NCBI GenBank assembly: GCA_003725745.1
Contig: RHDP01000001.1
Span: forward strand, 4,410,501-4,474,500
Source of the DNA: Streptomyces sp. I6
GTDB taxonomy: Bacteria; Actinomycetota; Actinomycetes; Streptomycetales; Streptomycetaceae
Length of the DNA stretch: 64,000 nt
Direction of reading: 5' to 3'
Below the pieces are notes generated by a model. The model made no database searches. It was not told where the DNA came from and saw nothing but the letters and a program-made list of their open reading frames with translations. Positions 1 to 64,000 of the stretch are shown here, piece by piece. Numbering within the stretch: position 1 is the first letter of the stretch; the number at the start of each line of letters is the position of its first letter. Position numbers and translations under genes: made by a program.

Positions 1-229
1 TGCGGCCGCGGCTGCCTCGAGGGGGTACCAGTCCTTTGCTGCTCCACGTGACCAACGTAGGTCGCGATGTGCGATCAGCACGTCACAGGACACGCCCTTT
101 GGGGGAGCTTGGTCAGGAGTTCGAGGCGTCGCACGCGTGACGTACTCCGGCGGCCCGCCCGTAAACTGGGGGATCGGCCCACCCCCGGGCCCGGCCACCA
201 GCCAGTCCTCACTCCAGGAAGTCGCCAAC

Positions 230-1318
<1,089 letters not shown>

Positions 1319-1345
1319 TACGTCCGGCGAAGGCCGTCTGACCTG

Positions 1346-1379
1346 CAATGCCGGTGAGTTAGCGATCCGTGCAGGTCAG
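1346..1379 (+). repeat. Left terminal inverted repeat of the IS4-family element
   Basis: 34 bp beginning CAATGCCGGTGAGTTAGCGA. It matches the reverse complement of 3050-3084 except for one missing G. Its inner nine bases GCAGGTCAG are the exact inverse of CTGACCTGC at 1338-1346, which overlaps the flank, so the junction can form a 9-bp hairpin directly behind ychF. Confidence 0.9.
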
Positions 1380-2892
1380 GTGGGGTGCTTGGTGACTCTG
1401 AGTGTGTAGTGGACGTTACTGGGAGTGCGGGGCTGGTCGCGTTTTCTGACCTCGAAGGTGTTCTCGGACGGCTTCTTGACGCGTTGGCACTGTCGGTGGC
1501 GGCGGGTCGGGAGGAGGGCGGCCAGGAGTTCGGTGATGACCTCGTGGCGTGTGGAGTCCAACACGGTCGGGTCGGCTGCGGATTGAGCGGCGACGGCCAG
1601 CCGGGCGAGCTGCACTGTGACGGTGAAGGAGATCCGGTCGGGATCGGTGTCGCCGTGCTCGGCCGCGCGCGTCTGCAGTGCGCACAGTGCCTGGTAGACG
1701 GTGAGGAGGGCGTAGATTTCCTGGCAGATCGGCTCGGGTGCCCTGGAGCGCAGGATGAATCCGGCGCCGCGCAGGCGGTTCTTCAGTTCCGCGAACCCGT
1801 TTTCGATCTCCCACCGCTGATGGTAGGCCGTCGCCAGCTGGCGGGCCGGGGCCAGCCTGGGATCCAGCAGGCTGGTGACCAGCCGGAACGTCTCGGTGCG
1901 GGGCAGGCCGGCCTGTGGGCGGATGGTCACGGTGTACTCGATGATCCGCACCAGGTGTCCTCGGGGAGACTGCTGCAAGGTGCGTCCGGCCGCGCGGGCC
2001 TGACCGTGCCGGACGTTCTCCGCGGGCGTTCTCATGATGGACAGGTAGGAGCCGTCGGACAGCACTTGCAGCGGCATGAAGACCAGGTTCTGCTTGATCC
2101 GCCAGGCCAGGTGGGCGCCGGTGGCGCGGGCCAGGCCCCACAGTGCGTACCCGGCGAAGTTGTGGTCGGCCAGCAGCAGCATGTCCGGTCGCAGGGAGGC
2201 CAGCAGCCGGCGGGCGAGCTTGTGCTCGCTGAACTTGGCCACCGCGTCGAAGGCCGCATCGACCAGGGCATGGGTGCCGCATTCCGTCAGGGCCATCAGG
2301 CGGACCTGCGGGTGTCCGCTCTGGTTGAGACACCACCCTTGACCGTGAAGCCGAACTCAGCTGCGTTCGCGGGGGTGTCGGGGATGTCCAGCGCGGTGCC
2401 GTCCCAGGCGACCAGCCGCAGCCCGAAGGCGAACGCGCCCGGTGTGAGGGGTGTGGCCAGCGTGCCGCACCGCCGCTCGAACAGCGCCTGCAACGGTTTG
2501 TCGCCCAGCCGCTGCCGGGCTCTTGTCAGGGCCGAGCTGGTGGGCAGGCGCCCCACGCACAGACCCGGCAGGTGCCGCAGCTTCTCGGTCAGCGTGCGCA
2601 GAACCGACCGGTATCCCGGCGGGCCGGCACTGTCGGAGCTGCTGAACAGGCATAGCGCCAGGACGAAGTAGACCACCGCCCAGGCCGGCAGCAACCGGCG
2701 GCGACGCTCGCCGCAGCCGGTCAACTCCACGACCTCGTCCACCAGCCCAGGGCTGATGTCCTCGGTCAACACGCCGAGCCGGACGCGCTCGCCAAAGCGC
2801 TGGTCCGCGGGCACCACCAGCCCGTTCAGCGGGGCCTGGCTGCCCTCGGCGATGGCAGACGGCATACGGACGATGGCACACTGAGCACCCAA
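1376..2892 (-). CDS. IS4-family transposase, one frameshift
   Basis: DDE transposase with an IS4 N-terminal domain (VVYFVLALCLFSS) and a DDE_Tnp_1 catalytic domain. First Asp is in LVAWDGTALD, second in LLLADHNF, and the Glu is in YHQRWEIENGFAELK, which fits the IS4 signature Y-(2)-R-(3)-E-(6)-K exactly. The frame breaks near 2300-2312; adding one base joins the N-terminal part (2296-2892) to GHPQVRLMALTECG and gives 505 residues, normal for the family. The error type matches the other single-base losses in this window, so the element may be intact in the real genome. A weak alternative is a natural inactivating mutation. Confidence 0.85.
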
Positions 2893-3049
2893 CGGAGTTC
2901 CCTCACGGACAGTCGGATCTTGGTCGATCCTCTGTCCTACCGGGAACTCCGTTGCCGTGCCCCGGCTCCCGCTGACACATCACCAGAAGTGACGGATCAC
3001 CCAACGTCACCAGGGGCCATTCCGGCCCAAACCCCACACCATCACGTGG

Positions 3050-3084
3050 CTGACCTGCACGGACTCGCTAACTCACCGGCATTG
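3050..3084 (-). repeat. Right terminal inverted repeat of the IS4-family element
   Basis: 35 bp that read on the minus strand as CAATGCCGGTGAGTTAGCGA followed by GTCCGTGCAGGTCAG, pairing with 1346-1379. It marks the transposase-proximal end of the element. Confidence 0.9.
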
Positions 3085-3848
3085 CCCCGACCTCTCCATC
3101 AACCGCCTACGCGAACGCCTCCCCGACCAGGAGGTGGCCGACCACCCGCGGTATGTGGCGGACCCCGCCGACCCATGGCGGCACACCACCACCGCCATAC
3201 ACGCGGCACGCACCGTCCTCGACTCCGGTGACGATGCCGCCGCCCAGGGCCACCTGGCCGCCTTCGGCGACGCCCTGTACAACATCGCCAGCGCCACGAC
3301 CGGCCCATACCGGGCAGAACTGCAGGCGGCGCCGATGGCGTTCAACCGCACCCGCCGTTCCGCCATCCGCGCCGACCACCAGGCCGCCACCGCCCTGCGC
3401 ATAGCCGCCAAGGAACTCGCCTACCCCTCCCGCGAGCCGGGCGCTCGCGATAGCCGTGCTCTTCGCCACCGTGCATCTGGCCCGCGCCGCCGCCAAGTGG
3501 CACGAGCAGCGCGGCCACGCACAGCAGGCGGCAGCAGCCGAGGAAGCCTTCCGCCGCCTCCAGGCGGGGTACCAGCAGGCCGCCGTACCCGTCCTGGCGG
3601 ACTTGGCCCGCCGCGCACCACGAGCCGCAACCGCTCGCCGCTTCGAGCAGGTCGTTCGCGCGGCCCTCCCCGACCACGCCGCCCGGATCCTCGCCGACCC
3701 CACTTGGACCGCCCTGACCACAACCCTCGCCCAGGCTGAGACCGCCGGCCACAACCCCCGACGCCTCCTGACCGAGGTGGGCACCCAACGAGAGCTCGAC
3801 AGCGCCGAGCACCCTGCCGAGGTCCTCAACTGGCGCATCACGGCTTAG
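3085..3848 (+). pseudogene. C-terminal remnant of a plasmid/ICE relaxase-mobilization protein
   Basis: Open translation starts directly at the IS right end (PDLSINRLRERLPDQ...), has no start codon and runs in one frame to about 3430, then continues in another frame from about 3432 to the stop at 3848. The end, with TLAQAETAGHNPRRLLTEVG, RELDSAEHPAEVL and NWRI, resembles the C-terminal region of Streptomyces conjugative-element mobilization proteins. The N-terminal relaxase domain is missing. The frame change is +1 (an inserted base or a two-base loss), unlike the -1 breaks elsewhere, so real decay is likely. Family assignment is from memory of homologues and is moderate. Confidence 0.55.
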
Positions 3849-4026
3849 CTGAGCCGGCGCACACAAGCAGTTCGCAGCCGAAGCACCATCAGCGGAACGA
3901 CGTCCATGTCCGCAATGCCACACTCTCCGACCACACCAGTGACCACGAAGCCCGAAGAGCGCAGTCGGCGCCGCTGACACCAGTCAGATGCCCTCGCCAC
4001 GCGTCCTGGCGGGGCATCGGTCGGGT

Positions 4027-4560
4027 TCAACGGCAAAGCTTCATGATGGTGTCGTCGAAGTCGGGAAACTCTCGTGTGGCCTGCGCGATGATCGCCGTTG
4101 CTGACGCGCGGCGGTCCGGAGCGAATTGCTCCGCGACAGCCGCCAGGTCGCGATTGACCCGGGGAGCCCAATCCGGCTCGGGCTCGTAGGAGGTGGCTGC
4201 TTCCCACGGGCCGAAGCCGTCAGCCAGCAGCCACAGGAAGGCACCCAGGTCGCGAGCGACGACGCCGGTCTCTCCTTCGGAGCCCAGAAAGACAATTGGC
4301 TGCTCCACCAGTTCCCGACCTGGACGAACCAGCCAGAGCGCCGCGTTCCCGCCGGTGCCGTCCTGGCCGAATACACGGAAGTCGTCGCCGTTCAGCTCGC
4401 CGTTGCCTGTCCACGCGCGGAACCACTCGGTGGTCTCATCAGCAGTCAGAAAGGACTCGTAGAGTTCGAAGTCGACACCGTCCTCGCCAATGCACTCGAG
4501 CCGGACCGCCATGGCAGCGGCAAGCGCGGCGGGGAACTGGCGATCTCCGTTCGCGATCAT
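4027..4560 (-). CDS. SUKH (SMI1/KNR4)-like hypothetical protein
   Basis: A 177-residue soluble acidic protein without signal peptide or membrane segment. The central part (DFRVFGQDGTGGNAALWLV, then EQPIVFLGSEGETGVVA, then LGAFLWLLADGFGPWEA) has the strand and aromatic pattern of SMI1/KNR4 superfamily proteins, many of which are immunity proteins to polymorphic toxins. An Rhs-tip fragment lies about 230 bp away, which fits that role, although the orientation is opposite and no intact toxin is present. The ATG at 4560 has only a weak ribosome site. Superfamily assignment is by resemblance; the function is inference. Confidence 0.5.
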   Translation of the reverse strand: MIANGDRQFPAALAAAMAVRLECIGEDGVDFELYESFLTADETTEWFRAWTGNGELNGDDFRVFGQDGTGGNAALWLVRPGRELVEQPIVFLGSEGETGVVARDLGAFLWLLADGFGPWEAATSYEPEPDWAPRVNRDLAAVAEQFAPDRRASATAIIAQATREFPDFDDTIMKLCR

Positions 4561-4645
4561 GCAAAGAGAGTAGCGATCGGCTTGGACTTGGCGGCACCGC
4601 CTGCTCCAGATCCGCCCCAGCCGAAACGAGGCTGAACGACAAGGT

Positions 4646-4795
4646 CAGTCATCGTCGTCCACGCCTCCTCGCAGTCCCCAATCATCAAGGCCGGAGTAGA
4701 TCACTGCGATGCGGCCCCTGGGGAAGTCGAACGCCGTGGCCTCCCCGCTATAGAGGGCTACCAGCGAGTCGGGCCCTCTCCACCAGGTATCCGCC
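4646..4795 (-). pseudogene. C-terminal fragment of an unrecognised protein
   Basis: The minus strand reads LADTWWRGPDSLVALYSGEA, then FDFPRGRIAVIYSGLDDWGL and RGGVDDDD followed by a stop at 4646-4648. The wording is protein-like and not low-complexity, but the frame is closed by a stop just upstream, near where the Rhs fragment begins. It is probably the tail of a gene cut by rearrangement. I do not recognise the family. Confidence 0.3.
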
Positions 4796-4943
4796 AGGCC
4801 TCAACGGCTACACCTACGGCCCCCAGAACCCCGCCACCTTCTCCGACCCCACCGGCCTCGGCCTCGCCTGCGGCAACGGCCCCAACCAGGACGCCTGCCC
4901 CCCAAAAAACCCAGCGGCGGCAAGAGCGGCCAGCCGAACATCA
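4788..4943 (+). pseudogene. Rhs repeat-associated core fragment (toxin tip lost)
   Basis: The plus strand encodes PPGLNGYTYGPQNPATFSDP followed by TGLGLACGNGPNQDAC. The pattern NxYTYxxxNPxxxxDPTGL is the end of the RHS repeat-associated core, after which polymorphic toxins switch to a variable C-terminal domain. Everything upstream of the core end is missing. Downstream, a C6A6 run at about 4899-4910 is followed by a frame change and then by IS5-type transposase sequence. It is a remnant of a polymorphic toxin or of an Rhs cassette end. Confidence 0.65.
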
Positions 4944-4954
4944 TGATGGCGGTC

Positions 4955-5085
4955 GTGGGTGCTGATCTCGCGCAGCGACTGGTTCCTGATGGTCTGTAGG
5001 ATCTGGTCGCCCCGTCGCTGCCGTCGTTCGCGTCCCGTCCGCAGGGCGGCGGGAAAGCGCCGTTGGAGGAGCGGGCCTCGTCGCC
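4955..5085 (+). pseudogene. IS5-type transposase N-terminal fragment
   Basis: From the GTG at 4955 the translation is VGADLAQRLVPDGL, a TAG stop at 4997-4999, then DLVAPSLPSFASRPQGGG. This is the familiar start of Streptomyces IS5-family (DUF4096) transposases, which normally read RLVPDGLWDLVAPLLP; the Trp codon TGG has become TAG. Recognisable similarity fades after about 5085 and no DDE domain follows. It abuts the Rhs fragment and is a second sign of transposition here. Confidence 0.55.
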
Positions 5086-5163
5086 GCGCACCGCAGGCTC
5101 TTCGCGTCGAGGGTGCTTCGGCCCCGCCGCCACTGAGTGCATCGCGGCCTGGCGCCCGTCCCG

Positions 5164-6573
5164 TCAGCGGCGCACCCCTCTGCGGAGTTTCAGCAGCGCG
5201 CCGATCGCGCCGCTGCCCCGGGCCAGGCGGGCGTAGACGTCGGTGAGGGCCGTGTGCCAGGGGCCGTCGGCGTAGCCGGGGTAGGGGTGCACGGTGCGGG
5301 CGTAGTCGGACGGGGTCCAGCCCCGGCGCACCGCGGCCGCCAGATGGGCGATGGTCTCCCCGGCGCGCGGCGACACCACCGTGGCCCCGACGATCCTCCC
5401 GCGCGGGCCCAGCACCAGGGTGGTGAAGCCCTCGGTGCGGCCGTCGGCGACCGCCCGGTCCAGCCGGTCGTTGCCCAGCGTGTGGACGCGTGCCGTGTCG
5501 CCGTACTGTTCCCGTGCCTCGTCGGCGGTCAGGCCGACGCGGGCGATCTCGGGGTCGGTGTACGTCACCCAGGGCACCGCGCGGTAGTCGACGGGGCGGC
5601 GGACCCCGAGAAGCGCGTCGGTGGCGGCCGCACCGCCCTGTGTGCCCCCCAGATGGGTGAAGGCGGAACAGCCGGTGACGTCTCCGGCGGCGTAGATGCG
5701 GTGGTTGGTGGTGCGCAGCCGACGGTCGGTGCGGACATGGCCCGTCGCCGTCAGTTCCACCCCGGCCGCGTCCGGTGCGAGCGCCCGGGTGTTGGCGCGC
5801 CGGCCCGTGACGGCGAGCAGCGCGTCGTACGGGACCGCGCCACCGGGCCCGTGGACGGCCCCCGCGTCGACCCTCTCCGCCTGGTAGCCGGTCAGCACGG
5901 TGACGCCCTCGGCCTCCAGGCGCTCCCGCAACACCTCGGAGGCGCGCGGTTCCTCACGGGGCACCAGCCGGTCCATCGCCTCCACGAGCGTGACCTGTGA
6001 GCCGAGGCGGGCGAATGCCTGGCCGAGTTCGCAGCCGATGGGCCCGCCGCCCAGCACCACCAGCCGGTGGGGGAGCCCGGACAGCTCCCACACGGTGTCG
6101 CTGGTCAGCGGCCCGGCCTCGGCCAGACCCGGAAGCGGCGCCAGGGCAGGCGAGGAGCCCGTGGCGATCACCGCGTACCGGAAGGACACCTCCCGGTCGC
6201 CCGCCGCCAGGGAGCGCGGTCCGGTGAAGGCCGCCGCGCCGTACGCCACCTCGACGCCGAGCGGGGCGAGCGCCTCGGGCGAGTCGTGCGGCTCGATCGC
6301 GCCGATCGCCCGCTTCACCTCGCCCATGGCCGCCGCGAGGTCGGCACGGTCCGGCACCGGTGGGAGCCCGTAGGCGGAGGCGCGGCGGGCCGCCTGGACG
6401 TCGGCGGCCACATGGAGCAGGGCCTTGCTCGGTACGCAGCCGGTCCACAGGCAGTCGCCGCCCAGCCGGTCCCGCTCGACGAGCAGGGTGCGGGCGCCGA
6501 AGCGCCCGGCGGTGCGGGCCGCGGTCAGACCGGCACTGCCGCCGCCGATGACCACGAGATCGTACGTACTCAT
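5164..6573 (-). CDS. MerA/Lpd-like FAD-dependent pyridine nucleotide-disulfide oxidoreductase
   Basis: Class I flavin disulfide reductase of 469 residues. The FAD-binding GGGSAG is at residues 10-15, the redox-active pair C41/C46 in GGDCLWTGCVPSK, the NAD(P)-binding GGGPIGCELGQAFARLG in the middle, and the second FAD motif is IYAAGDVTG. The dimerisation end has HPYPGYADGPW instead of the HPHPT of lipoamide dehydrogenases, as in the mercuric-reductase-like subgroup. It lacks the MerA N-terminal heavy-metal domain, so mercury reduction should not be assumed. ATG at 6573 is taken because upstream translation is proline/arginine junk. It is transcribed away from the methyltransferase/TVP38 pair; homologues are often linked or fused to TVP38 proteins. 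Substrate unknown. Confidence 0.88.
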   Translation of the reverse strand: MSTYDLVVIGGGSAGLTAARTAGRFGARTLLVERDRLGGDCLWTGCVPSKALLHVAADVQAARRASAYGLPPVPDRADLAAAMGEVKRAIGAIEPHDSPEALAPLGVEVAYGAAAFTGPRSLAAGDREVSFRYAVIATGSSPALAPLPGLAEAGPLTSDTVWELSGLPHRLVVLGGGPIGCELGQAFARLGSQVTLVEAMDRLVPREEPRASEVLRERLEAEGVTVLTGYQAERVDAGAVHGPGGAVPYDALLAVTGRRANTRALAPDAAGVELTATGHVRTDRRLRTTNHRIYAAGDVTGCSAFTHLGGTQGGAAATDALLGVRRPVDYRAVPWVTYTDPEIARVGLTADEAREQYGDTARVHTLGNDRLDRAVADGRTEGFTTLVLGPRGRIVGATVVSPRAGETIAHLAAAVRRGWTPSDYARTVHPYPGYADGPWHTALTDVYARLARGSGAIGALLKLRRGVRR

Positions 6574-6607
6574 GCTGTTCGGGCTCTTTCCGCTCGGCGC
6601 ACGCTCC

Positions 6608-6640
6608 TGGGACGTGAGGGAAACCCGGCGCCACGGCCGG
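6608..6640 (-). promoter_or_regulatory. Shared leader motif upstream of the oxidoreductase gene
   Basis: Plus-strand TGGGACGTGAGGGAAACCCG followed by GCGCCACGGCCGG, ending 35 bases upstream of the oxidoreductase ATG. A close relative lies at 9227-9258, 36 bases upstream of the CDP-alcohol phosphotransferase start and in the same orientation. In RNA sense both contain TTCCCT, 3-4 bases, then GTCCCA next to a GC hairpin. It could be an RNA leader or an operator. Confidence 0.35.
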
Positions 6641-7019
6641 AGCCTTCCCGTCTGCCGTGCACGATCCCGTACGGCGACGGCCTCGCGTACGCCCTGGGGG
6701 AACGTCCTTCGGGTGGCGCCGTACGGGAGCGTCGGCCGGAAGGAAGCACCCCGCACCCGGGACGGTCCGTTGGGAGGGCCGTTCGGTCGGGAGCGCCGTC
6801 CCGCGGGAAGGCATAGGGACGCCTCCCGGGAACATCCCTGCCGAACCGGAGGGCCGGATGCGGAATGCGGGGCCGCCCCGGCGGGGTTCCCGGCGGCAGC
6901 GGCAGCGGCAGCGGCAGCGGCAGCGGCAGCGGCAGCGAGCACAGGGTACAGGGCAGCGGGTCGGCGGGTCGGCGGCAGCCGTGGAGCCAGAGGGAAGCGA
7001 CGAGGGAGAAGAGGGCCGG
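6641..7019. other. Divergent intergenic region with a hexamer repeat
   Basis: Non-coding DNA between the divergent oxidoreductase and methyltransferase genes. It contains several short G/C dyads and seven perfect copies of GGCAGC at 6895-6936, 84 bp before the methyltransferase start. Otherwise no gene is visible. Confidence 0.5.
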
Positions 7020-7797
7020 ATGGACGAACCGGAATGGCGGCGCTTCGTCGCCGCCTACCACCACGCCCGTCCGGGTATCACCGAACGCCTTTTCGATCTT
7101 GCCGACGCCTCCCCGTACGCCTGGCTGGCCGAACCCCTGCGGGACGCCCGCGGCACGATCCTCGACCTCGCCTGTGGCTCGGCCCCCGTCCGCGAGGAAC
7201 TCCCGGACGCCGGCTGGGTCGGTATCGACCTGTCGGCCGCGGAACTCGCCGACGCGGCGCGCCGGGGCCGCGGGCCGCTGGTCCGGGCCGACGCGGGCGC
7301 CCTCCCGATGGCCTCCGGCCGCGCGGGGGCGGTCTGCGCGGCCATGTGCCTGCCGGTCGTCACCCCCTGCCGCGTGTTCTCGGGGAGATCCGGCGCGTGC
7401 TGCGCCCCGGCGGGACACTCGCGGCGCTGGTCCCCTCCCAGACCGGGCTGTCCCCCTTCGGGATGCTCTCCTGGGTCCGGGTGATGGCCGCCCTGCGTGC
7501 CGTGCGCCAGCCGTGGCCCAACCCGCAGGCTCGCGACGGACTCGCCGCCCTGCTGCGCTCGGCCGGGTTCCGCGTCCGCTCCGACGAGCGGCGCGTCTTC
7601 CGTCTCACCGTCGACTCGGCCGACGCCGCGCATCTGCTGGCCGACGCCCTGTACCTGCCCGCACTGACCCCCGCCGCGCCGAAGCCGCCAGGCGGTCCCT
7701 CGCCCGGTGGGCCGTTCGGGGACGACGCCTCGAACTGCCGCTGCGCCGCGTGGTGGCCGACCTTCCGACCGGACGACCGTCACAGGAGCCGACATGA
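7020..7797 (+). CDS. SAM-dependent class I methyltransferase (two frameshifts)
   Basis: Restored length 259 residues. The SAM-binding loop ILDLACGSAP is near residue 50, followed by GWVGIDLS (acidic loop), LVRADAGALPM and the post-motif region EIRRVLRPGGTLAALVPS typical of Methyltransf_11/25 enzymes. The frame breaks in the C run at 7363-7367 and again at about 7668-7676; one added C at each gives a continuous protein ending RRVVADLPTGRPSQEPT. That stop overlaps the next start (ATGA at 7794), which supports both repairs. Start ATG 7020 follows a purine-rich GAAGAGGG. Its methyl acceptor is unknown; the cluster suggests a lipid or quinone-like substrate, which is inference. Confidence 0.75.
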
Positions 7798-8596
7798 ACC
7801 GCCCGGAAGTCCCCCGTCAACGCCCCGGCGACCGCCTTCGACGACTCCGCGACCGCCCTCCGACGCGACCCCGGACGCGACTCCGGACGTGACCCCGGAC
7901 GCGATCCGGGACGGAACCGGGCCCGCGGGCCCGGCGTGGACCAGGCTGGCCGTCCTGGTGGTGCTGGTGGCGGCGCTCGCGTCCTGGGCGGCGCTGGGGG
8001 GTGGTGTCGACCTGCTGCACGACGTGCGCCAGTGGGTCGACTCGCTCGGCCTGTGGGGGCCGGTGGTCTTCGCGCTCTGCTACGCCGTGGCGGTGACGGC
8101 GCTGCTGCCCGGCTCGGTGCTGACCGCGTCCGCGGGGGCGCTGTTCGGGCTGACGCTGGGGACCGCGGCGGTGCTCGTGGGGGCGACGGCGGGTGCCGCG
8201 CTGTCGTTCGGCCTGGCCCGCCGGCTGGGGCGGCCGGTGGTGGCCCGCTACGCGGGTTCGGGGCGACTGGCCCGGCTGGACTCGTATCTGACGCGCCGTG
8301 GGTTCGCTGCTGTGCTGCTGGTGCGGCTGGTGCCGCTGTTCCCCTTCTCGGTGATCAACTACGGAGCGGGGGTGGCCGGTGTGCGCTTCTCCTCCTATCT
8401 GGCCGCGACGGCCCTCGGGATCATCCCGGGCACCGTCGTCTACACCGGGCTCGGCGGGTCCCTGGGCGACCCTGCCTCGCCCGTGCTGTGGATCGCGCTC
8501 GGCGGTCTGCTGGTGCTGAGCGCCGGCGGCTGGTGGGCCGCCCGGCTGGTCCGCTCCCGTGGCGGGGAGTTCACCGGAGCTGCCGGTAGCCGGTGA
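7794..8596 (+). CDS. TVP38/TMEM64 (VTT-domain) membrane protein
   Basis: Integral membrane protein of the TVP38/DedA (VTT) superfamily, relatives of E. coli YdjX/YdjZ and of eukaryotic lipid scramblases. The VTT core is clear: LLPGSVLTASAGALFGLTLG, FGLARRLGR, then RLVPLFPFSVINYGAG and LGIIPGTVVYTGLG, with about five to six hydrophobic segments. ATG 7794 has AGGAG eight bases upstream and overlaps the methyltransferase stop; this start needs one C added to the run at 7811-7815. Without that repair the first in-frame start is GTG 7889. Its stop overlaps the end of the convergent phosphotransferase gene by 26 bp. Confidence 0.82.
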
Positions 8597-9191
8597 CGAC
8601 CCGGTGGGCCGCGGTGGCGCCGACGACCGCGGCCCACACCCAGGCGACGGTGTGGGCGGAACCGGGAAGCAGGCACCACAGGGTGTGTACGGCGATGGTC
8701 TCGGTCCCCTCGGCCAGACCGCCGATGAAGTTCAGCGAGCGGCCCCGCGAGAGCCGGTCCTCGTCGCGCCGCCGCCCGGTGCGCTCGGCGATGGAGGAGA
8801 AGGCCAGGAAGACCGTGCCGTTGACGTAGTAGGCGAGCAGCACGAGCAGGAACGGCAGCGCCGGGCCGCCCACGCCCACGGCGACGCCGATGACGAAGGC
8901 CCCGTAGACGAGGAAGTCGGCGCTGATGTCGAGGAAGCCGCCGGCCCCGGAGGTGTCGGCGGTGCCACGACGCCGGGCGAGCGGGCCGTCGAGGCCGTCG
9001 GCGAGCCGGGACAGCAGCCACAGTGCGGCGGCGGCCGGCCACCAGCCCGCCGCCGCGCAGCCCGCCGAGGCGAGACCCGTCAGCGCGCCGAGCGCGGTCA
9101 GCCGGCCGGGTGTGACGGCGGGACGGTCGAGCATCGCGGCGGCCCGGTCCAGCGGGCCGCCAAGTAGCGCTCGCGCCCGCACGTCCAGCAT
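8571..9191 (-). CDS. CDP-alcohol phosphatidyltransferase family protein (YnjF-like)
   Basis: Membrane enzyme expected to move a phosphoalcohol from a CDP-linked donor to a second alcohol, making a phospholipid or head-group intermediate. The CDP-OH-P signature is present as DGLDGPLARRRGTADTSGAG followed by GFLDISAD, with two extra residues between the AR and G..D..D parts compared with the canonical motif. Several hydrophobic segments follow in 206 residues. Start ATG 9191 has GGAG eight bases upstream. E. coli YnjF, the same family, sits beside YnjBCD, as here. Donor and acceptor are unknown. Confidence 0.85.
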   Translation of the reverse strand: MLDVRARALLGGPLDRAAAMLDRPAVTPGRLTALGALTGLASAGCAAAGWWPAAAALWLLSRLADGLDGPLARRRGTADTSGAGGFLDISADFLVYGAFVIGVAVGVGGPALPFLLVLLAYYVNGTVFLAFSSIAERTGRRRDEDRLSRGRSLNFIGGLAEGTETIAVHTLWCLLPGSAHTVAWVWAAVVGATAAHRVVTGYRQLR

Positions 9192-9226
9192 CCTCGGCTC
9201 CTTCCGTCGAACCGGCGCCGTGCCGG

Positions 9227-9258
9227 TGGGACACAAAGGGAAGCCCGCGGGCACCCGG
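9227..9258 (-). promoter_or_regulatory. Shared leader motif upstream of the CDP-alcohol phosphotransferase gene
   Basis: Plus-strand TGGGACACAAAGGGAAGCCC followed by GCGGGCACCCGG, ending 36 bases upstream of the ATG at 9191. It aligns with 6608-6640 upstream of the oxidoreductase gene in sequence, orientation and distance. Candidate co-regulatory site or structured leader. Confidence 0.35.
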
Positions 9259-9433
9259 CCGTGTTCCTTTTCCGCGCGACGGATTCCCGGGTTCCGCACG
9301 ACGGACGCCCGACTTCCGCACGGCGGAAGGCCGATGGCCCGCCGGGTGGGAGACGCGGCGGGACGAACGGGAGGAACAGGATGAACGGGATGAGCACAGT
9401 GAACGGGATGAGACGAACGAAGGAGCGGCACGC

Positions 9434-10701
9434 ATGGGGATACGGACGCGGCACACCGGGCGGCGCTACGGCAGGGTCACCGCCCTCGCCGCGGGGGCAG
9501 TCGCGACCGGGCTGCTGACGGCCGCCTGCTCGGGCACCGGCGACGGCCGGGCGGAGCCGCCGGCGAAGGACTGGGCCGAGCTGCGCGCCGAGGCACGCGG
9601 CCAGACGGTGAACCTGTTCATGTACGGCGGGGACGAGGGGGCCAACTCCTTCGTCGACGGCGAGGTCGCCCCGGCGGCGGAGAAGCTGGGCATCACCGTC
9701 CGGAGGGTCCCCGTGGCCGACACCCAGGACGCCGTGCAGAAGATCCTCGGCGATCAGCGGGCCGGCAAGGACGGCGGCGGCGCCGTGGACCTGGTGTGGG
9801 TCAACGGGGAGAACTTCCGCACGGGCAAGCAGGCGGACCTGTGGCTGTGCGGATACACCGGCCTGATGCCCAACCAGAAGTACCTGGACCGCTCCGACCC
9901 CACGCTCACGCACGACTTCGGCACGCCGGTCGACGACTGCGAGACCCCCTGGAACCGCGCCCGGTTCGCCTTCGTGTACGACTCGGCCAGAGTGCCCGAA
10001 CCTCCGCGCACCACGGCCGCCCTGATCGAGTGGATCAAGAAGAACCCCGGGCGCTTCACCTACCCCGCACCCCCGACTTCACCGGCTCGGCCTTCGTACG
10101 GCACCTGCTCACGGCCGGGGTGCCCGGCGCCGGGCCGGTCCCCGCGGAGTACGACGAGGACGCCTACGACGCCGTCGCCCCCGCACTCTGGAAGGAACTG
10201 AACGAGCTGAAGCCCGCCCTGTGGCGCCAGGGGACCACCCATCCCAAGGACCAACCGGCACTCGACGACCTGTTCGCCGACGGCGAGGTCGACATGACGA
10301 TGACCTACAACCCCGCGGGTGTCCCGGCACTCGTGGACAAGGGCCGGTTCCCGGCGACCACCCGGGTGTTCGTGCCCGAGGACGGCAGCCTCGGCAACAC
10401 CAGCTATCTCGCCGTGCCCGGGAACGCCGCCCACCGCGAGGCCGCACTCGTGCTGTCCGACCTGATGCTCTCGCCCGAGCTCCAGTACGCCAAGGCACGG
10501 CCCGGTGGCTGGGGCGCCTACCCGGTACTCGACCAGGACCGGCTGCCCGAGCAGTGGCGGCGCAAGTTCGCCTCGCTGACCGCTCCGGAGACGACGCTTC
10601 CCGCCGGGGAACTGTCCCGGAACACCCTGCCGGAGCTGAGCGGCGACTGGGTGGGCCCGCTCGACAAGGGCTGGAAGCGGGAAGTCGCCGCCGCCTCGTG
10701 A
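9434..10701 (+). CDS. ABC importer substrate-binding lipoprotein, YnjB-like (one frameshift)
   Basis: Lipoprotein with Arg-rich start, hydrophobic core and lipobox LTAAC (Cys32). The mature part (VNLFMYGGDEGANSFVDGEV, LVWVNGENFRTGKQADLW, then EVDMTMTYNPAGVPALVDKG) matches the YnjB type of extracellular solute-binding protein, distant from spermidine/thiamine binders. The frame breaks in the C run at 10070-10074 (TYPAP then DFTGSAFVRHLL); one added C gives 422 residues. ATG 9434 is preceded by AAGGAG. Its stop overlaps the permease start by four bases (GTGA), so it leads a translationally coupled transporter operon. Ligand unknown. Confidence 0.85.
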
Positions 10702-11567
10702 CCGTTCGTACGCCGCCGCGCCGGCGCGGGCTGCTGCTGGCCGCGCCCGCCCTCGCCGTCGTCGGCTTCGCCGCCGCCGCCCTGCTGCTCGCGGCCCGGG
10801 GCAGCCTCGCCGACGGTCTGGGCCGCGGCTGGAGCCTCTCCGCCTACGCCGACCTCCTCCGCGATCCCGCCCTCACCGGCTCCCTGCCGCTCAGCCTGGA
10901 GATCGCGGCGCTCAGCACCGCGGTATCGGCCGCGGCGGCCCTCGCCGTGGTCGGCGCGGTGAGCGGCTCCCGACGCGGCCGGGCCGCTCTCGATGCCGCC
11001 GCACGGGCCACGCTCGCGGTCCCGCACCTGCTCGCCGCCGCCGCGTTCGGTCTGCTCCTCTCCGGAGCGGGGCTCCTCTCCCGGCTCGCCCGCGCCGCCG
11101 GGTGGACCGACGGGCCCGCCGACTTCCCCGCCCTGGTCGGCGGCCCCGGCCACGCCGCCGTCCTGCTCACCTACGTATGGAAGGAAGCTCCCTTCGTCAC
11201 GGTGATGCTGCTGGCCGCCTACACGCCGGCCGTACGCGATCTCGAAACCGCGGCGCGCACCCTCGGCGCCGGACGGCTGCGCCGGCTCAGGTACGTCACG
11301 CTGCCGCTGCTCGCCCCGGCGCTCACCGAGGCGTGCCTGCTGGTCTTCGCGTTCACCTTCGCGGCGTACGAGATCCCCGCGCTGCTGGGCGCCACCGCAC
11401 CGCGCGCCCTGCCGGTGGAGGCCGTCGGCCTCTACCGGTCGGTGGAACTCGCCGACCGGCCGGGCGCCCTCGCCCTCGCGGTCGTGATCGGCCTGGTGAT
11501 CGCCCTCGCGGCGACCGCCGCCGCCGTCGTCTCCCGCCGGCTGCTGCGCGCGAGGACCGGCCCGTGA
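10698..11567 (+). CDS. ABC transporter permease, first YnjC-like half
   Basis: 289-residue inner-membrane permease with six likely transmembrane segments and the EAA loop DLETAARTLGAGRLRRLRYV before TLPLLAPALTEACLL. It lines up with the N-terminal half of the fused two-domain YnjC permease; here the two halves are separate genes. Start GTG 10698 overlaps the binding-protein stop and its own stop overlaps the next GTG (11564), both by four bases. Confidence 0.85.
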   Translation: MTVRTPPRRRGLLLAAPALAVVGFAAAALLLAARGSLADGLGRGWSLSAYADLLRDPALTGSLPLSLEIAALSTAVSAAAALAVVGAVSGSRRGRAALDAAARATLAVPHLLAAAAFGLLLSGAGLLSRLARAAGWTDGPADFPALVGGPGHAAVLLTYVWKEAPFVTVMLLAAYTPAVRDLETAARTLGAGRLRRLRYVTLPLLAPALTEACLLVFAFTFAAYEIPALLGATAPRALPVEAVGLYRSVELADRPGALALAVVIGLVIALAATAAAVVSRRLLRARTGP

Positions 11568-12582
11568 GGCGGGCACTGCGCCTCACGGGCGTCGCGCTGC
11601 TCGCCGTCTGGGTCGCGGCCCCCTGCTGCCGCTGCTGGTCTGGGCCTTCACCGGAAGGTGGGTGTACCCGGCGCTGGTGCCCCAGGAACTCTCGGCCCGC
11701 GCCTGGACCCGGGCCGCCGACCCGCACCAGCAGGTGATCGCCGCGACGGGCACCTCACTGGGGCTCGCCCTGGCCACCGCCCTGGCCGCCACCGCTCTCG
11801 GGGCCCTGGCGGCGCGGGGCCTGGTCCTGTACCGGCCGCCGGCCGCCGGGCTGATCCGCCTGGTGCTTCTCGCTCCCGTCCTGGTACCGCCGTTCGCCCT
11901 GGCCGTCGGTGTCCAGGAGGTCTTCGTACGGGCCGGGCTCGCCGACCAGCCGACCGGGGTCGCGCTCGTCCACCTGGTCCCCGCCCTGCCGTACACGGTG
12001 CTCGTCCTGATCGGCGGCTACGCCGGCTACGACCTCCGGATGGAGCAGACGGCGCGCACCCTGGGGGCTTCGCGGTACGCGGTGCTCCGGCACGTGACCC
12101 TGCCCGCCCTCGCTCCGGCCCTGCTGGCCGCGGCGACACTGGCCTTCCTGGTGTCGTGGAGCGAGTACCTCATGACGGTGCTGGTCGGCGGCGGGGTGGT
12201 CACCACACTGCCGCTGCTGCTGTTCGCCACCGCCGCCGGCAGCGGCAACCAGGCACTCACCGCCGTCCTGGGCATCCTCACCTTCGTCCCGCCGGTCGTG
12301 CTGTTCGGCGCGACCGCGGCGATCATGCGGCGCCACCGGGCGGTCTGGGCCGAAGCCGATCCAGCGGCCGCCGTCCCCGGTTCCGGTCCTGGTTCCGGTT
12401 CCTGCTCTGGTTCCGGTTCCGGTTCCGGTTCCGGTTCCTCCGCAACGGTTCGCGGACGGAGTCCCTCCGCCACCACTCCCGGCCCCCGCCCTTCGAGCGC
12501 TGCTCCCGGTTCCGGTTCCGGTTCCTCCGAAGCCGTTCCCGACCCCAGTCCCTCCGCCACCACCCCCGGAATCGACCGCTGA
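11564..12582 (+). CDS. ABC transporter permease, second YnjC-like half (one frameshift)
   Basis: Second membrane subunit, 339 residues when one C is added to the run at 11619-11623 (VWVAAP then LLPLLVWAF). The EAA loop is MEQTARTLGASRYAVLRHV before TLPALAPALLAAATLAFLVS. The last 75 residues are unusual: a Gly-Ser dipeptide stretch and a related second block, written in DNA as GGTTCC repeats at about 12370-12440 and 12505-12530. This tail lies beyond the last membrane segment, is probably disordered, and is not a known part of the family. Confidence 0.82.
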
Positions 12583-12587
12583 CCGCC

Positions 12588-13645
12588 ATGAGTACCTCGT
12601 CCTCCGCCTCCTTCCCCGGCCTGCGACTGGAAAGGATCACCGTCACCTATCCCGGGCACCGTTCGCCCGTCCTGGACGGCCTCGACCTCGAGGTCGCCGA
12701 CGGGCGGCTGCTGGCTCTGCTCGGTCCTTCCGGATGCGGCAAGACCACCACCGTGCAGGTCGCCTCCGGCCTCCTCACACCGACCGGCGGGGCCGTCCAT
12801 CTCCGCGGCACCGATGTCACCCGGACCCCACCGGAACACCGAGGCGCCGCAGTGGTCTTCCAGCAGCCCATGCTCCTGCCGCACCGCACGGCGCTGGACA
12901 ATGTGGCCTTTCCGGCCCGCATCCGCGGCCGGCCCCGCCGGGCCGCCCGTACGAGCGCCCTCGAACACCTGCGGCGCGTCGGCCTGGACGCACTCGCCGA
13001 CCGCTATCCCCGCCAGCTCTCGGGAGGGCAGGCCCAGCGCGTCGCCCTCGCCCGAGCCCTGGCCGCCGAACCGGCCGTGCTCCTTCTCGACGAACCGTTC
13101 AGCGCCCTCGACCCCGGCCTGCGGCACACCATGCGCGACCTGCTCGCTTCGGTCCAGCGGGAGTTGGCGGTGACCACCGTCCTGGTCACCCACGACCAGT
13201 CGGAGGCGGCCGCGGTCGCCGACAGCGTCGCCCTGCTCGACCACGGCAGGCTCCTGCAGCAGGCACGGCCCGCGGACCTCTACGCCCAGCCGGCCTCCCT
13301 GGCCGTGGCCCGCTTCCTCGGCTGTGCCACGGCGCTGCCCGGCAGTGTCACCCCGCACGGACGGTTCGCCTGCTCGCTGGGGGAACTGGAGCTGCCCGGC
13401 GCGGTCACCCACCGGGGCACCGGACACCTGGTGATCCGTCCCGAAGCCGTCCGGCTGGGCACCGGCCCGGACACCGTGCCCGCCGTGGTGCGCGGCGTAC
13501 GCCCGGAAGGCCCGTTCACGGCTCTCGTCGCCGACACCGCCGCCGGGCCCGTCCACGCACTTCTGCCGCCGGGCCCCCGCCCGCCGCATCGGAGCACGTC
13601 CGGCTGCACCTGCCCGTCGTGCACCGCTGGGTCGTCGCCGGCTGA
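12588..13645 (+). CDS. ABC transporter ATPase, YnjD-like (one frameshift)
   Basis: Cytosolic ATPase of the spermidine/iron type. Walker A GPSGCGKTT at residues 46-54, Q-loop VVFQQPMLLPH, signature LSGGQAQRVALARAL, Walker B VLLLDEPFSALD and switch His in LVTHDQSEA are all intact, followed by a TOBE-like C-terminal domain. The frame breaks in the C run at 13574-13578; one added C gives the end PAASEHVRLHLPVVHRWVVA and 352 residues. It starts five bases after the permease stop and completes the binding protein-permease-permease-ATPase operon. Confidence 0.87.
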
Positions 13646-13772
13646 CCCTCCCCACGGGGCGCGCGGCACGGCCGTGGCACGGCAACGATCCCGCCGCGGT
13701 CGCCGCGGTCGCCGCGGTCGTCGCGTCATCCTCTCCGAACCGTTCTCCCCGAACCGTAGTCCCCGAACCGAC

Positions 13773-14081
13773 TCAACGGGCGGGACCGCCCGGGCCGGGG
13801 TGGGCGATGCGTTGGGCGTAGCGCCGCAAGCGGACCGACGGGAGGGAGACGGGGGTGCGCCGCGGGGTGCGCCGCAGGGACGCCTTGATCAGGTGAAGCA
13901 GTTGCAAGCTGCCGCTGCACGCCCAGCAGCGGGCGACGTGAGCGGCCACTTCCGCCCGGCGCGCACCCGTGAGCTCGCCGTCGGCGTATGCCTCGACATC
14001 GCCGCGCAACCGGAGATGGCGTAGCTTCTCCCGGCACTCGGCCCACATCTGCTCGGGTCCGGGGGCGCGCCGCTTCCTCAT
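13773..14081 (-). CDS. Zinc-binding anti-sigma-like protein (zf-HC2)
   Basis: 102-residue soluble protein. Its middle, DVEAYADGELTGARRAEVAA followed by HVARCWAC, is the zf-HC2/ZAS fold with the H-x3-C-x2-C zinc ligands. It lacks a transmembrane segment and is basic at both ends. It is divergent from an ECF sigma gene that has its own linked ZAS partner, so it may be a second regulator of the same sigma factor or an orphan adaptor. Start ATG 14081 was taken because the conserved zinc domain follows at normal distance. Role is inference. Confidence 0.65.
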   Translation of the reverse strand: MRKRRAPGPEQMWAECREKLRHLRLRGDVEAYADGELTGARRAEVAAHVARCWACSGSLQLLHLIKASLRRTPRRTPVSLPSVRLRRYAQRIAHPGPGGPAR

Positions 14082-14245
14082 GGGGCGGGAACCCGGTCGG
14101 CGGGGCGGGTCATTCCACCGCCGACAGCGCGTCCGTGCGAGCCTCCCGTCCCGCGTCCCCCGTCCCGCGTCCCCCGTCCGTGCGAGCCTTGCGTCCCGCA
14201 CGCGTAAGCGAACGGAAGCAGACGACGGCGGATGAGCGCGAGGGA

Positions 14246-14845
14246 ATGCTCGCCACCGGACGGGGGTTCCCGTCGTGTGGAAGACGAAGTGACAGCGGCG
14301 CCGGACCCGGCCGACGCACGGGGAGGGCGTTCGCCACCCATGTGCTGCCCGAGGTGGAAGTGCTGCTGAGGGTGGCGACGACCCTGACCGCACAGCCCGC
14401 CGACGCCGAGGACCTGGTGCAGGAGACCCTGCTGCGCGCCTACCGGTCCGTCGACCGCTTCGACGGCAGGCACCCCCGTGCCTGGCTGCTGACGATCATG
14501 CGCAGGGCCGAGATCAACCGGCATCGGCGCCGCCGCCCGAACTTGCTCGACGATCCGGACGCCGACCTGGACCGTCTCAGCTCGACGGGCTCGGCCGGCT
14601 CCGCGGAGGAGGTGGTCGTCGGCGAGGCCTTCGACGAGGTGGTGGACTCCGCACTGTCGGGCCTGCCGGACAAGCACCGGCAGGTGGTGCAGCTGGTCGA
14701 CATCGACGGCCTCACCTATGCCGAGGCCGCCCATCTGCTGGACGTGCCCGAGGGCACGGTGATGAGCCGCCTGCACCGGGCGCGCAAACGGATACGAGCC
14801 CGCTTGGTGGCGGCCGGACTGGCACCGAAGCGAGGTGTGATGTGA
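14246..14845 (+). CDS. ECF-family RNA polymerase sigma factor
   Basis: Sigma-70 region 2 (ADAEDLVQETLLRAYRSVDR, FDGRHPRAWLLTIMRR) and region 4.2 (LPDKHRQVVQLVDIDGLTYA, then GTVMSRLHRARKRIRARL) are complete. The N-terminus is uncertain: ATG 14246 is in frame but gives an unconserved Gly/Arg-rich lead, while GTG 14289, preceded by GGAAG, gives VTAAPDPADARG and needs one G in the run at 14321-14327 to join GAFATHVLPEVEVLL (185 residues). The second fits the single-base-loss pattern here and the usual length. The stop overlaps the start of a zf-HC2 anti-sigma gene by four bases, as in ZAS-controlled sigma operons. Confidence 0.85.
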   Translation: MLATGRGFPSCGRRSDSGAGPGRRTGRAFATHVLPEVEVLLRVATTLTAQPADAEDLVQETLLRAYRSVDRFDGRHPRAWLLTIMRRAEINRHRRRRPNLLDDPDADLDRLSSTGSAGSAEEVVVGEAFDEVVDSALSGLPDKHRQVVQLVDIDGLTYAEAAHLLDVPEGTVMSRLHRARKRIRARLVAAGLAPKRGVM

Positions 14846-15165
14846 AGAAGCGTTCATGGTGGCGACGGTCCGCGGGCGAGCGCAGGATGAACTGTCTGCA
14901 GGTCGCGCGGCTGCTCCAGTCCTACCTCGACGGGGAGACGGACGAGGTCACCGCGCGCCGGGTCGCGGCGCATCTTGAGGACTGCCGCCGCTGCGGCCTT
15001 GAGGCATCGGTGTACGAGGAGATCCGCGGCGCTCTCTCCCGCAGGGGGACGCCCGACGCCGAAGCGGTCGCGCGGCTGCGCATCTTCGGTGAAGCGCTGC
15101 TGAGCGACCCGCCGGCCGCTGACGATGGCGGGGACCGCGGGGCGTCGCCGTCGGCGGGCGCCTGA
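14842..15165 (+). CDS. Zinc-binding anti-sigma factor (zf-HC2) partner of the ECF sigma
   Basis: 107 residues, translationally coupled to the sigma gene through GTGA. MNCLQVARLLQSYLDGETDE followed by HLEDCRRC carries the upstream Cys and the H-x3-C-x2-C zinc ligands of ZAS anti-sigma factors. No membrane segment follows, so it is probably a soluble, possibly redox-responsive anti-sigma. The acidic glycine-rich tail is not conserved. Signal unknown. Confidence 0.8.
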   Translation: MKKRSWWRRSAGERRMNCLQVARLLQSYLDGETDEVTARRVAAHLEDCRRCGLEASVYEEIRGALSRRGTPDAEAVARLRIFGEALLSDPPAADDGGDRGASPSAGA

Positions 15166-15447
15166 CGGCCACCGCGCCCTTTCCCTTGCGGGCGCTCGGT
15201 GCGGGCACTCCCCGGTGGGCGTCTGACGGCGGGCGCTTGACGACGGTGCCCGACGCCCGGTGGCGCCTCGGGCGACCGGTCGGCTGGGCGACCGGGCGAC
15301 CGGGCGACGGGTCGGCCCGGCGGGGCCCTGTGCCCCGGCACCGCGGCCTTGTGCCCCGGCACCCCGTGGCCCTGTGTCCCGGCGGCCCGGCGCCCCGGTG
15401 GGCGAAGGCGGTCCGCGAACGGACGGCCGGTGCGGATGCCGAGCAGG

Positions 15448-16569
15448 TCACCCGCCGGCCGCGAGTCCGGTCTTCGCCCCCGCCCCGCACAGCGGCACCA
15501 CGGCCGTCCGGTCTCCCAGGCCGTGCGCCCGGACGGCCGCCCAGCAGGCCGCGCCGGTGGGCTCGACGAACAGTCCGCGTGCGGCGAGGTCGAGTTGGGC
15601 GGCGCGGATCTGGTCGTCCGTCACGGTGAGGAAGGTGCCGCCGGAGGCCCGTACGGCGGACAGGATCTGACGGGCCCGGGGCGGGCGGGTGATGGCGATG
15701 CCCTCGGCCAGGGTGGGCGCGGTTGCCGGCGGGGTGATGTCCTCCCGTCCGGCTCGGAACGCGGCGGCCAGCGGGGCGACCGCCGCCGCCTGCACGGCGA
15801 TCATGGCGGGACGCTGGGCGATCAGGCCGTGTGCGTGCAGTTCCCCGACGGCCAGCTGGGCGCCGAGCAGCAGGGTGCCGTTGCCGGCCGGCAGGACCAG
15901 GACGTCGGGCAGCCGGCCGCCGAGGTCCTCCCACACCTCGTACACATAGGTCTTCGTGCCGTGCAGGAAGTACGGGTTGTGGACGTGCGAGGCGTAGAAG
16001 GAGCCGTCCTCGTCCGCGGCCGCGTGCGCCCTGCGGGCGGCCGCCTCGCGGTCCCCGGGCACCAGCTCCGGCCGGGCGCCGTGGGCGGCGATCTGCTCGA
16101 CCTTCTTCGGGGAGGTCGCTTCCGGGACGTACACGGTGCAGTCGAGGCCGGCACGGGCGCAGTACGCGGCGATCGAGGTGCCGGCGTTGCCGCTGCTGTC
16201 GGCGATCACCCGGCGCGGCCTCAGGCGCCGCGCGAGTTCGGCGAGCATCACCGCACCGCGGTCCTTGAAGGACAGGGTCGGCATCAGGAAGTCGAGCTTG
16301 GCGGTGAGGGTGGCGGTGAGCGGCACGAGTGGAGTCCGTCCCTCGCCGAGGGAGACGGCCCCGGGGCCGCCGCCCGTCGCCCCGGTAGCGGAGAGCGGCA
16401 GCGCCTCCTCGTACCGCCACAGTGAACCTGCCCTCCCGGCCAGGGAGTTGCGGGACACCGGGCCGGCGGTGAAGTCGAGGTCCCAGGGGCCGTGGCAGCG
16501 GGGGCAGCACCAGGCGAGGGACTCGACCGGGGAGCGCACGCCGCACACGGCGCACCGATAGTCCGTCAT
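15448..16569 (-). CDS. Threonine synthase-like PLP-dependent enzyme
   Basis: Fold-type II PLP enzyme of 373 residues. The N-terminus carries a CAVCG...CCPRC zinc ribbon as in archaeal-type threonine synthases. The PLP lysine is in LSFKDRGA, the phosphate-binding loop is SSGNAGTS, and the glycine-rich PAGNGTLLLG lies downstream. The expected role is conversion of O-phosphohomoserine to threonine, but related enzymes use other substrates and there are no other threonine genes nearby. ATG at 16569 begins directly with the zinc ribbon. The 280 bp after its stop hold only short G/C repeats. Confidence 0.82.
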   Translation of the reverse strand: MTDYRCAVCGVRSPVESLAWCCPRCHGPWDLDFTAGPVSRNSLAGRAGSLWRYEEALPLSATGATGGGPGAVSLGEGRTPLVPLTATLTAKLDFLMPTLSFKDRGAVMLAELARRLRPRRVIADSSGNAGTSIAAYCARAGLDCTVYVPEATSPKKVEQIAAHGARPELVPGDREAAARRAHAAADEDGSFYASHVHNPYFLHGTKTYVYEVWEDLGGRLPDVLVLPAGNGTLLLGAQLAVGELHAHGLIAQRPAMIAVQAAAVAPLAAAFRAGREDITPPATAPTLAEGIAITRPPRARQILSAVRASGGTFLTVTDDQIRAAQLDLAARGLFVEPTGAACWAAVRAHGLGDRTAVVPLCGAGAKTGLAAGG

Positions 16570-16774
16570 GTGATCCAGGATGGCACCAGGATGGCAGTCG
16601 TGTGACCGGCCTGTGACGGTCGTACGCGCACTCTTGTGGGATTCCTATGGATCAGCCAACCTTTCGGGACGGCAGTGGTACGGCGAGAGGCGCGGCCACC
16701 CACCGCATCGCGATTGTCATGCCCCTGCCGCATTCCCCCACGGCAGCGCACCACTGATGAGGAGGATCCCTCAC

Positions 16775-18349
16775 ATGTTCGTGATGCGTCACTCGCGGCG
16801 AAGACTGTCCGCGGCCAGCGCGACAGCCGTCGCCGCACTCGCACTCGGTACCGTCTCCGCACTCCCCGCCACCGCCGCAGAGCCCGCGCCGGTGGGCGTG
16901 ATCGAGAACGTGGGCGCCCCCGGCGCCATCGCCGGCAGCTACATCGTCACCCTCGACGAGTCGGCCGCCGACGCCGGCTCCAAGGCGGGCAAGGCCCTCG
17001 CCGCCCAGTACGGCGCCAAGATCAAGAGGACCTACCGCGCCGCCCTCAACGGATACGCCGTCGAGCTCTCCGAGGCCCAGGCCAGGAAGTTCGCCGCGGA
17101 CCCCGCCGTCGAATCCGTCGTGCAGAACCGGGTGTTCACCATCTCCGGTACCCAGCCCAACCCGCCCTCCTGGGGCCTGGACCGCATCGACCAGCGCGCG
17201 CTGCCGCTCAACCAGAGCTACACCTACCCCGACTCGGCGGGTGACGGTGTCACCGCGTACATCATCGACACCGGAGTGCGTATCACCCACTCCGACTTCG
17301 GCGGCCGAGCCTCGTACGGCTACGACGCCGTCGACAACGACAACACGGCGCAGGACGGCAACGGCCACGGCACGCACGTCGCCGCCACGGTCGCCGGCGG
17401 CTCCTACGGCGTGGCGAAGAAGGCGAAGGTCGTCGGCGTCCGGGTGCTCAACAACTCCGGTTCCGGCACCACCGCCCAGGTCGTCGCGGGTATCGACTGG
17501 GTGACGCAGAACGCGGTCAAGCCGGCCGTCGCCAACATGAGCCTGGGCGGCGGAGCGGACACGGCGCTCGACACCGCGGTCCGCAACTCGATCGCGTCCG
17601 GCATCACCTACGCCGTCGCGGCGGGCAACAGCAACGCGAACGCCTCCAACTACTCGCCCGCGCGGGTGTCCGAGGCCATCACCGTCGGCTCCACCACCAG
17701 CTCGGACGCCCGCTCCAGCTTCTCCAACTACGGCAGCGTGCTGGACCTGTTCGCTCCGGGATCCTCCATCACCTCGGCCTGGCACACCGGCGACAGTGCG
17801 ACCAACACCATCTCCGGCACCTCGATGGCAGCCCCGCACGTCGCCGGTGCCGCCGCGCTCCACCTGGCGGACAACCCCGCCGCCACACCGGCGCAGGTGT
17901 CCTCGGCCCTGACCGCCTCGGCGACCCCGAACGTGGTCGGCAGCCCCGGCTCCGGATCGCCCAACCGGCTGCTGTACGTCGGCACGGGCTCCACCCCGCC
18001 CCCCGGACCGAGGTTCGAGAACACCGCCGACTACGCCATCAACGACCACTCCACCGTGGAGTCGCCCGTCACCGTCAGCGGCGTCGCGGGCAACGCACCC
18101 GCCGCACTCCAGGTGCCGGTCAACATCGTGCACACCTACATCGGTGACCTCCAGGTCCAGCTCATCGCCCCGGACGGCAGCGCCTACACGCTGAAGTCGT
18201 ACGGCACCGGCGGCAGCAGCGACAACATCAACACCACCTACACCGTGAACGCGTCCTCGGAGGCCGCGAACGGCACCTGGAAGCTGCGGGTGAGCGACAA
18301 CGCCACATGGGACACCGGCAAGATCGACTCCTGGGCCCTGCAGTTCTGA
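16775..18349 (+). CDS. Secreted subtilisin-like serine protease (S8) with P-domain
   Basis: 524-residue exported protease. A typical Sec signal ([20 protein letters not shown], then AALPATAA-like cleavage near residue 35) precedes an inhibitor I9 propeptide ([10 protein letters not shown] to about 122). The S8 domain has the catalytic triad D165 (YIIDTG), H198 (GHGTH) and S350 ([11 protein letters not shown]), plus the oxyanion Asn in AAGNSNAN, close to aqualysin/proteinase K types. A C-terminal proprotein-convertase P-domain follows from about residue 395 ([14 protein letters not shown]). ATG 16775 has AGGAGG about 10 bases upstream. A terminator hairpin lies about 55 bp after the stop. Confidence 0.95.
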
Positions 18350-18402
18350 CCCCCGGACAGCCGGACCGTGCCGGGTCCGGTGCCTGACCCGGAGTCGAGT
18401 CG

Positions 18403-18431
18403 AGGGGCGGCCGCGCCGAGCGGCCGCCCCT
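18403..18431 (+). terminator. Terminator after the subtilase gene
   Basis: Perfect 12-bp stem AGGGGCGGCCGC / GCGGCCGCCCCT with loop GCCGA, followed by TT only. Suited to intrinsic termination in high-GC actinomycetes, which often lack a long U tract. Confidence 0.7.
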
Positions 18432-18540
18432 TCCGTGTATTCCGGTTGTCCGTGGCCGCCGCCGTGGCCTTATGATCCGCTGACCCGCGCAGATGTTCGC
18501 ACGATCATCGCGTTGGCACGATGTTCGCGTTGCCGCGGCT

Positions 18541-18600
18541 TCGCGTTGACAGGCCTCGCGTTGACAGGCCTCGCGTTGACGGGCCTCGCGTTGACGGGGC
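18541..18600 (+). repeat. Four tandem 15-bp repeats with TTGACA-like cores
   Basis: Four direct copies of TCGCGTTGACAGGCC with a few changes (copies 3 and 4 have TTGACG). Each holds a -35-like TTGACA/G, spaced exactly 15 bp apart, ending 57 bp before the start of the next gene. Confidence 0.75.
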
Positions 18601-18656
18601 TTCGCGTCGGCGTGACCCCCCGCGTAGGCACGATCTTCCCAAGGAGAACCGCACCC

Positions 18657-19886
18657 GTGGAACCGTCGTCGCAGGGATGGAAGCCACCGGGCGGGTCCGG
18701 TCCGGCGCAGCCTTCCCCGTTCCCGCCCCGGCCGGAGGCGCACCCGTATGCGATGCCGGCGGGCGTGCAGCCGGGGATGCCGTATCCGCCCTACGGGCCG
18801 GAGCCGCAGCGGCCCGCCACCAACGGTTTCGCCATCAGCTCCCTCGTCACGGGCATCGTCTGCTGCCTGCCCCCGCTCGGCCTCGTCCTCGGACTGATCG
18901 CGCTGGGCCAGATCAGGAAGCGGGGGGAGGGCGGCCGGGGCCTGGCCGTCGCGGGCAGCGTGCTGTCCGTCATCAGCACGATCCTCATGACCGTCGGTTT
19001 CGCGACCGGTACCGCCCGCGAGGCGTGGGACGGCTTCCGTGAGGCAGCGCGCGAGGGGGCCGTCGCGGAGTCCACGTTCGACCTGCGGACCGGGCAGTGC
19101 TTCGACACCCCGGGCCGTGGCCTGGAGGACGAGGAGGAGGCCGTGTCCGTCCGGATCGTGGACTGCGACAGCCCTCACGAGGGAGAGGTGACCGGCACCT
19201 TCACGCTCGGCGCATCCGGCGGGTGGCCCGGGCGGAAGGCCGTCGAGGCCGAGGCGGAGCGGCGGTGCGAGGACGTCAGCAGCGGCTACACACTGGACTG
19301 GTGGGCCGTCCCGCCCACGGCGGAGCCGTACTACTACGCGCCGACGAGGGACGGCTGGCGCTTCGGGGACCGCGGCGTCACCTGCGCCCTGGCGAGCGAC
19401 GGCCCGAAGCTCGAGTCCTCGGTACGCAGCGACCGGACGACCCTCGACCCTGCGCAACTCGTCTATCTGGAGGGTGAGCTGGCCGTCGACACGGTCTGGT
19501 GGGAAGAGCCGGAGGAACTCTTCGAGGACGATCCGGAGGCCAACCGCGCCTGGGCCGAACGGATGGTGCGGACGCTCTCCACCGAGGCCCGTGAACTGCG
19601 CTCCGGGCCCTGGCCCGCGTCCGCCCTCCGGCACGCCCTGGCCCGTGCGGAGGAGTACGACACCGCACGCCGCCACTTCGGCCGGGCGGCTGCGGCACGT
19701 GACGAGCAGGGATTCTGGGACGCCACCTCGGAGGCGGCCGACGCGTTCCGCCAGGAGACCGAGATCGCCGTCCGGTCCGCTCTCGGCCTCGCCACGGACC
19801 CGCCCGAGGAGCCGGGGGAGCCGGGGGAGCCGGCGAAACCGGACGGCCGGGAGGGGCCGCTGCCCGGCGGCGGTACGACGGTCTGA
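18657..19886 (+). CDS. DUF4190 / septum-formation-domain membrane protein
   Basis: 409 residues. A proline-rich N-terminus (about 1-55) leads to two close membrane segments (FAISSLVTGIVCCLPPLGLV and LAVAGSVLSVISTILMTVGF) separated by IALGQIRKRGEGGRG, the DUF4190 pattern. The external part starts FDLRTGQCFDTPG and has paired cysteines (DCDSPHEGEVTGTF, RRCEDV, TCAL), the pattern of septum-formation (Septum_form) domains. A long acidic helical tail follows. GTG 18657 is chosen for AAGGAG upstream and because the conserved part follows. Function unknown beyond probable envelope association. Confidence 0.75.
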   Translation: MEPSSQGWKPPGGSGPAQPSPFPPRPEAHPYAMPAGVQPGMPYPPYGPEPQRPATNGFAISSLVTGIVCCLPPLGLVLGLIALGQIRKRGEGGRGLAVAGSVLSVISTILMTVGFATGTAREAWDGFREAAREGAVAESTFDLRTGQCFDTPGRGLEDEEEAVSVRIVDCDSPHEGEVTGTFTLGASGGWPGRKAVEAEAERRCEDVSSGYTLDWWAVPPTAEPYYYAPTRDGWRFGDRGVTCALASDGPKLESSVRSDRTTLDPAQLVYLEGELAVDTVWWEEPEELFEDDPEANRAWAERMVRTLSTEARELRSGPWPASALRHALARAEEYDTARRHFGRAAAARDEQGFWDATSEAADAFRQETEIAVRSALGLATDPPEEPGEPGEPAKPDGREGPLPGGGTTV

Positions 19887-20190
19887 GGCCCGCTTCGCGC
19901 GGCCCGCGGACCGGGGTTTCGAGCGGGGAGACACCGGCCCGGGGCGCGGTGGCATCGGGCGTCGGGCATCGGACGTGGGGCCCGGGACGTCGGGCAAGGG
20001 GCGTCGGCCCGCGAGGTCCGCCCGCGAGGCCCGCTCCTCCTGCCGGGCGCCCACCGGAGCGGTTCCTGCCGGGGGGAACGTGCAAGCCCGGAGGTGATTG
20101 TCGCTCTGCGTAGTTCGTTGGCCTATGCTTGCGGGGATCAACCGTCCGTTGCCACGCTGTTGCTGTCTGTCAACCTGTTGGGAGTGGCCA

Positions 20191-20943
20191 GTGACATTCG
20201 GTGAGCAGCCCGCCTATCTGCGCGTTGCGAGGGATCTCCGACAGAAGATCGTCAATGGCTCGCTGCCGCCGCACACCCGACTTCCCTCGCAGGCCCGGAT
20301 CCGCGAGGAGTACGGGGTCTCGGACACCGTCGCGCTGGAGGCGCGGAAGGTGCTGATGGCCGAGGGGCTGGTTGAGGGGCGTTCCGGTTCGGGGACGTAT
20401 GTACGGGAGCGCCCGGTGCCGCGGCGCATTGCGCGCTCGGGATACCGGCCGCCCGCCGGTGCCAATCCCTTCCGCCAGGAACAGGCCGCGGAGGGTGCCC
20501 GCGGGACCTGGGAGTCGAGCAGTGAGCAGGAGCCTGCCGGCGACTCCGTCGCGGGCAGGCTGGGCGTCGCCCCCGGTGACCGTGTGATGCGGACGAGGTA
20601 CGTGTTCCGGGACTCCGGCGAGCCGGCGATGCTGTCCACCTCCTGGGAGCCGCTCTCGATCACGGGCCGCACACCGGTGATGCTGCCCGAGGAGGGGCCG
20701 CTCGGCGGCTGCGGTGTCGTCGAGCGGATGGGTGCCATCGACGTCGTCGTGGACAACGTGGTCGAGGAGGTCGGTGCCCGGCCGGGACTGGCGGAGGAAC
20801 TGCTCATGCTCGGTGGGGTGCCCGGCCATGTGGTGATGGTCATTCAGCGCACCTACTACGCGTCGGGGCGTGCCGTCGAGACGGCGGACGTGGTCGTACC
20901 GGCGGACCGGTTCCGCCTCGCGTACCACCTTCCGGTGCGCTGA
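20191..20943 (+). CDS. GntR-family transcriptional regulator (HutC/UTRA subfamily)
   Basis: 250-residue DNA-binding protein. The N-terminal winged helix spans about residues 8-75 (YLRVARDLRQKIVNGSLPPH, LPSQARIREEYGVS, LVEGRSGSGTYV). A UTRA ligand domain follows (GDRVMRTRYVFRDSGEPAML, then EEVGARPGLAEELLMLGGVP and ADRFRLAYHLP). Such proteins sense a small metabolite; no adjacent catabolic operon points to one here. GTG 20191 follows TTGGGAG. A SPOR-domain peptide lies 0.8 kb downstream in the same direction. Confidence 0.9.
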   Translation: MTFGEQPAYLRVARDLRQKIVNGSLPPHTRLPSQARIREEYGVSDTVALEARKVLMAEGLVEGRSGSGTYVRERPVPRRIARSGYRPPAGANPFRQEQAAEGARGTWESSSEQEPAGDSVAGRLGVAPGDRVMRTRYVFRDSGEPAMLSTSWEPLSITGRTPVMLPEEGPLGGCGVVERMGAIDVVVDNVVEEVGARPGLAEELLMLGGVPGHVVMVIQRTYYASGRAVETADVVVPADRFRLAYHLPVR

Positions 20944-21776
20944 CCTCGCCGCCGACCCGCGGTGCGCGCCGGCCGTCGGTGCGACGCCTTGCCTCGTGCC
21001 GCACGGCTCTGCGGCCGGCGGTGCGCAGGGCATCCGCGTGCCGCGCCCTCGCTGCGGAGAACGCCGTGACCCGGTGACCGCCCCGCGGTGGTCCGCGGTC
21101 CGCGTCCCGGCTTGCGCCTCCGTGTCGGCGCCCCGCTGCCGAAAGCGCGCCGTACGGGGCGTGTTGGGAGGGTCCCGGAGGGGGCGGCGGGCGGGCTCGG
21201 GCGCTGCCGGACCGGTTTGGGGCCCGGTCGTGCCGCACCGTCCCCGTGCTCCGCTGTCGCGCGCCGCGCATCCGCGGCCGGGCTCCCGCCGGTGCGCGGA
21301 CGGCCGGCGTGGCCCCCACGGGGTGCGGCGTGGCCCCCGCGGGGTGCGCGTGCCTGACTCGCCCCGGTGCGGCGGCCCTTGACCCACCCCGGTACGGTCG
21401 GCCGTTGACCCGCCCTGCTTCCCGAACGGCGGGCGGCCCGGCCGGCCTGGTGCGGCGCCGACGCCCACCGCGCCGTTCACCGCCCTGCCCACCGTGCCCT
21501 TCACCGTCCCGCCGCTGGTGCACGCAGGCCGCGCGCTCGGCGGACTCCCGTCCGACCAGCTGTGGTATGACCGGAGGGCCTTGGGACTCGGGAGCGATGC
21601 AGGGGCGCACTCGGCCAAGTGCGCCCCTTGTGGGTGAGGGGATGCTGGCCAAATCCGTCTCTCTTCGTGAAAACGCGTATCCGCTGAGTGAAGGTCAGGC
21701 GTAGGGTCGGGCATATGCAGACTGCGGTTTCCTGGGGATGGTTAGAGATGTGCAGGCCGGCGGCGGGAGAGGCGCG
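20944..21776. other. Long GC-rich intergenic region without a supported gene
   Basis: Open frames occur on both strands but are arginine/proline-rich and have no recognisable domain. A near-duplicate GTGGCCCCCACGGGGTGCG / GTGGCCCCCGCGGGGTGCG lies at about 21310-21350. After the 21601-21628 hairpin the base composition drops and contains the likely promoter of the SPOR gene. Confidence 0.5.
21601..21628. terminator. Hairpin, probable terminator
   Basis: 11-bp perfect stem AGGGGCGCACT / AGTGCGCCCCT with a 6-base loop CGGCCA in the intergenic region between the GntR and SPOR genes. No U tract. It separates two compositionally different parts of the region. Confidence 0.5.
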
Positions 21777-21959
21777 ATGACCGACGGCGGCGCGATGCTG
21801 CCCTGGCTGGTGATCCGCCAGGACGACAACGGCAATCGCTATCGCGTGGGCAGTTACGCCACGCAGGACGAGGCGCAGAGGATCGCGGACAGCCTCGGTG
21901 GCCGTGGCCCCGAGCAGCTCTACTGGGTGGAGCACATGGGGCAGGCCGCGCCCTCCTGA
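21777..21959 (+). CDS. Small SPOR-domain-type protein
   Basis: 60-residue soluble protein: LPWLVIRQDDNGNRYRVGSY, then ATQDEAQRIADSLGG and QLYWVEHMG. The strand-helix-strand plan with RVGSYATQDEAQRIA is that of SPOR peptidoglycan-binding repeats, and short stand-alone versions like this are conserved in streptomycetes. It has no signal peptide. ATG 21777 is supported by GGGAGAGG just upstream. Its exact role is not known to me. Confidence 0.75.
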   Translation: MTDGGAMLPWLVIRQDDNGNRYRVGSYATQDEAQRIADSLGGRGPEQLYWVEHMGQAAPS

Positions 21960-22413
21960 GCCGGCTCCGCGTCGGCGGCGCCCCGGGCGGCGGTCTTCGG
22001 TCGGGCGCCGCCGTGGTCCACCCGGTGCTGTGCGGCTCCCGCGTTGCCGCGCGCATGCCACCGGGTGCGTTCCGCCGTGCGGCCGTTCGCGCGCCGCCCG
22101 TACGCCGGAGCACCCCCGGGTCGACGCGACGGCCGGAGGGGGCCGGCGTCCTCGCGCACCGGTCGCCCCGCAGCCGTCGCCCCGCTCCGGTCGCCCCGCG
22201 GCCGTCACCGCCGGGCATCCCGCCGGGTGCGTGCCGCCGCGCGGGCGTTCGCGCGCCGTTCGCACTGCGCGCGCGTCTCCCGCCGCGGGGTCGTACACCC
22301 CCGGCGCCCCCGCGTCACCCCGCACGCGTCGCCGCCCGCCCCCTCGGCGTGCCTGCCGCCGCGTCACCGCCCGCCCGTCGGGGGTTCCCGCGCCGCGCGT
22401 TACGCTCCCGCGC
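21960..22413. other. Non-coding region with imperfect 45-bp repeats
   Basis: No supported gene. Two imperfect copies of a 45-bp block, the first ending GCGGCCGTTCGCGCGCCG (about 22053-22098) and the second ending GCGGGCGTTCGCGCGCCG (about 22214-22259), give the region an internal repeat. Translations in all frames are low-complexity. Confidence 0.45.
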
Positions 22414-22842
22414 ATGGCAGATCGTGTGAACGTCCGCGTCGTCGTGGCCGGGGCGCTGTACGACCGGGGGCGGTTGCTCGCCGCCCGCCGCAGCGCGCCG
22501 CCCGAGTTCGCCGGACGCTGGGAGCTGCCCGGCGGCAAGCTCGAGCCCGGTGAGTCGCCCGAGGAGGCCCTCGTTCGCGAGCTGCGCGAGGAGCTGGGTG
22601 TGGAGGCCGAGCCGGTCGAGCGCGTCCCCGGCGAGTGGCCGCTCGGCGCCGGCTGTGTGCTCCAGGTCTGGACGGCGCGGCTGATCTCGGGTCAGCCGCG
22701 CCCGCTGGAGGACCATGACGATCTGCGCTGGCTCGCCCTCGACGAACTGGACGCCGTGGACTGGCTGCCCCAGGACCGCCCCGCCGTCCAGGAGGTCGCG
22801 CGCCGGCTGCCGCGGGACAGCCCGGGGGGCGCACGCGGCTGA
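22414..22842 (+). CDS. Nudix (MutT-type) hydrolase
   Basis: 142-residue pyrophosphohydrolase. The Nudix box GGKLEPGESPEEALVRELRE followed by ELGV has all catalytic Glu residues, and the N-terminus VRVVVAGALYDRGRLLAARR with FAGRWELPGG is the MutT layout (8-oxo-dGTP or related nucleotide cleaning). The C-terminus (LRWLALDELDAVDWLPQDRP) is also MutT-like. The ATG lies behind a GC-rich region with no strong ribosome site. Substrate is inferred from family. Confidence 0.9.
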   Translation: MADRVNVRVVVAGALYDRGRLLAARRSAPPEFAGRWELPGGKLEPGESPEEALVRELREELGVEAEPVERVPGEWPLGAGCVLQVWTARLISGQPRPLEDHDDLRWLALDELDAVDWLPQDRPAVQEVARRLPRDSPGGARG

Positions 22843-22888
22843 ATTCCTGCGCTCTTCGTGCCATCGCGCGCCCCTCTTGGGGGTACGG

Positions 22889-22908
22889 CATACCAAATAT
22901 CGGGTATG
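22889..22908. promoter_or_regulatory. Dyad in a short AT-rich patch upstream of the HATPase gene
   Basis: CATACC, eight bases AAATATCG, GGTATG. A 6-bp inverted repeat in the only AT-rich stretch between the Nudix and HATPase genes, about 60 bp before the latter's start. Candidate operator or promoter element. Confidence 0.3.
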
Positions 22909-22966
22909 TCCTGATTGCCGCCCCGAAGAGGACGGGATTCCGTGGCAGGTCCGGGAAGTGGTCGGC

Positions 22967-23386
22967 GTGATCCACACCGAAGGCGCATGCGCCGAGTGGA
23001 CCTTCCCTGCCGAGCCTGACGCCGTGCGCTCCGCCCGCCACGCCGTCCGCGACGCCCTGCGGCAGTGGGGTCTCGACCCCGCCGTGGTCGATGTCACGGT
23101 ACTCCTGGTCAGTGAGCTCGTGACCAATTCCCTCCGGTACACCTCCGGACCCATCGGGGTACGCCTGGTCCGGCCGGCCGTCGACGGGACGGCCCCGCCG
23201 CGGTCCCCGGCGCTGCTCGTGGAGGTCTCCGACCCGCTTCCCGATCCACCCCGGGAACGCCCCGCCGGGCCCGATGACGAAGGCGGGCGCGGACTGCAAC
23301 TGGTGGCCTGTGCGGCCCGCCGCTGGGGGACGCGACGAGGCAGAACGGGTAAGACCGTGTGGTTCGAGCTGCCCGTGCCTGGTTAG
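22967..23386 (+). CDS. RsbW/SpoIIAB-like HATPase protein (anti-sigma-type)
   Basis: 139-residue GHKL ATPase-fold protein. CAEWTFPAEPDAVRSARHAV, N-box LVSELVTNSLRY and G-box DDEGGRGLQLVACAARRWGT are the stand-alone Streptomyces regulatory kinase type, which controls sigma factors or anti-anti-sigmas by binding or phosphorylation. GTG 22967 lies nine bases after GGGAA; GTG 22958 is possible. The following gene encodes a phosphatase with its own HATPase domain, so the pair may act in one partner-switching pathway, though they are 147 bp apart. Confidence 0.85.
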   Translation: MIHTEGACAEWTFPAEPDAVRSARHAVRDALRQWGLDPAVVDVTVLLVSELVTNSLRYTSGPIGVRLVRPAVDGTAPPRSPALLVEVSDPLPDPPRERPAGPDDEGGRGLQLVACAARRWGTRRGRTGKTVWFELPVPG

Positions 23387-23533
23387 GAGTGTGGGGGGAC
23401 GACGATCACCGCGGGCCCGGCTCGAATCGAACGAGACCGTGCTGTGATCGTGAACGCCGTGCCGCCAGGTGCCGTAGTGCTGAATACTGCGGGCATGGCC
23501 GGTCCGGTGCGGTGAGCTGGAGGGGACGGTCGC

Positions 23534-26175
23534 GTGAGCGAGATACCTGAGACGGCGAGCGGCGTGGTGTGGCAGAGCAGTCCGCCCGGCTCCATCTACG
23601 ACTACATCAAGGTCGCGTCGTTCTCGATCGGTCCCGACGGGCTGGTCGACCAGTGGAGCCGCCGCGCCGCCGAGCAGTTCGGCATCGCCGCCGAGGACGT
23701 CAGGGGCAAGGACCCCGTCGACGTCTTCATCCCCTCGGAGCTCCGCCCCCGAGGCCACCGCAAGATCGCCGAGATTCTGGACGGCAAGGAGTGGACGGGT
23801 CTCGTCCCCTTCCGCCTGCCCGGTGAGCGCGGCGCGCACGGGCTGGCCGAGGTCTACGTCATGCCGAGCGAGACGGAGAGCGGCGAGCGTGCCGCGCTCT
23901 GTATCGTCGTCGACGTACGCGCCCTACGGCGGATCGAGACGGACCTCGCCGCCTCGCAGGCGATTTTCGGTCAATCCCCATTTGGCTTTCTTCTGTTCGG
24001 TCCCGACCTCACCGTGCTGCGGGCCAACGCGCGTTTCGCGACCGTCTTCGGCGGATCCGCGGAGGACCACCGGGGCCGGACCGTACACGACTACCTCTCC
24101 CGCCCCGAGGCGGAGCGGATGACCGCGGCCCTCCAACGGGTCCTGGAGACCGGGGAGTCCGTCACCGAACTCCAGATCGTCGGCAGCGCCCCGGGCACCT
24201 CCGACCGGCGGCACTGGTCCGTCAACCTCTACCGCGTGCACAGCGGTTCCGGCCGGCCCGTGGGTGTCGCGGGGCTCGGCGTCGATGTGACACGCCGTCA
24301 GATCGCCGCGCGTGAGGCCGCGAGCGCCCGCCGCAACCTCGCCCTGCTCAACGAGGCGAGTGCCCGCATCGGCAACTCCCTCGACCTCGAGACCACCGCG
24401 CGCGAACTGCTCGACGTCGCCGTCCCCGGCTTCTGCGACCTCGCCTCCGTGGACCTCTACCAGGGGCTGCTCACGGGCGACGAGGCCCCGCCGGGGCGCT
24501 GGGGACCGGCCGGGCCCGAGAGCTACGGCGGCAGCGCGGAACTGCGCCGGGTCGCCTTCGCCAGCACCGTCTCCGATGCCCTGCTCGGCGCCGCCTCCGG
24601 GGCGGGAGTTCCGGCGAGCCCCCAGGTCGGCGCGGTGCACCACTACCCCTTCAGCTCCGCCTGCGCCGACGCCCTGCGCACGGCCAGGGTCCGCCTCATC
24701 CCCGGCGAGGACGGCAGTCTCGTCCAGTCCACGCTGGCCGTGCCGATGGTCGCCCACGACACGGTCGTGGGCCTCGCCCGGTTCTCCCGGGCCAAGGGCA
24801 GCGAGCCCTTCGGCGAACGGGACCGGGCGCTCGCCGTCGAGCTGGCCGCACGTGCCGCGGTCTGCATCGACAACGCCCGCCTCTACCGCCGCGAGCACGA
24901 GCGCGCACTCATCCTCCAGCGCAGCCTGCTGCCACCCGGCGACCCGGAGGCCGCAGGCCTCGACATCGCCTGCCGCTACCTCCCGGGCAACACGGCGACC
25001 GAGGTCGGCGGCGACTGGTTCGACGTCATCGAGCTCCCGGGCCACCGCACCGCACTCGTCGTCGGCGACGTCATGGGGCGGGGTCTGCGCGCCGCCGTCG
25101 CCATGGGCGAACTCCGCACCGCGGTGCGGACGTTGGCGCTGCTGGACCTGGAGCCCGCGGAGGTGCTCTCGGCGCTCGACGAGATCGCCCGGGGCCTCGG
25201 CGCGCCCAGCGGCGCGCAGCAGGCGTCCAGGGTCGCCCACAAGTCCCGCGGCCCCGAACTCTCCGAGGTCTACCTGGCGACCTGCGTCTACGCCGTCTAC
25301 GACCCGGTGACCCGGCGCTGCACCTTCGCCAACGCGGGCCATCTGCCTCCGGTACTCGTCGAGCCGGGCGAGGAGGCGCTGATGCTCGACGTGCCGCCCG
25401 GGATGCCGCTCGGGGTCGGCGGCGAACCCTTCGAGGAGGTCCAGGTCGAGCTTCCGGAGGGCGCGCTGCTCGCGCTGTACACGGACGGGCTCGTCGAGTC
25501 GCGCGACCATCCGCTGGACGAGGGGCTCGGTGCCTTCCGCCGCGCCCTGACCGAGCCGGCCCGCCCCGTACCGGAACCCCGTGCCCCCGGCGGTCCCGCC
25601 GACGCAGCGAACGGCGAGACGCCCGTCCCCCCCGACGGCGGCTCCCGCTCCCGTTCGCTCGAGGACGTCTGCGACCATGTGCTGGCCACCCTCGACACCC
25701 GGCACGGCGAGGACGACATCGCGCTGCTCATGGCCCGCATCCAGGGCCTGGCGGCCGAGGCGGTGGGGGACTGGCGGCTGCCGCGCGAGCCCCGGTCGGT
25801 CGGTCGCGCCCGCGAGCTGGCCCGGGCGCAGCTCGGCGCCTGGGACCTCGACCCGCTCGTCGACACGGTCGAACTGCTCGTCAGCGAGCTGGTCACCAAC
25901 GCCTTGCGGTACGGCGAGGGCGAGATCCGGCTGCGGCTGCTGCGCGACCGCACCCTCGTCTGCGAGGTGTGGGACGCCGGCCTGGTGCAGCCGCGGCGCA
26001 GGCGGGCCCGGGACACCGACGAGGGTGGGCGGGGGCTGCAGCTGGTCGGTCTGCTGAGCGCCGCATGGGGCTCGCGCCGCACCCCTCGGGCAAGACGGTG
26101 TGGTTCGAACTCGCGCTGCCCGACGGGGACTCCACGGCGGAACCCAGCGTGGAGCAGCTGCTGAGCATGTTCTGA
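23534..26175 (+). CDS. PAS-PAS-GAF-SpoIIE phosphatase with C-terminal HATPase (one frameshift)
   Basis: Multidomain regulator of 880 residues after repair. Two PAS domains (about 15-130 and 135-265), a GAF domain (about 270-450), a PP2C/SpoIIE phosphatase (LPGNTATEVGGDWFDVIELP, VVGDVMGRGLRAA, NAGHLPPVLVEP, TDGLVESRD, HGEDDIALLMAR) and a HATPase_c_2 domain (LVSELVTNALRYGEG, DEGGRGLQLVGLLSAAWGSR). Metal-binding Asp residues of PP2C are present. The frame breaks in the C run at 26082-26085; one added C gives PSGKTVWFELALPDGD and the stop at 26175. Phosphatase and kinase-like domains in one chain suggest switching of an anti-anti-sigma factor. GTG 23534 follows GGAGGGGA. Confidence 0.92.
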
Positions 26176-26228
26176 GCCGCCGCGGGGCGGCCCGTCCGCG
26201 GCGGCCGGGCCCACCCCGCGGCGGAGGA

Positions 26229-26420
26229 TGCCGGTGCCGGCACGCGGGCGGCTGTGCTCCGGCAGGAACGCCCTTGCCCGGACGCGGGCGGCTGTGCCCC
26301 TGCCCGGACGTGGACGCCGGTGCCGGCACGCGGACGGCTGTGCTCCGGCAGGGACGACCCTGCCGGGACGTGGAAGCCCGTGCCCGGACGTGGAAGCCCG
26401 TGCCCGGACGCGGACGCCCG
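26229..26420. repeat. GC-rich tandem repeat array between SpoIIE-like gene and sdhB
   Basis: A 41-bp block starting GCCGGTGCCGGCACGCGG occurs at 26230-26270 and 26316-26356, and a 20-bp unit CCCGTGCCCGGACGTGGAAG is repeated about three times at 26357-26410. It fills the convergent gap between the two gene ends. Confidence 0.65.
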
Positions 26421-26441
26421 GGCACGGATGACGGGAGCCCG

Positions 26442-27221
26442 CTATGTGGTGTGCTCTCCCCGGCGGCGGATCTTGCTGCCCAGCCACACCAGCGGGTCGT
26501 ACTTCCGGTCGACCGCGCGCTCCTTGAGCGGGATCAGCGCGTTGTCCGTGATGTGGATGCCCTCGGGGCACACCTCCGTGCAGCACTTGGTGATGTTGCA
26601 GTAGCCCAGACCGTGCTCGTCCTGGGCCGTGCGCTTGCGGTCGAGGCCCGACTCGGCCGCCGCGTCCAGCGGGTGCATGTCGAGTTCGGCCACACGCATC
26701 AGGAAGCGCGGCCCGGCGAACGCCGCCTTGTTCTCCTCGTGGTCACGCACCACATGGCAGGTGTCCTGGCAGAGGAAGCACTCGATGCACTTGCGGAACT
26801 CCTGTGAGCGGTCCACATCGATCTGCTGCATCCGGTACTCGCCCGCCGCCACACCCTGCGGTGGCACGAAGGACGGCACCTCACGGGCCTTGACGTAGTT
26901 GAACGACACGTCCGTGACCAGGTCCCGCACCACCGGGAAGGCGCGCATCGGGGTGACCGTGACGGTCTCGGAACGCTCGAAGACCGACATACGGGTCATG
27001 CACAGCAGCCGGGGCCGGCCGTTGATCTCCGCGCTGCACGAGCCGCACTTGCCGGCCTTGCAGTTCCAGCGCACCGCGAGGTCCGGCGCCTGCGTCGCCT
27101 GCAGCCGGTGGATGATGTCGAGGACGACCTCGCCGTCGTGGACCTCGACCGTGAAGTCCTCGAGGCCCCCGCCGCCCCCGTCGCCCCGCCAGACCCTGAA
27201 CCGAGCGTCGTACGTGCTCAT
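26442..27221 (-). CDS. sdhB: Succinate dehydrogenase/fumarate reductase iron-sulfur subunit
   Basis: Electron-transfer subunit of complex II, 259 residues. The [2Fe-2S] cluster is held by [11 protein letters not shown] and a later Cys (LLCMTRM). The C-terminal ferredoxin domain has [11 protein letters not shown] and [15 protein letters not shown] for the [4Fe-4S] and [3Fe-4S] clusters. It is the last gene of the operon; its ATG overlaps the sdhA stop by four bases. The size and motifs match the actinobacterial enzyme with a single large membrane anchor. Confidence 0.95.
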
Positions 27222-29169
27222 TCGTACAGCTCCTCTTCGGCGAGGTACTTGACCAGCTCCTCCTTCTCGAAGAGGGCGAGCAGGTCGGGGCGGATGGGCT
27301 CGGCGGTCTTCCGCGCGAGGTCGATCTGGCCGCGTACCGGGTCGGCCGGCGGTGCGCCGGGCTCCACCGGCCCGAACGACGGCGAGCGCTCGGCGAGCCG
27401 GCACAGCAGATTGATCCGGCGCCACTCCCGCTCCATCGCGGGGTTGTCCTCGCGGGTGTGGCCGCCGCGGCTCTCGGTGCGCTCCAGCGCGGAACGGGCG
27501 ATGCACTCGCTGACCAGCAGCATGTTGCGCAGGTCCAGGGCGAGGTGCCAGCCGGGGTTGAACTGGCGGTGTCCCTCCACGCCCGCCCGCCGGGCCCGGA
27601 CCCGGAGGTCGGCGAGCTTCTTCAGCGCCTGCGCCATCTCGGACTCCCGCCGGATGATGCCGACGAGGTCGTTCATCGTCTGCTGGAGTTCCTGGTGGAG
27701 CGTGTACGGGTTCTCCGGCGGGGTGTCCGGCTCGGGGGCCTCGGCGCTGAACGGACGCAGTGCCTCCGCCGCGGCCGCGTCGATCTGCTCCTCGGCCACG
27801 GCGGGCGGCCGCCCGCCGAGGCCCGCGGCGTACTCGGCGGCGTGCAGTCCGGCGCGCCGGCCGAAGACCAGCAGGTCCGAGAGCGAGTTGCCGCCCAGGC
27901 GGTTGGAGCCGTGCATACCGCCGGCGACCTCGCCCGCCGCGTACAGGCCGGGCACTCCGACCGCGGCCGCCGTGTCCGAGTCGACCGCGATCCCGCCCAT
28001 CACATAGTGGCAGGTCGGCCCGACCTCCATGGCCTCCGCGGTGATGTCCACGTCCGCCAGCTCCTTGAACTGGTGGTACATGGACGGCAGCCGGCGCCTG
28101 ATCACCTCGGCCGGCATCCGGGTCGAGACGTCCAGGAACACCCCGCCGTGCGGTGAGCCGCGGCCCGCCTTCACCTCGGCGTTGATGGCCCGGGCGACCT
28201 CGTCGCGGGGGAGCAGCTCGGGGGACGCCGGTTGTTGTCCGGGTCCTCGTACCAGCGGTCGCCCTCCTCCTCCGTCTCCGCGTACTTCTCCTTGAAGACG
28301 TCGGGGACGTAGCCGAACATGAACCGCCTGCCCTCGGAGTTGCGCAGCACCCCGCCGTCGCCGCGCACCGACTCGGTGACGAGGATGCCCTTCACCGAGG
28401 GCGGCCAGACCATTCCGGTCGGGTGGAACTGCACGAACTCCATGTTCAGCAGCGGTGCCCCGGCCAGCAGCGCCAGCGCGTGCCCGTCGCCCGTGTACTC
28501 CCAGGAGTTGGAGGTCACCTTGAAGGACTTGCCGATGCCTCCGGTGGCCAGGACGACGGCCGGCGCCTCCAGCACGAAGAAGCGGCCGGACTCGCGCTCG
28601 TAGCAGAACGCGCCCGCAACCCGGTCGCCGTCCTTGAGCACCCGGGTCACCGTGCACTCCTGGAAGATCTTCAGCCGGGCCTCGTAGTCGCCGAACTCCC
28701 GCTCGTCCTCCTGCTGGAGGGAGACGATCTTCTGCTGGAGCGTCCGGATCAGCTCCAGCCCGGTCCGGTCGCCGACGTGCGCAAGCCGCGGGTACTCGTG
28801 GCCGCCGAAGTTGCGCTGCGAGATCTTCCCGTCCCCGGTGCGGTCGAAGAGCGCGCCCCAGGTCTCCAGTTCCCAGACCCGGTCCGGGGCCTCCTGGGCG
28901 TGCAGCTCCGCCATCCGCCACTGGTTGAGGAACTTGCCGCCGCGCATGGTGTCGCGGAAGTGGACCTGCCAGTTGTCGCGGGGGTTCACGTTGCCCATGG
29001 AGGCGGCGATCCCGCCCTCCGCCATCACGGTGTGGGCCTTGCCGAACAGGGACTTGCAGATGACGGCCGTACGAGCGCCCGCCTCACGCGCCTCGATGGC
29101 GGCCCGGAGCCCCGCACCACCCGCGCCCACGACGACAACATCCCACTGCTGCCGTTCGAGCTCAGTCAT
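27218..29169 (-). CDS. sdhA: Succinate dehydrogenase/fumarate reductase flavoprotein subunit (one frameshift)
   Basis: Catalytic subunit that oxidises succinate. FAD-binding [20 protein letters not shown] at the N-terminus, the FAD-linking His in [15 protein letters not shown], substrate region [14 protein letters not shown], and the second FAD motif [20 protein letters not shown] are all present. The frame breaks in the G run at 28220-28224 (plus strand); one added base joins DPDNNRRP to [20 protein letters not shown] and gives 650 residues. Such a break in a respiratory gene is very probably a sequence error. ATG 29169 lies 17 bases after the sdhC stop. Confidence 0.94.
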
Positions 29170-29186
29170 CGGTGAGCACCTTTCCC

Positions 29187-30004
29187 CTAGAAGAAGCGCG
29201 GATCGGCGAAGGCGCCGGAGGCGAGCAGATAGACGTAGAAGTCGGTGAGCGCCACGCTGATCAACGACGCCCAGGCGAGCAGCATGTGACGGTTGTTCTG
29301 CCTGCCGACGAACCCCCACAGCCGGTAGCGCACCGGGTGCCTGGAGAAGTGCCGCAGCCGGCCGCCGATGATGTGCCGGCAGGAGTGGCAGGACAGGGTG
29401 TACGCCCAGATCAGCACGATGTTCACGAGGAAGACCAGGGTGCCCAGGCCCATGTGGCCCCAGGCGTAGGTCTCGTCGCGGAAGGCGAGGACCGTGTCGT
29501 AGGTGAGGATGACCGCCACCGGCAGCGCCGCGTAGAAGAAGTAGCGGTGCATGTTCTGGAGGATCAGCGGGAAGCGGGTCTCGCCCGTGTACTTCGCGTG
29601 CGGCTCGGCGACCGCGCAGGCCGGGGGCGAGGCCCAGAAGCCGCGGTAGTAGGCCTTGCGGTAGTAGTAGCAGGTCAGCCGGAATCCCAGGGGGAAGACC
29701 AGGATCAGCAGGGCGGGGACAGGCCCCACCAGCTGCCGAAGATCTCCCAGTTGGGGCCGCCCTTCATGGGCACGCAGTTCTCGGCGAGACAGGGTGAGTA
29801 GAACGGCGAGACATAAGGAGCCGCGTAGTAGTCGCTGTTCGCGAAGGCCCGCCACGTCGAGTAGACGATGAAGGCGAGCAGGCCGCCGGCGGTCGCGGCG
29901 GGCGCGAGCCACCAGCGGTCGGTCCTGAGGTGGCGGGTGGCGATGGCGGCGCGCGTGGCGCCGCGTACGCCTGTGTCGGTATGAGGTTCGGTGCCTGTGG
30001 CCAA
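29187..30004 (-). CDS. sdhC: Succinate dehydrogenase cytochrome b membrane anchor (one frameshift)
   Basis: Complex II membrane anchor, 272 residues after repair, with five likely membrane helices: TAGGLLAFIVYSTWRAF, LLILVFPLGFRLTCYYY, YFFYAALPVAVILTYDTVLA, GLGTLVFLVNIVLIWAYTL and MLLAWASLISVALTDFYVYL. Several conserved His residues near helix ends fit heme ligands. The frame breaks in the G run at 29715-29718; one base restores SWWGLSPALLILVF. A TTG start at 30004 is preferred because AGGAG lies five bases upstream and it sits eight bases after the preceding stop. No separate SdhD gene is present. Confidence 0.87.
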
Positions 30005-30012
30005 CGAAGCTC

Positions 30013-30243
30013 CTAGGGCGCGTGCCGGTCGCGCGCACCCAGGCCTTCGTCGTCCGAGTCCGTCCACAGCGAACTGTCGTACGGGGTGTCGGGAATGGTG
30101 ACCAGGTCTCTCGGGCGGTCGGCCGGCTGGGTCCGGGGTGCGTCCCCGCGCTTGGGCGCGAGGCTCCGCTCCAGCCGTTCGACCGTGCGGGTCAGGTCGT
30201 CGAGACGGCGCTTGACGTCCGTCAACTCGTCCTGCAGGGACAT
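30013..30243 (-). CDS. Small charged protein heading the sdh operon
   Basis: 76 residues: MSLQDELTDVKRRLDDLTRT and VERLERSLAPKRG form one heptad-patterned helix (probable coiled coil, residues 1-35), followed by a loose acidic tail. No signal or membrane segment. It lies eight bases before sdhC in the same orientation, so it is probably co-transcribed with the complex II genes. A role in complex assembly or regulation is speculation; I know no function. Confidence 0.65.
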   Translation of the reverse strand: MSLQDELTDVKRRLDDLTRTVERLERSLAPKRGDAPRTQPADRPRDLVTIPDTPYDSSLWTDSDDEGLGARDRHAP

Positions 30244-30543
30244 GAACTGCCCTCACTTCCGCGGTCGCGGTGGCATGCGGGTGTCTGGGGCTGTCCCCAG
30301 AGGGCTGTGTGCGCCTGCGAGTGTCGCGCGTCACGTCCCCGCTTGTGAAGGCGTGTGCACCGATTCGCGGTATGCGCCACCCGTTAGGGGCTCTCCGTTG
30401 GGCCGTGTGGGTGGGGTTTTCGGACCGCTCCGCCGTGTCGGCGCCGCACCCCGCCCTCCGTCCTTTTCAGTGGAGGCGCAATAGGTGTGATCATCGCCAG
30501 AATCCACCGGATGACCAATCAACCGGACGAAGGGGTACATGTC
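30244..30543. promoter_or_regulatory. Divergent promoter region between sdh operon and lipoprotein gene
   Basis: 300 bp separating the sdh operon (minus) from a solute-binding protein gene (plus). It is less GC-rich than its surroundings near 30480-30540. No operator or riboswitch is recognised, but promoters for both directions must lie here. Confidence 0.5.
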
Positions 30544-33026
30544 ATGTCCGAGGTCGACGCCCCGCGCGGGAGGACATGCTCCCGTACGCCCCGCCTCCGC
30601 ACCCCCGGTGCCCGGTCCGGCCGCACCCAGCCCGGCCGCGCCCGTACCCTGCGCTCGGTGGCGCTGCTCACCAGCGGCGTGCTGGTCCTGCCGGTGCTGG
30701 CCGGCTGCACGTCCGGGGAGGGCGGCTCCGACGCCGTGGCGGTCCCCTCGGACATCGCCCACACCGGGCGCGACCGGGTGGAGAAGGGCGGCACCCTGCG
30801 GTGGGCCGTCGACTCCGTACCCACGACGCTCAACGCGTTCCAGGCCGACGCGGACAGCACCACCGGCCGGGTCGCCGGAGCCGTCCTCCCCTCCCTCTTC
30901 ACGCTGGACCGGCGAGGCCGCCCGCAGCTCAACCCCGACTATCTGGAATCGGCCGAACTCGTCGACCGCGAGCCCAAGCAGGTCGTCCTCTACAAGCTCA
31001 ACCAGGAGGCGGTCTGGACGGACGGGAGGGAGATCGGCGCGCCGGACTTCGTCGCCCAGTGGCGGGCGCTCAGCGGCAAGGACACGGCGTACTGGACCGC
31101 GCGCAACGCCGGCTACGAGCGCATCGAGAAGATCGAGCGGGGCAAGAGCGACCTGGAGGTCCGGGTCACCTTCGCCAGGCCGTACGCCGACTGGCGATCG
31201 CTGTTCTCCCCGCTCTACCCGAAGGAGACGATGGGGACCCCGGCGTCCTTCAACGACCGGGCCCGCTCGGAGCTCCCGGTGACCGCGGGGCCGTTCGCCC
31301 TGCAGAAGATCGACGGTGCGGGCGGCACCGTCACACTCGTCCGCAACCCGCGCTGGTGGGGGGATCCGGCCAAGCTCGACTCGATCGTGCTGCGGGCCGT
31401 GCCGCGCGACCGGCGCGCGGCGGCGCTCGCCACGGGGGACGTCGATCTGGCCGAAATCGACCGGGGCGTCGCGGACCGCATCGCGGTGGCGCACAAGGAG
31501 GACGGCGGGAGCGTCGGCAGCGGTCCGGGCGCGGCCTCCGCGGCGGCCGGGGAATCCGGCGGAGGCTCGGAGCAGGAACGTTCCGCCGGTGGATCCGGGG
31601 AGACCGCGGACGGGGGCGCGCCGCTCGCGCGGGAGCGCGGCGACGCCGGGCCGGCGCGGTTCAGCAGCGAGCAGAGCGGGCTGCGCGGATTCGTGGTCCG
31701 CAAGTCCCTGGAGCCCGCCTACACCCAACTCGCCCTCAACGGGGAGTCCGGACCGCTCGCGGACGAGCGGGTACGGCGTGCCGTGGCCCGGGCGCTGGAC
31801 CGCCGGGCGCTCGCCGAAACCGTACTGAAGCCGCTCGGACTGCCCGCGAAGCCCGTCGGCAGCCATCTGGCGCTCGCCGGGCAGCCCGCCTACGCGGACA
31901 GCAGCGGCGCGCTCGGCGGGCAGGACACCGAGGAGGCCCGGGCGCTGCTCGCCGACGCGGGCTGGACCCCGGAGGGCGCCCGGGCGGCGGATTCCGACAC
32001 GAAGGCGGGCCCCGAGCAGACCCCGCGGCGCAGAGTCCCGAAGCCGGGAGCCCGGCGGCGGGGAGTCCGGCGGCGCAGAGTCCCGCAGCGGGGAGTCCGG
32101 CAGGGGCGCCGGGGAGCGGTGGGGCCGCGCAGAGTCCGGCGGTGGGGAGCGGTCCGGCGGCCCAGGGTCCGTCGCCGCAGGCCCCCGGTGCGCAGAACCC
32201 GCCCCCGGCCACCCCGGCCACCCCCGCCACCCCCGCCATCCCCGCCACCCCGGCCACCCCCGCCACCCCGGCCACCCCCGCCGCCCTGGCCACCCCCGGC
32301 AGCGGCGGTGACGACAAGCCGGGCGCCCCCGGCCCCATGGCGCTCCCCGCCGGCAGCGACGGGGACAAGGCGATGCCCGAGGCGTACGGGAGGGAAGGCG
32401 GAGTCCCGGGCGCCTACGCGCCGGTCGGCACGAGGGCCCCGGGCCGGAACCCGGTCGCGGGACCGCTCGGCAAGGACGGCCAGCCGCTCAGCCTGCGCTT
32501 CGTGCTCCCCTCGGGCCCGGGATCCGAACCGCTGCGCACGGTCGCGGACCGCATCCGCACGATGCTGGACCGGATCGGGATCAGTACGGAGGTGAAGAAG
32601 GTCGCGGATGAGTCCTTCTTCAAGGACCACATCGCCTCGGGGCACTACGACCTGGCCCTCTGGTCCTGGCCGGCCACGGCCTACCCGGCGACCGACGCCC
32701 GCCCGATCTACGCCAAGCCCCAGCCCGCGACGGACGGGTCGCTGCTGGTGGAGCAGAACTACACCCGGGTCGGTACGGACCGTATCGACCAGCTCTTCGA
32801 CGAAGCCGTCTCCGAGCTGGACGAGAGGAAGGCCCGCGATCTGATGAAGCAGGTCGACTCCCGGATCTGGGCCGCGGCGGCCTCTATCCCCCTCTACCAG
32901 CGTCCGGAGCTGGTGGCCGCGAAGCACGACCTGGCCAACGCGGGCGCCTTCGGCTTCTCGGCACCCCGGTACCAGGACATCGGCTTCGTGAAGGCGAAGC
33001 CGGCGCACGGGGCGGAACGGAACTGA
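30544..33026 (+). CDS. ABC transporter family substrate-binding lipoprotein with low-complexity inserts (one frameshift)
   Basis: SBP_bac_5-type lipoprotein, 827 residues after repair. An Arg-rich lead and hydrophobic stretch end in lipobox VLAGC (Cys55). The binding domain begins GGTLRWAVDSVPTTLNAFQA and ends with EAVSELDERKARDLMKQVDS and YQDIGFVKAKPA. Two foreign-looking segments interrupt it: a Gly/Ser/Glu-rich loop (about 325-375) and a longer block of AAQSPEAGSPAAGSP-like units and ATP triplets (about 490-600). The frame breaks inside the second, in the C run at 32031-32034. No permease genes are adjacent. ATG 30544 is chosen for AAGGGG upstream. Confidence 0.85.
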
Positions 33027-33526
33027 GCGAGCGGCTCCCCGCCGCGCGGCGGGCCGGTGCGGGGCCTGCACCCGTGGCCGCCCCTTCACCGTCCCACCGT
33101 CCGTGGACGGGAGCGGACGGTCACGCTCCGCGACCCGTCGGCCGGTCCGGGCCGGTAGGGGGTCCGGCTTCGTGCGGGACCGGGACCCGGAGGGAGGCCC
33201 CGGGTTCCCGGTGCGGCCGGGCCTCGCGGCCCCGCCGGTGGTGGGCGCGGGCGCCCGGTTCCGCGTTCGGGGAGTCGGACGCGGACGTCCCGGGACCGGC
33301 CGCGCCCGTCGTGGACCCTCCGCTCCGGTGATCCGGACCTCAGAAGCCGCTCAAGTCCCTTGCCTGTCGGACTTCCCGGGGGCAAGGTCGTGCCGGGTCG
33401 GATCGGCCCGGGAAGCCCCTTGCGCGGCGGCCCCGTACCATGGACACAGCCGTGGCGCGTCCGCCCGGCGGGCGTAAGAGGAAACAGACGCCGCATCCCA
33501 CGACCCGAGAGAAGCGCAAGCCACCC
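33027..33526. other. Intergenic region upstream of typA
   Basis: 500 bp without a supported gene. It holds a short hairpin just after the lipoprotein stop (CCCCGCCGCGCGGCGGGCC region) and many G/C-rich stretches. The typA promoter probably lies in the last 150 bp, where composition is more mixed; I cannot place it with confidence. Confidence 0.45.
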
Positions 33527-35433
33527 ATGCCCACGCGCCACGACATCCGCAACGTCGCCATCGTCGCCCACGTCGACCACGGCAAGACGACCATAGTCGA
33601 CGCCATGCTGAAGCAGGCCGGAGCCTTCGCCGCGCACCAGCTCGACTCCGTCGACGACCGGGTCATGGACTCGAACGACCTGGAGCGTGAGAAGGGCATC
33701 ACGATCCTCGCCAAGAACACGGCGGTGAAGTACCACCCCAAGGACGGTGGGGCCCCCATCACCATCAACATCATCGACACCCCGGCCACGCCGACTTCGG
33801 CGGTGAGGTCGAGCGGGGTCTGTCGATGGTCGACGGCGTGGTGCTGCTCGTGGACGCCTCCGAGGGCCCGCTCCCGCAGACGCGCTTCGTGCTCCGCAAG
33901 GCGCTCCAGCGCCGGATGCCGGTCATCCTGTGCATCAACAAGACCGACCGCCCCGACTCCCGGATCGACGAGGTCGTCAACGAGACCTACGACCTCTTCC
34001 TCGACCTGGACGCCGACGAGGACCAGATCGAGTTCCCGATCGTCTACGCCTGCGGCCGCGACGGCGTCGCGTCGCTGACCAAGCCGGAGGACGGCACCGT
34101 CCCGGCCGACAGCGAGAGCCTGGAGCCGTTCTTCTCCACCATCCTGGCGCACATCCCCGCCCCGACGTACGACGAGGGCGCTCCCCTCCAGGCCCACGTC
34201 ACCAACCTCGACGCCGACAACTTCCTCGGCCGCATCGCGCTGCTGCGCGTCGAGCAGGGCGAACTCCGCAAGGGCCAGACCGTGGCGTGGATCAAGCGCG
34301 ACGGCTCGGTCTCCAACGTCCGCATCTCCGAGCTGATGATGACCGAGGCGCTCACCCGCAAGCCCGCCGAGGTCGCGGGCCCCGGTGACATCTGCGCCGT
34401 CGCCGGCATCCCCGACATCATGATCGGCGAGACCCTGGCCGATCCGGAGAACCCGGTCGCGCTGCCGCTGATCACGGTCGACGAGCCGGCGATCTCCATG
34501 ACCATCGGCACCAACACCTCCCCGCTCGTGGGCCGGGGCGCCACCGGCAAGGGCGCGGACAACAAGGGCGGTGTCAAGGACCGCAAGGTCACCGCCCGCC
34601 AGGTCAAGGACCGCCTCGACCGGGAGCTCATCGGCAACGTCTCGCTGCGCGTCCTCGACACCGAGCGCCCCGACGCCTGGGAGGTCCAGGGCCGCGGCGA
34701 GCTGGCCCTGGCGATCCTCGTCGAGACCATGCGCCGGGAGGGCTTCGAGCTGACCATCGGCAAGCCCCAGGTGGTCACCAAGGAGGTCGACGGCAGGCTG
34801 CACGAGCCGGTCGAGCGCATGACCATCGACGTGCCCGAGGAGCACATGGGCGCCGTCACCCAGCTCATGGGCGTGCGCAAGGGCCGTATGGACAACATGT
34901 CCAACCACGGCTCCGGCTGGGTCCGCATGGAGTTCGTGGTGCCGTCCCGCGGTCTGATCGGCTTCCGTACCGAGTTCCTGACCAACACCCGCGGCACCGG
35001 GATCGCCCACTCGATCCACGAGGGCCACGAGCCGTGGTTCGGCAACCTGCAGACCCGCAACAACGGCTCGCTGGTCGCGGACCGGTCCGGTGCCGTCACC
35101 GCCTTCGCCATGACCAACCTCCAGGAGCGCGGTGTGCTCTTCGTCGAGCCGGGCACCGAGGTCTACGAGGGCATGATCGTCGGCGAGAACTCGCGCTCCG
35201 ACGACATGGACGTGAACATCACCAAGGAGAAGAAGCTCACGAACATGCGCTCCTCCACGGCCGATGTCGCGGAGTCCATCGTCCCGCCGCGCAAGCTGTC
35301 GCTGGAGCAGTCGCTGGAGTTCTGCCGCGACGACGAGTGCGTCGAGGTGACCCCGGAGGCCGTGCGCATCCGCAAGGTCAACCTGGACGCCCGTGAGCGC
35401 GCCCGCGCCGCCTCGCGCGCCAAGCACGGCTGA
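33527..35433 (+). CDS. typA: Translational GTPase TypA/BipA (one frameshift)
   Basis: Ribosome-associated GTPase of the EF-G family, linked to stress and cold growth. G1 AHVDHGKTT, the switch region EREKGITI, G4 NKTDRPDS, then EF-G-like domains and the TypA-specific C-terminus with [15 protein letters not shown] and [16 protein letters not shown]. The G3 motif [15 protein letters not shown] is broken because GGG has become GG at 33784-33785; one added G gives 635 residues, the usual length. Loss of such a conserved motif by one base is almost certainly a sequence error. ATG 33527 matches homologues. A strong terminator follows. Confidence 0.95.
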
Positions 35434-35491
35434 ACCGCCCGGTTCCGGACAGGGATTCCGGTTCCGGACAGGGTCCGGCACCGGTTGAACC

Positions 35492-35536
35492 GGGACGGCC
35501 CGGGAGACCCCGCTCGAGGGTCTCCCGGGCCGTCCC
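35492..35536 (+). terminator. Strong intrinsic terminator of typA
   Basis: Perfect 19-bp stem, GGGACGGCCCGGGAGACCC (35492-35510) against GGGTCTCCCGGGCCGTCCC (35518-35536), with a 7-base loop CGCTCGA. It begins 58 bp after the typA stop and insulates typA from the bldK leader. Confidence 0.88.
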
Positions 35537-36258
35537 CGTGCGCGTCCCCGTCGGGGAGAGTGCGGCGCGTCCGGTCAGCCCGCGTCCGTCAACCGGTTTT
35601 CCCGCGCCATCTGTCCGAATATCGGACGTAGCTCACCGGAAACTTGGATTAACAGTCCGTTTCGCGCGTGTCTGTCTGCGATCCCTTTGTCCGAATTTTG
35701 GGCCTCCGCGGCGGGGTGATGTTGCCAAAACGAGATGCTTTAAGTGTGGTTTACGGCCCGAACTTACCTAATAGTTGGCTTCACTGAGCTCGGGTCAACG
35801 GGTCACGCGCTGTGGGGAGCGCCGACTCACGAGCACACGGGGCACGGATCTCGCCGTCAGGGGTGTCGGCGTTGTCAGGTGCCCACCCTTGCAGTGAACA
35901 CGTGGACTCATGAGGAGGAACCCATGCGCGGTGCCACGAGCACCAGTGGGCTCGGGTCGTCGAAGATGGCTCGGACGACCGGTTTGCAGCGCACGTCATC
36001 CGGTCCGGTCGCGGGCAGCGGCCGGCGAATCTGAGACCCGGTCAACCGCTCGGCTCGCGTTCCTTGGGGGTCCGCCCCGACCGACGCTCTTCGCAGTCGC
36101 CGCGCCCACGGGCTCCCGTGAGGCCACGCGGTGTCACCGCCGTGCCCGTCTTCAGGTGACGGGCGGACGCGGGCGAGACCGTCACTCAGCACGCCGGAAC
36201 GGGTCTCACGCCCGGTCGTCTACGCGCGCAGGACCGCGGGTCATCCGACACCCGTGAA
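35537..36258 (+). promoter_or_regulatory. Long bldK upstream region with repeated motif and AT-rich core
   Basis: About 720 bp between the typA terminator and bldKA. The part from 35590 to 35800 is clearly less GC-rich than its surroundings, as expected for a promoter. It contains the dyad GTCCGA-ATA-TCGGAC at 35613-35627 and a second TGTCCGAAT at 35688-35696 (first copy 35612-35620). The rest may be an untranslated leader and includes a small open frame at 35924. Confidence 0.5.
35924..36034 (+). CDS. Possible 36-residue leader peptide upstream of bldKA
   Basis: ATG 35924 follows GAGGAGGAACCC, one of the best ribosome sites in the window. The frame encodes a basic Ser/Thr/Gly-rich peptide starting MRGATSTSGLGSSKMARTTG and ending GSGRRI. 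It has no membrane segment or known domain. It ends 225 bp before bldKA. It may be a real small protein or leader peptide, or a chance frame behind a purine-rich stretch. Confidence 0.35.
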   Translation: MRGATSTSGLGSSKMARTTGLQRTSSGPVAGSGRRI

Positions 36259-37320
36259 ATGGACACCATCATGACCAGTCCAATTGAGATCGAGGGCGAG
36301 ACCGCCTCCGTCACCTTGGACAAGGAGACCGCAGCTGGGAACGACAGCGCGGACAAGGGCAAGGACAAGCAGGGACTCACCGGCCGGTCGCCCGGCCAGC
36401 TGATGTGGGCGCGCTTCAAGCGCGACCGCACGGGCGTCATCTCCGCCTGTGTGGTGCTCTTCTTCTTCGTCGTCGCCGCCCTGGCTCCGGTGATCTCGGC
36501 CCTGTACGGCAAGAACCCCTACACGCTGTACGCACAGGAGCCGGACTACCCGTTCCTGCTCGACGACTTCGCCATGCCCAACGGTCCCTTCGGCGGCGTC
36601 TCGGGTGAGTTCTGGTTCGGCGTCGAGCCCAACCTGGGCCGTGACGTGTTCACCATGCTGCTCTACGGTATGCGCACGTCGCTGTTCATGGCGCTGATCC
36701 TGACGTTCCTCAGCGTGATGACCGGTGTCGTCATCGGCATGGTCGGCGGCTACTTCGGCGGCAAGGTCGACTACTGGCTGGGCCGGACCACGGACTTCTT
36801 CCTGTCCTTCCCGAACCAGCTGTTCTTCATCGCCTTCATGCCCGTGGTGACCGCGCTGTTCGTCTCCCCGACGGACGAGACGCCCACCTATCTGAGGGCG
36901 GTCGCGATCATCCTGGTGATGTGGTTCCTCGGGTGGATGGGCATGGCCCGTCTGGTGCGCAGCTCCGTGCTGTCGCTGCGCGAGCGGGAGTTCGTGGAGG
37001 CGGCGAAGGTCTCCGGGGCCTCACGCGGGCGGATCGTCTTCAAGGAGATCCTGCCCAACATCGTGACGCCGATCCTGGTGCAGGGCACGTACATGCTGCC
37101 CAGCGCAATCCTCTCCATCGCCTTCCTCTCGTATGTGGGTGTCGGCTTCGTCGAGCCCACCCCGGACTGGGGCCGCATGTTCGCCATCGGCGCCAGGCTC
37201 TACGAGCAGGACCCGGCCTTCATGTTCTTCCCGGGTGTCGCGATGGTGATCTTCGTCCTGGCCTTCAACCTCCTCGGTGACTCGGTCCGGGACGCGTTCG
37301 ACCCCAAGACCGGACGGTGA
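36259..37320 (+). CDS. bldKA: Oligopeptide ABC transporter permease BldKA (DppC-like)
   Basis: 353-residue permease with an N-terminal cytoplasmic extension and six likely membrane segments. The EAA loop is REREFVEAAKVSGASRGRIV before EILPNIVTPILVQGTYMLPS. Gene order permease, binding protein, permease, ATPase, ATPase and position behind typA match the S. coelicolor bldK locus, which imports an extracellular peptide needed for aerial growth. Start is 36259 or the in-frame ATG 36271; neither has a strong ribosome site. It is the first gene of the operon. Confidence 0.88.
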   Translation: MDTIMTSPIEIEGETASVTLDKETAAGNDSADKGKDKQGLTGRSPGQLMWARFKRDRTGVISACVVLFFFVVAALAPVISALYGKNPYTLYAQEPDYPFLLDDFAMPNGPFGGVSGEFWFGVEPNLGRDVFTMLLYGMRTSLFMALILTFLSVMTGVVIGMVGGYFGGKVDYWLGRTTDFFLSFPNQLFFIAFMPVVTALFVSPTDETPTYLRAVAIILVMWFLGWMGMARLVRSSVLSLREREFVEAAKVSGASRGRIVFKEILPNIVTPILVQGTYMLPSAILSIAFLSYVGVGFVEPTPDWGRMFAIGARLYEQDPAFMFFPGVAMVIFVLAFNLLGDSVRDAFDPKTGR

Positions 37321-37418
37321 CGTCCACGTGCGGGGGCAGCTGCCGCCCTCGCGCCGGGCAACCGGACGGCCAGGCAGCTCTTCTGGAAAACAACCGACAG
37401 GTAGGTGCAACGAGCATC

Positions 37419-39215
37419 ATGAACGCCATTCGATCGCGCTCCGCACGCGCCATAGTCGTCGCCATGGCGGCCGGCTCCCTGGCGCTGACCGGCTGCTCCG
37501 GCAACAGCGGCAAGAACGCCAAGGACGAGTCGAAGTCGCAGGAAGACGCCTCGGCCCAGTCGAAGCCGGTTGTCTACGGTGACGCTGCCGCCTCCAACGG
37601 TCCGGCCGCCGAGGTTCCGGGCGCCAAGCCGGGCGGCATCATCAACGTCTACGCCCAGTCGGACATGACCCACATGGACCCGGGTCAGATCTACGTCAGC
37701 GACGCGGGTCAGTTCTCCAACCTGATCCACCGCGGTCTGACCAACTACCAGGAGGACGACGAGGGCAACCTGACCGTCGTCGGTGACATCGCCACCGACT
37801 CCGGCAAGTCCTCCAACGGCGGCAAGACCTGGACCTTCACCCTGAAGGACGGCATCACGGACGAGGACGGCAACGCCATCACGTCCGCCGACGTCCGCCA
37901 CACCATCGAGCGCCTGTACGCGAAGCACATCTTCGACGGCCCGTCGTTCGTCCAGACGTGGCTCTCCGGCGCCGACTACCGCAAGGCGCTGCCGGACGGC
38001 CCGTACAAGGGCAAGCACCTGCCGGACACCGTCCTCTCGACGCCGGACGCCAAGACGGTCGTCTTCAACTTCAACCAGCCGCGCCCGGACCTTCCGCAGG
38101 CCCTGGCCATGGCCGGCTACGCCATCGTTCCGCAGAAGGCGGACACGAAGGAGAAGTACGACAAGGCCCCCAAGGCCCTCGGCCCGTACAAGATCGCCGA
38201 GTACAAGTCCGGCAAGTCCCTGAAGCTGGTCCGGAACACCAACTGGGACCCGAAGACGGACGCCGTGCGCCACCAGTACGTCGACGGCTTCAACTTCACC
38301 ACCACCATCGACCCGGTCAACCAGACCAAGCGTCTGATCGCCGACCAGGGCGACGCCAAGAACGCCATCCAGTTCTCGGACCAGGTCGACACGGACCAGA
38401 TGCAGGCCGTGATCACCGACCCGAAGGTGAACGCCCGCACGATCAAGGGCTACCAGCCCTACGTCTGGCAGCTGACGTTCAACCTCGACCGCATGAAGGA
38501 CAAGAAGGTCCGTGACGCGATCGCGCACGCGATGCCGAGCGCGGCCATGGTCCAGGCCGACGGCGGCAAGTACGGCGGTGAGGTCGCCGGTGGTCTCTTC
38601 GCCCCGACCCTGCCGGGCTTCGACAAGAGCTACGACCCGTTCGGCAAGCTGAAGAAGCCCAACGGCGACATCGAGAAGGCCAAGGAGCTGCTGAAGGAGG
38701 CGGGCGTCGAGGAGGGCACCAAGCTGACCTACGCCTACTCCAACACCCCGCGGGGCCAGAAGCAGCAGGTCATCATCAAGGACGCGCTGGCCAAGATCGG
38801 CTTCGACGTCCAGGTCAAGGAGATCGACCGGGCCGCTTACTACGAGACCATCGGCAAGATCAAGAACCCGTTCGACCTGTACATGACCGGCTGGGGCCAG
38901 GACTGGCCGTCCCAGTCCACGGTCGTCACCCCGGTCTACGACGGCAACCTGATCTCCGACGGCGCCTCGAACTACTCCCACATCAACGACGCCAAGGTCA
39001 ACGCCCTCATCGAGGAGGCGTCGAAGCTGGAGCCGGAGGCCGCGGCCGCGAAGTGGGAAGAGGCTCACCACCGCATCGTGGAGGAGATCAACCCGGCCGT
39101 CCCGGTCTACTACTCCAAGGTGGTCCAGCTGTTCGGTTCGAACATCGGCGGCGCCAAGTACAGCACCGAGTCGAGCTACATCGACATCAACGACCTGTAC
39201 CTGAAGCAGCCGTAA
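37419..39215 (+). CDS. bldKB: Oligopeptide-binding lipoprotein BldKB
   Basis: 598-residue SBP_bac_5 lipoprotein. The N-terminus MNAIRSRSARAIVVAMAAGS LALTGC has lipobox LTGC with Cys26. The mature protein starts with a disordered Ser/Lys/Glu linker, then GGIINVYAQSDMTHMDPGQI, FSNLIHRGLTNYQ and WTFTLKDGITDEDGN, typical of peptide-binding DppA/OppA proteins. It is the receptor for the BldK importer. Codon choice is strongly biased, suggesting high expression. It begins 98 bp after bldKA; the gap has a weak GGTAGG ribosome site. Confidence 0.92.
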   Translation: MNAIRSRSARAIVVAMAAGSLALTGCSGNSGKNAKDESKSQEDASAQSKPVVYGDAAASNGPAAEVPGAKPGGIINVYAQSDMTHMDPGQIYVSDAGQFSNLIHRGLTNYQEDDEGNLTVVGDIATDSGKSSNGGKTWTFTLKDGITDEDGNAITSADVRHTIERLYAKHIFDGPSFVQTWLSGADYRKALPDGPYKGKHLPDTVLSTPDAKTVVFNFNQPRPDLPQALAMAGYAIVPQKADTKEKYDKAPKALGPYKIAEYKSGKSLKLVRNTNWDPKTDAVRHQYVDGFNFTTTIDPVNQTKRLIADQGDAKNAIQFSDQVDTDQMQAVITDPKVNARTIKGYQPYVWQLTFNLDRMKDKKVRDAIAHAMPSAAMVQADGGKYGGEVAGGLFAPTLPGFDKSYDPFGKLKKPNGDIEKAKELLKEAGVEEGTKLTYAYSNTPRGQKQQVIIKDALAKIGFDVQVKEIDRAAYYETIGKIKNPFDLYMTGWGQDWPSQSTVVTPVYDGNLISDGASNYSHINDAKVNALIEEASKLEPEAAAAKWEEAHHRIVEEINPAVPVYYSKVVQLFGSNIGGAKYSTESSYIDINDLYLKQP

Positions 39216-39322
39216 CACCGGCTCACGGCTGACCCGTGGGGGTGCGCGCCAGGCGGAGCGCACCCCCACGGGACCTGAACCCCTCACCGCCCCGCCGCTT
39301 CCGAAGAGAGCAGCTTCCCGCC

Positions 39323-40300
39323 ATGCTTCAGTTCCTCATCCGCAGGCTGACCGGCGCCGTCGTCATCATGTTCCTGATCGGCGCGTTCACGTTCTCCCTG
39401 TTCTACATCATCCCCCAGGACTTCGCCGCGCTCTCCTGCGGCAAGAACTGCAGCCCGGAGAACCTCGCGGTCATCCGGGAGAACCTCGGCCTGGACAAGC
39501 CGATCTGGACGCAGTTCTGGGAATTCATGGTCGGAATCATCGCCGGCCGGGACTTCCCCGTCGGCCACTGCGACGCTCCCTGCCTCGGAGTCTCCTTCCA
39601 CACCGGCGACTTCGTGTGGGACTCCATCATCGACCGCTTCCCGCTGACGCTCTCCCTGACCGTCGGTGGTCTGGTCATCTTCCTGCTGCTCGGCCTCGGC
39701 TCGGGTCTGCTCGCCGCCTGGAAGCGCGGTACTCCGCTCGACAAGGGCGTCAGCGGTGCCTCCATGGTGCTCAGCTCGTTCCAGATCTACTTCCTGGGGC
39801 CGATCGTCCTCGGCATCTTCGTGTACAGCACCGGCTGGCTGGAGAGCCCCAAGTACGTTCCGTTCACGGACGATCCGGCGGGCTGGGCCCTGGGACTGCT
39901 GATCCCCTGGGCCGTCATGGCCACGATCTTCACCGCGCAGTACACGCGTATGGCGCGCTCCACCATGATCGAGCAGCTCCAGGAGGAGCACGTCCGCACC
40001 GCCCGCGCCAAGGGCATGCGCCAGCGGTACGTCTTCTTCCGGTACGCCTGGCGCGGATCCCTCACCCCCATCGTGACCATCCTCGGCATGGACCTCAGCG
40101 GCCTCCTCGCGGGCGCCGTGGTCACCGAGTTCACCTTCGACCTGGCGGGCATCGGCCGTCTCGCGGTGGACTCGTCGCTGACCAAGGACCTGCCGCTGAC
40201 GATGGGCGTGATGCTGTTCGGAGCGTTCTTCATCCTGCTCCTTAACATCCTCGTGGACCTCGCCTACGCCTACATCGACCCGCGCGTGCGCCTCGCCTAG
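39323..40300 (+). CDS. bldKC: Oligopeptide ABC transporter permease BldKC (DppB-like)
   Basis: 325-residue permease: MLQFLIRRLTGAVVIMFLIG at the N-terminus is the DppB/OppB first helix, the EAA loop is EHVRTARAKGMRQRYVFFRY, and the end is ILLLNILVDLAYAYIDPRVR. A Cys pair in the external loop (SCGKNCSPEN) and a second (HCDAPCLG) are notable and may form disulfides. ATG 39323 matches the family start. Forms the membrane channel with BldKA. Confidence 0.92.
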   Translation: MLQFLIRRLTGAVVIMFLIGAFTFSLFYIIPQDFAALSCGKNCSPENLAVIRENLGLDKPIWTQFWEFMVGIIAGRDFPVGHCDAPCLGVSFHTGDFVWDSIIDRFPLTLSLTVGGLVIFLLLGLGSGLLAAWKRGTPLDKGVSGASMVLSSFQIYFLGPIVLGIFVYSTGWLESPKYVPFTDDPAGWALGLLIPWAVMATIFTAQYTRMARSTMIEQLQEEHVRTARAKGMRQRYVFFRYAWRGSLTPIVTILGMDLSGLLAGAVVTEFTFDLAGIGRLAVDSSLTKDLPLTMGVMLFGAFFILLLNILVDLAYAYIDPRVRLA

Positions 40301-40310
40301 GAGAACGACC

Positions 40311-41372
40311 GTGACCACACTGACCAAGACCGAAGACACACCGGCCCCGACCGGGCCGGAGGCCTTCCTCTCGGTCCGCGACCTGCGGGTGCGGTTCTCC
40401 ACCGAGGACGGCGTCGTCAAGGCGGTGGACGGCCTCTCGTTCGACGTCGAGCGGGGCAAGACCCTCGGCATCGTGGGCGAGTCGGGCTCCGGGAAGTCCG
40501 TGACGAACCTGACCGTCCTCGGGCTGCACAACCGCAAGACCACCCGGATCGACGGCGAGATCGTGCTGGACGGCCAGGAGCTGACCGGCGCGTCCGAGCG
40601 GGAGCTGGAGAAGATCCGCGGCAACAAGGCCGCGATGATCTTCCAGGACCCGCTCACCGCGCTGTCGCCCTACTACACCGTGGGCCGGCAGCTCTCCGAG
40701 CCCTTCATGAAGCACCGCGGGGCCTCCAGGAAGGAGGCCAAGGCCAGGGCCATCGAGATGCTCGACAAGGTCGGCATCCCCCAGCCGGCCCTGCGCTTCG
40801 ACGACTACCCGCACCAGTTCTCCGGCGGTATGCGCCAGCGCGCCATGATCGCCATGGCGCTGATGTGCGACCCCGACCTGCTGATCGCCGACGAGCCGAC
40901 CACGGCGCTGGACGTGACCGTGCAGGCCCAGATCCTCGACCTGCTCAAGGACCTCCAGCAGGAGTTCGGGTCGGCGATCATCTTCATCACCCACGACCTG
41001 GGCGTCATCGCCAACATGGCCGACGATCTGCTCGTGATGTACGCCGGGCGGGCAGTGGAGCGCGGCAGCGTCCGCGAGGTGCTCCGGGCGCCCCAGCACC
41101 CGTACACGTGGGGTCTGCTGAGCTCCATGCCGCGTCTGGGCGGGGACACCGGAGAGGCGCTGGTGCCGATCCCGGGTTCGCCGCCCTCGCTGCTGAACCC
41201 GCCGTCCGGATGCCCCTTCCACCCGCGGTGCGCCTTCACCGACGAGGTCGGCGGCGCGTCGTGCTCGGGTGAGCGGCCGCTGCTGGGTGCGGGTCGCGCG
41301 GCCGCCTGCCACCTCACGGCGGAGCAGAAGCAGACCATCTTCATCGATCAGATCAAGCCCCGGCTGGGCTAG
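40311..41372 (+). CDS. bldKD: Oligopeptide ABC transporter ATPase BldKD (DppD-like)
   Basis: 353 residues. Walker [10 protein letters not shown]-loop [16 protein letters not shown], signature [15 protein letters not shown], Walker [19 protein letters not shown], switch His in [15 protein letters not shown], and the C-terminal peptide-transporter extension with cysteines ([19 protein letters not shown]) that in the family can bind an iron-sulfur cluster. GTG 40311 follows AGGAGAACGACC ten bases after the bldKC stop. Confidence 0.93.
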
Positions 41373-41386
41373 GGAGACGCAGAGAC

Positions 41387-42505
41387 ATGAGCGAGAACGT
41401 CACTCTGCCGAAGCAGCAGGGATCAACCGACGGGCCGGCCGGTGAGCCGCTGCTCACCGTCGAGGGCCTGACGAAGCACTTCCCCATCTACGGCGGATTC
41501 CCCTTCAAGCGCCAGGTGGGTGCGGTCAAGGCGGTGGACGGGGTCGACCTGACCGTGTACGCCGGGGAGTCCCTCGGCCTCGTCGGCGAGTCCGGCTGCG
41601 GCAAGTCCACGACCGGCCGACTGATCACCCGGCTGATGGAACCGACCGGCGGAAAGATCACCTACGCCGGGCAGGACATCACCCGCGCGAACCGCAGGCA
41701 GCTCGCGCCGGTCCGGTCCGAGATCCAGATGATCTTCCAGGACCCGTACTCGTCGCTGAACCCGCGGCAGACCGTCGGCACCATCATCAAGAGCCCGATG
41801 GAGGTCAACGGCATCAACCCGCCCGGCGGCCGCGAGCAGCGGGTGCGCGAGCTGCTGGAGACCGTGGGCCTCAACCCCGAGCACTACAACCGCTTCCCGC
41901 ACGAGTTCTCCGGCGGTCAGCGGCAGCGCATCGGTGTGGCCCGGGCCCTGGCCCTGGAACCGAAGCTGATCGTCGCGGACGAGCCGGTGTCCGCGCTGGA
42001 CGTCTCGATCCAGGCGCAGGTCGTCAACCTGCTGCAGAAGGTCCAGGAGGAGCTGGGCATCGCCTTCCTCTTCATCGCCCACGACCTGGCGGTCGTCCGG
42101 CACTTCTCGCAGCGCGTGGCCGTGATGTACCTGGGCAAGGTGATGGAGGTCGCGGACCGCGACTCGCTCTACAACCGGCCCCGCCACCCGTACACGCACG
42201 CCCTGCTCTCCGCGGTTCCCGAGGCCGACGTGGACACGGACGGCAAGGAGAGGATCCGCCTCGCCGGTGACGTGCCCTCGCCGGTGAACCCCCCGTCCGG
42301 CTGCCGCTTCCGCACCCGCTGCTGGAAGGCGCAGGACAAGTGCGCGACCGAGGAGCCGCCGCTGGTGCAGCTCTCCGGGAACCGCGAGGGCCACCTGACG
42401 GCCTGCCACTTCCCGGAGGAGCCCTCGACCGAGGCCCGTGCCGCGGACGTCGTGATGGACCCGGCGCTCACGGCGCTGGAGGAGCAGCACGGCTCCGGCG
42501 ACTGA
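41387..42505 (+). CDS. bldKE: Oligopeptide ABC transporter ATPase BldKE (DppF-like)
   Basis: 372 residues. N-terminal [20 protein letters not shown] is the DppF/OppF lead; Walker [11 protein letters not shown]-loop [17 protein letters not shown], signature [15 protein letters not shown], Walker [19 protein letters not shown], switch [12 protein letters not shown]-terminal [15 protein letters not shown] extension. It starts 14 bases after bldKD. A hairpin terminator lies about 30 bp downstream, so bldKABCDE form one operon. Confidence 0.93.
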
Positions 42506-42536
42506 CGATCCGGCCGCGACCGGCCCGACCCGCTCA

Positions 42537-42570
42537 GATGCCCCGGCCGCCCTGTGGCGGACGGGGCATC
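42537..42570 (+). terminator. Terminator of the bldK operon
   Basis: Outer stem GATGCCCC / GGGGCATC and inner stem CCGCC / GGCGG with loop CTGT, followed by TCCCTT. It begins 31 bp after bldKE. Confidence 0.75.
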
Positions 42571-42724
42571 TCCCTTCGGCGGACGCCGGACGCCATGGCC
42601 GGCGGACGCGTTCCGGCCCCCGTTCGGTCCAACCGGCGTGCTCCCGGGTGTCGTACAAGTGCACCGGTCCCCGCCTCGGGCGATAGTGGCCCCACAGAGG
42701 TCCCGGCCGCCGAGGAGGCACCCC

Positions 42725-44347
42725 ATGCGCGGAGCCGCTCACGTCACCCGGGCCGCCTGCGCGGCCGCCGTCGTCCTCGCGGCCGGCGCGTGCGGCGGCG
42801 GGGCCCCGGCCGGCGGGCCCGACGGGATCGTGACGTCCTCCTGGGGCGACCCCCAGAACCCGCTGGAACCGGCGAACACCAACGAGGTCCAGGGCGGCAA
42901 GGTCCTCGACATGATCTTCCGGGGCCTGAAGCGCTACGACCCGAGGACCGGCGAGGCCGAGAACATGCTCGCCGAGCGGATCGACACGGACGACTCCGTC
43001 AACTTCACCGTCACCGTGAAGAGCGGCTGGACCTTCTCCGACGGCGAGCCCGTGACCGCGAAGTCCTTCGTCGACGCCTGGAACTACGGCGCGCACCTGA
43101 AGAACAACCAGCGCAACGCCTACTTCTTCGGCTACATCGAAGGGTACGACCAGGTCCATCCCGCATCCGGTCAGCCCACCGCGCAGACCATGTCCGGCCT
43201 GAGGACGACGGGCGAGCGGACCTTCACCGTCAAACTCACCCAGAAGTTCTCCACCTGGCCGGAGACCCTCGGCTACGCCGCGTTCGCGCCGCTGCCCAGC
43301 AGCTTCTTCAGCGACCACGACGCCTGGCTGGCCCGCCCCGTCGGCAACGGCCCGTACGCCGTCGACGGCTACACCAGGGGCGCCCAGATGTCCCTGCGCC
43401 GCTGGGACGGCTATCCGGGTGACGACAAGGCGCGCAACGGCGGCGTCGACCTGAAGGTCTACACCGACAGCAACACCGCCTACACGGATCTGACGGCGGG
43501 CCACCTCGACCTGGTCGACGATGTGCCGGCGGCCCAGCTCCGCAACGTCAGGGCCGATCTCGGCGACCGGTACATCAACACCCCGGCCGGCATCATCCAG
43601 ACCCTCGCCTTCCCCTACTACGACCCGGACTGGAACAAGCCCGGTCAGGAGAAGGTCCGCCGGGGCCTGTCCATGGCGATCAACCGGAAGCAGATCACCG
43701 ACACGATCTTCCAGCGGACCCGTACCCCCGCCAAGGACTGGACCTCGCCCGTGCTCGGCCCCGACGGCGGCTACGACGAGGGGCTGTGCGGCGTCCACTG
43801 CACCTACGACCCCGCCCGGGCGAGGAAGCTGATCGCCGAGGGCGGCGGCATCCCGGGCGGCCGGTTCCGGATCACCTACAACGCCGACACCGGCTCCCAC
43901 CGGCAGTGGGTCGACGCCGTGTGCAACTCCGTCAACAACGCGCTCGGCGACGACCGGGCCTGCGTCGGCAACCCCGTCGGCACCTTCGCCGACTACCGCA
44001 ACCAGATCACGCAGTCGAAGATGAGCGGCCCGTTCCGGGCCGGCTGGCAGATGGACTACCCGCTCATCCAGAACTTCCTCCAGCCGCTCTACTACACCAG
44101 CGCCTCCTCCAACGACGGCGAGTGGAGCAACGAGACCTTCGACCGGCTGGTCGACCAGGCCAACGCGGAGACCGACCCCGCCAAGGCGATCGAGACCTTC
44201 AAGAAGGCGGAGGGCGTCGTACGGGACCAGATGGCCGCCATCCCGCTCTGGTACCAGAACGGCAGCGCCGGCTACTCCGAGCGGATCTCCAACGTCTCCC
44301 TGAACCAGTTCAGCGTCCCCGTCTACGAAGAGATCACCGTCGACTGA
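42725..44347 (+). CDS. Peptide ABC transporter substrate-binding lipoprotein (second Dpp/Opp system)
   Basis: 540-residue lipoprotein: short signal MRGAAHVTRAACAAAVVLAA with lipobox AAGAC (Cys23), then GIVTSSWGDPQNPLEPANTN, FTVTVKSGWTFSDGEPVTAK and NGPYAVDGYTRG, typical SBP_bac_5. AGGAGG ten bases upstream supports ATG 42725. It opens a five-gene operon with the order receptor, permease, permease, ATPase, ATPase, unlike bldK, where a permease comes first. Ligand probably a peptide. Confidence 0.92.
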   Translation: MRGAAHVTRAACAAAVVLAAGACGGGAPAGGPDGIVTSSWGDPQNPLEPANTNEVQGGKVLDMIFRGLKRYDPRTGEAENMLAERIDTDDSVNFTVTVKSGWTFSDGEPVTAKSFVDAWNYGAHLKNNQRNAYFFGYIEGYDQVHPASGQPTAQTMSGLRTTGERTFTVKLTQKFSTWPETLGYAAFAPLPSSFFSDHDAWLARPVGNGPYAVDGYTRGAQMSLRRWDGYPGDDKARNGGVDLKVYTDSNTAYTDLTAGHLDLVDDVPAAQLRNVRADLGDRYINTPAGIIQTLAFPYYDPDWNKPGQEKVRRGLSMAINRKQITDTIFQRTRTPAKDWTSPVLGPDGGYDEGLCGVHCTYDPARARKLIAEGGGIPGGRFRITYNADTGSHRQWVDAVCNSVNNALGDDRACVGNPVGTFADYRNQITQSKMSGPFRAGWQMDYPLIQNFLQPLYYTSASSNDGEWSNETFDRLVDQANAETDPAKAIETFKKAEGVVRDQMAAIPLWYQNGSAGYSERISNVSLNQFSVPVYEEITVD

Positions 44348-44378
44348 CCCCGCCCGCCCGGACCCGTGGAGCGCATCA

Positions 44379-45302
44379 ATGGGACGTTATGTGATCCGGC
44401 GTCTGCTCCAGATGATCCCGGTGTTCGCCGGAGCCACCCTGCTGATCTTCCTGATGGTCAACGTGATGGGCGACCCCGTCGCCGGTCTCTGCGGCGAGCG
44501 GGAGTGCGACCCGGCCACCGCGGCCCGGCTGCGCGCGGAGTTCGGCCTCGACGAGCCCGTCTGGCAGCAGTACCTGACCTATATGGGCAACGTCTTCACC
44601 GGGGACTTCGGCACCGCCTTCAACGGGCAGCCGGTCATCGAGCTGATGGCCGACGCCTTCCCGGTCACCATCCGGCTCACCCTGGTCGCGATCCTCTTCG
44701 AGATCGTCATCGGCGTCGGCCTGGGCATGCTCACCGGGCTCCGCCGCGGCCGCCCCGTCGACACCGGCGTCCTGCTGGCCACCCTGGTCGTGATCGCCGT
44801 CCCGACCTTCGTCACCGGACTGCTGCTGCAACTGCTGCTCGGGGTGAAGTGGGGCTGGATCCGGCCGTCCGTGTCCGCCGAGGCCCCGCTCGACGAGCTG
44901 GTCGGGCCCGGGCTCGTCCTCGCCGCCGTCTCGCTCGCCTACGTCACCCGGCTGACCAGGACCTCCATCGCCGAGAACCGGCGCGCCGACTATGTGCGCA
45001 CGGCCATCGCCAAGGGGCTGCCCCGCCGCCGCGTCATGACCCACCACCTGCTGCGCAACTCACTGATCCCGGTGGTCACCTTCATCGGCGCCGACGTCGG
45101 CGCCCTGATGGGAGGTGCCATCGTCACCGAGCGGATCTTCAACATCCACGGCGTCGGCTACCAGCTGTACCAGGGCATCCTCCGCCAGAACACCCAGACG
45201 GTCGTCGGCTTCGTGACGGTGCTGGTGCTGGTGTTCCTGCTGGTGAACCTGCTCGTCGACCTGCTGTACGCCGTACTCGACCCGAGGATCCGCTATGCCT
45301 GA
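44379..45302 (+). CDS. Peptide ABC transporter permease, DppB-like
   Basis: 307 residues with N-terminal MGRYVIRRLLQMIPVFAGAT helix, EAA loop RADYVRTAIAKGLPRRRVMT, and C-terminal LVNLLVDLLYAVLDPRIRYA. The external loop CGERECDPATAARLRAEFGL is standard for DppB. GGAG lies eight bases upstream of ATG 44379. The stop overlaps the next gene by eight bases. Confidence 0.93.
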   Translation: MGRYVIRRLLQMIPVFAGATLLIFLMVNVMGDPVAGLCGERECDPATAARLRAEFGLDEPVWQQYLTYMGNVFTGDFGTAFNGQPVIELMADAFPVTIRLTLVAILFEIVIGVGLGMLTGLRRGRPVDTGVLLATLVVIAVPTFVTGLLLQLLLGVKWGWIRPSVSAEAPLDELVGPGLVLAAVSLAYVTRLTRTSIAENRRADYVRTAIAKGLPRRRVMTHHLLRNSLIPVVTFIGADVGALMGGAIVTERIFNIHGVGYQLYQGILRQNTQTVVGFVTVLVLVFLLVNLLVDLLYAVLDPRIRYA

Positions 45303-46275
45303 GGCCCAGTACGACGACGGAGCGGCCATCGCGCCGACCGGTGGCGGCGGCGCCATGGACCTCGCCACCGCCGAGGGCGAGACCCTGGAGCAGGCCCCCG
45401 CCGGCCCGCCCGGGTCCGGCCCCGGCGGCAGACCACGCAGCCTGTGGTCCGACGCCTGGCACGATCTGGGCCGCAACCCCGTCTTCGTCGTCGCGGCCCT
45501 CGTCATCCTCTTCCTGGTCCTCATCTCGATCTGGCCGCAGCTGATCGCCCCCGGCAACCCCCTGGACTGCGATCTCGCCAGGGCGCAGCAGGGCTCCCGG
45601 CCCGGCCACCCCTTCGGCTTCGACGGCCAGGGCTGCGACGTCTACACCCGGACCGTCCACGGCGCCCGGACCTCGGTGACCGTCGGCGTCTGCGCCACCC
45701 TCGGCGTGGCGCTCCTCGGCTCCGTCCTCGGCGGGTTCGCCGGCTTCTTCGGCGGGGTTTCGGACGCCCTGCTGTCCCGGCTCACCGACGTCTTCTTCGC
45801 CATCCCGGTCGTACTCGGCGGACTGGTGCTGCTGTCCGTCGTCACCAGCGACACCGTCTGGCCGGTGATCGGGTTCATGCTGCTGCTGGGCTGGCCGCAG
45901 GTCTCCCGGATCGCCCGCGGTTCGGTGATCACCGTGAAGCAGAACGACTACGTGCAGGCCGCCCGGGCCCTCGGCGCCTCGCCGGCGCGGCTGCTGCTGA
46001 AGCACGTCATGCCGAACGCCGTCGCGCCGGTGATCGTCGTGGCCACCATCGCGCTCGGCACGTACATCTCGCTGGAGGCGACGCTGTCGTACCTCGGGGT
46101 CGGGTTGCGGCCGCCGGCGGTGTCCTGGGGAATCGACATCTCCGCCGCGTCCCCGTACGTCCGCAACGCCCCGCACATGCTGCTCTGGCCGGCCGGCGCC
46201 CTCGCGGTGACCGTGCTCGCGTTCATCATGCTCGGCGACGCGGTGCGCGACGCCCTCGACCCCAAGCTGCGCTGA
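45295..46275 (+). CDS. Peptide ABC transporter permease, DppC-like
   Basis: 326 residues. The soluble N-terminal part (about 1-60, Gly/Pro-rich) precedes membrane helices; EAA loop QNDYVQAARALGASPARLLL before HVMPNAVAPVIVVATIALGT, and the end AFIMLGDAVRDALDPKLR is the DppC signature. ATG 45295 overlaps the dppB-like stop by eight bases, so translation is coupled. Confidence 0.93.
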   Translation: MPEAQYDDGAAIAPTGGGGAMDLATAEGETLEQAPAGPPGSGPGGRPRSLWSDAWHDLGRNPVFVVAALVILFLVLISIWPQLIAPGNPLDCDLARAQQGSRPGHPFGFDGQGCDVYTRTVHGARTSVTVGVCATLGVALLGSVLGGFAGFFGGVSDALLSRLTDVFFAIPVVLGGLVLLSVVTSDTVWPVIGFMLLLGWPQVSRIARGSVITVKQNDYVQAARALGASPARLLLKHVMPNAVAPVIVVATIALGTYISLEATLSYLGVGLRPPAVSWGIDISAASPYVRNAPHMLLWPAGALAVTVLAFIMLGDAVRDALDPKLR

Positions 46276-46286
46276 GGAGCACCGCC

Positions 46287-47414
46287 ATGAGCACCGGCAC
46301 CCCGCCCGAAGGGCCCGGCACGCCGCCCGGCGGTCCGGGTACCGCGTCCGGTCCGGGTACCGCGCCCGGCCCGGGTACTGCGCCCGGCGGGCCCGGCTCG
46401 CGAGTGCCCGTGCCCGGCGCACCGCCCGCGGGTCCGGGCACGCTGCTGGAAGTCCGGGACCTGCACGTGGAGTTCCGCACACGCGACGGGGTCGCCAGAG
46501 CCGTCGACGGCGTCTCCTGGTCCGTCGCCGCGGGCGAGACCCTCGCCCTGCTCGGCGAGTCCGGGTCCGGGAAGTCCGTCACCGCCCAGGCCGTCATGGG
46601 CATCCTCGACACCCCGCCCGGCCGGATCACCGGCGGGGAGATCCTCTTCCGGGGGCGGGACCTGCTGAGACTGAAGGAGGACGAGCGCCGGAGGATCCGC
46701 GGTGCCCGGATGGCCATGATCTTCCAGGACGCGCTGTCGTCGCTGAACCCGGTGCTGACCGTCGGCGACCAGCTCGGCGAGATGTTCACCGTGCACCGCG
46801 GCATGTCGCGGAAGGACGCCCGGGTGAAGGCCGTCGAGCTGATGGACCGGGTCCGCATCCCGGCCGCGCGGGAACGGGTCGGCCAGTACCCGCACCAGTT
46901 CAGCGGCGGGATGCGCCAGCGCATCATGATCGCCATGGCGCTGTCGCTGGAGCCGGATCTGATCATCGCGGACGAACCCACGACCGCCCTGGACGTGACG
47001 GTCCAGGCGCAGGTGATGGACCTCCTCGCCGAACTGCGCCGCGAACTCGGCATGGGGCTGGTCCTCATCACCCACGACCTCGGCGTCGTCGCGGACGTCG
47101 CCGACCGGATCGCCGTGATGTACGCGGGCCGGATCGTCGAGACCGCCCCGGTCCACGACCTCTACAAGGCCCCGGCCCATCCGTACACCCGCGGACTGCT
47201 CGACTCCATCCCCCGCCTGGACCGCAAGGGCGAGGAGCTGTACGCCATCAGGGGCCTGCCGCCGAACCTCATGGCCGTCCCACCGGGCTGCGCCTTCCAC
47301 CCGCGCTGCCCGATGGCCCGGGACGTGTGCCGGACGCGCGAACCGGAGCTGTCCGAGGTGAGCCGCGAGCGCGGGAGCGCCTGCTTCTTCTGGAGGGAGT
47401 GCCTCCGTGACTGA
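46287..47414 (+). CDS. Peptide ABC transporter ATPase, DppD-like
   Basis: 375 residues. An unusual N-terminal 50 residues is a Gly/Pro/Thr repeat ([20 protein letters not shown] pattern) before the ATPase proper. Walker [10 protein letters not shown]-loop [17 protein letters not shown], signature [15 protein letters not shown], Walker [19 protein letters not shown] and switch [13 protein letters not shown] are intact, as is the Cys-containing C-terminal extension. GAGGAG lies before ATG 46287. The repeat lead is probably a disordered extension or a misplaced start; no good alternative start is seen closer to the domain. Confidence 0.92.
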
Positions 47415-48543
47415 ACCGACCCGGCCGGCCGAGCCGATCATCGAGGTGCGAGGCCTGCACAAGCACTACCCGCTCACCCGGGGCGTCGTGTTCAGGAAGC
47501 AGGTGGGCGCGGTCAGGGCGGTCGACGGCGTCGACCTCGACCTGTTCGCCGGCGAGACGCTGGGCGTGGTGGGCGAGTCCGGCTGCGGGAAGTCCACCCT
47601 CGCGAAGCTGCTGGTCAACCTGGAGCGGCCGACGAGCGGGGCCATCCGCTACAAGGGGGAGGACATCACCCGGCTGTCGGCGCGGGCGCTGAAGGCCGTC
47701 CGCCGCAACATCCAGATCGTGTTCCAGGATCCGTACACCTCGCTCAACCCCCGGATGACCGTCGGTGACATCGTCGGCGAGCCGTACGAGATCCACCCCG
47801 AGGCGGCGCCGAAGGGCGACCGCCGGCGGCGGGTGCGGGAACTGCTGGACGTCGTCGGGCTCGACCCCGCGTACGTCAACCGCTATCCGCACCAGTTCTC
47901 CGGGGGGCAGCGCCAGCGCATCGGCATCGCACGGGGCCTGGCCCTGCGGCCCGAGGTGATCGTGGCGGACGAACCCGTCTCCGCCCTCGACGTGTCCGTC
48001 CAGGCACAGGTGGTCAATCTGCTCGAGCGGCTGCAGAAGGACTTCGGGCTCGGCTATGTGTTCATCGCCCACGACCTGTCGATCGTCCGGCACATCTCGG
48101 ACCGGGTCGCGGTGATGTACCTGGGACGCGTCGTCGAGACGGGGAGGGACGCCGAGATCTACGACCATCCGACGCATCCGTACACGCAGGCGCTGCTGTC
48201 CGCGGTGCCGGTGCCCGATCCGTCGGCACGCGAGCGGGGCGCGGCCGGGGGCGGTGCGAACGGCGGGGACGTCGGGGGAGGCGGCAGGGAGGGCGCGAAC
48301 GGCGGGGGAGGCGGGCGGATCATCCTCGCCGGCGATGTGCCCTCGCCGGCGAACATCCCCTCCGGCTGCCGGTTCCGCACCCGCTGCTGGAAGGCGCGGG
48401 AGCGGTGCGCGAGGGAGGAGCCGGAGCTGGCGGTGCCGGAGCGGTTCACGGACGCCAGGGGCCCGGTCCGGCACGACTCGGCGTGCCACTTCGCCGAGGA
48501 GAGGCGGGTGGTGCCGGGCGGCGACCGGCCGGCCGGGGACTGA
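47407..48543 (+). CDS. Peptide ABC transporter ATPase, DppF-like
   Basis: 378 residues, GTG start overlapping the previous stop by eight bases with GGAGGGAG upstream. [20 protein letters not shown], Walker [10 protein letters not shown], signature [15 protein letters not shown], Walker [19 protein letters not shown]. Between the ATPase core and the [15 protein letters not shown] tail there is a 35-residue Gly-rich insert ([20 protein letters not shown]) absent from BldKE. It completes the second transporter operon. Confidence 0.92.
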
Positions 48544-48730
48544 CGGCCCCCGCCGCGAGGGGCGGCAGACCGGCCGGGGACTGACTCCCCGCCCCCGGAG
48601 GCCGGGGACACCGGCGGGCTGACGGCCCCCGCCGCGAGGGGCAGCCGGCCGGCCGGGTGCCCACGGTCCCTCCCGGTGGCCGGGTGCCGACGGTCCCTCC
48701 CGGTGGCCGGGGGCCGGCCGGGGACTGACG
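48541..48730. repeat. Mosaic GC repeats after the second transporter operon
   Basis: CTGACGGCCCCCGCCGCGAG occurs twice (about 48540 and 48618), CCGGCCGGGGACTGA three times, and a 27-bp unit containing ACGGTCCCTCCCGGTGGCCG twice in tandem near 48662-48715. The first copies overlap the end of the DppF-like gene. Confidence 0.6.
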
Positions 48731-48731
48731 G

Positions 48732-48757
48732 CCCCGCCCCGGAGTTCCGGGGCGGGG
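48732..48757. terminator. Bidirectional terminator between convergent genes
   Basis: 12-bp perfect stem CCCCGCCCCGGA / TCCGGGGCGGGG with a two-base loop, lying 10 bp from the stop of the minus-strand acyltransferase and downstream of the transporter operon. Confidence 0.65.
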
Positions 48758-48767
48758 TGCGACGGGA

Positions 48768-49388
48768 CTACCTCGGTGTCTCGGCCGCCTCCCGGAGCAG
48801 GATCGCCAGCCGGGCCCGCTTCTCCGGGAGGAACACCTCGGGCAGGTCGACCTCCGGAAGGACGATCTCCGGGCCGATCTCGAAGCCGGTGCGCCGCAGC
48901 CGCTCGATCGCCCCGGTGTTGCGGACGTCCGGCTCGGCGATGATCCGCCGGACATCCCCGTCGGCCAGGACATGGCCGACGAGCACTCCGAGCAGGGCGG
49001 CCGTGAATCCCGGCCGCGGAGCCCCCTTGGCCGGGCCGACCATCAGATGGACCCCGATGTCGCCGGGCTCGACCTCGTAGCACTCGCTGACCCGGTCGGC
49101 CTCCGGTTCATAGGTCTGGAAGAGCATCACGGGTTCGTCGCCGAGGAGGACCAGGAAGGCGTGGTGCGTGGTGAGTGAGTCCAGGTGCTCGTAGATCTCC
49201 CGCACCTCCTCGCGGCTCGTCTGGCGCATGCCCCAGAAACGGGCCCGTTCCTCGCCGACCCAGGAGTGGACGACGTCCGTGTCCCGTGCCGGGTCCAGGC
49301 GCCGCACGTGCACGGTCCCCAGCCCGTCGACGGTCTCCCGGTGCAGCGCCTCGGCTGTGCCCGATCCGGCGGCGGCTTCAGTGGTCAT
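48768..49388 (-). CDS. GNAT acyltransferase of the siderophore (IucB/MbtK-like) type
   Basis: 206 residues. VHVRRLDPARDTDVVHSWVG, EERARFWGMRQTSREEVREI and the core IGVHLMVGPAKGAPRPGFTA plus RIIAEPDVRNTGAIERLRRT match N6-hydroxylysine acetyltransferase/AlcB-type GNATs used in hydroxamate siderophore assembly. GGAGAG just upstream supports ATG 49388. It lies behind a penicillin acylase-like gene and near an iron box and a siderophore-interacting protein gene. As the sequence stands it is in frame with the upstream acylase with no stop between; one missing base would explain that. Confidence 0.82.
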   Translation of the reverse strand: MTTEAAAGSGTAEALHRETVDGLGTVHVRRLDPARDTDVVHSWVGEERARFWGMRQTSREEVREIYEHLDSLTTHHAFLVLLGDEPVMLFQTYEPEADRVSECYEVEPGDIGVHLMVGPAKGAPRPGFTAALLGVLVGHVLADGDVRRIIAEPDVRNTGAIERLRRTGFEIGPEIVLPEVDLPEVFLPEKRARLAILLREAAETPR

Positions 49389-51511
49389 GTCTCTCCTCGG
49401 TGCGGTGCTCGGGGTGAGCAGGTCGAAGTCGGTGACGACGGGGACGAATTCACCGCGCAGCCACAGCGGCAGCTGGTCGCGGCGGTGCGCGTCGCCGGGG
49501 ATGCCCCGGGCGCCCAGCGGGACCACCCAGAGGCTGTCCTCGCGCCGGGCGAGGTCCCACACATAGCGGGCGGAGGGGGCGCGTGCGCTCAGGTCGGTGA
49601 CGCCGGGGACGCTTGAGGTGGCCAGCACGCAGTCGTGGTCGCCGGGCAGTCCCGGCCACTCCTCGCCGTCGGGGCGGGCAGCGCCTGCCAGGGCGCGAGG
49701 CGGTGGCGCTCCCCCCAGGTGGCCTCCGGTCCGCCGGCCGCCGCGACCTCGTCCACTGCGTCGCGGACGAGCGATGCCCGGTCGATGCCCGGCAGCCGGT
49801 CGGTCGTGAGCAGGGTCTCCAGGGCGTACCCGATCTTCGTCGGCAGGTGGAGCCAGGGCAGGAACACCTCGGGGTAACCGAACGGACCGTGCAGCGGTTC
49901 CAGTGCCGGGTGGGCCGCGAGCCGCCGTACGACGGCCGAGCGGACGGCGGCGAACAGCGCGGCCTCGGTGCTGCCGGCCTCCATTCGGCGGTCCCATCCC
50001 AGCAGCCGGGCCCGCAGCGCCGAGGCGCCGGGGGCGAGCCGGCCCTCGTCCAGCGCGGCCACCAGATCCAGCAGGGGTGCGGCGGACGCCAGCCAGGTGT
50101 CCGTGTGGACGGCCGCCATCCCGGGCGCCGTCCAGCTCGTGGACTCCCGCAGCAGCGCGGCGATGCGGTCGGCCCGGTGCGGGGGCGCGAACTCCACGCC
50201 CAGAGGAGTGGCGATACCGCGGGCGTTCGCCATCACGGCGAAGTCCCCGACCTCGGCACGGGGCGACTCGTGCCATCCACGCCAGTCGTGTCCGGGCTCC
50301 CACGCGGGCACCACCCGCAGCCGGTTGTCCTCGTGCCGTACCGGGACGCGCCCGGCGACGCGGTGCAGCAGTCCGCCCTCGGTGTCCGCCGCGTGCACGA
50401 CGTTGACCGGCTCGACCCAGTCGTCGCAGGCCCGGTCGACGTCGCCGACGGTGCGGGCCCGCAGGAGCGCGGGGATCGCCTCGAAGCCGAGGGCCGCGGT
50501 GACCCGTGGCGGGTAGCGGAGGCTGACGGCCTCCGACACCCTGCCGTCGCCGCCCGGCATCGGGACGTCTTCACCCGGCATCCTGCCGTCGCCGCCCGGC
50601 ATCGGGACGTCCCCCGCGATCACCGGGCCGCGTCCGGTCTCGATCACGTCCACGGTGACCGGGGCGCCGCCCGCCACCTCGATCGTCTCGCGGTGGTGGG
50701 TGGCCGGGCGCCAGCCGTCGGGGCCCTCCGCTTCGATCCCGTCCGCGGTACGCCGCAGGCGCTCGCGGTACAGGTCCTGGTAGTCGGCCATGGCGCTGGT
50801 GATCGCCCAGGCGACGGAGCCGGTGTGGCCGAAGTGGGCGACTCCGGGGACGCCCGGAACCGCCAGCCCGACGACGTCGATGCCCGGGCACACCAGGTGG
50901 ATCTGCTGGTAGACGCCCGGATCCTCGATGAAGCGGTGCGGGTCCCCGGCGATCAGCGGCGCTCCCGTCTCCGTCCGGGCGCCGGTGACCAGCCAGCCGT
51001 TGCTGCCCGTGGTGCCGGGGCCGTCGGTGGCGAACAGGGTGGCCAGGTCGTCGCCGAGCCGTCGTGCCACCTCCTCCCGCCACAGCTTGGTCGGGAACCC
51101 GGCGAACAGGATGTGGGCGGCGATCCAGATGCCGAGCGGCACCCAGGGCTCCCAGCGGCCGGGTTCGAGACCGGTGGCGGCGAACTCCGGTGCGCTCCGG
51201 GCGCCTTCGGCGAGCCCTTCGCCGACTCCTTCCGTGTAGGCGGTCACCCAGGCCGCCGTGTCCGCGTCCAGGGCCGCGAAGCAGCGCCGGGCGGTGTCCT
51301 CGAGCCGGGCCTGCCGGGCGAACCGGTCCCACACCACGGCCTCCGCACCCAGGAACGCGGCCGTCGTGCCCTGTACCCGGTGCCGCTCGACCTCGATCTG
51401 CCAGGCCCGGTCGGTGGCGGCGTTCCGCCCCTGGGCCCGGGCCAGTTCCAGGGCGCTCGAGGCGCGCAGATGCGGGATGCCCCAGGCATCCCGGTAGACC
51501 TCGGTCGTCAC
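49378..51511 (-). CDS. Penicillin acylase-family N-terminal nucleophile hydrolase (frameshifted)
   Basis: Hydrolase of the penicillin acylase/aculeacin acylase family. The post-cleavage nucleophile region is DGPGTTGSNGWLVTGARTET with Ser as new N-terminus, followed by LIAGDPHRFIEDPGVYQQIH and VGLAVPGVPGVAHFGHTGSV AW. There is no clear export signal, unlike many relatives. The frame breaks in the G run at 49671-49674; one base joins WQALPAP to DGEEWPGLPGDHDC. A second base in the run at 49411-49414 would give an end at 49378 overlapping the GNAT start. GTG 51511 follows AGGAG; an upstream GTG at 51541 would run into the iron box. A role in removing or exchanging an acyl group on a siderophore is inference. 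Confidence 0.85.
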
Positions 51512-51541
51512 ACTGTCCCCACTCTCCTGCTGGATCAGCAC

Positions 51542-51566
51542 CTAGGTTAGGCTGTCCTAACCTTAG
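51542..51566. promoter_or_regulatory. Iron box (DmdR/IdeR-type operator)
   Basis: CTAGGTTAGGCTGTCCTAA (51542-51560) matches 16 of 19 positions of the iron-box form TTAGGTTAGGCTCACCTAA, and GGTTAGG / CCTAACC form a dyad. It sits between the divergent acylase and siderophore-interacting protein genes, so iron-loaded DmdR would be expected to repress both directions. Confidence 0.85.
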
Positions 51567-51590
51567 TCGGCGTGCGGGGAGGAGACGGCA

Positions 51591-52334
51591 GTGGGGCATG
51601 GCTGGGAGGGCGTGGTCCTCAAGCTGCTGCGGGGCAGGGACTTCGAGTTCACGGTGACCGGCGCGGAGCGGGTGACCGACCACTACCGCCGGATCCACCT
51701 GACCGACGGCGGCATGCTCGCCGCCACGGGAGTGCACCCCACCATGTGGGTGCGCCTCTGGTTCGACGACGCGGGCAAGCCGCACCAGCGGGCCTTCACC
51801 CTCGTCGACCCCGATCCCGCCCGGGGCACGTTCAGCCTGGAGTTCGCGCTGCACGACGGCCGCGCCAGCGACTGGGCGCGCGACGCCAAGCCCGGCGACA
51901 GGATCGACGCCACCCTCCAGGGAACCGGGTTCACCGTGCCCGCCCCGCTGCCCTCGCGGCTGTTCGTCGTCGGGGACCCGGCCTCGCTGCCCGCCGTCAA
52001 CTCCCTGCTCGACGCCATGCCGGAGGTGCCCGCCACCCTGTGGTTCGAGACCCAGCACCCGTCGGACGCCGAGCTGCCCCTGCGGGCGGGGGCCGCCCAC
52101 CACGAGCTGCGGCCGGTCTCGCGGCAGGACGGCGGCGCGGCCCTGGTGGCGGAGGTGAAGGCCGCGCTGCCCGGACTGCTCGGCGACCACCGGCCGGACG
52201 CGTTCGTCTGGATCGGCTGCGACACGGCGACGACCCGGACCCTCACCGCGTACGTCCGCAAGGAACTCGGCCTGCCCAAGGACCGGGTGAACGCGCTCGG
52301 ATACTGGCGACCGGAGAATCCCGGAACGCGGTGA
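51591..52334 (+). CDS. Siderophore-interacting protein (FAD-dependent ferric reductase type)
   Basis: 247 residues, FAD_binding_9/SIP family. VTGAERVTDHYRRIHLTDGG, RAFTLVDPDPARGTFSLEFA (the family has R-x-Y/F-T flavin site) and LFVVGDPASLPAVNSLLDAM, followed by WIGCDTATTRTLTAYVRKEL. Such enzymes use NAD(P)H or ferredoxin to reduce ferric siderophores and free iron in the cytosol. GTG 51591 follows GGGAGGAG. It starts 25 bp after the iron box, which predicts induction by iron starvation. Confidence 0.93.
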   Translation: MGHGWEGVVLKLLRGRDFEFTVTGAERVTDHYRRIHLTDGGMLAATGVHPTMWVRLWFDDAGKPHQRAFTLVDPDPARGTFSLEFALHDGRASDWARDAKPGDRIDATLQGTGFTVPAPLPSRLFVVGDPASLPAVNSLLDAMPEVPATLWFETQHPSDAELPLRAGAAHHELRPVSRQDGGAALVAEVKAALPGLLGDHRPDAFVWIGCDTATTRTLTAYVRKELGLPKDRVNALGYWRPENPGTR

Positions 52335-52440
52335 ACGGCCGTCAGTTGTGTTAACAGCCGGGCAACTTGATCGAAGCGGCACCGATATACGGACAGGCCA
52401 CCCTGGATCCCATACGGCCGTGCGGGTGCCGTAGACCGGC

Positions 52441-52696
52441 CGGGGCGCGAGCCGCTCCGGCCGGTCGTGCGCGCTCTGCCGCAGCCGACCGGTACTCCGC
52501 GGGCCCCGCCGAGGGGTGCGGACACCGCCCTGCGGCACCGGTGCGCGGACGGCGTGGCAGGGGAGCACCGGGGCGCGAGCCGCTCCGGCCGGTCGTGCGC
52601 GCTCTGCCGCAGCCGACCGGTACTCCGCCGGTCCCGCCGAGGGGTGCGGACACCGCTCTGCGGCACCGGTGCGCGGACGGCGTGGCAGGGGAGCAC
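52441..52696. repeat. Tandem duplication of a 128-bp unit
   Basis: Two nearly identical direct copies, 52441-52568 and 52569-52696, each starting CGGGGCGCGAGCCGCTCCGG and ending GGCAGGGGAGCACC. Only a few bases differ. It lies in non-coding DNA between the siderophore-interacting protein and VanZ genes. Confidence 0.85.
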
Positions 52697-52839
52697 CGGG
52701 CGGTGGCGTGGGAGCGCCGCGGCGCCGGAGCGGACTGCGGCCGCGCGTCCGCTAACCTGAGGCGTGGCCGGAGGACCCACGGCCGGGACGCGTACGCGGT
52801 GCCGGTGCCCCGGCCCGGGAAGTCGGTCCCCTCTCCTCC

Positions 52840-54056
52840 GTGGCCCCGCGGCGCCGTCAGCCGCAGAAAGCGCTCGCCGTGCTCCGTGCCTACCTGCTGC
52901 CCGTCGAGGTCGCGGTCACCGTGTTCCCGCTGATCGCCGCGCTGATCGTGGTCCCGGTCGCGATCCGCGGCTACCGCCGGCGCGGGCGGGCCGGCGGCTG
53001 GCCCGTGCTGGTCTTCTACAGCTTCGTCTTCTACCTCCTGGCCACGTTGCTGCAGACGGTCGTGCCGCTGCCCGCCGACACCGACGGCCACTGCGCGGTC
53101 ACCCGCTACGCGGAGCGGCCCCAACTGGAGCCGCTCGCCTTCCGCGGGACGGTCTCCACGGCCGCGGAAGGCGACTGGGCCCCGCCAACCTGCTGACGCT
53201 GGCTCCGGCGTGGACCACTCTGCTCAACGCCGTGCTCCTGCTGCCCCTCGGGATCTACCTGCGCTACTACCTGCGCCGGGGGTTCCTCTCCAGCGCGGTG
53301 CTGGCGTTCGCCACCTCGCTTTTCTTCGAGACCACCCAGTACACGGGACTGTGGTTCGTCTACGCCTGCCCCTACCGCCAGTTCAACGTGGACGACCTCA
53401 TCCTCAACACCGCGGGGGCCATGGTCGGATGGGTCGTCGCCGGGCCGCTCACCCGCCTGCTGCCGGTCAACAACCCCGCCTCCGAACGCAGCCGCTACGG
53501 CGCTCGCGTCACCCTCACCCGGAGAGCCCTGGCCTTTCTGACCGACACGGCCGGCTGGCTCGTCGTCTGGACGCTGTTCGCCGGCCTGCTCGGTGTCGCC
53601 GCGGACTGGCCCACGGGCCGGCGCCACGCACTGCCGGCCGGGGCCGTCCTCGGGCTGCTGTGGTTCTGGCTGCTGCCCGCCGCCATGGCCACCACCGTCG
53701 GCAAGCGCGCCCTGCTGCTCCGCGTCACCCGCCCCGACGGAAGCCCGCCGGGGGCGCTGAGGATGGCGGTGCGCACCGGCGTGCTGTACCTCCCGCTCGC
53801 CCTGCTCTGGCTGACTCTGGTCCACGAGACCGGGACCCTGGCCATGCCCGGTCCGCTCGGCACGGTGCTGCCCTACGCGACCGCGCTCGGGGCCGTGGTG
53901 CTGTGGGGAGCGCCGCCGCTCGCGGCCCTGCTCCGACGAGACGGCCTCGCTCCGCACGAACGCTGGTCCGGCACCGTGAACCGCGCCGTCATGCCGGCGG
54001 AGGCCGGCGGTCCCGGCCTGCCGGTTCCCGAGACGACCGCAGGCCGGCGGCGGTGA
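52840..54056 (+). CDS. VanZ-like and RDD-domain membrane protein (one frameshift)
   Basis: 405 residues after repair. N-terminal VanZ domain: LLPVEVAVTVFPLIAALIVV, WPVLVFYSFVFYLLATLLQT, FATSLFFETTQYTGLWFVYA and FNVDDLILNTAGAMVGWVV (the conserved D-D-L-x-x-N-T-x-G signature). A C-terminal RDD-type domain follows (RRALAFLTDTAGWLVVWTLF, TVGKRALLLRVTRPDG). The frame breaks in the G run at 53177-53179; one base joins AEGDW to GPANLLTLAPAW. GTG 52840 precedes the conserved start. VanZ-type proteins affect glycopeptide susceptibility in some bacteria, but no van genes are here. Confidence 0.82.
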
Positions 54057-54073
54057 GAGGGGGACGGTTCCCG

Positions 54074-56202
54074 TCAGCCCGTCCCCAGGGCGCGCTTCAG
54101 GAAGTCCACCTGGAGCAGCAGCAGGTTCTCCGCGACCTGCTCCTGGGGTGTCATATGTGTGATGCCGGTAAGCGGGAGCAGTTCATGGGGGTGGCCTTTG
54201 GCGAGCAGTGCCGATGACAGTCGCAGGCTGTGTGCCACCGCCACATTGTCATCCACCATGCCATGGATGATCATCAACGGCCGGGCGGGCTCGGCCGGAT
54301 CGGTCAGCCCGCCGTCCGCCACGAGGGAGTTGGCCGCGTACCGCTCCGGGTACTCGTCCGGGTGGCCGAGGTAGCGCTCCGTGTAGTGGGTGTCGTACAG
54401 CCGCCAGTCGGTGACCGGCGCGCCCGCGACCGCCGCGTGGAAGACGTCCGGCCGGCGCAGCACCGCGAGTGCCGCGAGATAGCCCCCGTACGACCAGCCG
54501 CGGATCGCCACGCGGCCGAGATCCAGCGGGAACCGTCCGGCCAGGGCGTGCAGTGCCTCGATCTGGTCCTCCAGGGTGACCGGCAGATCGCCCTTGATCG
54601 CCTTCTCCCAGGCGGGTGAGCGGCCCGGTGAGCCGCGCCCGTCCGCGACCACCACGGCGAATCCCTGGTCCGCGAACCACTGGGAGGTGAGATGCGGATG
54701 GTGCGCGGCGACCACCCGCTGGCCGTGTGGCCCCGCGTAGGGATCCAGCAGTACCGGAAGGGGGCCATCCGATTCCTGATAGCCGTGCGGGAGGAGTACG
54801 GCGCACGGAATACGCCGTGCGCCCCCTTCGAGAAACCGTGCGCGGGAGGAGATGACGGGCTTCTCCGCGTACGAGGCGATCGCGGCGAGCGGTGTGCCGT
54901 CCCTCAGCACCTGGACCGCCGTGCCGGCCGCCTCTCCGGGCCGCGCCGACGCGAGCACCGTCACCGCCCCGAGCGCACCGCCCCGTGCACCCCCGGGCCC
55001 TCCGAGACCCGCTCCGCTCCCCGCTCGCCGACCCGGTACACATGGATCTCGCCGGTCTCCGGCTCCGCCGCCTCCTCGCCGGCCGACGCCGAGACCAGCA
55101 CGTCCGTGTCGCCGATGTCCAGGACCGCCCTGACGTGCAACCGCGGTCCCGTCAGCGGCCGGCCGCCCACCGCCAGCACCCGGGCCCCGCCCTCGTCCGC
55201 GATCCGCACCAGCCGTCCGCCCGGCGCCCATCCGGGCACCCCGTCCGACAGCTCCACCCACGCCGGGTCCTCGTCGACGTGCACCGTGCGCGTGGCGCCG
55301 CTCTCCGTGTCGACGGCGAGGTGCAGCGCCGTGCGCTGGTCGCGGGTCTGGACGAGCAGCAGCGGCGGTCCGGCCGGCGACCAGTGCACCCGCGCCAGGT
55401 ACGGATACCGCTCGCGGTCCCAGACCACCTCGGTGCGCGCGCCGTCGAGCCCCATGAGCAGCAGCCCCACCGCGGCGTTCGCCGTCCCCGCCGAGGGGTA
55501 CGCGGTCCTCACCGGCTCCCGCTCCGGATGCGCGGGGTCCGTGATCCACCAGCGGCGCACGGCGGAGTCGTCCACCCTCGCCACCAGCAGCCGGTCCGAC
55601 CCGGGCGACCACCAGAAGCCGCGCGAACGGCCCATTTCCTCGGCCGCGATGAACTCCGCCACCCCGTACGACGTATGCGCGTCGTCCGGTTCGGCGAGCG
55701 CCCGGTCACCGTCGCCCTCCGCGCCCACGACGCGCAGCGCGCCGCCGGCCGCGTAGGCGACCAGACGCCCGTCCGGCGACGGCCGCGGGTCGATCACCGG
55801 TCCCGCGGCGGGCAGTTCGCGTGCCGTGCCGGCCCTCAGCTCGGCCGTGAACAGCCGCCCGGACAACGCGAACGCCGCCAACTCCACCTCGCGGTCCACC
55901 GCGTAGCCGACGATGCCCCCGGAGCCCTCGCGGCTGCGCTCCCGCCGTGAGCGCTCCTCCGCCGGCAACTCCTCGTCCGCGCCGCCCAGCAGCACCCCGG
56001 GATCCGCGGCCACCCGCTCGCGAACCTCGCCCTCCAGGTCCAGCACCCAGAGCCGGTGCGAGCGGTCCGTCCCCGAGGGGGACCTGAGGAACACCACCCG
56101 GGAACCGTCCGGGGCCACCGTGAACGCGCGGGGCGCGCCGAGGGTGAAGCGCTGCGTCCTGGCGTACTGGCGGGGGAAGGAGAGCTGCTGCTTCGAGGTC
56201 AT
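54074..56202 (-). CDS. S9-family prolyl oligopeptidase / dipeptidyl peptidase IV-like (one frameshift)
   Basis: 709 residues after repair. N-terminal beta-propeller (PRAFTVAPDGSRVVFLRSPS through RFTLGAPRA repeats) and a DPP-IV motif EEMGRSRGFWWSPGSDRLLV with the Glu pair-like region near residue 205. The C-terminal alpha/beta hydrolase has Ser in IRGWSYGGYLAA, Asp in IIHGMVDDNV and His in GITHMTPQEQ. The frame breaks in the run at 54990-54994; one base joins VSEGPGG to ARGGALGAVTVLAS. No signal peptide, so it is cytosolic. It removes short N-terminal peptides; peptides brought in by the transporters upstream are plausible substrates (inference). Confidence 0.9.
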
Positions 56203-56401
56203 GGACCCGAACCTAGCCGAGCCGGTCCGCGTTCTCCCCTGACGTACCCAGGGGGCTGCGGCCGTGCGCCCCCGTGTGCTGCTGTGCACCGATCGATGCG
56301 GCCGAACGGATAGTTATGATCCGTAGCGCCAGGTGGGTAGGAACCTTCCGGCACATGCATGCTGCCCGTTCCCGACCGAATATCTGTGGAGGTGAGCCGC
56401 C

Positions 56402-56596
56402 GTGGCACTCTCGATTTCGGCGGTGGTGCTGCTGGCGATCGTCGTCTTCCTGCTGGTCCGGAAATCCGGACTGAAAGCCGGACATGCGGCGGTTTGCATG
56501 CTCCTCGGGTTCTACCTCGCCAGCTCCTCGATCGCGCCCACCATCACCGAACTGACCACCAACGTGGCGGGCATGATCGGCGGGCTCAAGTTCTAG
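56402..56596 (+). CDS. Small two-helix membrane protein
   Basis: 64 residues with two hydrophobic segments: [17 protein letters not shown] and [19 protein letters not shown], joined by RKSGLKAG, then a polar tail. GTG 56402 has GGAGGT about nine bases upstream. It sits between the divergent S9 peptidase and mshB. Proteins of this type are widely conserved in streptomycetes, but I know no function. Confidence 0.75.
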
Positions 56597-56621
56597 ACCG
56601 CGGCCTCGTAGGCTGGGAGCC

Positions 56622-57668
56622 ATGACGGATCTCCCAGCCCGTCGTCTGCTCCTGGTGCACGCGCACCCCGACGACGAGTCGATCAACAACGGCGCCACCA
56701 TGGCCCGGTACGCCGCTGAAGGCGCCCTGGTCACCCTGGTGACCTGCACTCTCGGCGAGGAGGGTGAGGTGATCCCGCCCGGGCTCAGGCATCTCGCGGC
56801 GGACGAGGACGACACCCTCGGCGCGCACCGGGCCGGGGAGCTGGCGGCCGCGATGCGGGAGCTGGGCGTCCACGACCACCGGCTGCTGGGCGGCGCCGGA
56901 CGCTTCCGCGACTCGGGGATGATGGGAGTCCCGCAGAACCGCCGCCCGGGCGCGTTCTGGAGCACGCCCGTGGACGAGGCCGCACCGCATCTCGTCGAGG
57001 TGATCCGCGGTGTACGGCCGCAGGTCCTGGTCACGTACGACCCGCAGGGAGGCTACGGGCACCCCGACCACATCCAGGCGCATCGCGTCGCCATGCGCGC
57101 GGCGGAGCTCGCCGCGGACCCGGACTTCCGGAGCGGACTCGGCGCTCCGCACCGCATCGCCAAGATCTACTGGAACCGGGTGCCGCGCTCGGTGGCCGAG
57201 GAGGGCTTCGCCCGGCTGCGCGCCGCGGACGTGCAGTTCCCGGGTGTCGCCGCTGTCGACGACATCCCGGGCGTGGTCGACGACGCGGAGGTGACCGCCG
57301 AGATCGACGGCACCCGTCACGCCGCGGCCAAGGCCGCCGCGATGCGCGCCCACGCCACGCAGATCGCCGTCGACGGGCCCTTCTTCGCACTCTCCAACGA
57401 CCTCGGACAGCCGCTGTTCACCACGGAGTACTACCAGTTGGTGCGGGGAGTTCCGGGCGCACCCGCGGGCGAACGCGAACGCGACCTCTTCGCGGGTGCG
57501 GACACCGGCGACGCGACGGGCGGTCCGGCCGCGACGGCGACGCAGCCGGCCGAACCGGCCGAGCGGACCCGGAACGCACAGTCGACCCGGAACGCGCAGT
57601 CGGCACAGACCGCACAGCCGACCCGGAACACACACACGGCCAAGACGACACAGGAGACAGAGCGATGA
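56622..57668 (+). CDS. mshB: N-acetyl-GlcN-inositol deacetylase MshB (mycothiol synthesis)
   Basis: Zinc deacetylase that removes acetate from GlcNAc-Ins in mycothiol synthesis. 348 residues. [20 protein letters not shown] carries the metal ligands (AHPDD, H15 and D18) and [20 protein letters not shown] the third. GTYD-type VTYDPQGG and the long linker QNRRPGAFW are as in the family. The C-terminal 45 residues are an Ala/Thr/Arg/Gln repeat ([20 protein letters not shown]), absent from typical MshB and probably disordered. The stop overlaps the next ATG by four bases. Confidence 0.93.
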
Positions 57669-58065
57669 GCGGGTCCGGAGCATGGCCGGCCAGGCCCCCG
57701 AAGGCGGCGCGCATCGCCGCGTACATCGGTCTCGCCGCCCTCGGGGTGGCGGTCGGAGCCGCCGGTTCGCTGGTCCAAGCCGCCTGGTTCCCGCTCGGGT
57801 TGCTCCTGGCGCTGCTCGGCGCGGCGGCGCTCTTCTACGGCGGGCTGCGCGCCACCGGCACCCAGCTCGGCGTCGTCGCGCCCGCGGCGGGCTGGGTCGC
57901 CTCCGTGCTGCTGCTGAGTGCCGGACGGCCGGAAGGCGACGGTCTCTTCGCGGGCGGTCTCGGGGAGATCGTCTTCCTGTTCGGGGGGCCGCGCTGGCTG
58001 TGATGTGTGCCACCATGACGCGGTTGCCGCAACCGGGCGGATCCTCCGGCCGACTTGGCAAGTGA
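57665..58065 (+). CDS. DUF6113-type small membrane protein (one frameshift)
   Basis: Membrane protein of 133 residues after repair: [60 protein letters not shown] and a fourth helix completed only after one G is added to the run at 57983-57988 ([14 protein letters not shown] then TRLPQPGG). Without repair it ends early at 58003. Coupled to mshB by ATGA, as in other streptomycetes. Function unknown. Confidence 0.78.
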
Positions 58066-58241
58066 CGTGTCCCATCTGAGGCCGAATTGCCCACGCTCGT
58101 CGGGCCGGCCACGGGCCGCCGCTTCCAGCGGTCGCCGGATACGGCCAGGCGGCGGCCAGTATGGTGGTGCGCGCCGCCGAGCCGCCCGCAGCAACGAGAA
58201 CCAGTAATAACGGGCGGCGGAGCCAACCGGGAGAACCTGCT

Positions 58242-60404
58242 TTGAGCCGTGAAACTGACAGTTCGCCCTCCGGCCCCCAGGGGCGCGGCGGGGCCGCTTA
58301 CCCCTCGGGGACACCGCCGTACGGATCCCGCCAGTATCCGTCGCTGCACCCGACGCAGGACGCTCCGGAGGAGAGAACCGAACCCGCGCCCGCGCAGCGG
58401 CCGGACGAGCCCAGGACCGAGACGACGCTGACGACCCGCATCCGGATCAACATCCCGGGGTCCCGTCCGATCCCGCCGGTGGTCATGCGCACGCCGATGA
58501 GCGACCTGGACAAGAAGGGCGCCTCCGCAACCCGCGAAGGGGCAGCCGAGCGCACGGGCGGCACACCCCGCCCGCCCGCGCCCGCCCAGTCCGCTGTGGC
58601 GCCCACCGACGCGGGACGGGCCGCGGGGAACCCCGAGGCTCCCGGGAAGCCGGCCGACGAGAAGACGAGCGACTGGTTCGCCCCGCGCAGGACGCCCAGC
58701 CCCGCGCCCCCGCCGGCCTCCGTCCCGTCCCAGGCGAACGGCCCCGGCCCCGGCCCGGGCCCCGGCCCCGGTTCCGGTCCGAACGCCGTACCGGGACCGC
58801 GCCCGGAGGACACCGGAACGCACCGGGCGCCGGGCGCACCTGCTCCGCGGCACGGGCCGGCGCCCGCCTCCCCCGGATTCCCCGACGCACAGGGCGGCGC
58901 CGGAAGCCGGCCCCGCAGCGGTCTGGACGCGCTGGCGCCGGATCAGGAGGCCCCCGGCCGGGCGGCACCGGGGCAGCGGCCCCCGGGCGCCGGTCCGGCG
59001 GGCCCCACCACCGGACCCGTCCCGGGCACCTCCCCGTTCGCCCCCGGAGCCCACACGGGCGGGGTACCGGGAGCCGGTGCGCCCGGCGGCGTCACCGGGG
59101 CGGGCACGGCCGGTCCTCCACATACGAGTGACGACACCGCCGTGCTCACCCCGCAGCAACCCGCGCCGGAGTCCGGCGCGGGTGGACCGGGCCTGCCCGG
59201 CGGCCCCGGCGGCAACGTCTCGGGCGACACGCTCACCAGCGGTCTCCCCGTGGTGCCACCGGAGCACCGCTCCCCGTTCCAGCCGGCAGGCCCCGACGGC
59301 GCGGCTTCCCCGTGGCCCTCCGGGCCCGGCGGCGCCGACTTCTCCGCGCCCGGCTTCCCCGGCCCCGCCGCCTCCCAGCCGTCCGGGTCCGGAACCGAGC
59401 CGGCGCCGTCGTCGTCCTCCCCGCGGTCCGCGCCGGCGCCGTCCGGCCCGGCGAAGAAGGGCCGGTCCAAGTCGGTGCTCGCCGGTGCCGGCGTGTTCGG
59501 CCTGCTCGTCGTCGCCTACGGCGCCGGGCTGCTGCTGAACCACTCCGAGGTGCCCAAGGGCACCACCGTCCTCGGCGTGGACATCGGCGGCGGCACCAAG
59601 GAGGAAGCGCAGGCGAGGCTGGACGCCGCGCTCGGCGAGCGTGCCACCTCCCCGCTGCGGCTCAGCGTCGCCGGCCAGAAGGTCCAGCTCGCACCGGACA
59701 AGGCCGGCCTCACCCTGGACAGCCAGGCGACCGTCCGCGGGGCCGCGGGCAACGACTACAACCCCGTGTCCGTCATCGGTTCCCTCTTCGGCGGCGAGCG
59801 GGTAGCCCAGCCGGTCATCCCGGTCGACGAGGAGAAGCTCGGTGTCGCCCTGACCGACCTGGCGGGCACGTCGGGGTCGGCCTCGGAGGGCACGATCAGG
59901 TTCGAGCCGGGCAGGGCCGTTCCGGTTCCCGGCAAGGCGGGCAGGACGCTGGACGTCCGGCAGTCGATGATCTCGGTGCGGGACGCGTTCCGCGCCCAGG
60001 TCGAGACGGGACGCGTGAACGACGTCGAACTGCCCGTTGCCACCCGGGAACCGTCGATCACCCGGACCGAGCTGGACCGGGCCATGAAGGAGTTCGCTGA
60101 GCCGGCCATGTCCGGCCTGGTCACGATCAGGGCGGGCGAAAAGGAGATCCAGTTCGGGCCGGCGAGGTCCCTGCCGAGGATCCTGTCGATGAAGGCGGTC
60201 GACGGACGGCTCGTCGAGGTCTACGACAAGCAGGCCATCACGGAACTGCTGGACGGGGTCTTCGACGGCATCATGGTCACCAAGGGGGACGGGAAGCAGT
60301 ACCCGGTGTCCGCGGACGACGTCGCCTCCGCGATGCAGAAGGCACTGCTCGGCAAGACGCCCGAGGAGCGCACCCAGACGATCGAACTCGACGGACAGGG
60401 CTGA
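58242..60404 (+). CDS. VanW/peptidoglycan-binding-domain protein with long disordered N-terminus
   Basis: 720 residues. The first about 400 are a Pro/Gly/Ala-rich disordered region with a basic patch RIRINIPGSRPIPPVV. One membrane segment follows (KSVLAGAGVFGLLVVAYGAG), placing the rest outside. The outer part, EVPKGTTVLGVDIGGGTKEE AQARLD and KVQLAPDKAGLTLDSQATVR, is the PG_binding_4/YoaR domain that occurs with VanW proteins, repeated once; no C-terminal VanW domain follows. TTG 58242 is chosen because GGGAGAAC lies just upstream. Probable cell-wall role, inferred from domain and topology. Confidence 0.8.
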   Translation: MSRETDSSPSGPQGRGGAAYPSGTPPYGSRQYPSLHPTQDAPEERTEPAPAQRPDEPRTETTLTTRIRINIPGSRPIPPVVMRTPMSDLDKKGASATREGAAERTGGTPRPPAPAQSAVAPTDAGRAAGNPEAPGKPADEKTSDWFAPRRTPSPAPPPASVPSQANGPGPGPGPGPGSGPNAVPGPRPEDTGTHRAPGAPAPRHGPAPASPGFPDAQGGAGSRPRSGLDALAPDQEAPGRAAPGQRPPGAGPAGPTTGPVPGTSPFAPGAHTGGVPGAGAPGGVTGAGTAGPPHTSDDTAVLTPQQPAPESGAGGPGLPGGPGGNVSGDTLTSGLPVVPPEHRSPFQPAGPDGAASPWPSGPGGADFSAPGFPGPAASQPSGSGTEPAPSSSSPRSAPAPSGPAKKGRSKSVLAGAGVFGLLVVAYGAGLLLNHSEVPKGTTVLGVDIGGGTKEEAQARLDAALGERATSPLRLSVAGQKVQLAPDKAGLTLDSQATVRGAAGNDYNPVSVIGSLFGGERVAQPVIPVDEEKLGVALTDLAGTSGSASEGTIRFEPGRAVPVPGKAGRTLDVRQSMISVRDAFRAQVETGRVNDVELPVATREPSITRTELDRAMKEFAEPAMSGLVTIRAGEKEIQFGPARSLPRILSMKAVDGRLVEVYDKQAITELLDGVFDGIMVTKGDGKQYPVSADDVASAMQKALLGKTPEERTQTIELDGQG

Positions 60405-61538
60405 GCGGCCGCCGCGCGCCGTCCCGATCCCCGCGCCCAGGAGCCTTCGTGCCAAGCCCCCGTCCCGGTCCTCCGGGGCCGGGGGCTCGGGTGCCCGGGC
60501 ACCTGCGGGCCCCGGGATTCGCCGCCTTCGAGGCCCTGTGCGCGGCGCGGGGACCGAGCCGAACCACCCCGGGCCGTGCGGCCCGGGGTCCGGCTGTGGC
60601 GCCCGCGCCACTGGCCTCCGCGCCTGGGCTTCGCCCACCGTGCGCGCGCTACGGGCCTCCGGTTCGGAGTGTCCGTGACGCTCGCGTTCCTGGCCTCCGG
60701 CCCGGGGGCGGCTGCGGCGGCCGCATCGCTGGCCTGCGCCCCTGGAAGGTGCCCCGTCGGCCGTGACGTCAGCGGCGGGCCTCCGCCCCTGGAAGGTGCC
60801 CCGACGTCCGGGACGCTCGCGTTCCTGGCCTCCGGCCCGGGGCGGCTGCGGCGGCCGCATCGCTGGCCTGCGCCCCTGGAAGGTGCCCCGTCGGCCGTGA
60901 CGTCAGCGGCGGGCCTCCGCGCCTGGGCTTCGCCCACCGTGCGCGCGCTACGGGCCTCCGCGCCTGGGCTTCGCCCACCGTGCGCGCGCTACGGGCCTCC
61001 GGTTCGGAGTGTCCGTGACACCCGCGTTCCTGGCCTCCGGTTCGGGGCGTCCGTGACGCTCGCGGTCCTGGCCTCCGGCCCGGGGGCGGCTGCGGCGGCC
61101 GCATCGCTGGCCTGCGGCCCTGGAAGGTGCCCCGTCGGCCGTGATGTCAGCGGCGGGCCTCCGCCCCTGGGGGCCCGCCCCGGCTGCCCGCGACTGCCAG
61201 CCGTTCCAGCCGTTGCGGCCGAGGTGGGCGCACTCGCCGGTGCGCTTCTGTGCCCTGCCCGCCCGGCGCGCGGGCAGGGCACACGGCCCGCGGCGAGGTG
61301 CGGCCCGGGGCCGCGGCTCCCTGCTCCCCTCGGGACACGCGCCCCGCACCGGGGGCCGGGCGTAGGCGGGGGCGCGCCCGCCCTGGGCCGTCGGGTCCGC
61401 TCTCCACACGGGCACCATGCCTGCCTCGCTCCGCCTCGCCGCGCCTCGTCCGCCTCGTCCCGCCCCGGGCCGTACGGACGGGTTGTTCGACCGCGCGCAC
61501 CGGAGCGTCGCGGCCGTACGGCCCAGCCCGTCCGCCGC
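60405..61538. other. 1.1-kb non-coding region dominated by repeats
   Basis: No gene is supported. Translations on both strands are Arg/Ala/Gly-rich and out of step with each other. The region is dominated by the mosaic array at 60614-61156; the remainder (61160-61538) is plain GC-rich DNA between convergent genes. Confidence 0.6.
60614..61156. repeat. Mosaic array of 41-bp and about 85-bp direct repeats
   Basis: Unit A (41 bp, starting GCCTCCGCGCCTGGGCTTCG) occurs at 60614, 60913 and 60954; the last two are in tandem. Unit C (84-86 bp, starting GCCTCCGGCCCGGG, with GTCGGCCGTGACGTCAGCGG near its end) occurs at 60693, 60828 and 61071. Linkers of the type GGTTCGGAGTGTCCGTGACG are also repeated at 60661, 61001 and, shortened, at 61040. 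Every unit begins GCCTCCG. Confidence 0.85.
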
Positions 61539-62378
61539 TCAGTTCAGCATCGACCTGGCCGCGTGCGCCTTCCGCCGGATCGCCGCCGCCGTCGACGGTT
61601 CGACCGCCGAGACGACGTCCGCGTACGCATCCATCTCCGCCGCCCCCGCGAGGAAGTCGCCTCGCTGGACCAGGAGTTCGGCACGGTCGTAGCGGAGGCG
61701 CGCCGGGTGCGAGGGGAGGAGGAGGGACAGCTCGACGGCCCAGAGGGCGACGGCCGTGTGCTCGGGGCGGCCGGCGGCCCAGGCGCGGATGTTGTTGAGG
61801 ATGCGGAGGACGATCTCCAGCGGGCCCGCCGGGGTCATCATCGAGGGGTCGAGCGGGGCGCCCGTGGTACCCGCGACGAGGAGTTCCGCGTCCGGCCCCG
61901 TCAGCAGGCGGCCGCCCGCGAAGGGGTCCGCCATCACCGGGTTCCCGGGGTCGCCGAAGCCGACCACGAAGTGGCCCGGGAGGGCCAGCCCGTACACGGG
62001 CGCGCCGGCGCGGCGGGCCACCTCCATCCAGACGACCGAGAGCAGGATCGGCAGGCCGCGGCGGCGGCGCAGTACCTCGTGCAGGAGCGAGGACTCCAGC
62101 CGCTGGTAGCAGTCCGGGGTGCCGTGGAAGCCGCAGCGCTCGCCGAGCAGCGACGACAGGGCGGCCACCCAGTTGTGCGGGCCGGTGATCCCGTACGGGA
62201 GCAGTCCCGCGAGCCGGTCCAGCTCGATCCCGGCGGCGTCGAGCCCCGCCTCGTCCAGCCGCGGATCCGCCTCCGCGCCCACGAGCAGGCACAGCGTCGC
62301 GAGGTCGGGGCGTTCGGAGCGGGCCTCCTCGGCGAACCGGCGACGCCAGCCCGTGGCCTCGGGGTGTGGCGGTTGCAT
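61539..62378 (-). CDS. SirB1-type transglutaminase-like protein
   Basis: 279 residues. LESSLLHEVLRRRRGLPILL SVVWMEVARRAG and VYGLALPGHFVVGFGDPGNP with MADPFAGGRLL are the Transglut_core2 (SirB1) pattern; the Cys of true transglutaminases is not seen at the usual place, where ILLSVVW is found, as in many SirB1 proteins. A TPR-like helical end follows (HPARLRYDRAELLVQRGDFL AGAAEMD). ATG 62378 is likely; longer forms are possible. Biochemical role unknown. Confidence 0.82.
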   Translation of the reverse strand: MQPPHPEATGWRRRFAEEARSERPDLATLCLLVGAEADPRLDEAGLDAAGIELDRLAGLLPYGITGPHNWVAALSSLLGERCGFHGTPDCYQRLESSLLHEVLRRRRGLPILLSVVWMEVARRAGAPVYGLALPGHFVVGFGDPGNPVMADPFAGGRLLTGPDAELLVAGTTGAPLDPSMMTPAGPLEIVLRILNNIRAWAAGRPEHTAVALWAVELSLLLPSHPARLRYDRAELLVQRGDFLAGAAEMDAYADVVSAVEPSTAAAIRRKAHAARSMLN

Positions 62379-62395
62379 ACGCGTCTCGTACCCGT

Positions 62396-63403
62396 TCAGG
62401 AAGATCGGGAGTATCGGAAGTGGTGGTAGAGGTGGTGGACCGTGAATCCCATCCCCTCGTACAGGGCGCGGGCCCCGTCGTTGTCCGACTCGACCTGCAG
62501 CCAGGCCGCCGAGGCCCCCTCGTCCAGCGCCCGCCGTGCGAGTGCCGCCATCACGGCCCCGCCGAGCCCCTGCCTCCGCTGCGCCGGGTCCACCTCCACT
62601 GCCATGAAGCCGGCCCAGCGTCCGTCGACCACACATCGGCCGATTGCCGCCGGGATATCGGACTCACCGGGGATGGTGGCGAACCACACTGACGGTCCGC
62701 TGCCAAGTACTTTCAGCACATGTGGGCCTGGCACACTGAACCGTTGGTAACGCCTCAGCCAGGGTTCGTCGAGCGAACGGGCCAGCCGCACCCGCGCCAC
62801 GTCCGCGTCCAGATCGCCCACCGGCGCCAGCCCGCCGACGCGCAGTTCGGCGCTCACCTCCCGCTCCCAGCCCCGCTCCGCCAGTCCCGCGCAGAGCCGC
62901 TCCTGGGTCCCCTCCGCACCGGTCGCCGTCTGGACGTACGCCGGAAGACCGCGCCGGGCGTACCAGTCGCGTACCCGCGTCAGGGCGTCGTCCAGGGGTA
63001 TGCCCGGATCGCCGAGCGGCAGTACCGAGTTCGCCCGGCGGGTGAAGCCGGACGCCGCGCGCAGCACCCACTCGCCCAGTGCCTCGCGCTCGACCGGCTG
63101 CCAGGCGCGGGCCGAGACATGCGCCAGTTCCTCGAAGGACGCCGCCGGCACACCCCGCCGACGCGCCGGTGCCGCGGGTACGACCTTGCCGGCGACCAGC
63201 GAGGATTCCGGAGTTCGGACGGTCTCCCCGGTCCTTCGGGTGATCACCAGCACACCCCCGGTCCACGATGTGAGAACGCCGACCACGTCGGTGAACTCCG
63301 CCGACTCGTCCGCCGACTCGGCGCGCCGCCGCACCGACACGCGTTTTCCCACGTCAGAAGGGGTGATGCGGACCTCCAGTCGTCCGCGTGCAGAGAATTC
63401 CAC
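62396..63403 (-). CDS. GNAT acetyltransferase with N-terminal SH3-like domain
   Basis: 335 residues. N-terminal 90 residues (VRITPSDVGKRVSVRRR, FTDVVGVLTSWTGGVLVITR) form a beta-barrel-like lead found on some actinobacterial GNATs. The C-terminal GNAT domain has AVEVDPAQRRQGLGGAVMAA (acetyl-CoA loop, RRQGLG) and WLQVESDNDGARALYEGMGF. GTG 63403 is adopted; the ferredoxin gene is divergent with 139 bp between them. Substrate unknown. Confidence 0.87.
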   Translation of the reverse strand: MEFSARGRLEVRITPSDVGKRVSVRRRAESADESAEFTDVVGVLTSWTGGVLVITRRTGETVRTPESSLVAGKVVPAAPARRRGVPAASFEELAHVSARAWQPVEREALGEWVLRAASGFTRRANSVLPLGDPGIPLDDALTRVRDWYARRGLPAYVQTATGAEGTQERLCAGLAERGWEREVSAELRVGGLAPVGDLDADVARVRLARSLDEPWLRRYQRFSVPGPHVLKVLGSGPSVWFATIPGESDIPAAIGRCVVDGRWAGFMAVEVDPAQRRQGLGGAVMAALARRALDEGASAAWLQVESDNDGARALYEGMGFTVHHLYHHFRYSRSS

Positions 63404-63542
63404 AGCTCAGGCCTCCCCTCCTGTTCGGATCATCCCCAGGAACGGAGATACTAGGTGCGGGCATCGACGACGCCGCGCTCCCGCGCAGCCCCGCGGCGAG
63501 CCGCAGACCGGACGCCGCGCCCTACCGAGGAGGAACGACAGC

Positions 63543-63863
63543 GTGACCTACGTCATCGCGCAGCCTTGTGTCGACGTCAAGGACAAGGCCTGCATCGAGG
63601 AGTGCCCCGTCGACTGCATCTACGAGGGCCAGCGGTCCTTGTACATCCACCCGGACGAATGCGTCGACTGTGGTGCCTGTGAGCCGGTCTGCCCGGTCGA
63701 GGCGATCTTCTACGAGGACGACACTCCCGAGGAGTGGAAGGACTACTACAAGGCGAACGTCGAGTTCTTCGACGAACTCGGCTCGCCCGGTGGCGCCTCC
63801 AAGCTGGGTCTGATCGAGCGCGACCATCCCTTCATCGCCGCGCTGCCGCCGCAGAACGGCTGA
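63543..63863 (+). CDS. fdxA: 7Fe ferredoxin FdxA
   Basis: 106-residue ferredoxin: TYVIAQPCVDVKDKACIEEC PVDCIYEG and YIHPDECVDCGACEPVCPVE AI give the [3Fe-4S]/[4Fe-4S] pair seen in actinobacterial FdxA, with the conserved tail PEEWKDYYKANVEFFDELGS. It donates electrons to cytochromes P450 and other oxidoreductases. GAGGAGGAA lies upstream of GTG 63543. The window ends 137 bp downstream without another supported gene. Confidence 0.96.
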   Translation: MTYVIAQPCVDVKDKACIEECPVDCIYEGQRSLYIHPDECVDCGACEPVCPVEAIFYEDDTPEEWKDYYKANVEFFDELGSPGGASKLGLIERDHPFIAALPPQNG

Positions 63864-64000
63864 TCGCACGTCCCCGGTCCCGTACGGTGCGTCCGCCGTG
63901 CGGGACCGCGGCGTTTGCACCGGCCGCCGAAGCCCGGCGCGCCGCAGGGCCGAGCCCCGCGCCGCCGGCCCCGGCCGGCGGGGACCGGCCGGCCCACCGC

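Follow-up and report, generated by a model that had tools for sequence, protein, structure and literature searches.

What does a compact group of genes in Streptomyces sp. I6 that joins an ABC importer to a flavin reductase and two putative membrane-lipid proteins do for the cell, and do these genes belong together? The window analysed here, a 64,000-nucleotide stretch of the genome, had been described in a first-pass annotation as holding a counterpart of the Escherichia coli ydjXYZ-ynjABCDF neighbourhood, conserved across phyla as one pathway of import, modification and transfer to a lipid.

Most of the gene assignments were borne out by domain and model searches (Table 1). The MerA-like disulfide oxidoreductase (OXR) carries Pyr_redox_2 and a dimerisation domain and shares with MerA the domain layout and the CxxxxC redox pair, but it scores 329.5 bits against the TIGR02053 (MerA) cut-off of 454.45. 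MerA carries C-terminal vicinal cysteines. OXR differs in lacking them: it has an HPYP motif near its C-terminus, and its final stretch reads AIGALLKLRRGVRR. The TVP38/VTT membrane protein has a VTT domain at 7889-8596 (+) with 95 bits, and its ATG overlaps the methyltransferase stop. The importer is of the YnjB-YnjC-YnjD type with YnjC split, as had been proposed; two pieces of the binding protein both exceed the NF008633 cut-off of 203 bits (238.6 and 229.2), and they are accompanied by two separate permeases, each with BPD_transp_1, and an ABC ATPase. An earlier ORF at 12734-13645 had to be replaced, as it lies inside the ATPase gene, whose start is near 12588. The methyltransferase stood in part: a class I domain is present, but the Pfam matches at 6657-7484 are weak (25.1 bits against a cut-off of 27, and 23.4 against 21.2) and the gene does not read as a single frame. 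Next to the cluster lie an ECF sigma factor and a small protein with an HxxxCxxC motif, which we take to be a zinc-finger anti-sigma pattern. ORFs related to the two were found at nine and six of 102 loci, respectively, the window included.

Table 1. Features of the Streptomyces sp. I6 cluster and its flank (window positions)
Feature	Position	Strand	Basis
OXR, flavin NAD(P)H-disulfide oxidoreductase; CLWTGCVPSK redox pair, no C-terminal Cys-Cys	5164..6573	-	domain and model search, alignment
Divergent intergenic region, OXR/methyltransferase; GGCAGC-type simple repeat near 6890-6940	6574..7019	.	sequence
Class I SAM-dependent methyltransferase; one-base deficits near 7368 and 7673	7020..7797	+	Pfam, S. 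pacificus homologue
VTT/TVP38-TMEM64 (YdjX/YdjZ-type) membrane protein; one-base deficit near 7816	7794..8596	+	domain, tree
YnjF-type CDP-alcohol phosphotransferase (CDP); DxxDGxxAR..GxxxDxxxD motif intact	8571..9191	-	domain, alignment
YnjB-family substrate-binding protein; one-base deficit near 10074	9434..10701	+	domain, NF008633
ABC permease 1, first half of YnjC	10698..11567	+	domain
ABC permease 2, second half of YnjC; one-base deficit near 11620	11564..12582	+	domain
ABC ATPase with TOBE_2 domain, YnjD counterpart; one-base deficit near 13579	12588..13645	+	domain, sequence
ECF sigma factor, domain in second half of ORF	13988..14845	+	domain
Small protein with HxxxCxxC	14842..15165	+	sequence

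Like the methyltransferase gene, those for the binding protein, the second permease and the ATPase are not single frames. Compared with the S. pacificus locus L063, the window is one base short at the six sites given in Table 1, of which 7816 falls at the VTT start. All six are at runs of five C, although at 11620 and 13579 the extra base of the relative is not C. Because of this placement and an assembly completeness of 87%, homopolymer error looks likelier than decay, and the deficits are probably errors of the assembly.

The resemblance to E. coli was only partly right as first stated. E. coli K-12 does bring together VTT of the YdjX/YdjZ type (two genes, against one in the window), YnjB, YnjC, YnjD and YnjF, as the window does, but OXR and the methyltransferase are absent from its ydj-ynj region, so that 'the same five families' holds for only some of them. 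Conversely, E. coli has a single fused YnjC, as well as YdjY, YnjA and YnjE, for which E. coli-seeded profiles found no match in window positions 1-22000 (distant versions could be missed, and the YnjA profile matched only E. coli), and the window differs in its neighbouring ECF sigma and anti-sigma-like pair. FNR activates the ydjXYZ-ynjABCD operon, whose products, a transporter among them, are entered as predicted (PMC3688515); ynjE and ydjY appear in an expression table (PMC9068703), and a screen for ciprofloxacin tolerance included a ynjB deletion (PMC13131330). Clusters in Metabacillus (pBY2G20), Chengkuizengella and Planococcus have VTT, OXR, YnjB, two permeases, the ATPase and CDP together as in the window, but they are laid out differently on the strands; the Metabacillus stretch has no annotated methyltransferase, and the Planococcus cluster has a second match to the OXR profile.

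Do these families travel together more often than expected? We called CDP transferases YnjF-type above 200 bits, a line set in this analysis; the window protein scores 260 bits, and the hits listed below the line are three at 167-173 and the rest at or below 122. In 396 evenly drawn Actinomycetota genomes, YnjF-type genes occurred at 26 places in 25 genomes, and 22 of these 25 genomes had YnjB, compared with 37 of 396 overall (Fisher test). Reading positions off the two match lists placed YnjB within 10 kb at 17 of the 26 places; six genomes have both genes with no apparent linkage, some of them on short contigs. Nine YnjF places had no YnjB nearby, and there OXR over threshold was found at three (one with VTT), VTT alone at one and neither at five. 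Seen from YnjB, 73 loci with at least 6 kb on each side carried CDP in 31 cases, VTT in 31 and OXR in 26 (threshold 430 bits; counting weak matches, the OXR profile reached 36 of 102 loci). All three occurred at 22 of these loci and none at 37, with 14 mixed. Each family was found in none of 20 random 20-kb regions, drawn from six Actinomycetota genomes. Thus, the claim that the families cluster is upheld, far above chance, although tests on the YnjB loci corrected for relatedness gave modest signals, weaker than the uncorrected ones. One piece of the split methyltransferase gene served to build a profile, which matched at only 10 of 102 loci.

These counts describe the following sample. The 80 named loci are the best 80 of at least 562 confirmed candidates, ranked by similarity to the Streptomyces query, and percentages among them are not population frequencies. 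A YnjB match was present in 36 other genomes; loci were also taken from 19 of these, plus G102, some being contig ends. Two overlapping sets of 75 and 72 records supplied eight plasmid records, chosen by hand, and tests were rerun without these eight and without E. coli. Duplicates (four loci) were removed, the 73- and 105-locus counts exclude the window because its binding protein is split, and the family profiles were built from the same loci as were counted. Within this sample, five phyla or more show importer, VTT and CDP alongside one particular OXR subfamily; in a sixth, Fusobacteriota, VTT and CDP occur with no OXR over threshold. The cluster is rare in Streptomyces: YnjB exceeded its cut-off in two genomes out of 150 sampled, G102 and that of the window.

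The reductases and VTT proteins of these loci mostly fall into specific subfamilies. Of 36 reductases encoded at YnjB loci, 32 sit in one OXR clade (support 97), together with the two from TIGR04283 loci and one of 17 paralogues; this sole paralogue adjoins a VTT gene. In the VTT tree, the YdjX/YdjZ side (support 99) holds 42 of 46 proteins from YnjB loci and 11 of 24 paralogues; the window protein groups here and not with DedA/YqjA. Proteins of COG0398 DedA are discussed as possible phospholipid scramblases, and their fusions are most often to PF07992+PF02852 (PMC10127716). A Klebsiella plasmid carries such a VTT-OXR fusion beside YnjB, a permease, an ATPase and CDP.

In the CDP transferase, the columns of DxxDGxxAR...GxxxDxxxD are invariant in 21 of 21 aligned rows, with varying spacing. 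YnjF is nearest to inositol-phosphate-type CDP transferases. The window protein shares family and catalytic motif with Mycobacterium PgsA1, Renibacterium PIPS and archaeal AIPS, but falls below their equivalog cut-offs; for phosphatidylinositol-phosphate synthase (NF045883) it reaches 24.3 bits against 170. In the GLxExxE-type motif of YnjF, most rows have G where PgsA1, PIPS and AIPS have R, whereas Bacillota rows keep the R.

What might the importer bring in? Near YnjB, 105 unique loci include 18 with a nucleoside hydrolase and 15 with an APH-type kinase, which directly adjoin YnjB in Rubrobacter-type loci and in Peptoclostridium. These neighbours hint at a riboside-like ligand. Between CDP-linked and hydrolase-linked binding proteins, no position was conserved at 75% or more in both with different residues.

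A second hint comes from an overlap that is new here, with clusters of genes named for arsenosugar biosynthesis; a literature search returned no work joining TVP38 with arsenosugar. TIGR04283- and TIGR04282-type glycosyltransferase genes lie near YnjB at nine and eight of 102 loci, co-directional in several; at L056 the order is YdjY, VTT, VTT, TIGR04283, TIGR04282, YnjB, permease, permease, ATPase, APH. The OXR flank of two relatives from Streptomyces, L041 and L061, holds TIGR04283 together with a radical SAM gene and a gene that fuses a metallophosphatase to radical SAM. In separate TIGR04283 loci, YdjY and VTT accompany ArsS at L174 (414 bits, cut-off 300) and an ArsM-radical-SAM fusion at L171 (248.8, just below 263), and YdjZ groups with the VTT proteins of these loci (support 97). 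Such actinomycetotal clusters, some with YdjZ-type VTT and YdjY, others with OXR and VTT, differ from the window in carrying glycosyltransferases and ArsS or ArsM-radical SAM. Among 20 TIGR04283 loci fetched of 30 returned, VTT occurred at four, YdjY at two and OXR over threshold at two; YnjB and CDP had no match in these 20, which did not include G338, the genome of L056. Together, these links and the hydrolase and kinase neighbours narrow the range of likely chemistry.

Based on these findings, we propose that this cluster represents one form of an uptake-and-membrane-lipid system that is conserved but uncharacterised, a reading to which we give a probability of about 0.42. The solute taken up by the importer would be small and polar, with a riboside or some polyol or sugar derivative akin to it as the likeliest candidates. 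OXR, and in Streptomyces the methyltransferase, may then change the solute's redox state and its methylation, the YnjF-type transferase may couple the solute or product to a CDP-activated lipid, and the YdjX/YdjZ-type VTT protein may move the resulting uncommon phospholipid between membrane leaflets. Judged from the protein families, import, redox or methyl change and lipid transfer would fit in this order.

It is possible, though unlikely, that the solute is more specifically an organoarsenic or organoselenium/sulfur compound, such that arsenosugar-like 5-substituted ribosides are imported and made into phospholipids by a branch of the ArsS/TIGR04282/TIGR04283 system. The cluster links above point this way, and arsenosugar phospholipids do exist (PMC7345539). 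However, at 1e-30 no TIGR04283 match turned up in the window genome (87% complete), nor did the linked radical SAM gene, the arsenosugar role of TIGR04282 and TIGR04283 rests on family names, and VTT, YdjY and OXR are in the minority among the 20 TIGR04283 loci fetched. E. coli is not known to be an arsenosugar producer. Carried to its full extent, with the E. coli and Streptomyces clusters as scavenging branches of the ArsS/TIGR04283 pathway whose 5-substituted ribosides (arsenosugar-like or selenium/sulfur analogues) would be imported, altered in redox and methylation state, joined to CDP-diacylglycerol by YnjF and flipped by a TMEM41B-like VTT scramblase, the idea is decidedly speculative and we consider it improbable.

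It is likewise doubtful that VTT and OXR form a redox or oxyanion stress module, jointly handling thiols or oxyanions of metalloids at the membrane, while importer and YnjF co-travel by horizontal transfer. VTT-OXR fusions, FNR activation in E. coli, rhodanese and carboxymuconolactone decarboxylase neighbours and the adjoining sigma/anti-sigma pair are consistent with it, but YnjF tracks YnjB genome-wide, including the six genomes without apparent linkage, which mere co-transfer does not predict. Rather improbable is plain nutrient uptake, in which an importer of polyamines, aminophosphonates, thiamine or nucleosides sits beside unrelated housekeeping genes; permeases and ATPase match the PotC, PhnU, PhnT and ThiP models, with none of the scores anywhere near cut-off, YnjB is entered as polyamine-binding in a review table (PMC9397018), and hydrolase-linked relatives exist, but the co-occurrence and subfamily specificity of the set argue against it. 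As VTT and CDP families are common (5-11 and 4-8 matches per genome in six genomes), chance neighbours might be suspected; the random regions, the 73-locus counts and the 396-genome test contradict this, and we give it almost no credence.

The recurrence across phyla gives the E. coli operon a defined list of partners and a candidate chemistry open to testing in K-12. The cluster may also offer a bacterial example of a TMEM41B-like VTT protein paired with a lipid enzyme dedicated to it. Last, through some neighbours of the set, the finding ties arsenosugar-named genes to an E. coli operon.

The window (G000:C1:4410501-4474500) belongs to an assembly of 7.05 Mb with a completeness rating of 87%. 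Past the ATPase gene of its cluster lie an ECF sigma factor and then an anti-sigma-like protein.

Genes of the Streptomyces sp. I6 cluster (window positions)
Gene	Position	Strand
Flavin disulfide oxidoreductase (OXR)	5164-6573	-
Methyltransferase	7020-7797	+
TVP38/TMEM64-type membrane protein (VTT)	7794-8596	+
YnjF-type CDP-alcohol phosphotransferase (CDP)	8571-9191	-
YnjB-type binding protein	9434-10701	+
Permease (first)	10698-11567	+
Permease (second)	11564-12582	+
ATPase	12588-13645	+

The reading frame is broken in four genes, those for the methyltransferase, the binding protein, the second permease and the ATPase. Compared with the S. pacificus locus L063, which is 90-96% identical across three stretches covering the cluster, the window is one base short at 7368, 7673, 7816, 10074, 11620 and 13579, each time at a five-C run; the extra S. 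pacificus base at 11620 and 13579 is not a C. This pattern at C-runs and the low completeness suggest that the deficits are systematic homopolymer errors of the window assembly. The alignment with L063 ends near the OXR 3' end. Upstream, an IS4-family transposase with two overlapping ORFs (DDE_Tnp_1, Nterm_IS4; 1376-2865) separates the cluster from a YchF-type GTPase gene; a GGTTCC-type simple repeat (12380-12530) falls where the second permease gene encodes its C-terminal tail; and a PLP-dependent enzyme (PALP, 15448-16569) is also found downstream of the S. pacificus cluster.

The first-pass annotation regarded the cluster as the Streptomyces counterpart of E. coli ydjXYZ-ynjABCDF, conserved as one pathway. 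The K-12 region contains ydjX, ydjY, ydjZ, ynjA, ynjB, ynjC, ynjD and ynjE, with ynjF on the opposite strand. The correspondence stands for the importer, YnjF and VTT families, but it does not extend to OXR and the methyltransferase, which the window has and the E. coli region lacks. A profile search of window positions 1-22000 found no YdjY, YnjA or YnjE. One list of FNR-activated operons gives ydjXYZ-ynjABCD as one operon and ynjE as a separate entry (PMC3688515). Of the DedA proteins in E. coli, YdjX and YdjZ come closest to human TMEM41B (PMC7818093); neither rescued a DedA-family mutant from its cell-division defect (PMC3836016).

Our first locus set (n = 102) comprised the best 80 of at least 562 confirmed candidates by similarity to a Streptomyces query, 20 further loci, E. 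coli and the window; VTT was present in 38, CDP in 36 and OXR in 36, weak OXR matches included. For a refined set of 73, four duplicates and the window were removed, eight plasmid loci were added, flanks of at least 6 kb on both sides were required, and OXR was counted from a line of 430 bits. Here CDP occurred in 31 loci, VTT in 31 and OXR in 26; all three were present in 22, none in 37, and 14 were mixed. CDP and VTT were associated when relatedness was ignored (Fisher p 9e-12). On the tree, a mean of 5.5-6.6 independent pairs were concordant and 0 discordant for CDP-VTT (median p 0.031 in one direction and 0.016 in the other), compared with about 5 concordant and 1 discordant for CDP-OXR (p 0.22) and a p of 0.06 for VTT-OXR. 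Leaving out E. coli and the plasmid loci (n = 64; all three partners in 20, none in 34) weakened the CDP-VTT tree test to p 0.06-0.13. None of 20 random regions (20 kb each, spaced positions in six of the genomes, same thresholds) contained any of nine profile families, in keeping with 5-11 VTT and 4-8 CDP matches per genome.

Genome-wide, 396 evenly sampled genomes of Actinomycetota contained YnjF-type genes (>200 bits) at 26 places in 25 genomes. YnjB was present in 22 of these 25 versus 37 of the 396 overall (Fisher p 3e-23, relatedness ignored), and lay within 10 kb at 17 of the 26 places. Six genomes had both without visible linkage, some of their contigs being short. The nine places without a nearby YnjB had OXR and VTT (one), OXR (two), VTT (one) or neither at threshold (five). 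The co-occurrence holds in the 73-locus counts and the YnjF-type genomes, against the empty random regions, and the 73-locus test becomes weaker after correction for relatedness. The neighbourhood is a real functional set, inherited patchily, broader than first supposed and differently made up in E. coli.

VTT, OXR and CDP accompany YnjB in Actinomycetota, Bacillota (Planococcus, Chengkuizengella, Metabacillus), Chloroflexota, one spirochaete MAG (L103) and Pseudomonadota, the last on a Klebsiella plasmid where VTT and OXR are fused. This fusion agrees with COG0398 DedA proteins, possible phospholipid scramblases whose commonest fusion is to pyridine-nucleotide oxidoreductase domains (PMC10127716). 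Besides the fusion, the plasmid island (L195, 4059-11358) encodes YnjB, permease and ATPase, CDP and a second FAD oxidoreductase, and genes for a carboxymuconolactone decarboxylase and a sigma-70 factor lie close by. Plasmids of Salmonella, Citrobacter and Providencia also carry YnjB matches, at the same 67% identity. In Cetobacterium (Fusobacteriota), VTT and CDP are joined by annotated FAD oxidoreductases, with no OXR match over threshold. At the Deinococcus locus, a carboxymuconolactone decarboxylase and FAD oxidoreductases are present, with no CDP or VTT match, and Rhodobacterales loci mostly have the importer without partners.

Among 55 disulfide oxidoreductases, a single clade (support 97) united 32 of 36 from YnjB loci, both from TIGR04283 loci and one of 17 paralogues, which were drawn from four of the genomes; the paralogue in the clade (genome G337) adjoins a VTT gene. 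The other four YnjB-locus reductases and 16 paralogues fell outside. OXR keeps its redox pair, but the C-terminal cysteine pair, present in a MerA-like Modestobacter neighbour, is missing. In the VTT tree (76 proteins), the YdjX/YdjZ side (support 99) contained 42 of 46 from YnjB loci, all four from TIGR04283 loci and 11 of 24 paralogues, and four from YnjB loci fell with DedA/YqjA; the specificity of VTT is therefore for the YdjX/YdjZ half as a whole rather than for the cluster. The YnjF catalytic motif is intact in 21 of 21 aligned rows, and its nearest PDB relatives are inositol-phosphate-type synthases.

Several YnjB importers without CDP directly adjoin nucleoside hydrolases and APH-type kinases, as in the Rubrobacter-type order (APH, hydrolase, YnjB, two permeases, ATPase) and in Peptoclostridium (hydrolase, YnjB, two permeases, ATPase). 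The Rubrobacter-type genes are co-directional in loci L042, L044, L046, L058 and L060, perhaps an operon for nucleoside or riboside uptake. Other importers (L101, L105, L106, L110, L125) lie near what we take to be dihydroxyacetone-kinase-, isomerase- and aldolase-like genes, which may form an island for the catabolism of a sugar or riboside. Across 39 CDP-linked, 18 hydrolase-linked, 7 TIGR04283-linked and 41 other binding proteins, fifty positions reached at least 85% conservation in every group, and none separated the CDP-linked from the hydrolase-linked group at the chosen threshold. This speaks for one shared class of ligand, ribosides for example, although conserved structure by itself could also produce such a result. 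An AlphaFold model of the L061 protein (pLDDT 91.2, pTM 0.86) indicates only a type II binding protein.

Clustering of neighbours in the 102 loci surfaced TIGR04283 and TIGR04282, both named 'arsenosugar biosynthesis glycosyltransferase' in NCBIfam, with profile matches in nine and eight loci; the two representatives score over cut-off. Locus L056 reads YdjY, VTT, VTT, TIGR04283, TIGR04282, YnjB, two permeases, ATPase, APH kinase. In two Streptomyces relatives, the OXR side has TIGR04283, a metallophosphatase-radical SAM fusion and a radical SAM gene whose family occurs in 13 of the 102 loci. In L061 (170-1861) and L041 (2976-4679), the N-terminus of the fusion is presumably metallophosphatase-like and the fused part is an Rv1681-like radical SAM domain (L061, 274 bits, below the cut-off of 380). 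Among 20 Actinomycetota TIGR04283 loci fetched of 30 returned, four had VTT, two had YdjY, two had an OXR above 430 bits and none had YnjB or CDP; genome G338, where TIGR04283 is linked to YnjB, is outside these 20. YdjY and VTT accompany a true ArsS (L174, 414 bits versus a cut-off of 300) and a fusion of ArsM-like and radical SAM domains (L171, just under cut-off). E. coli YdjZ clusters with the VTTs of these loci in a small tree (support 97). We retain the reading that the cluster handles arsenic as a rival, and as the boldest case, because phospholipids bearing arsenosugars are an established class of lipids (PMC7345539) and because, according to one review, a radical SAM enzyme adenosylates arsenic during arsenosugar biosynthesis (PMC12159101). 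The window genome has no TIGR04283 at 1e-30 and no copy of the linked radical SAM, and its locus would therefore be a reduced or scavenging version.

Gene identities, motifs, co-occurrence and subfamily placement are observed. In the mechanism that we propose, the imported solute would be a riboside or polyol, which OXR and the methyltransferase would modify; YnjF would couple it to a CDP-lipid, and VTT would move the product. The cluster now has a candidate chemistry that is open to testing.
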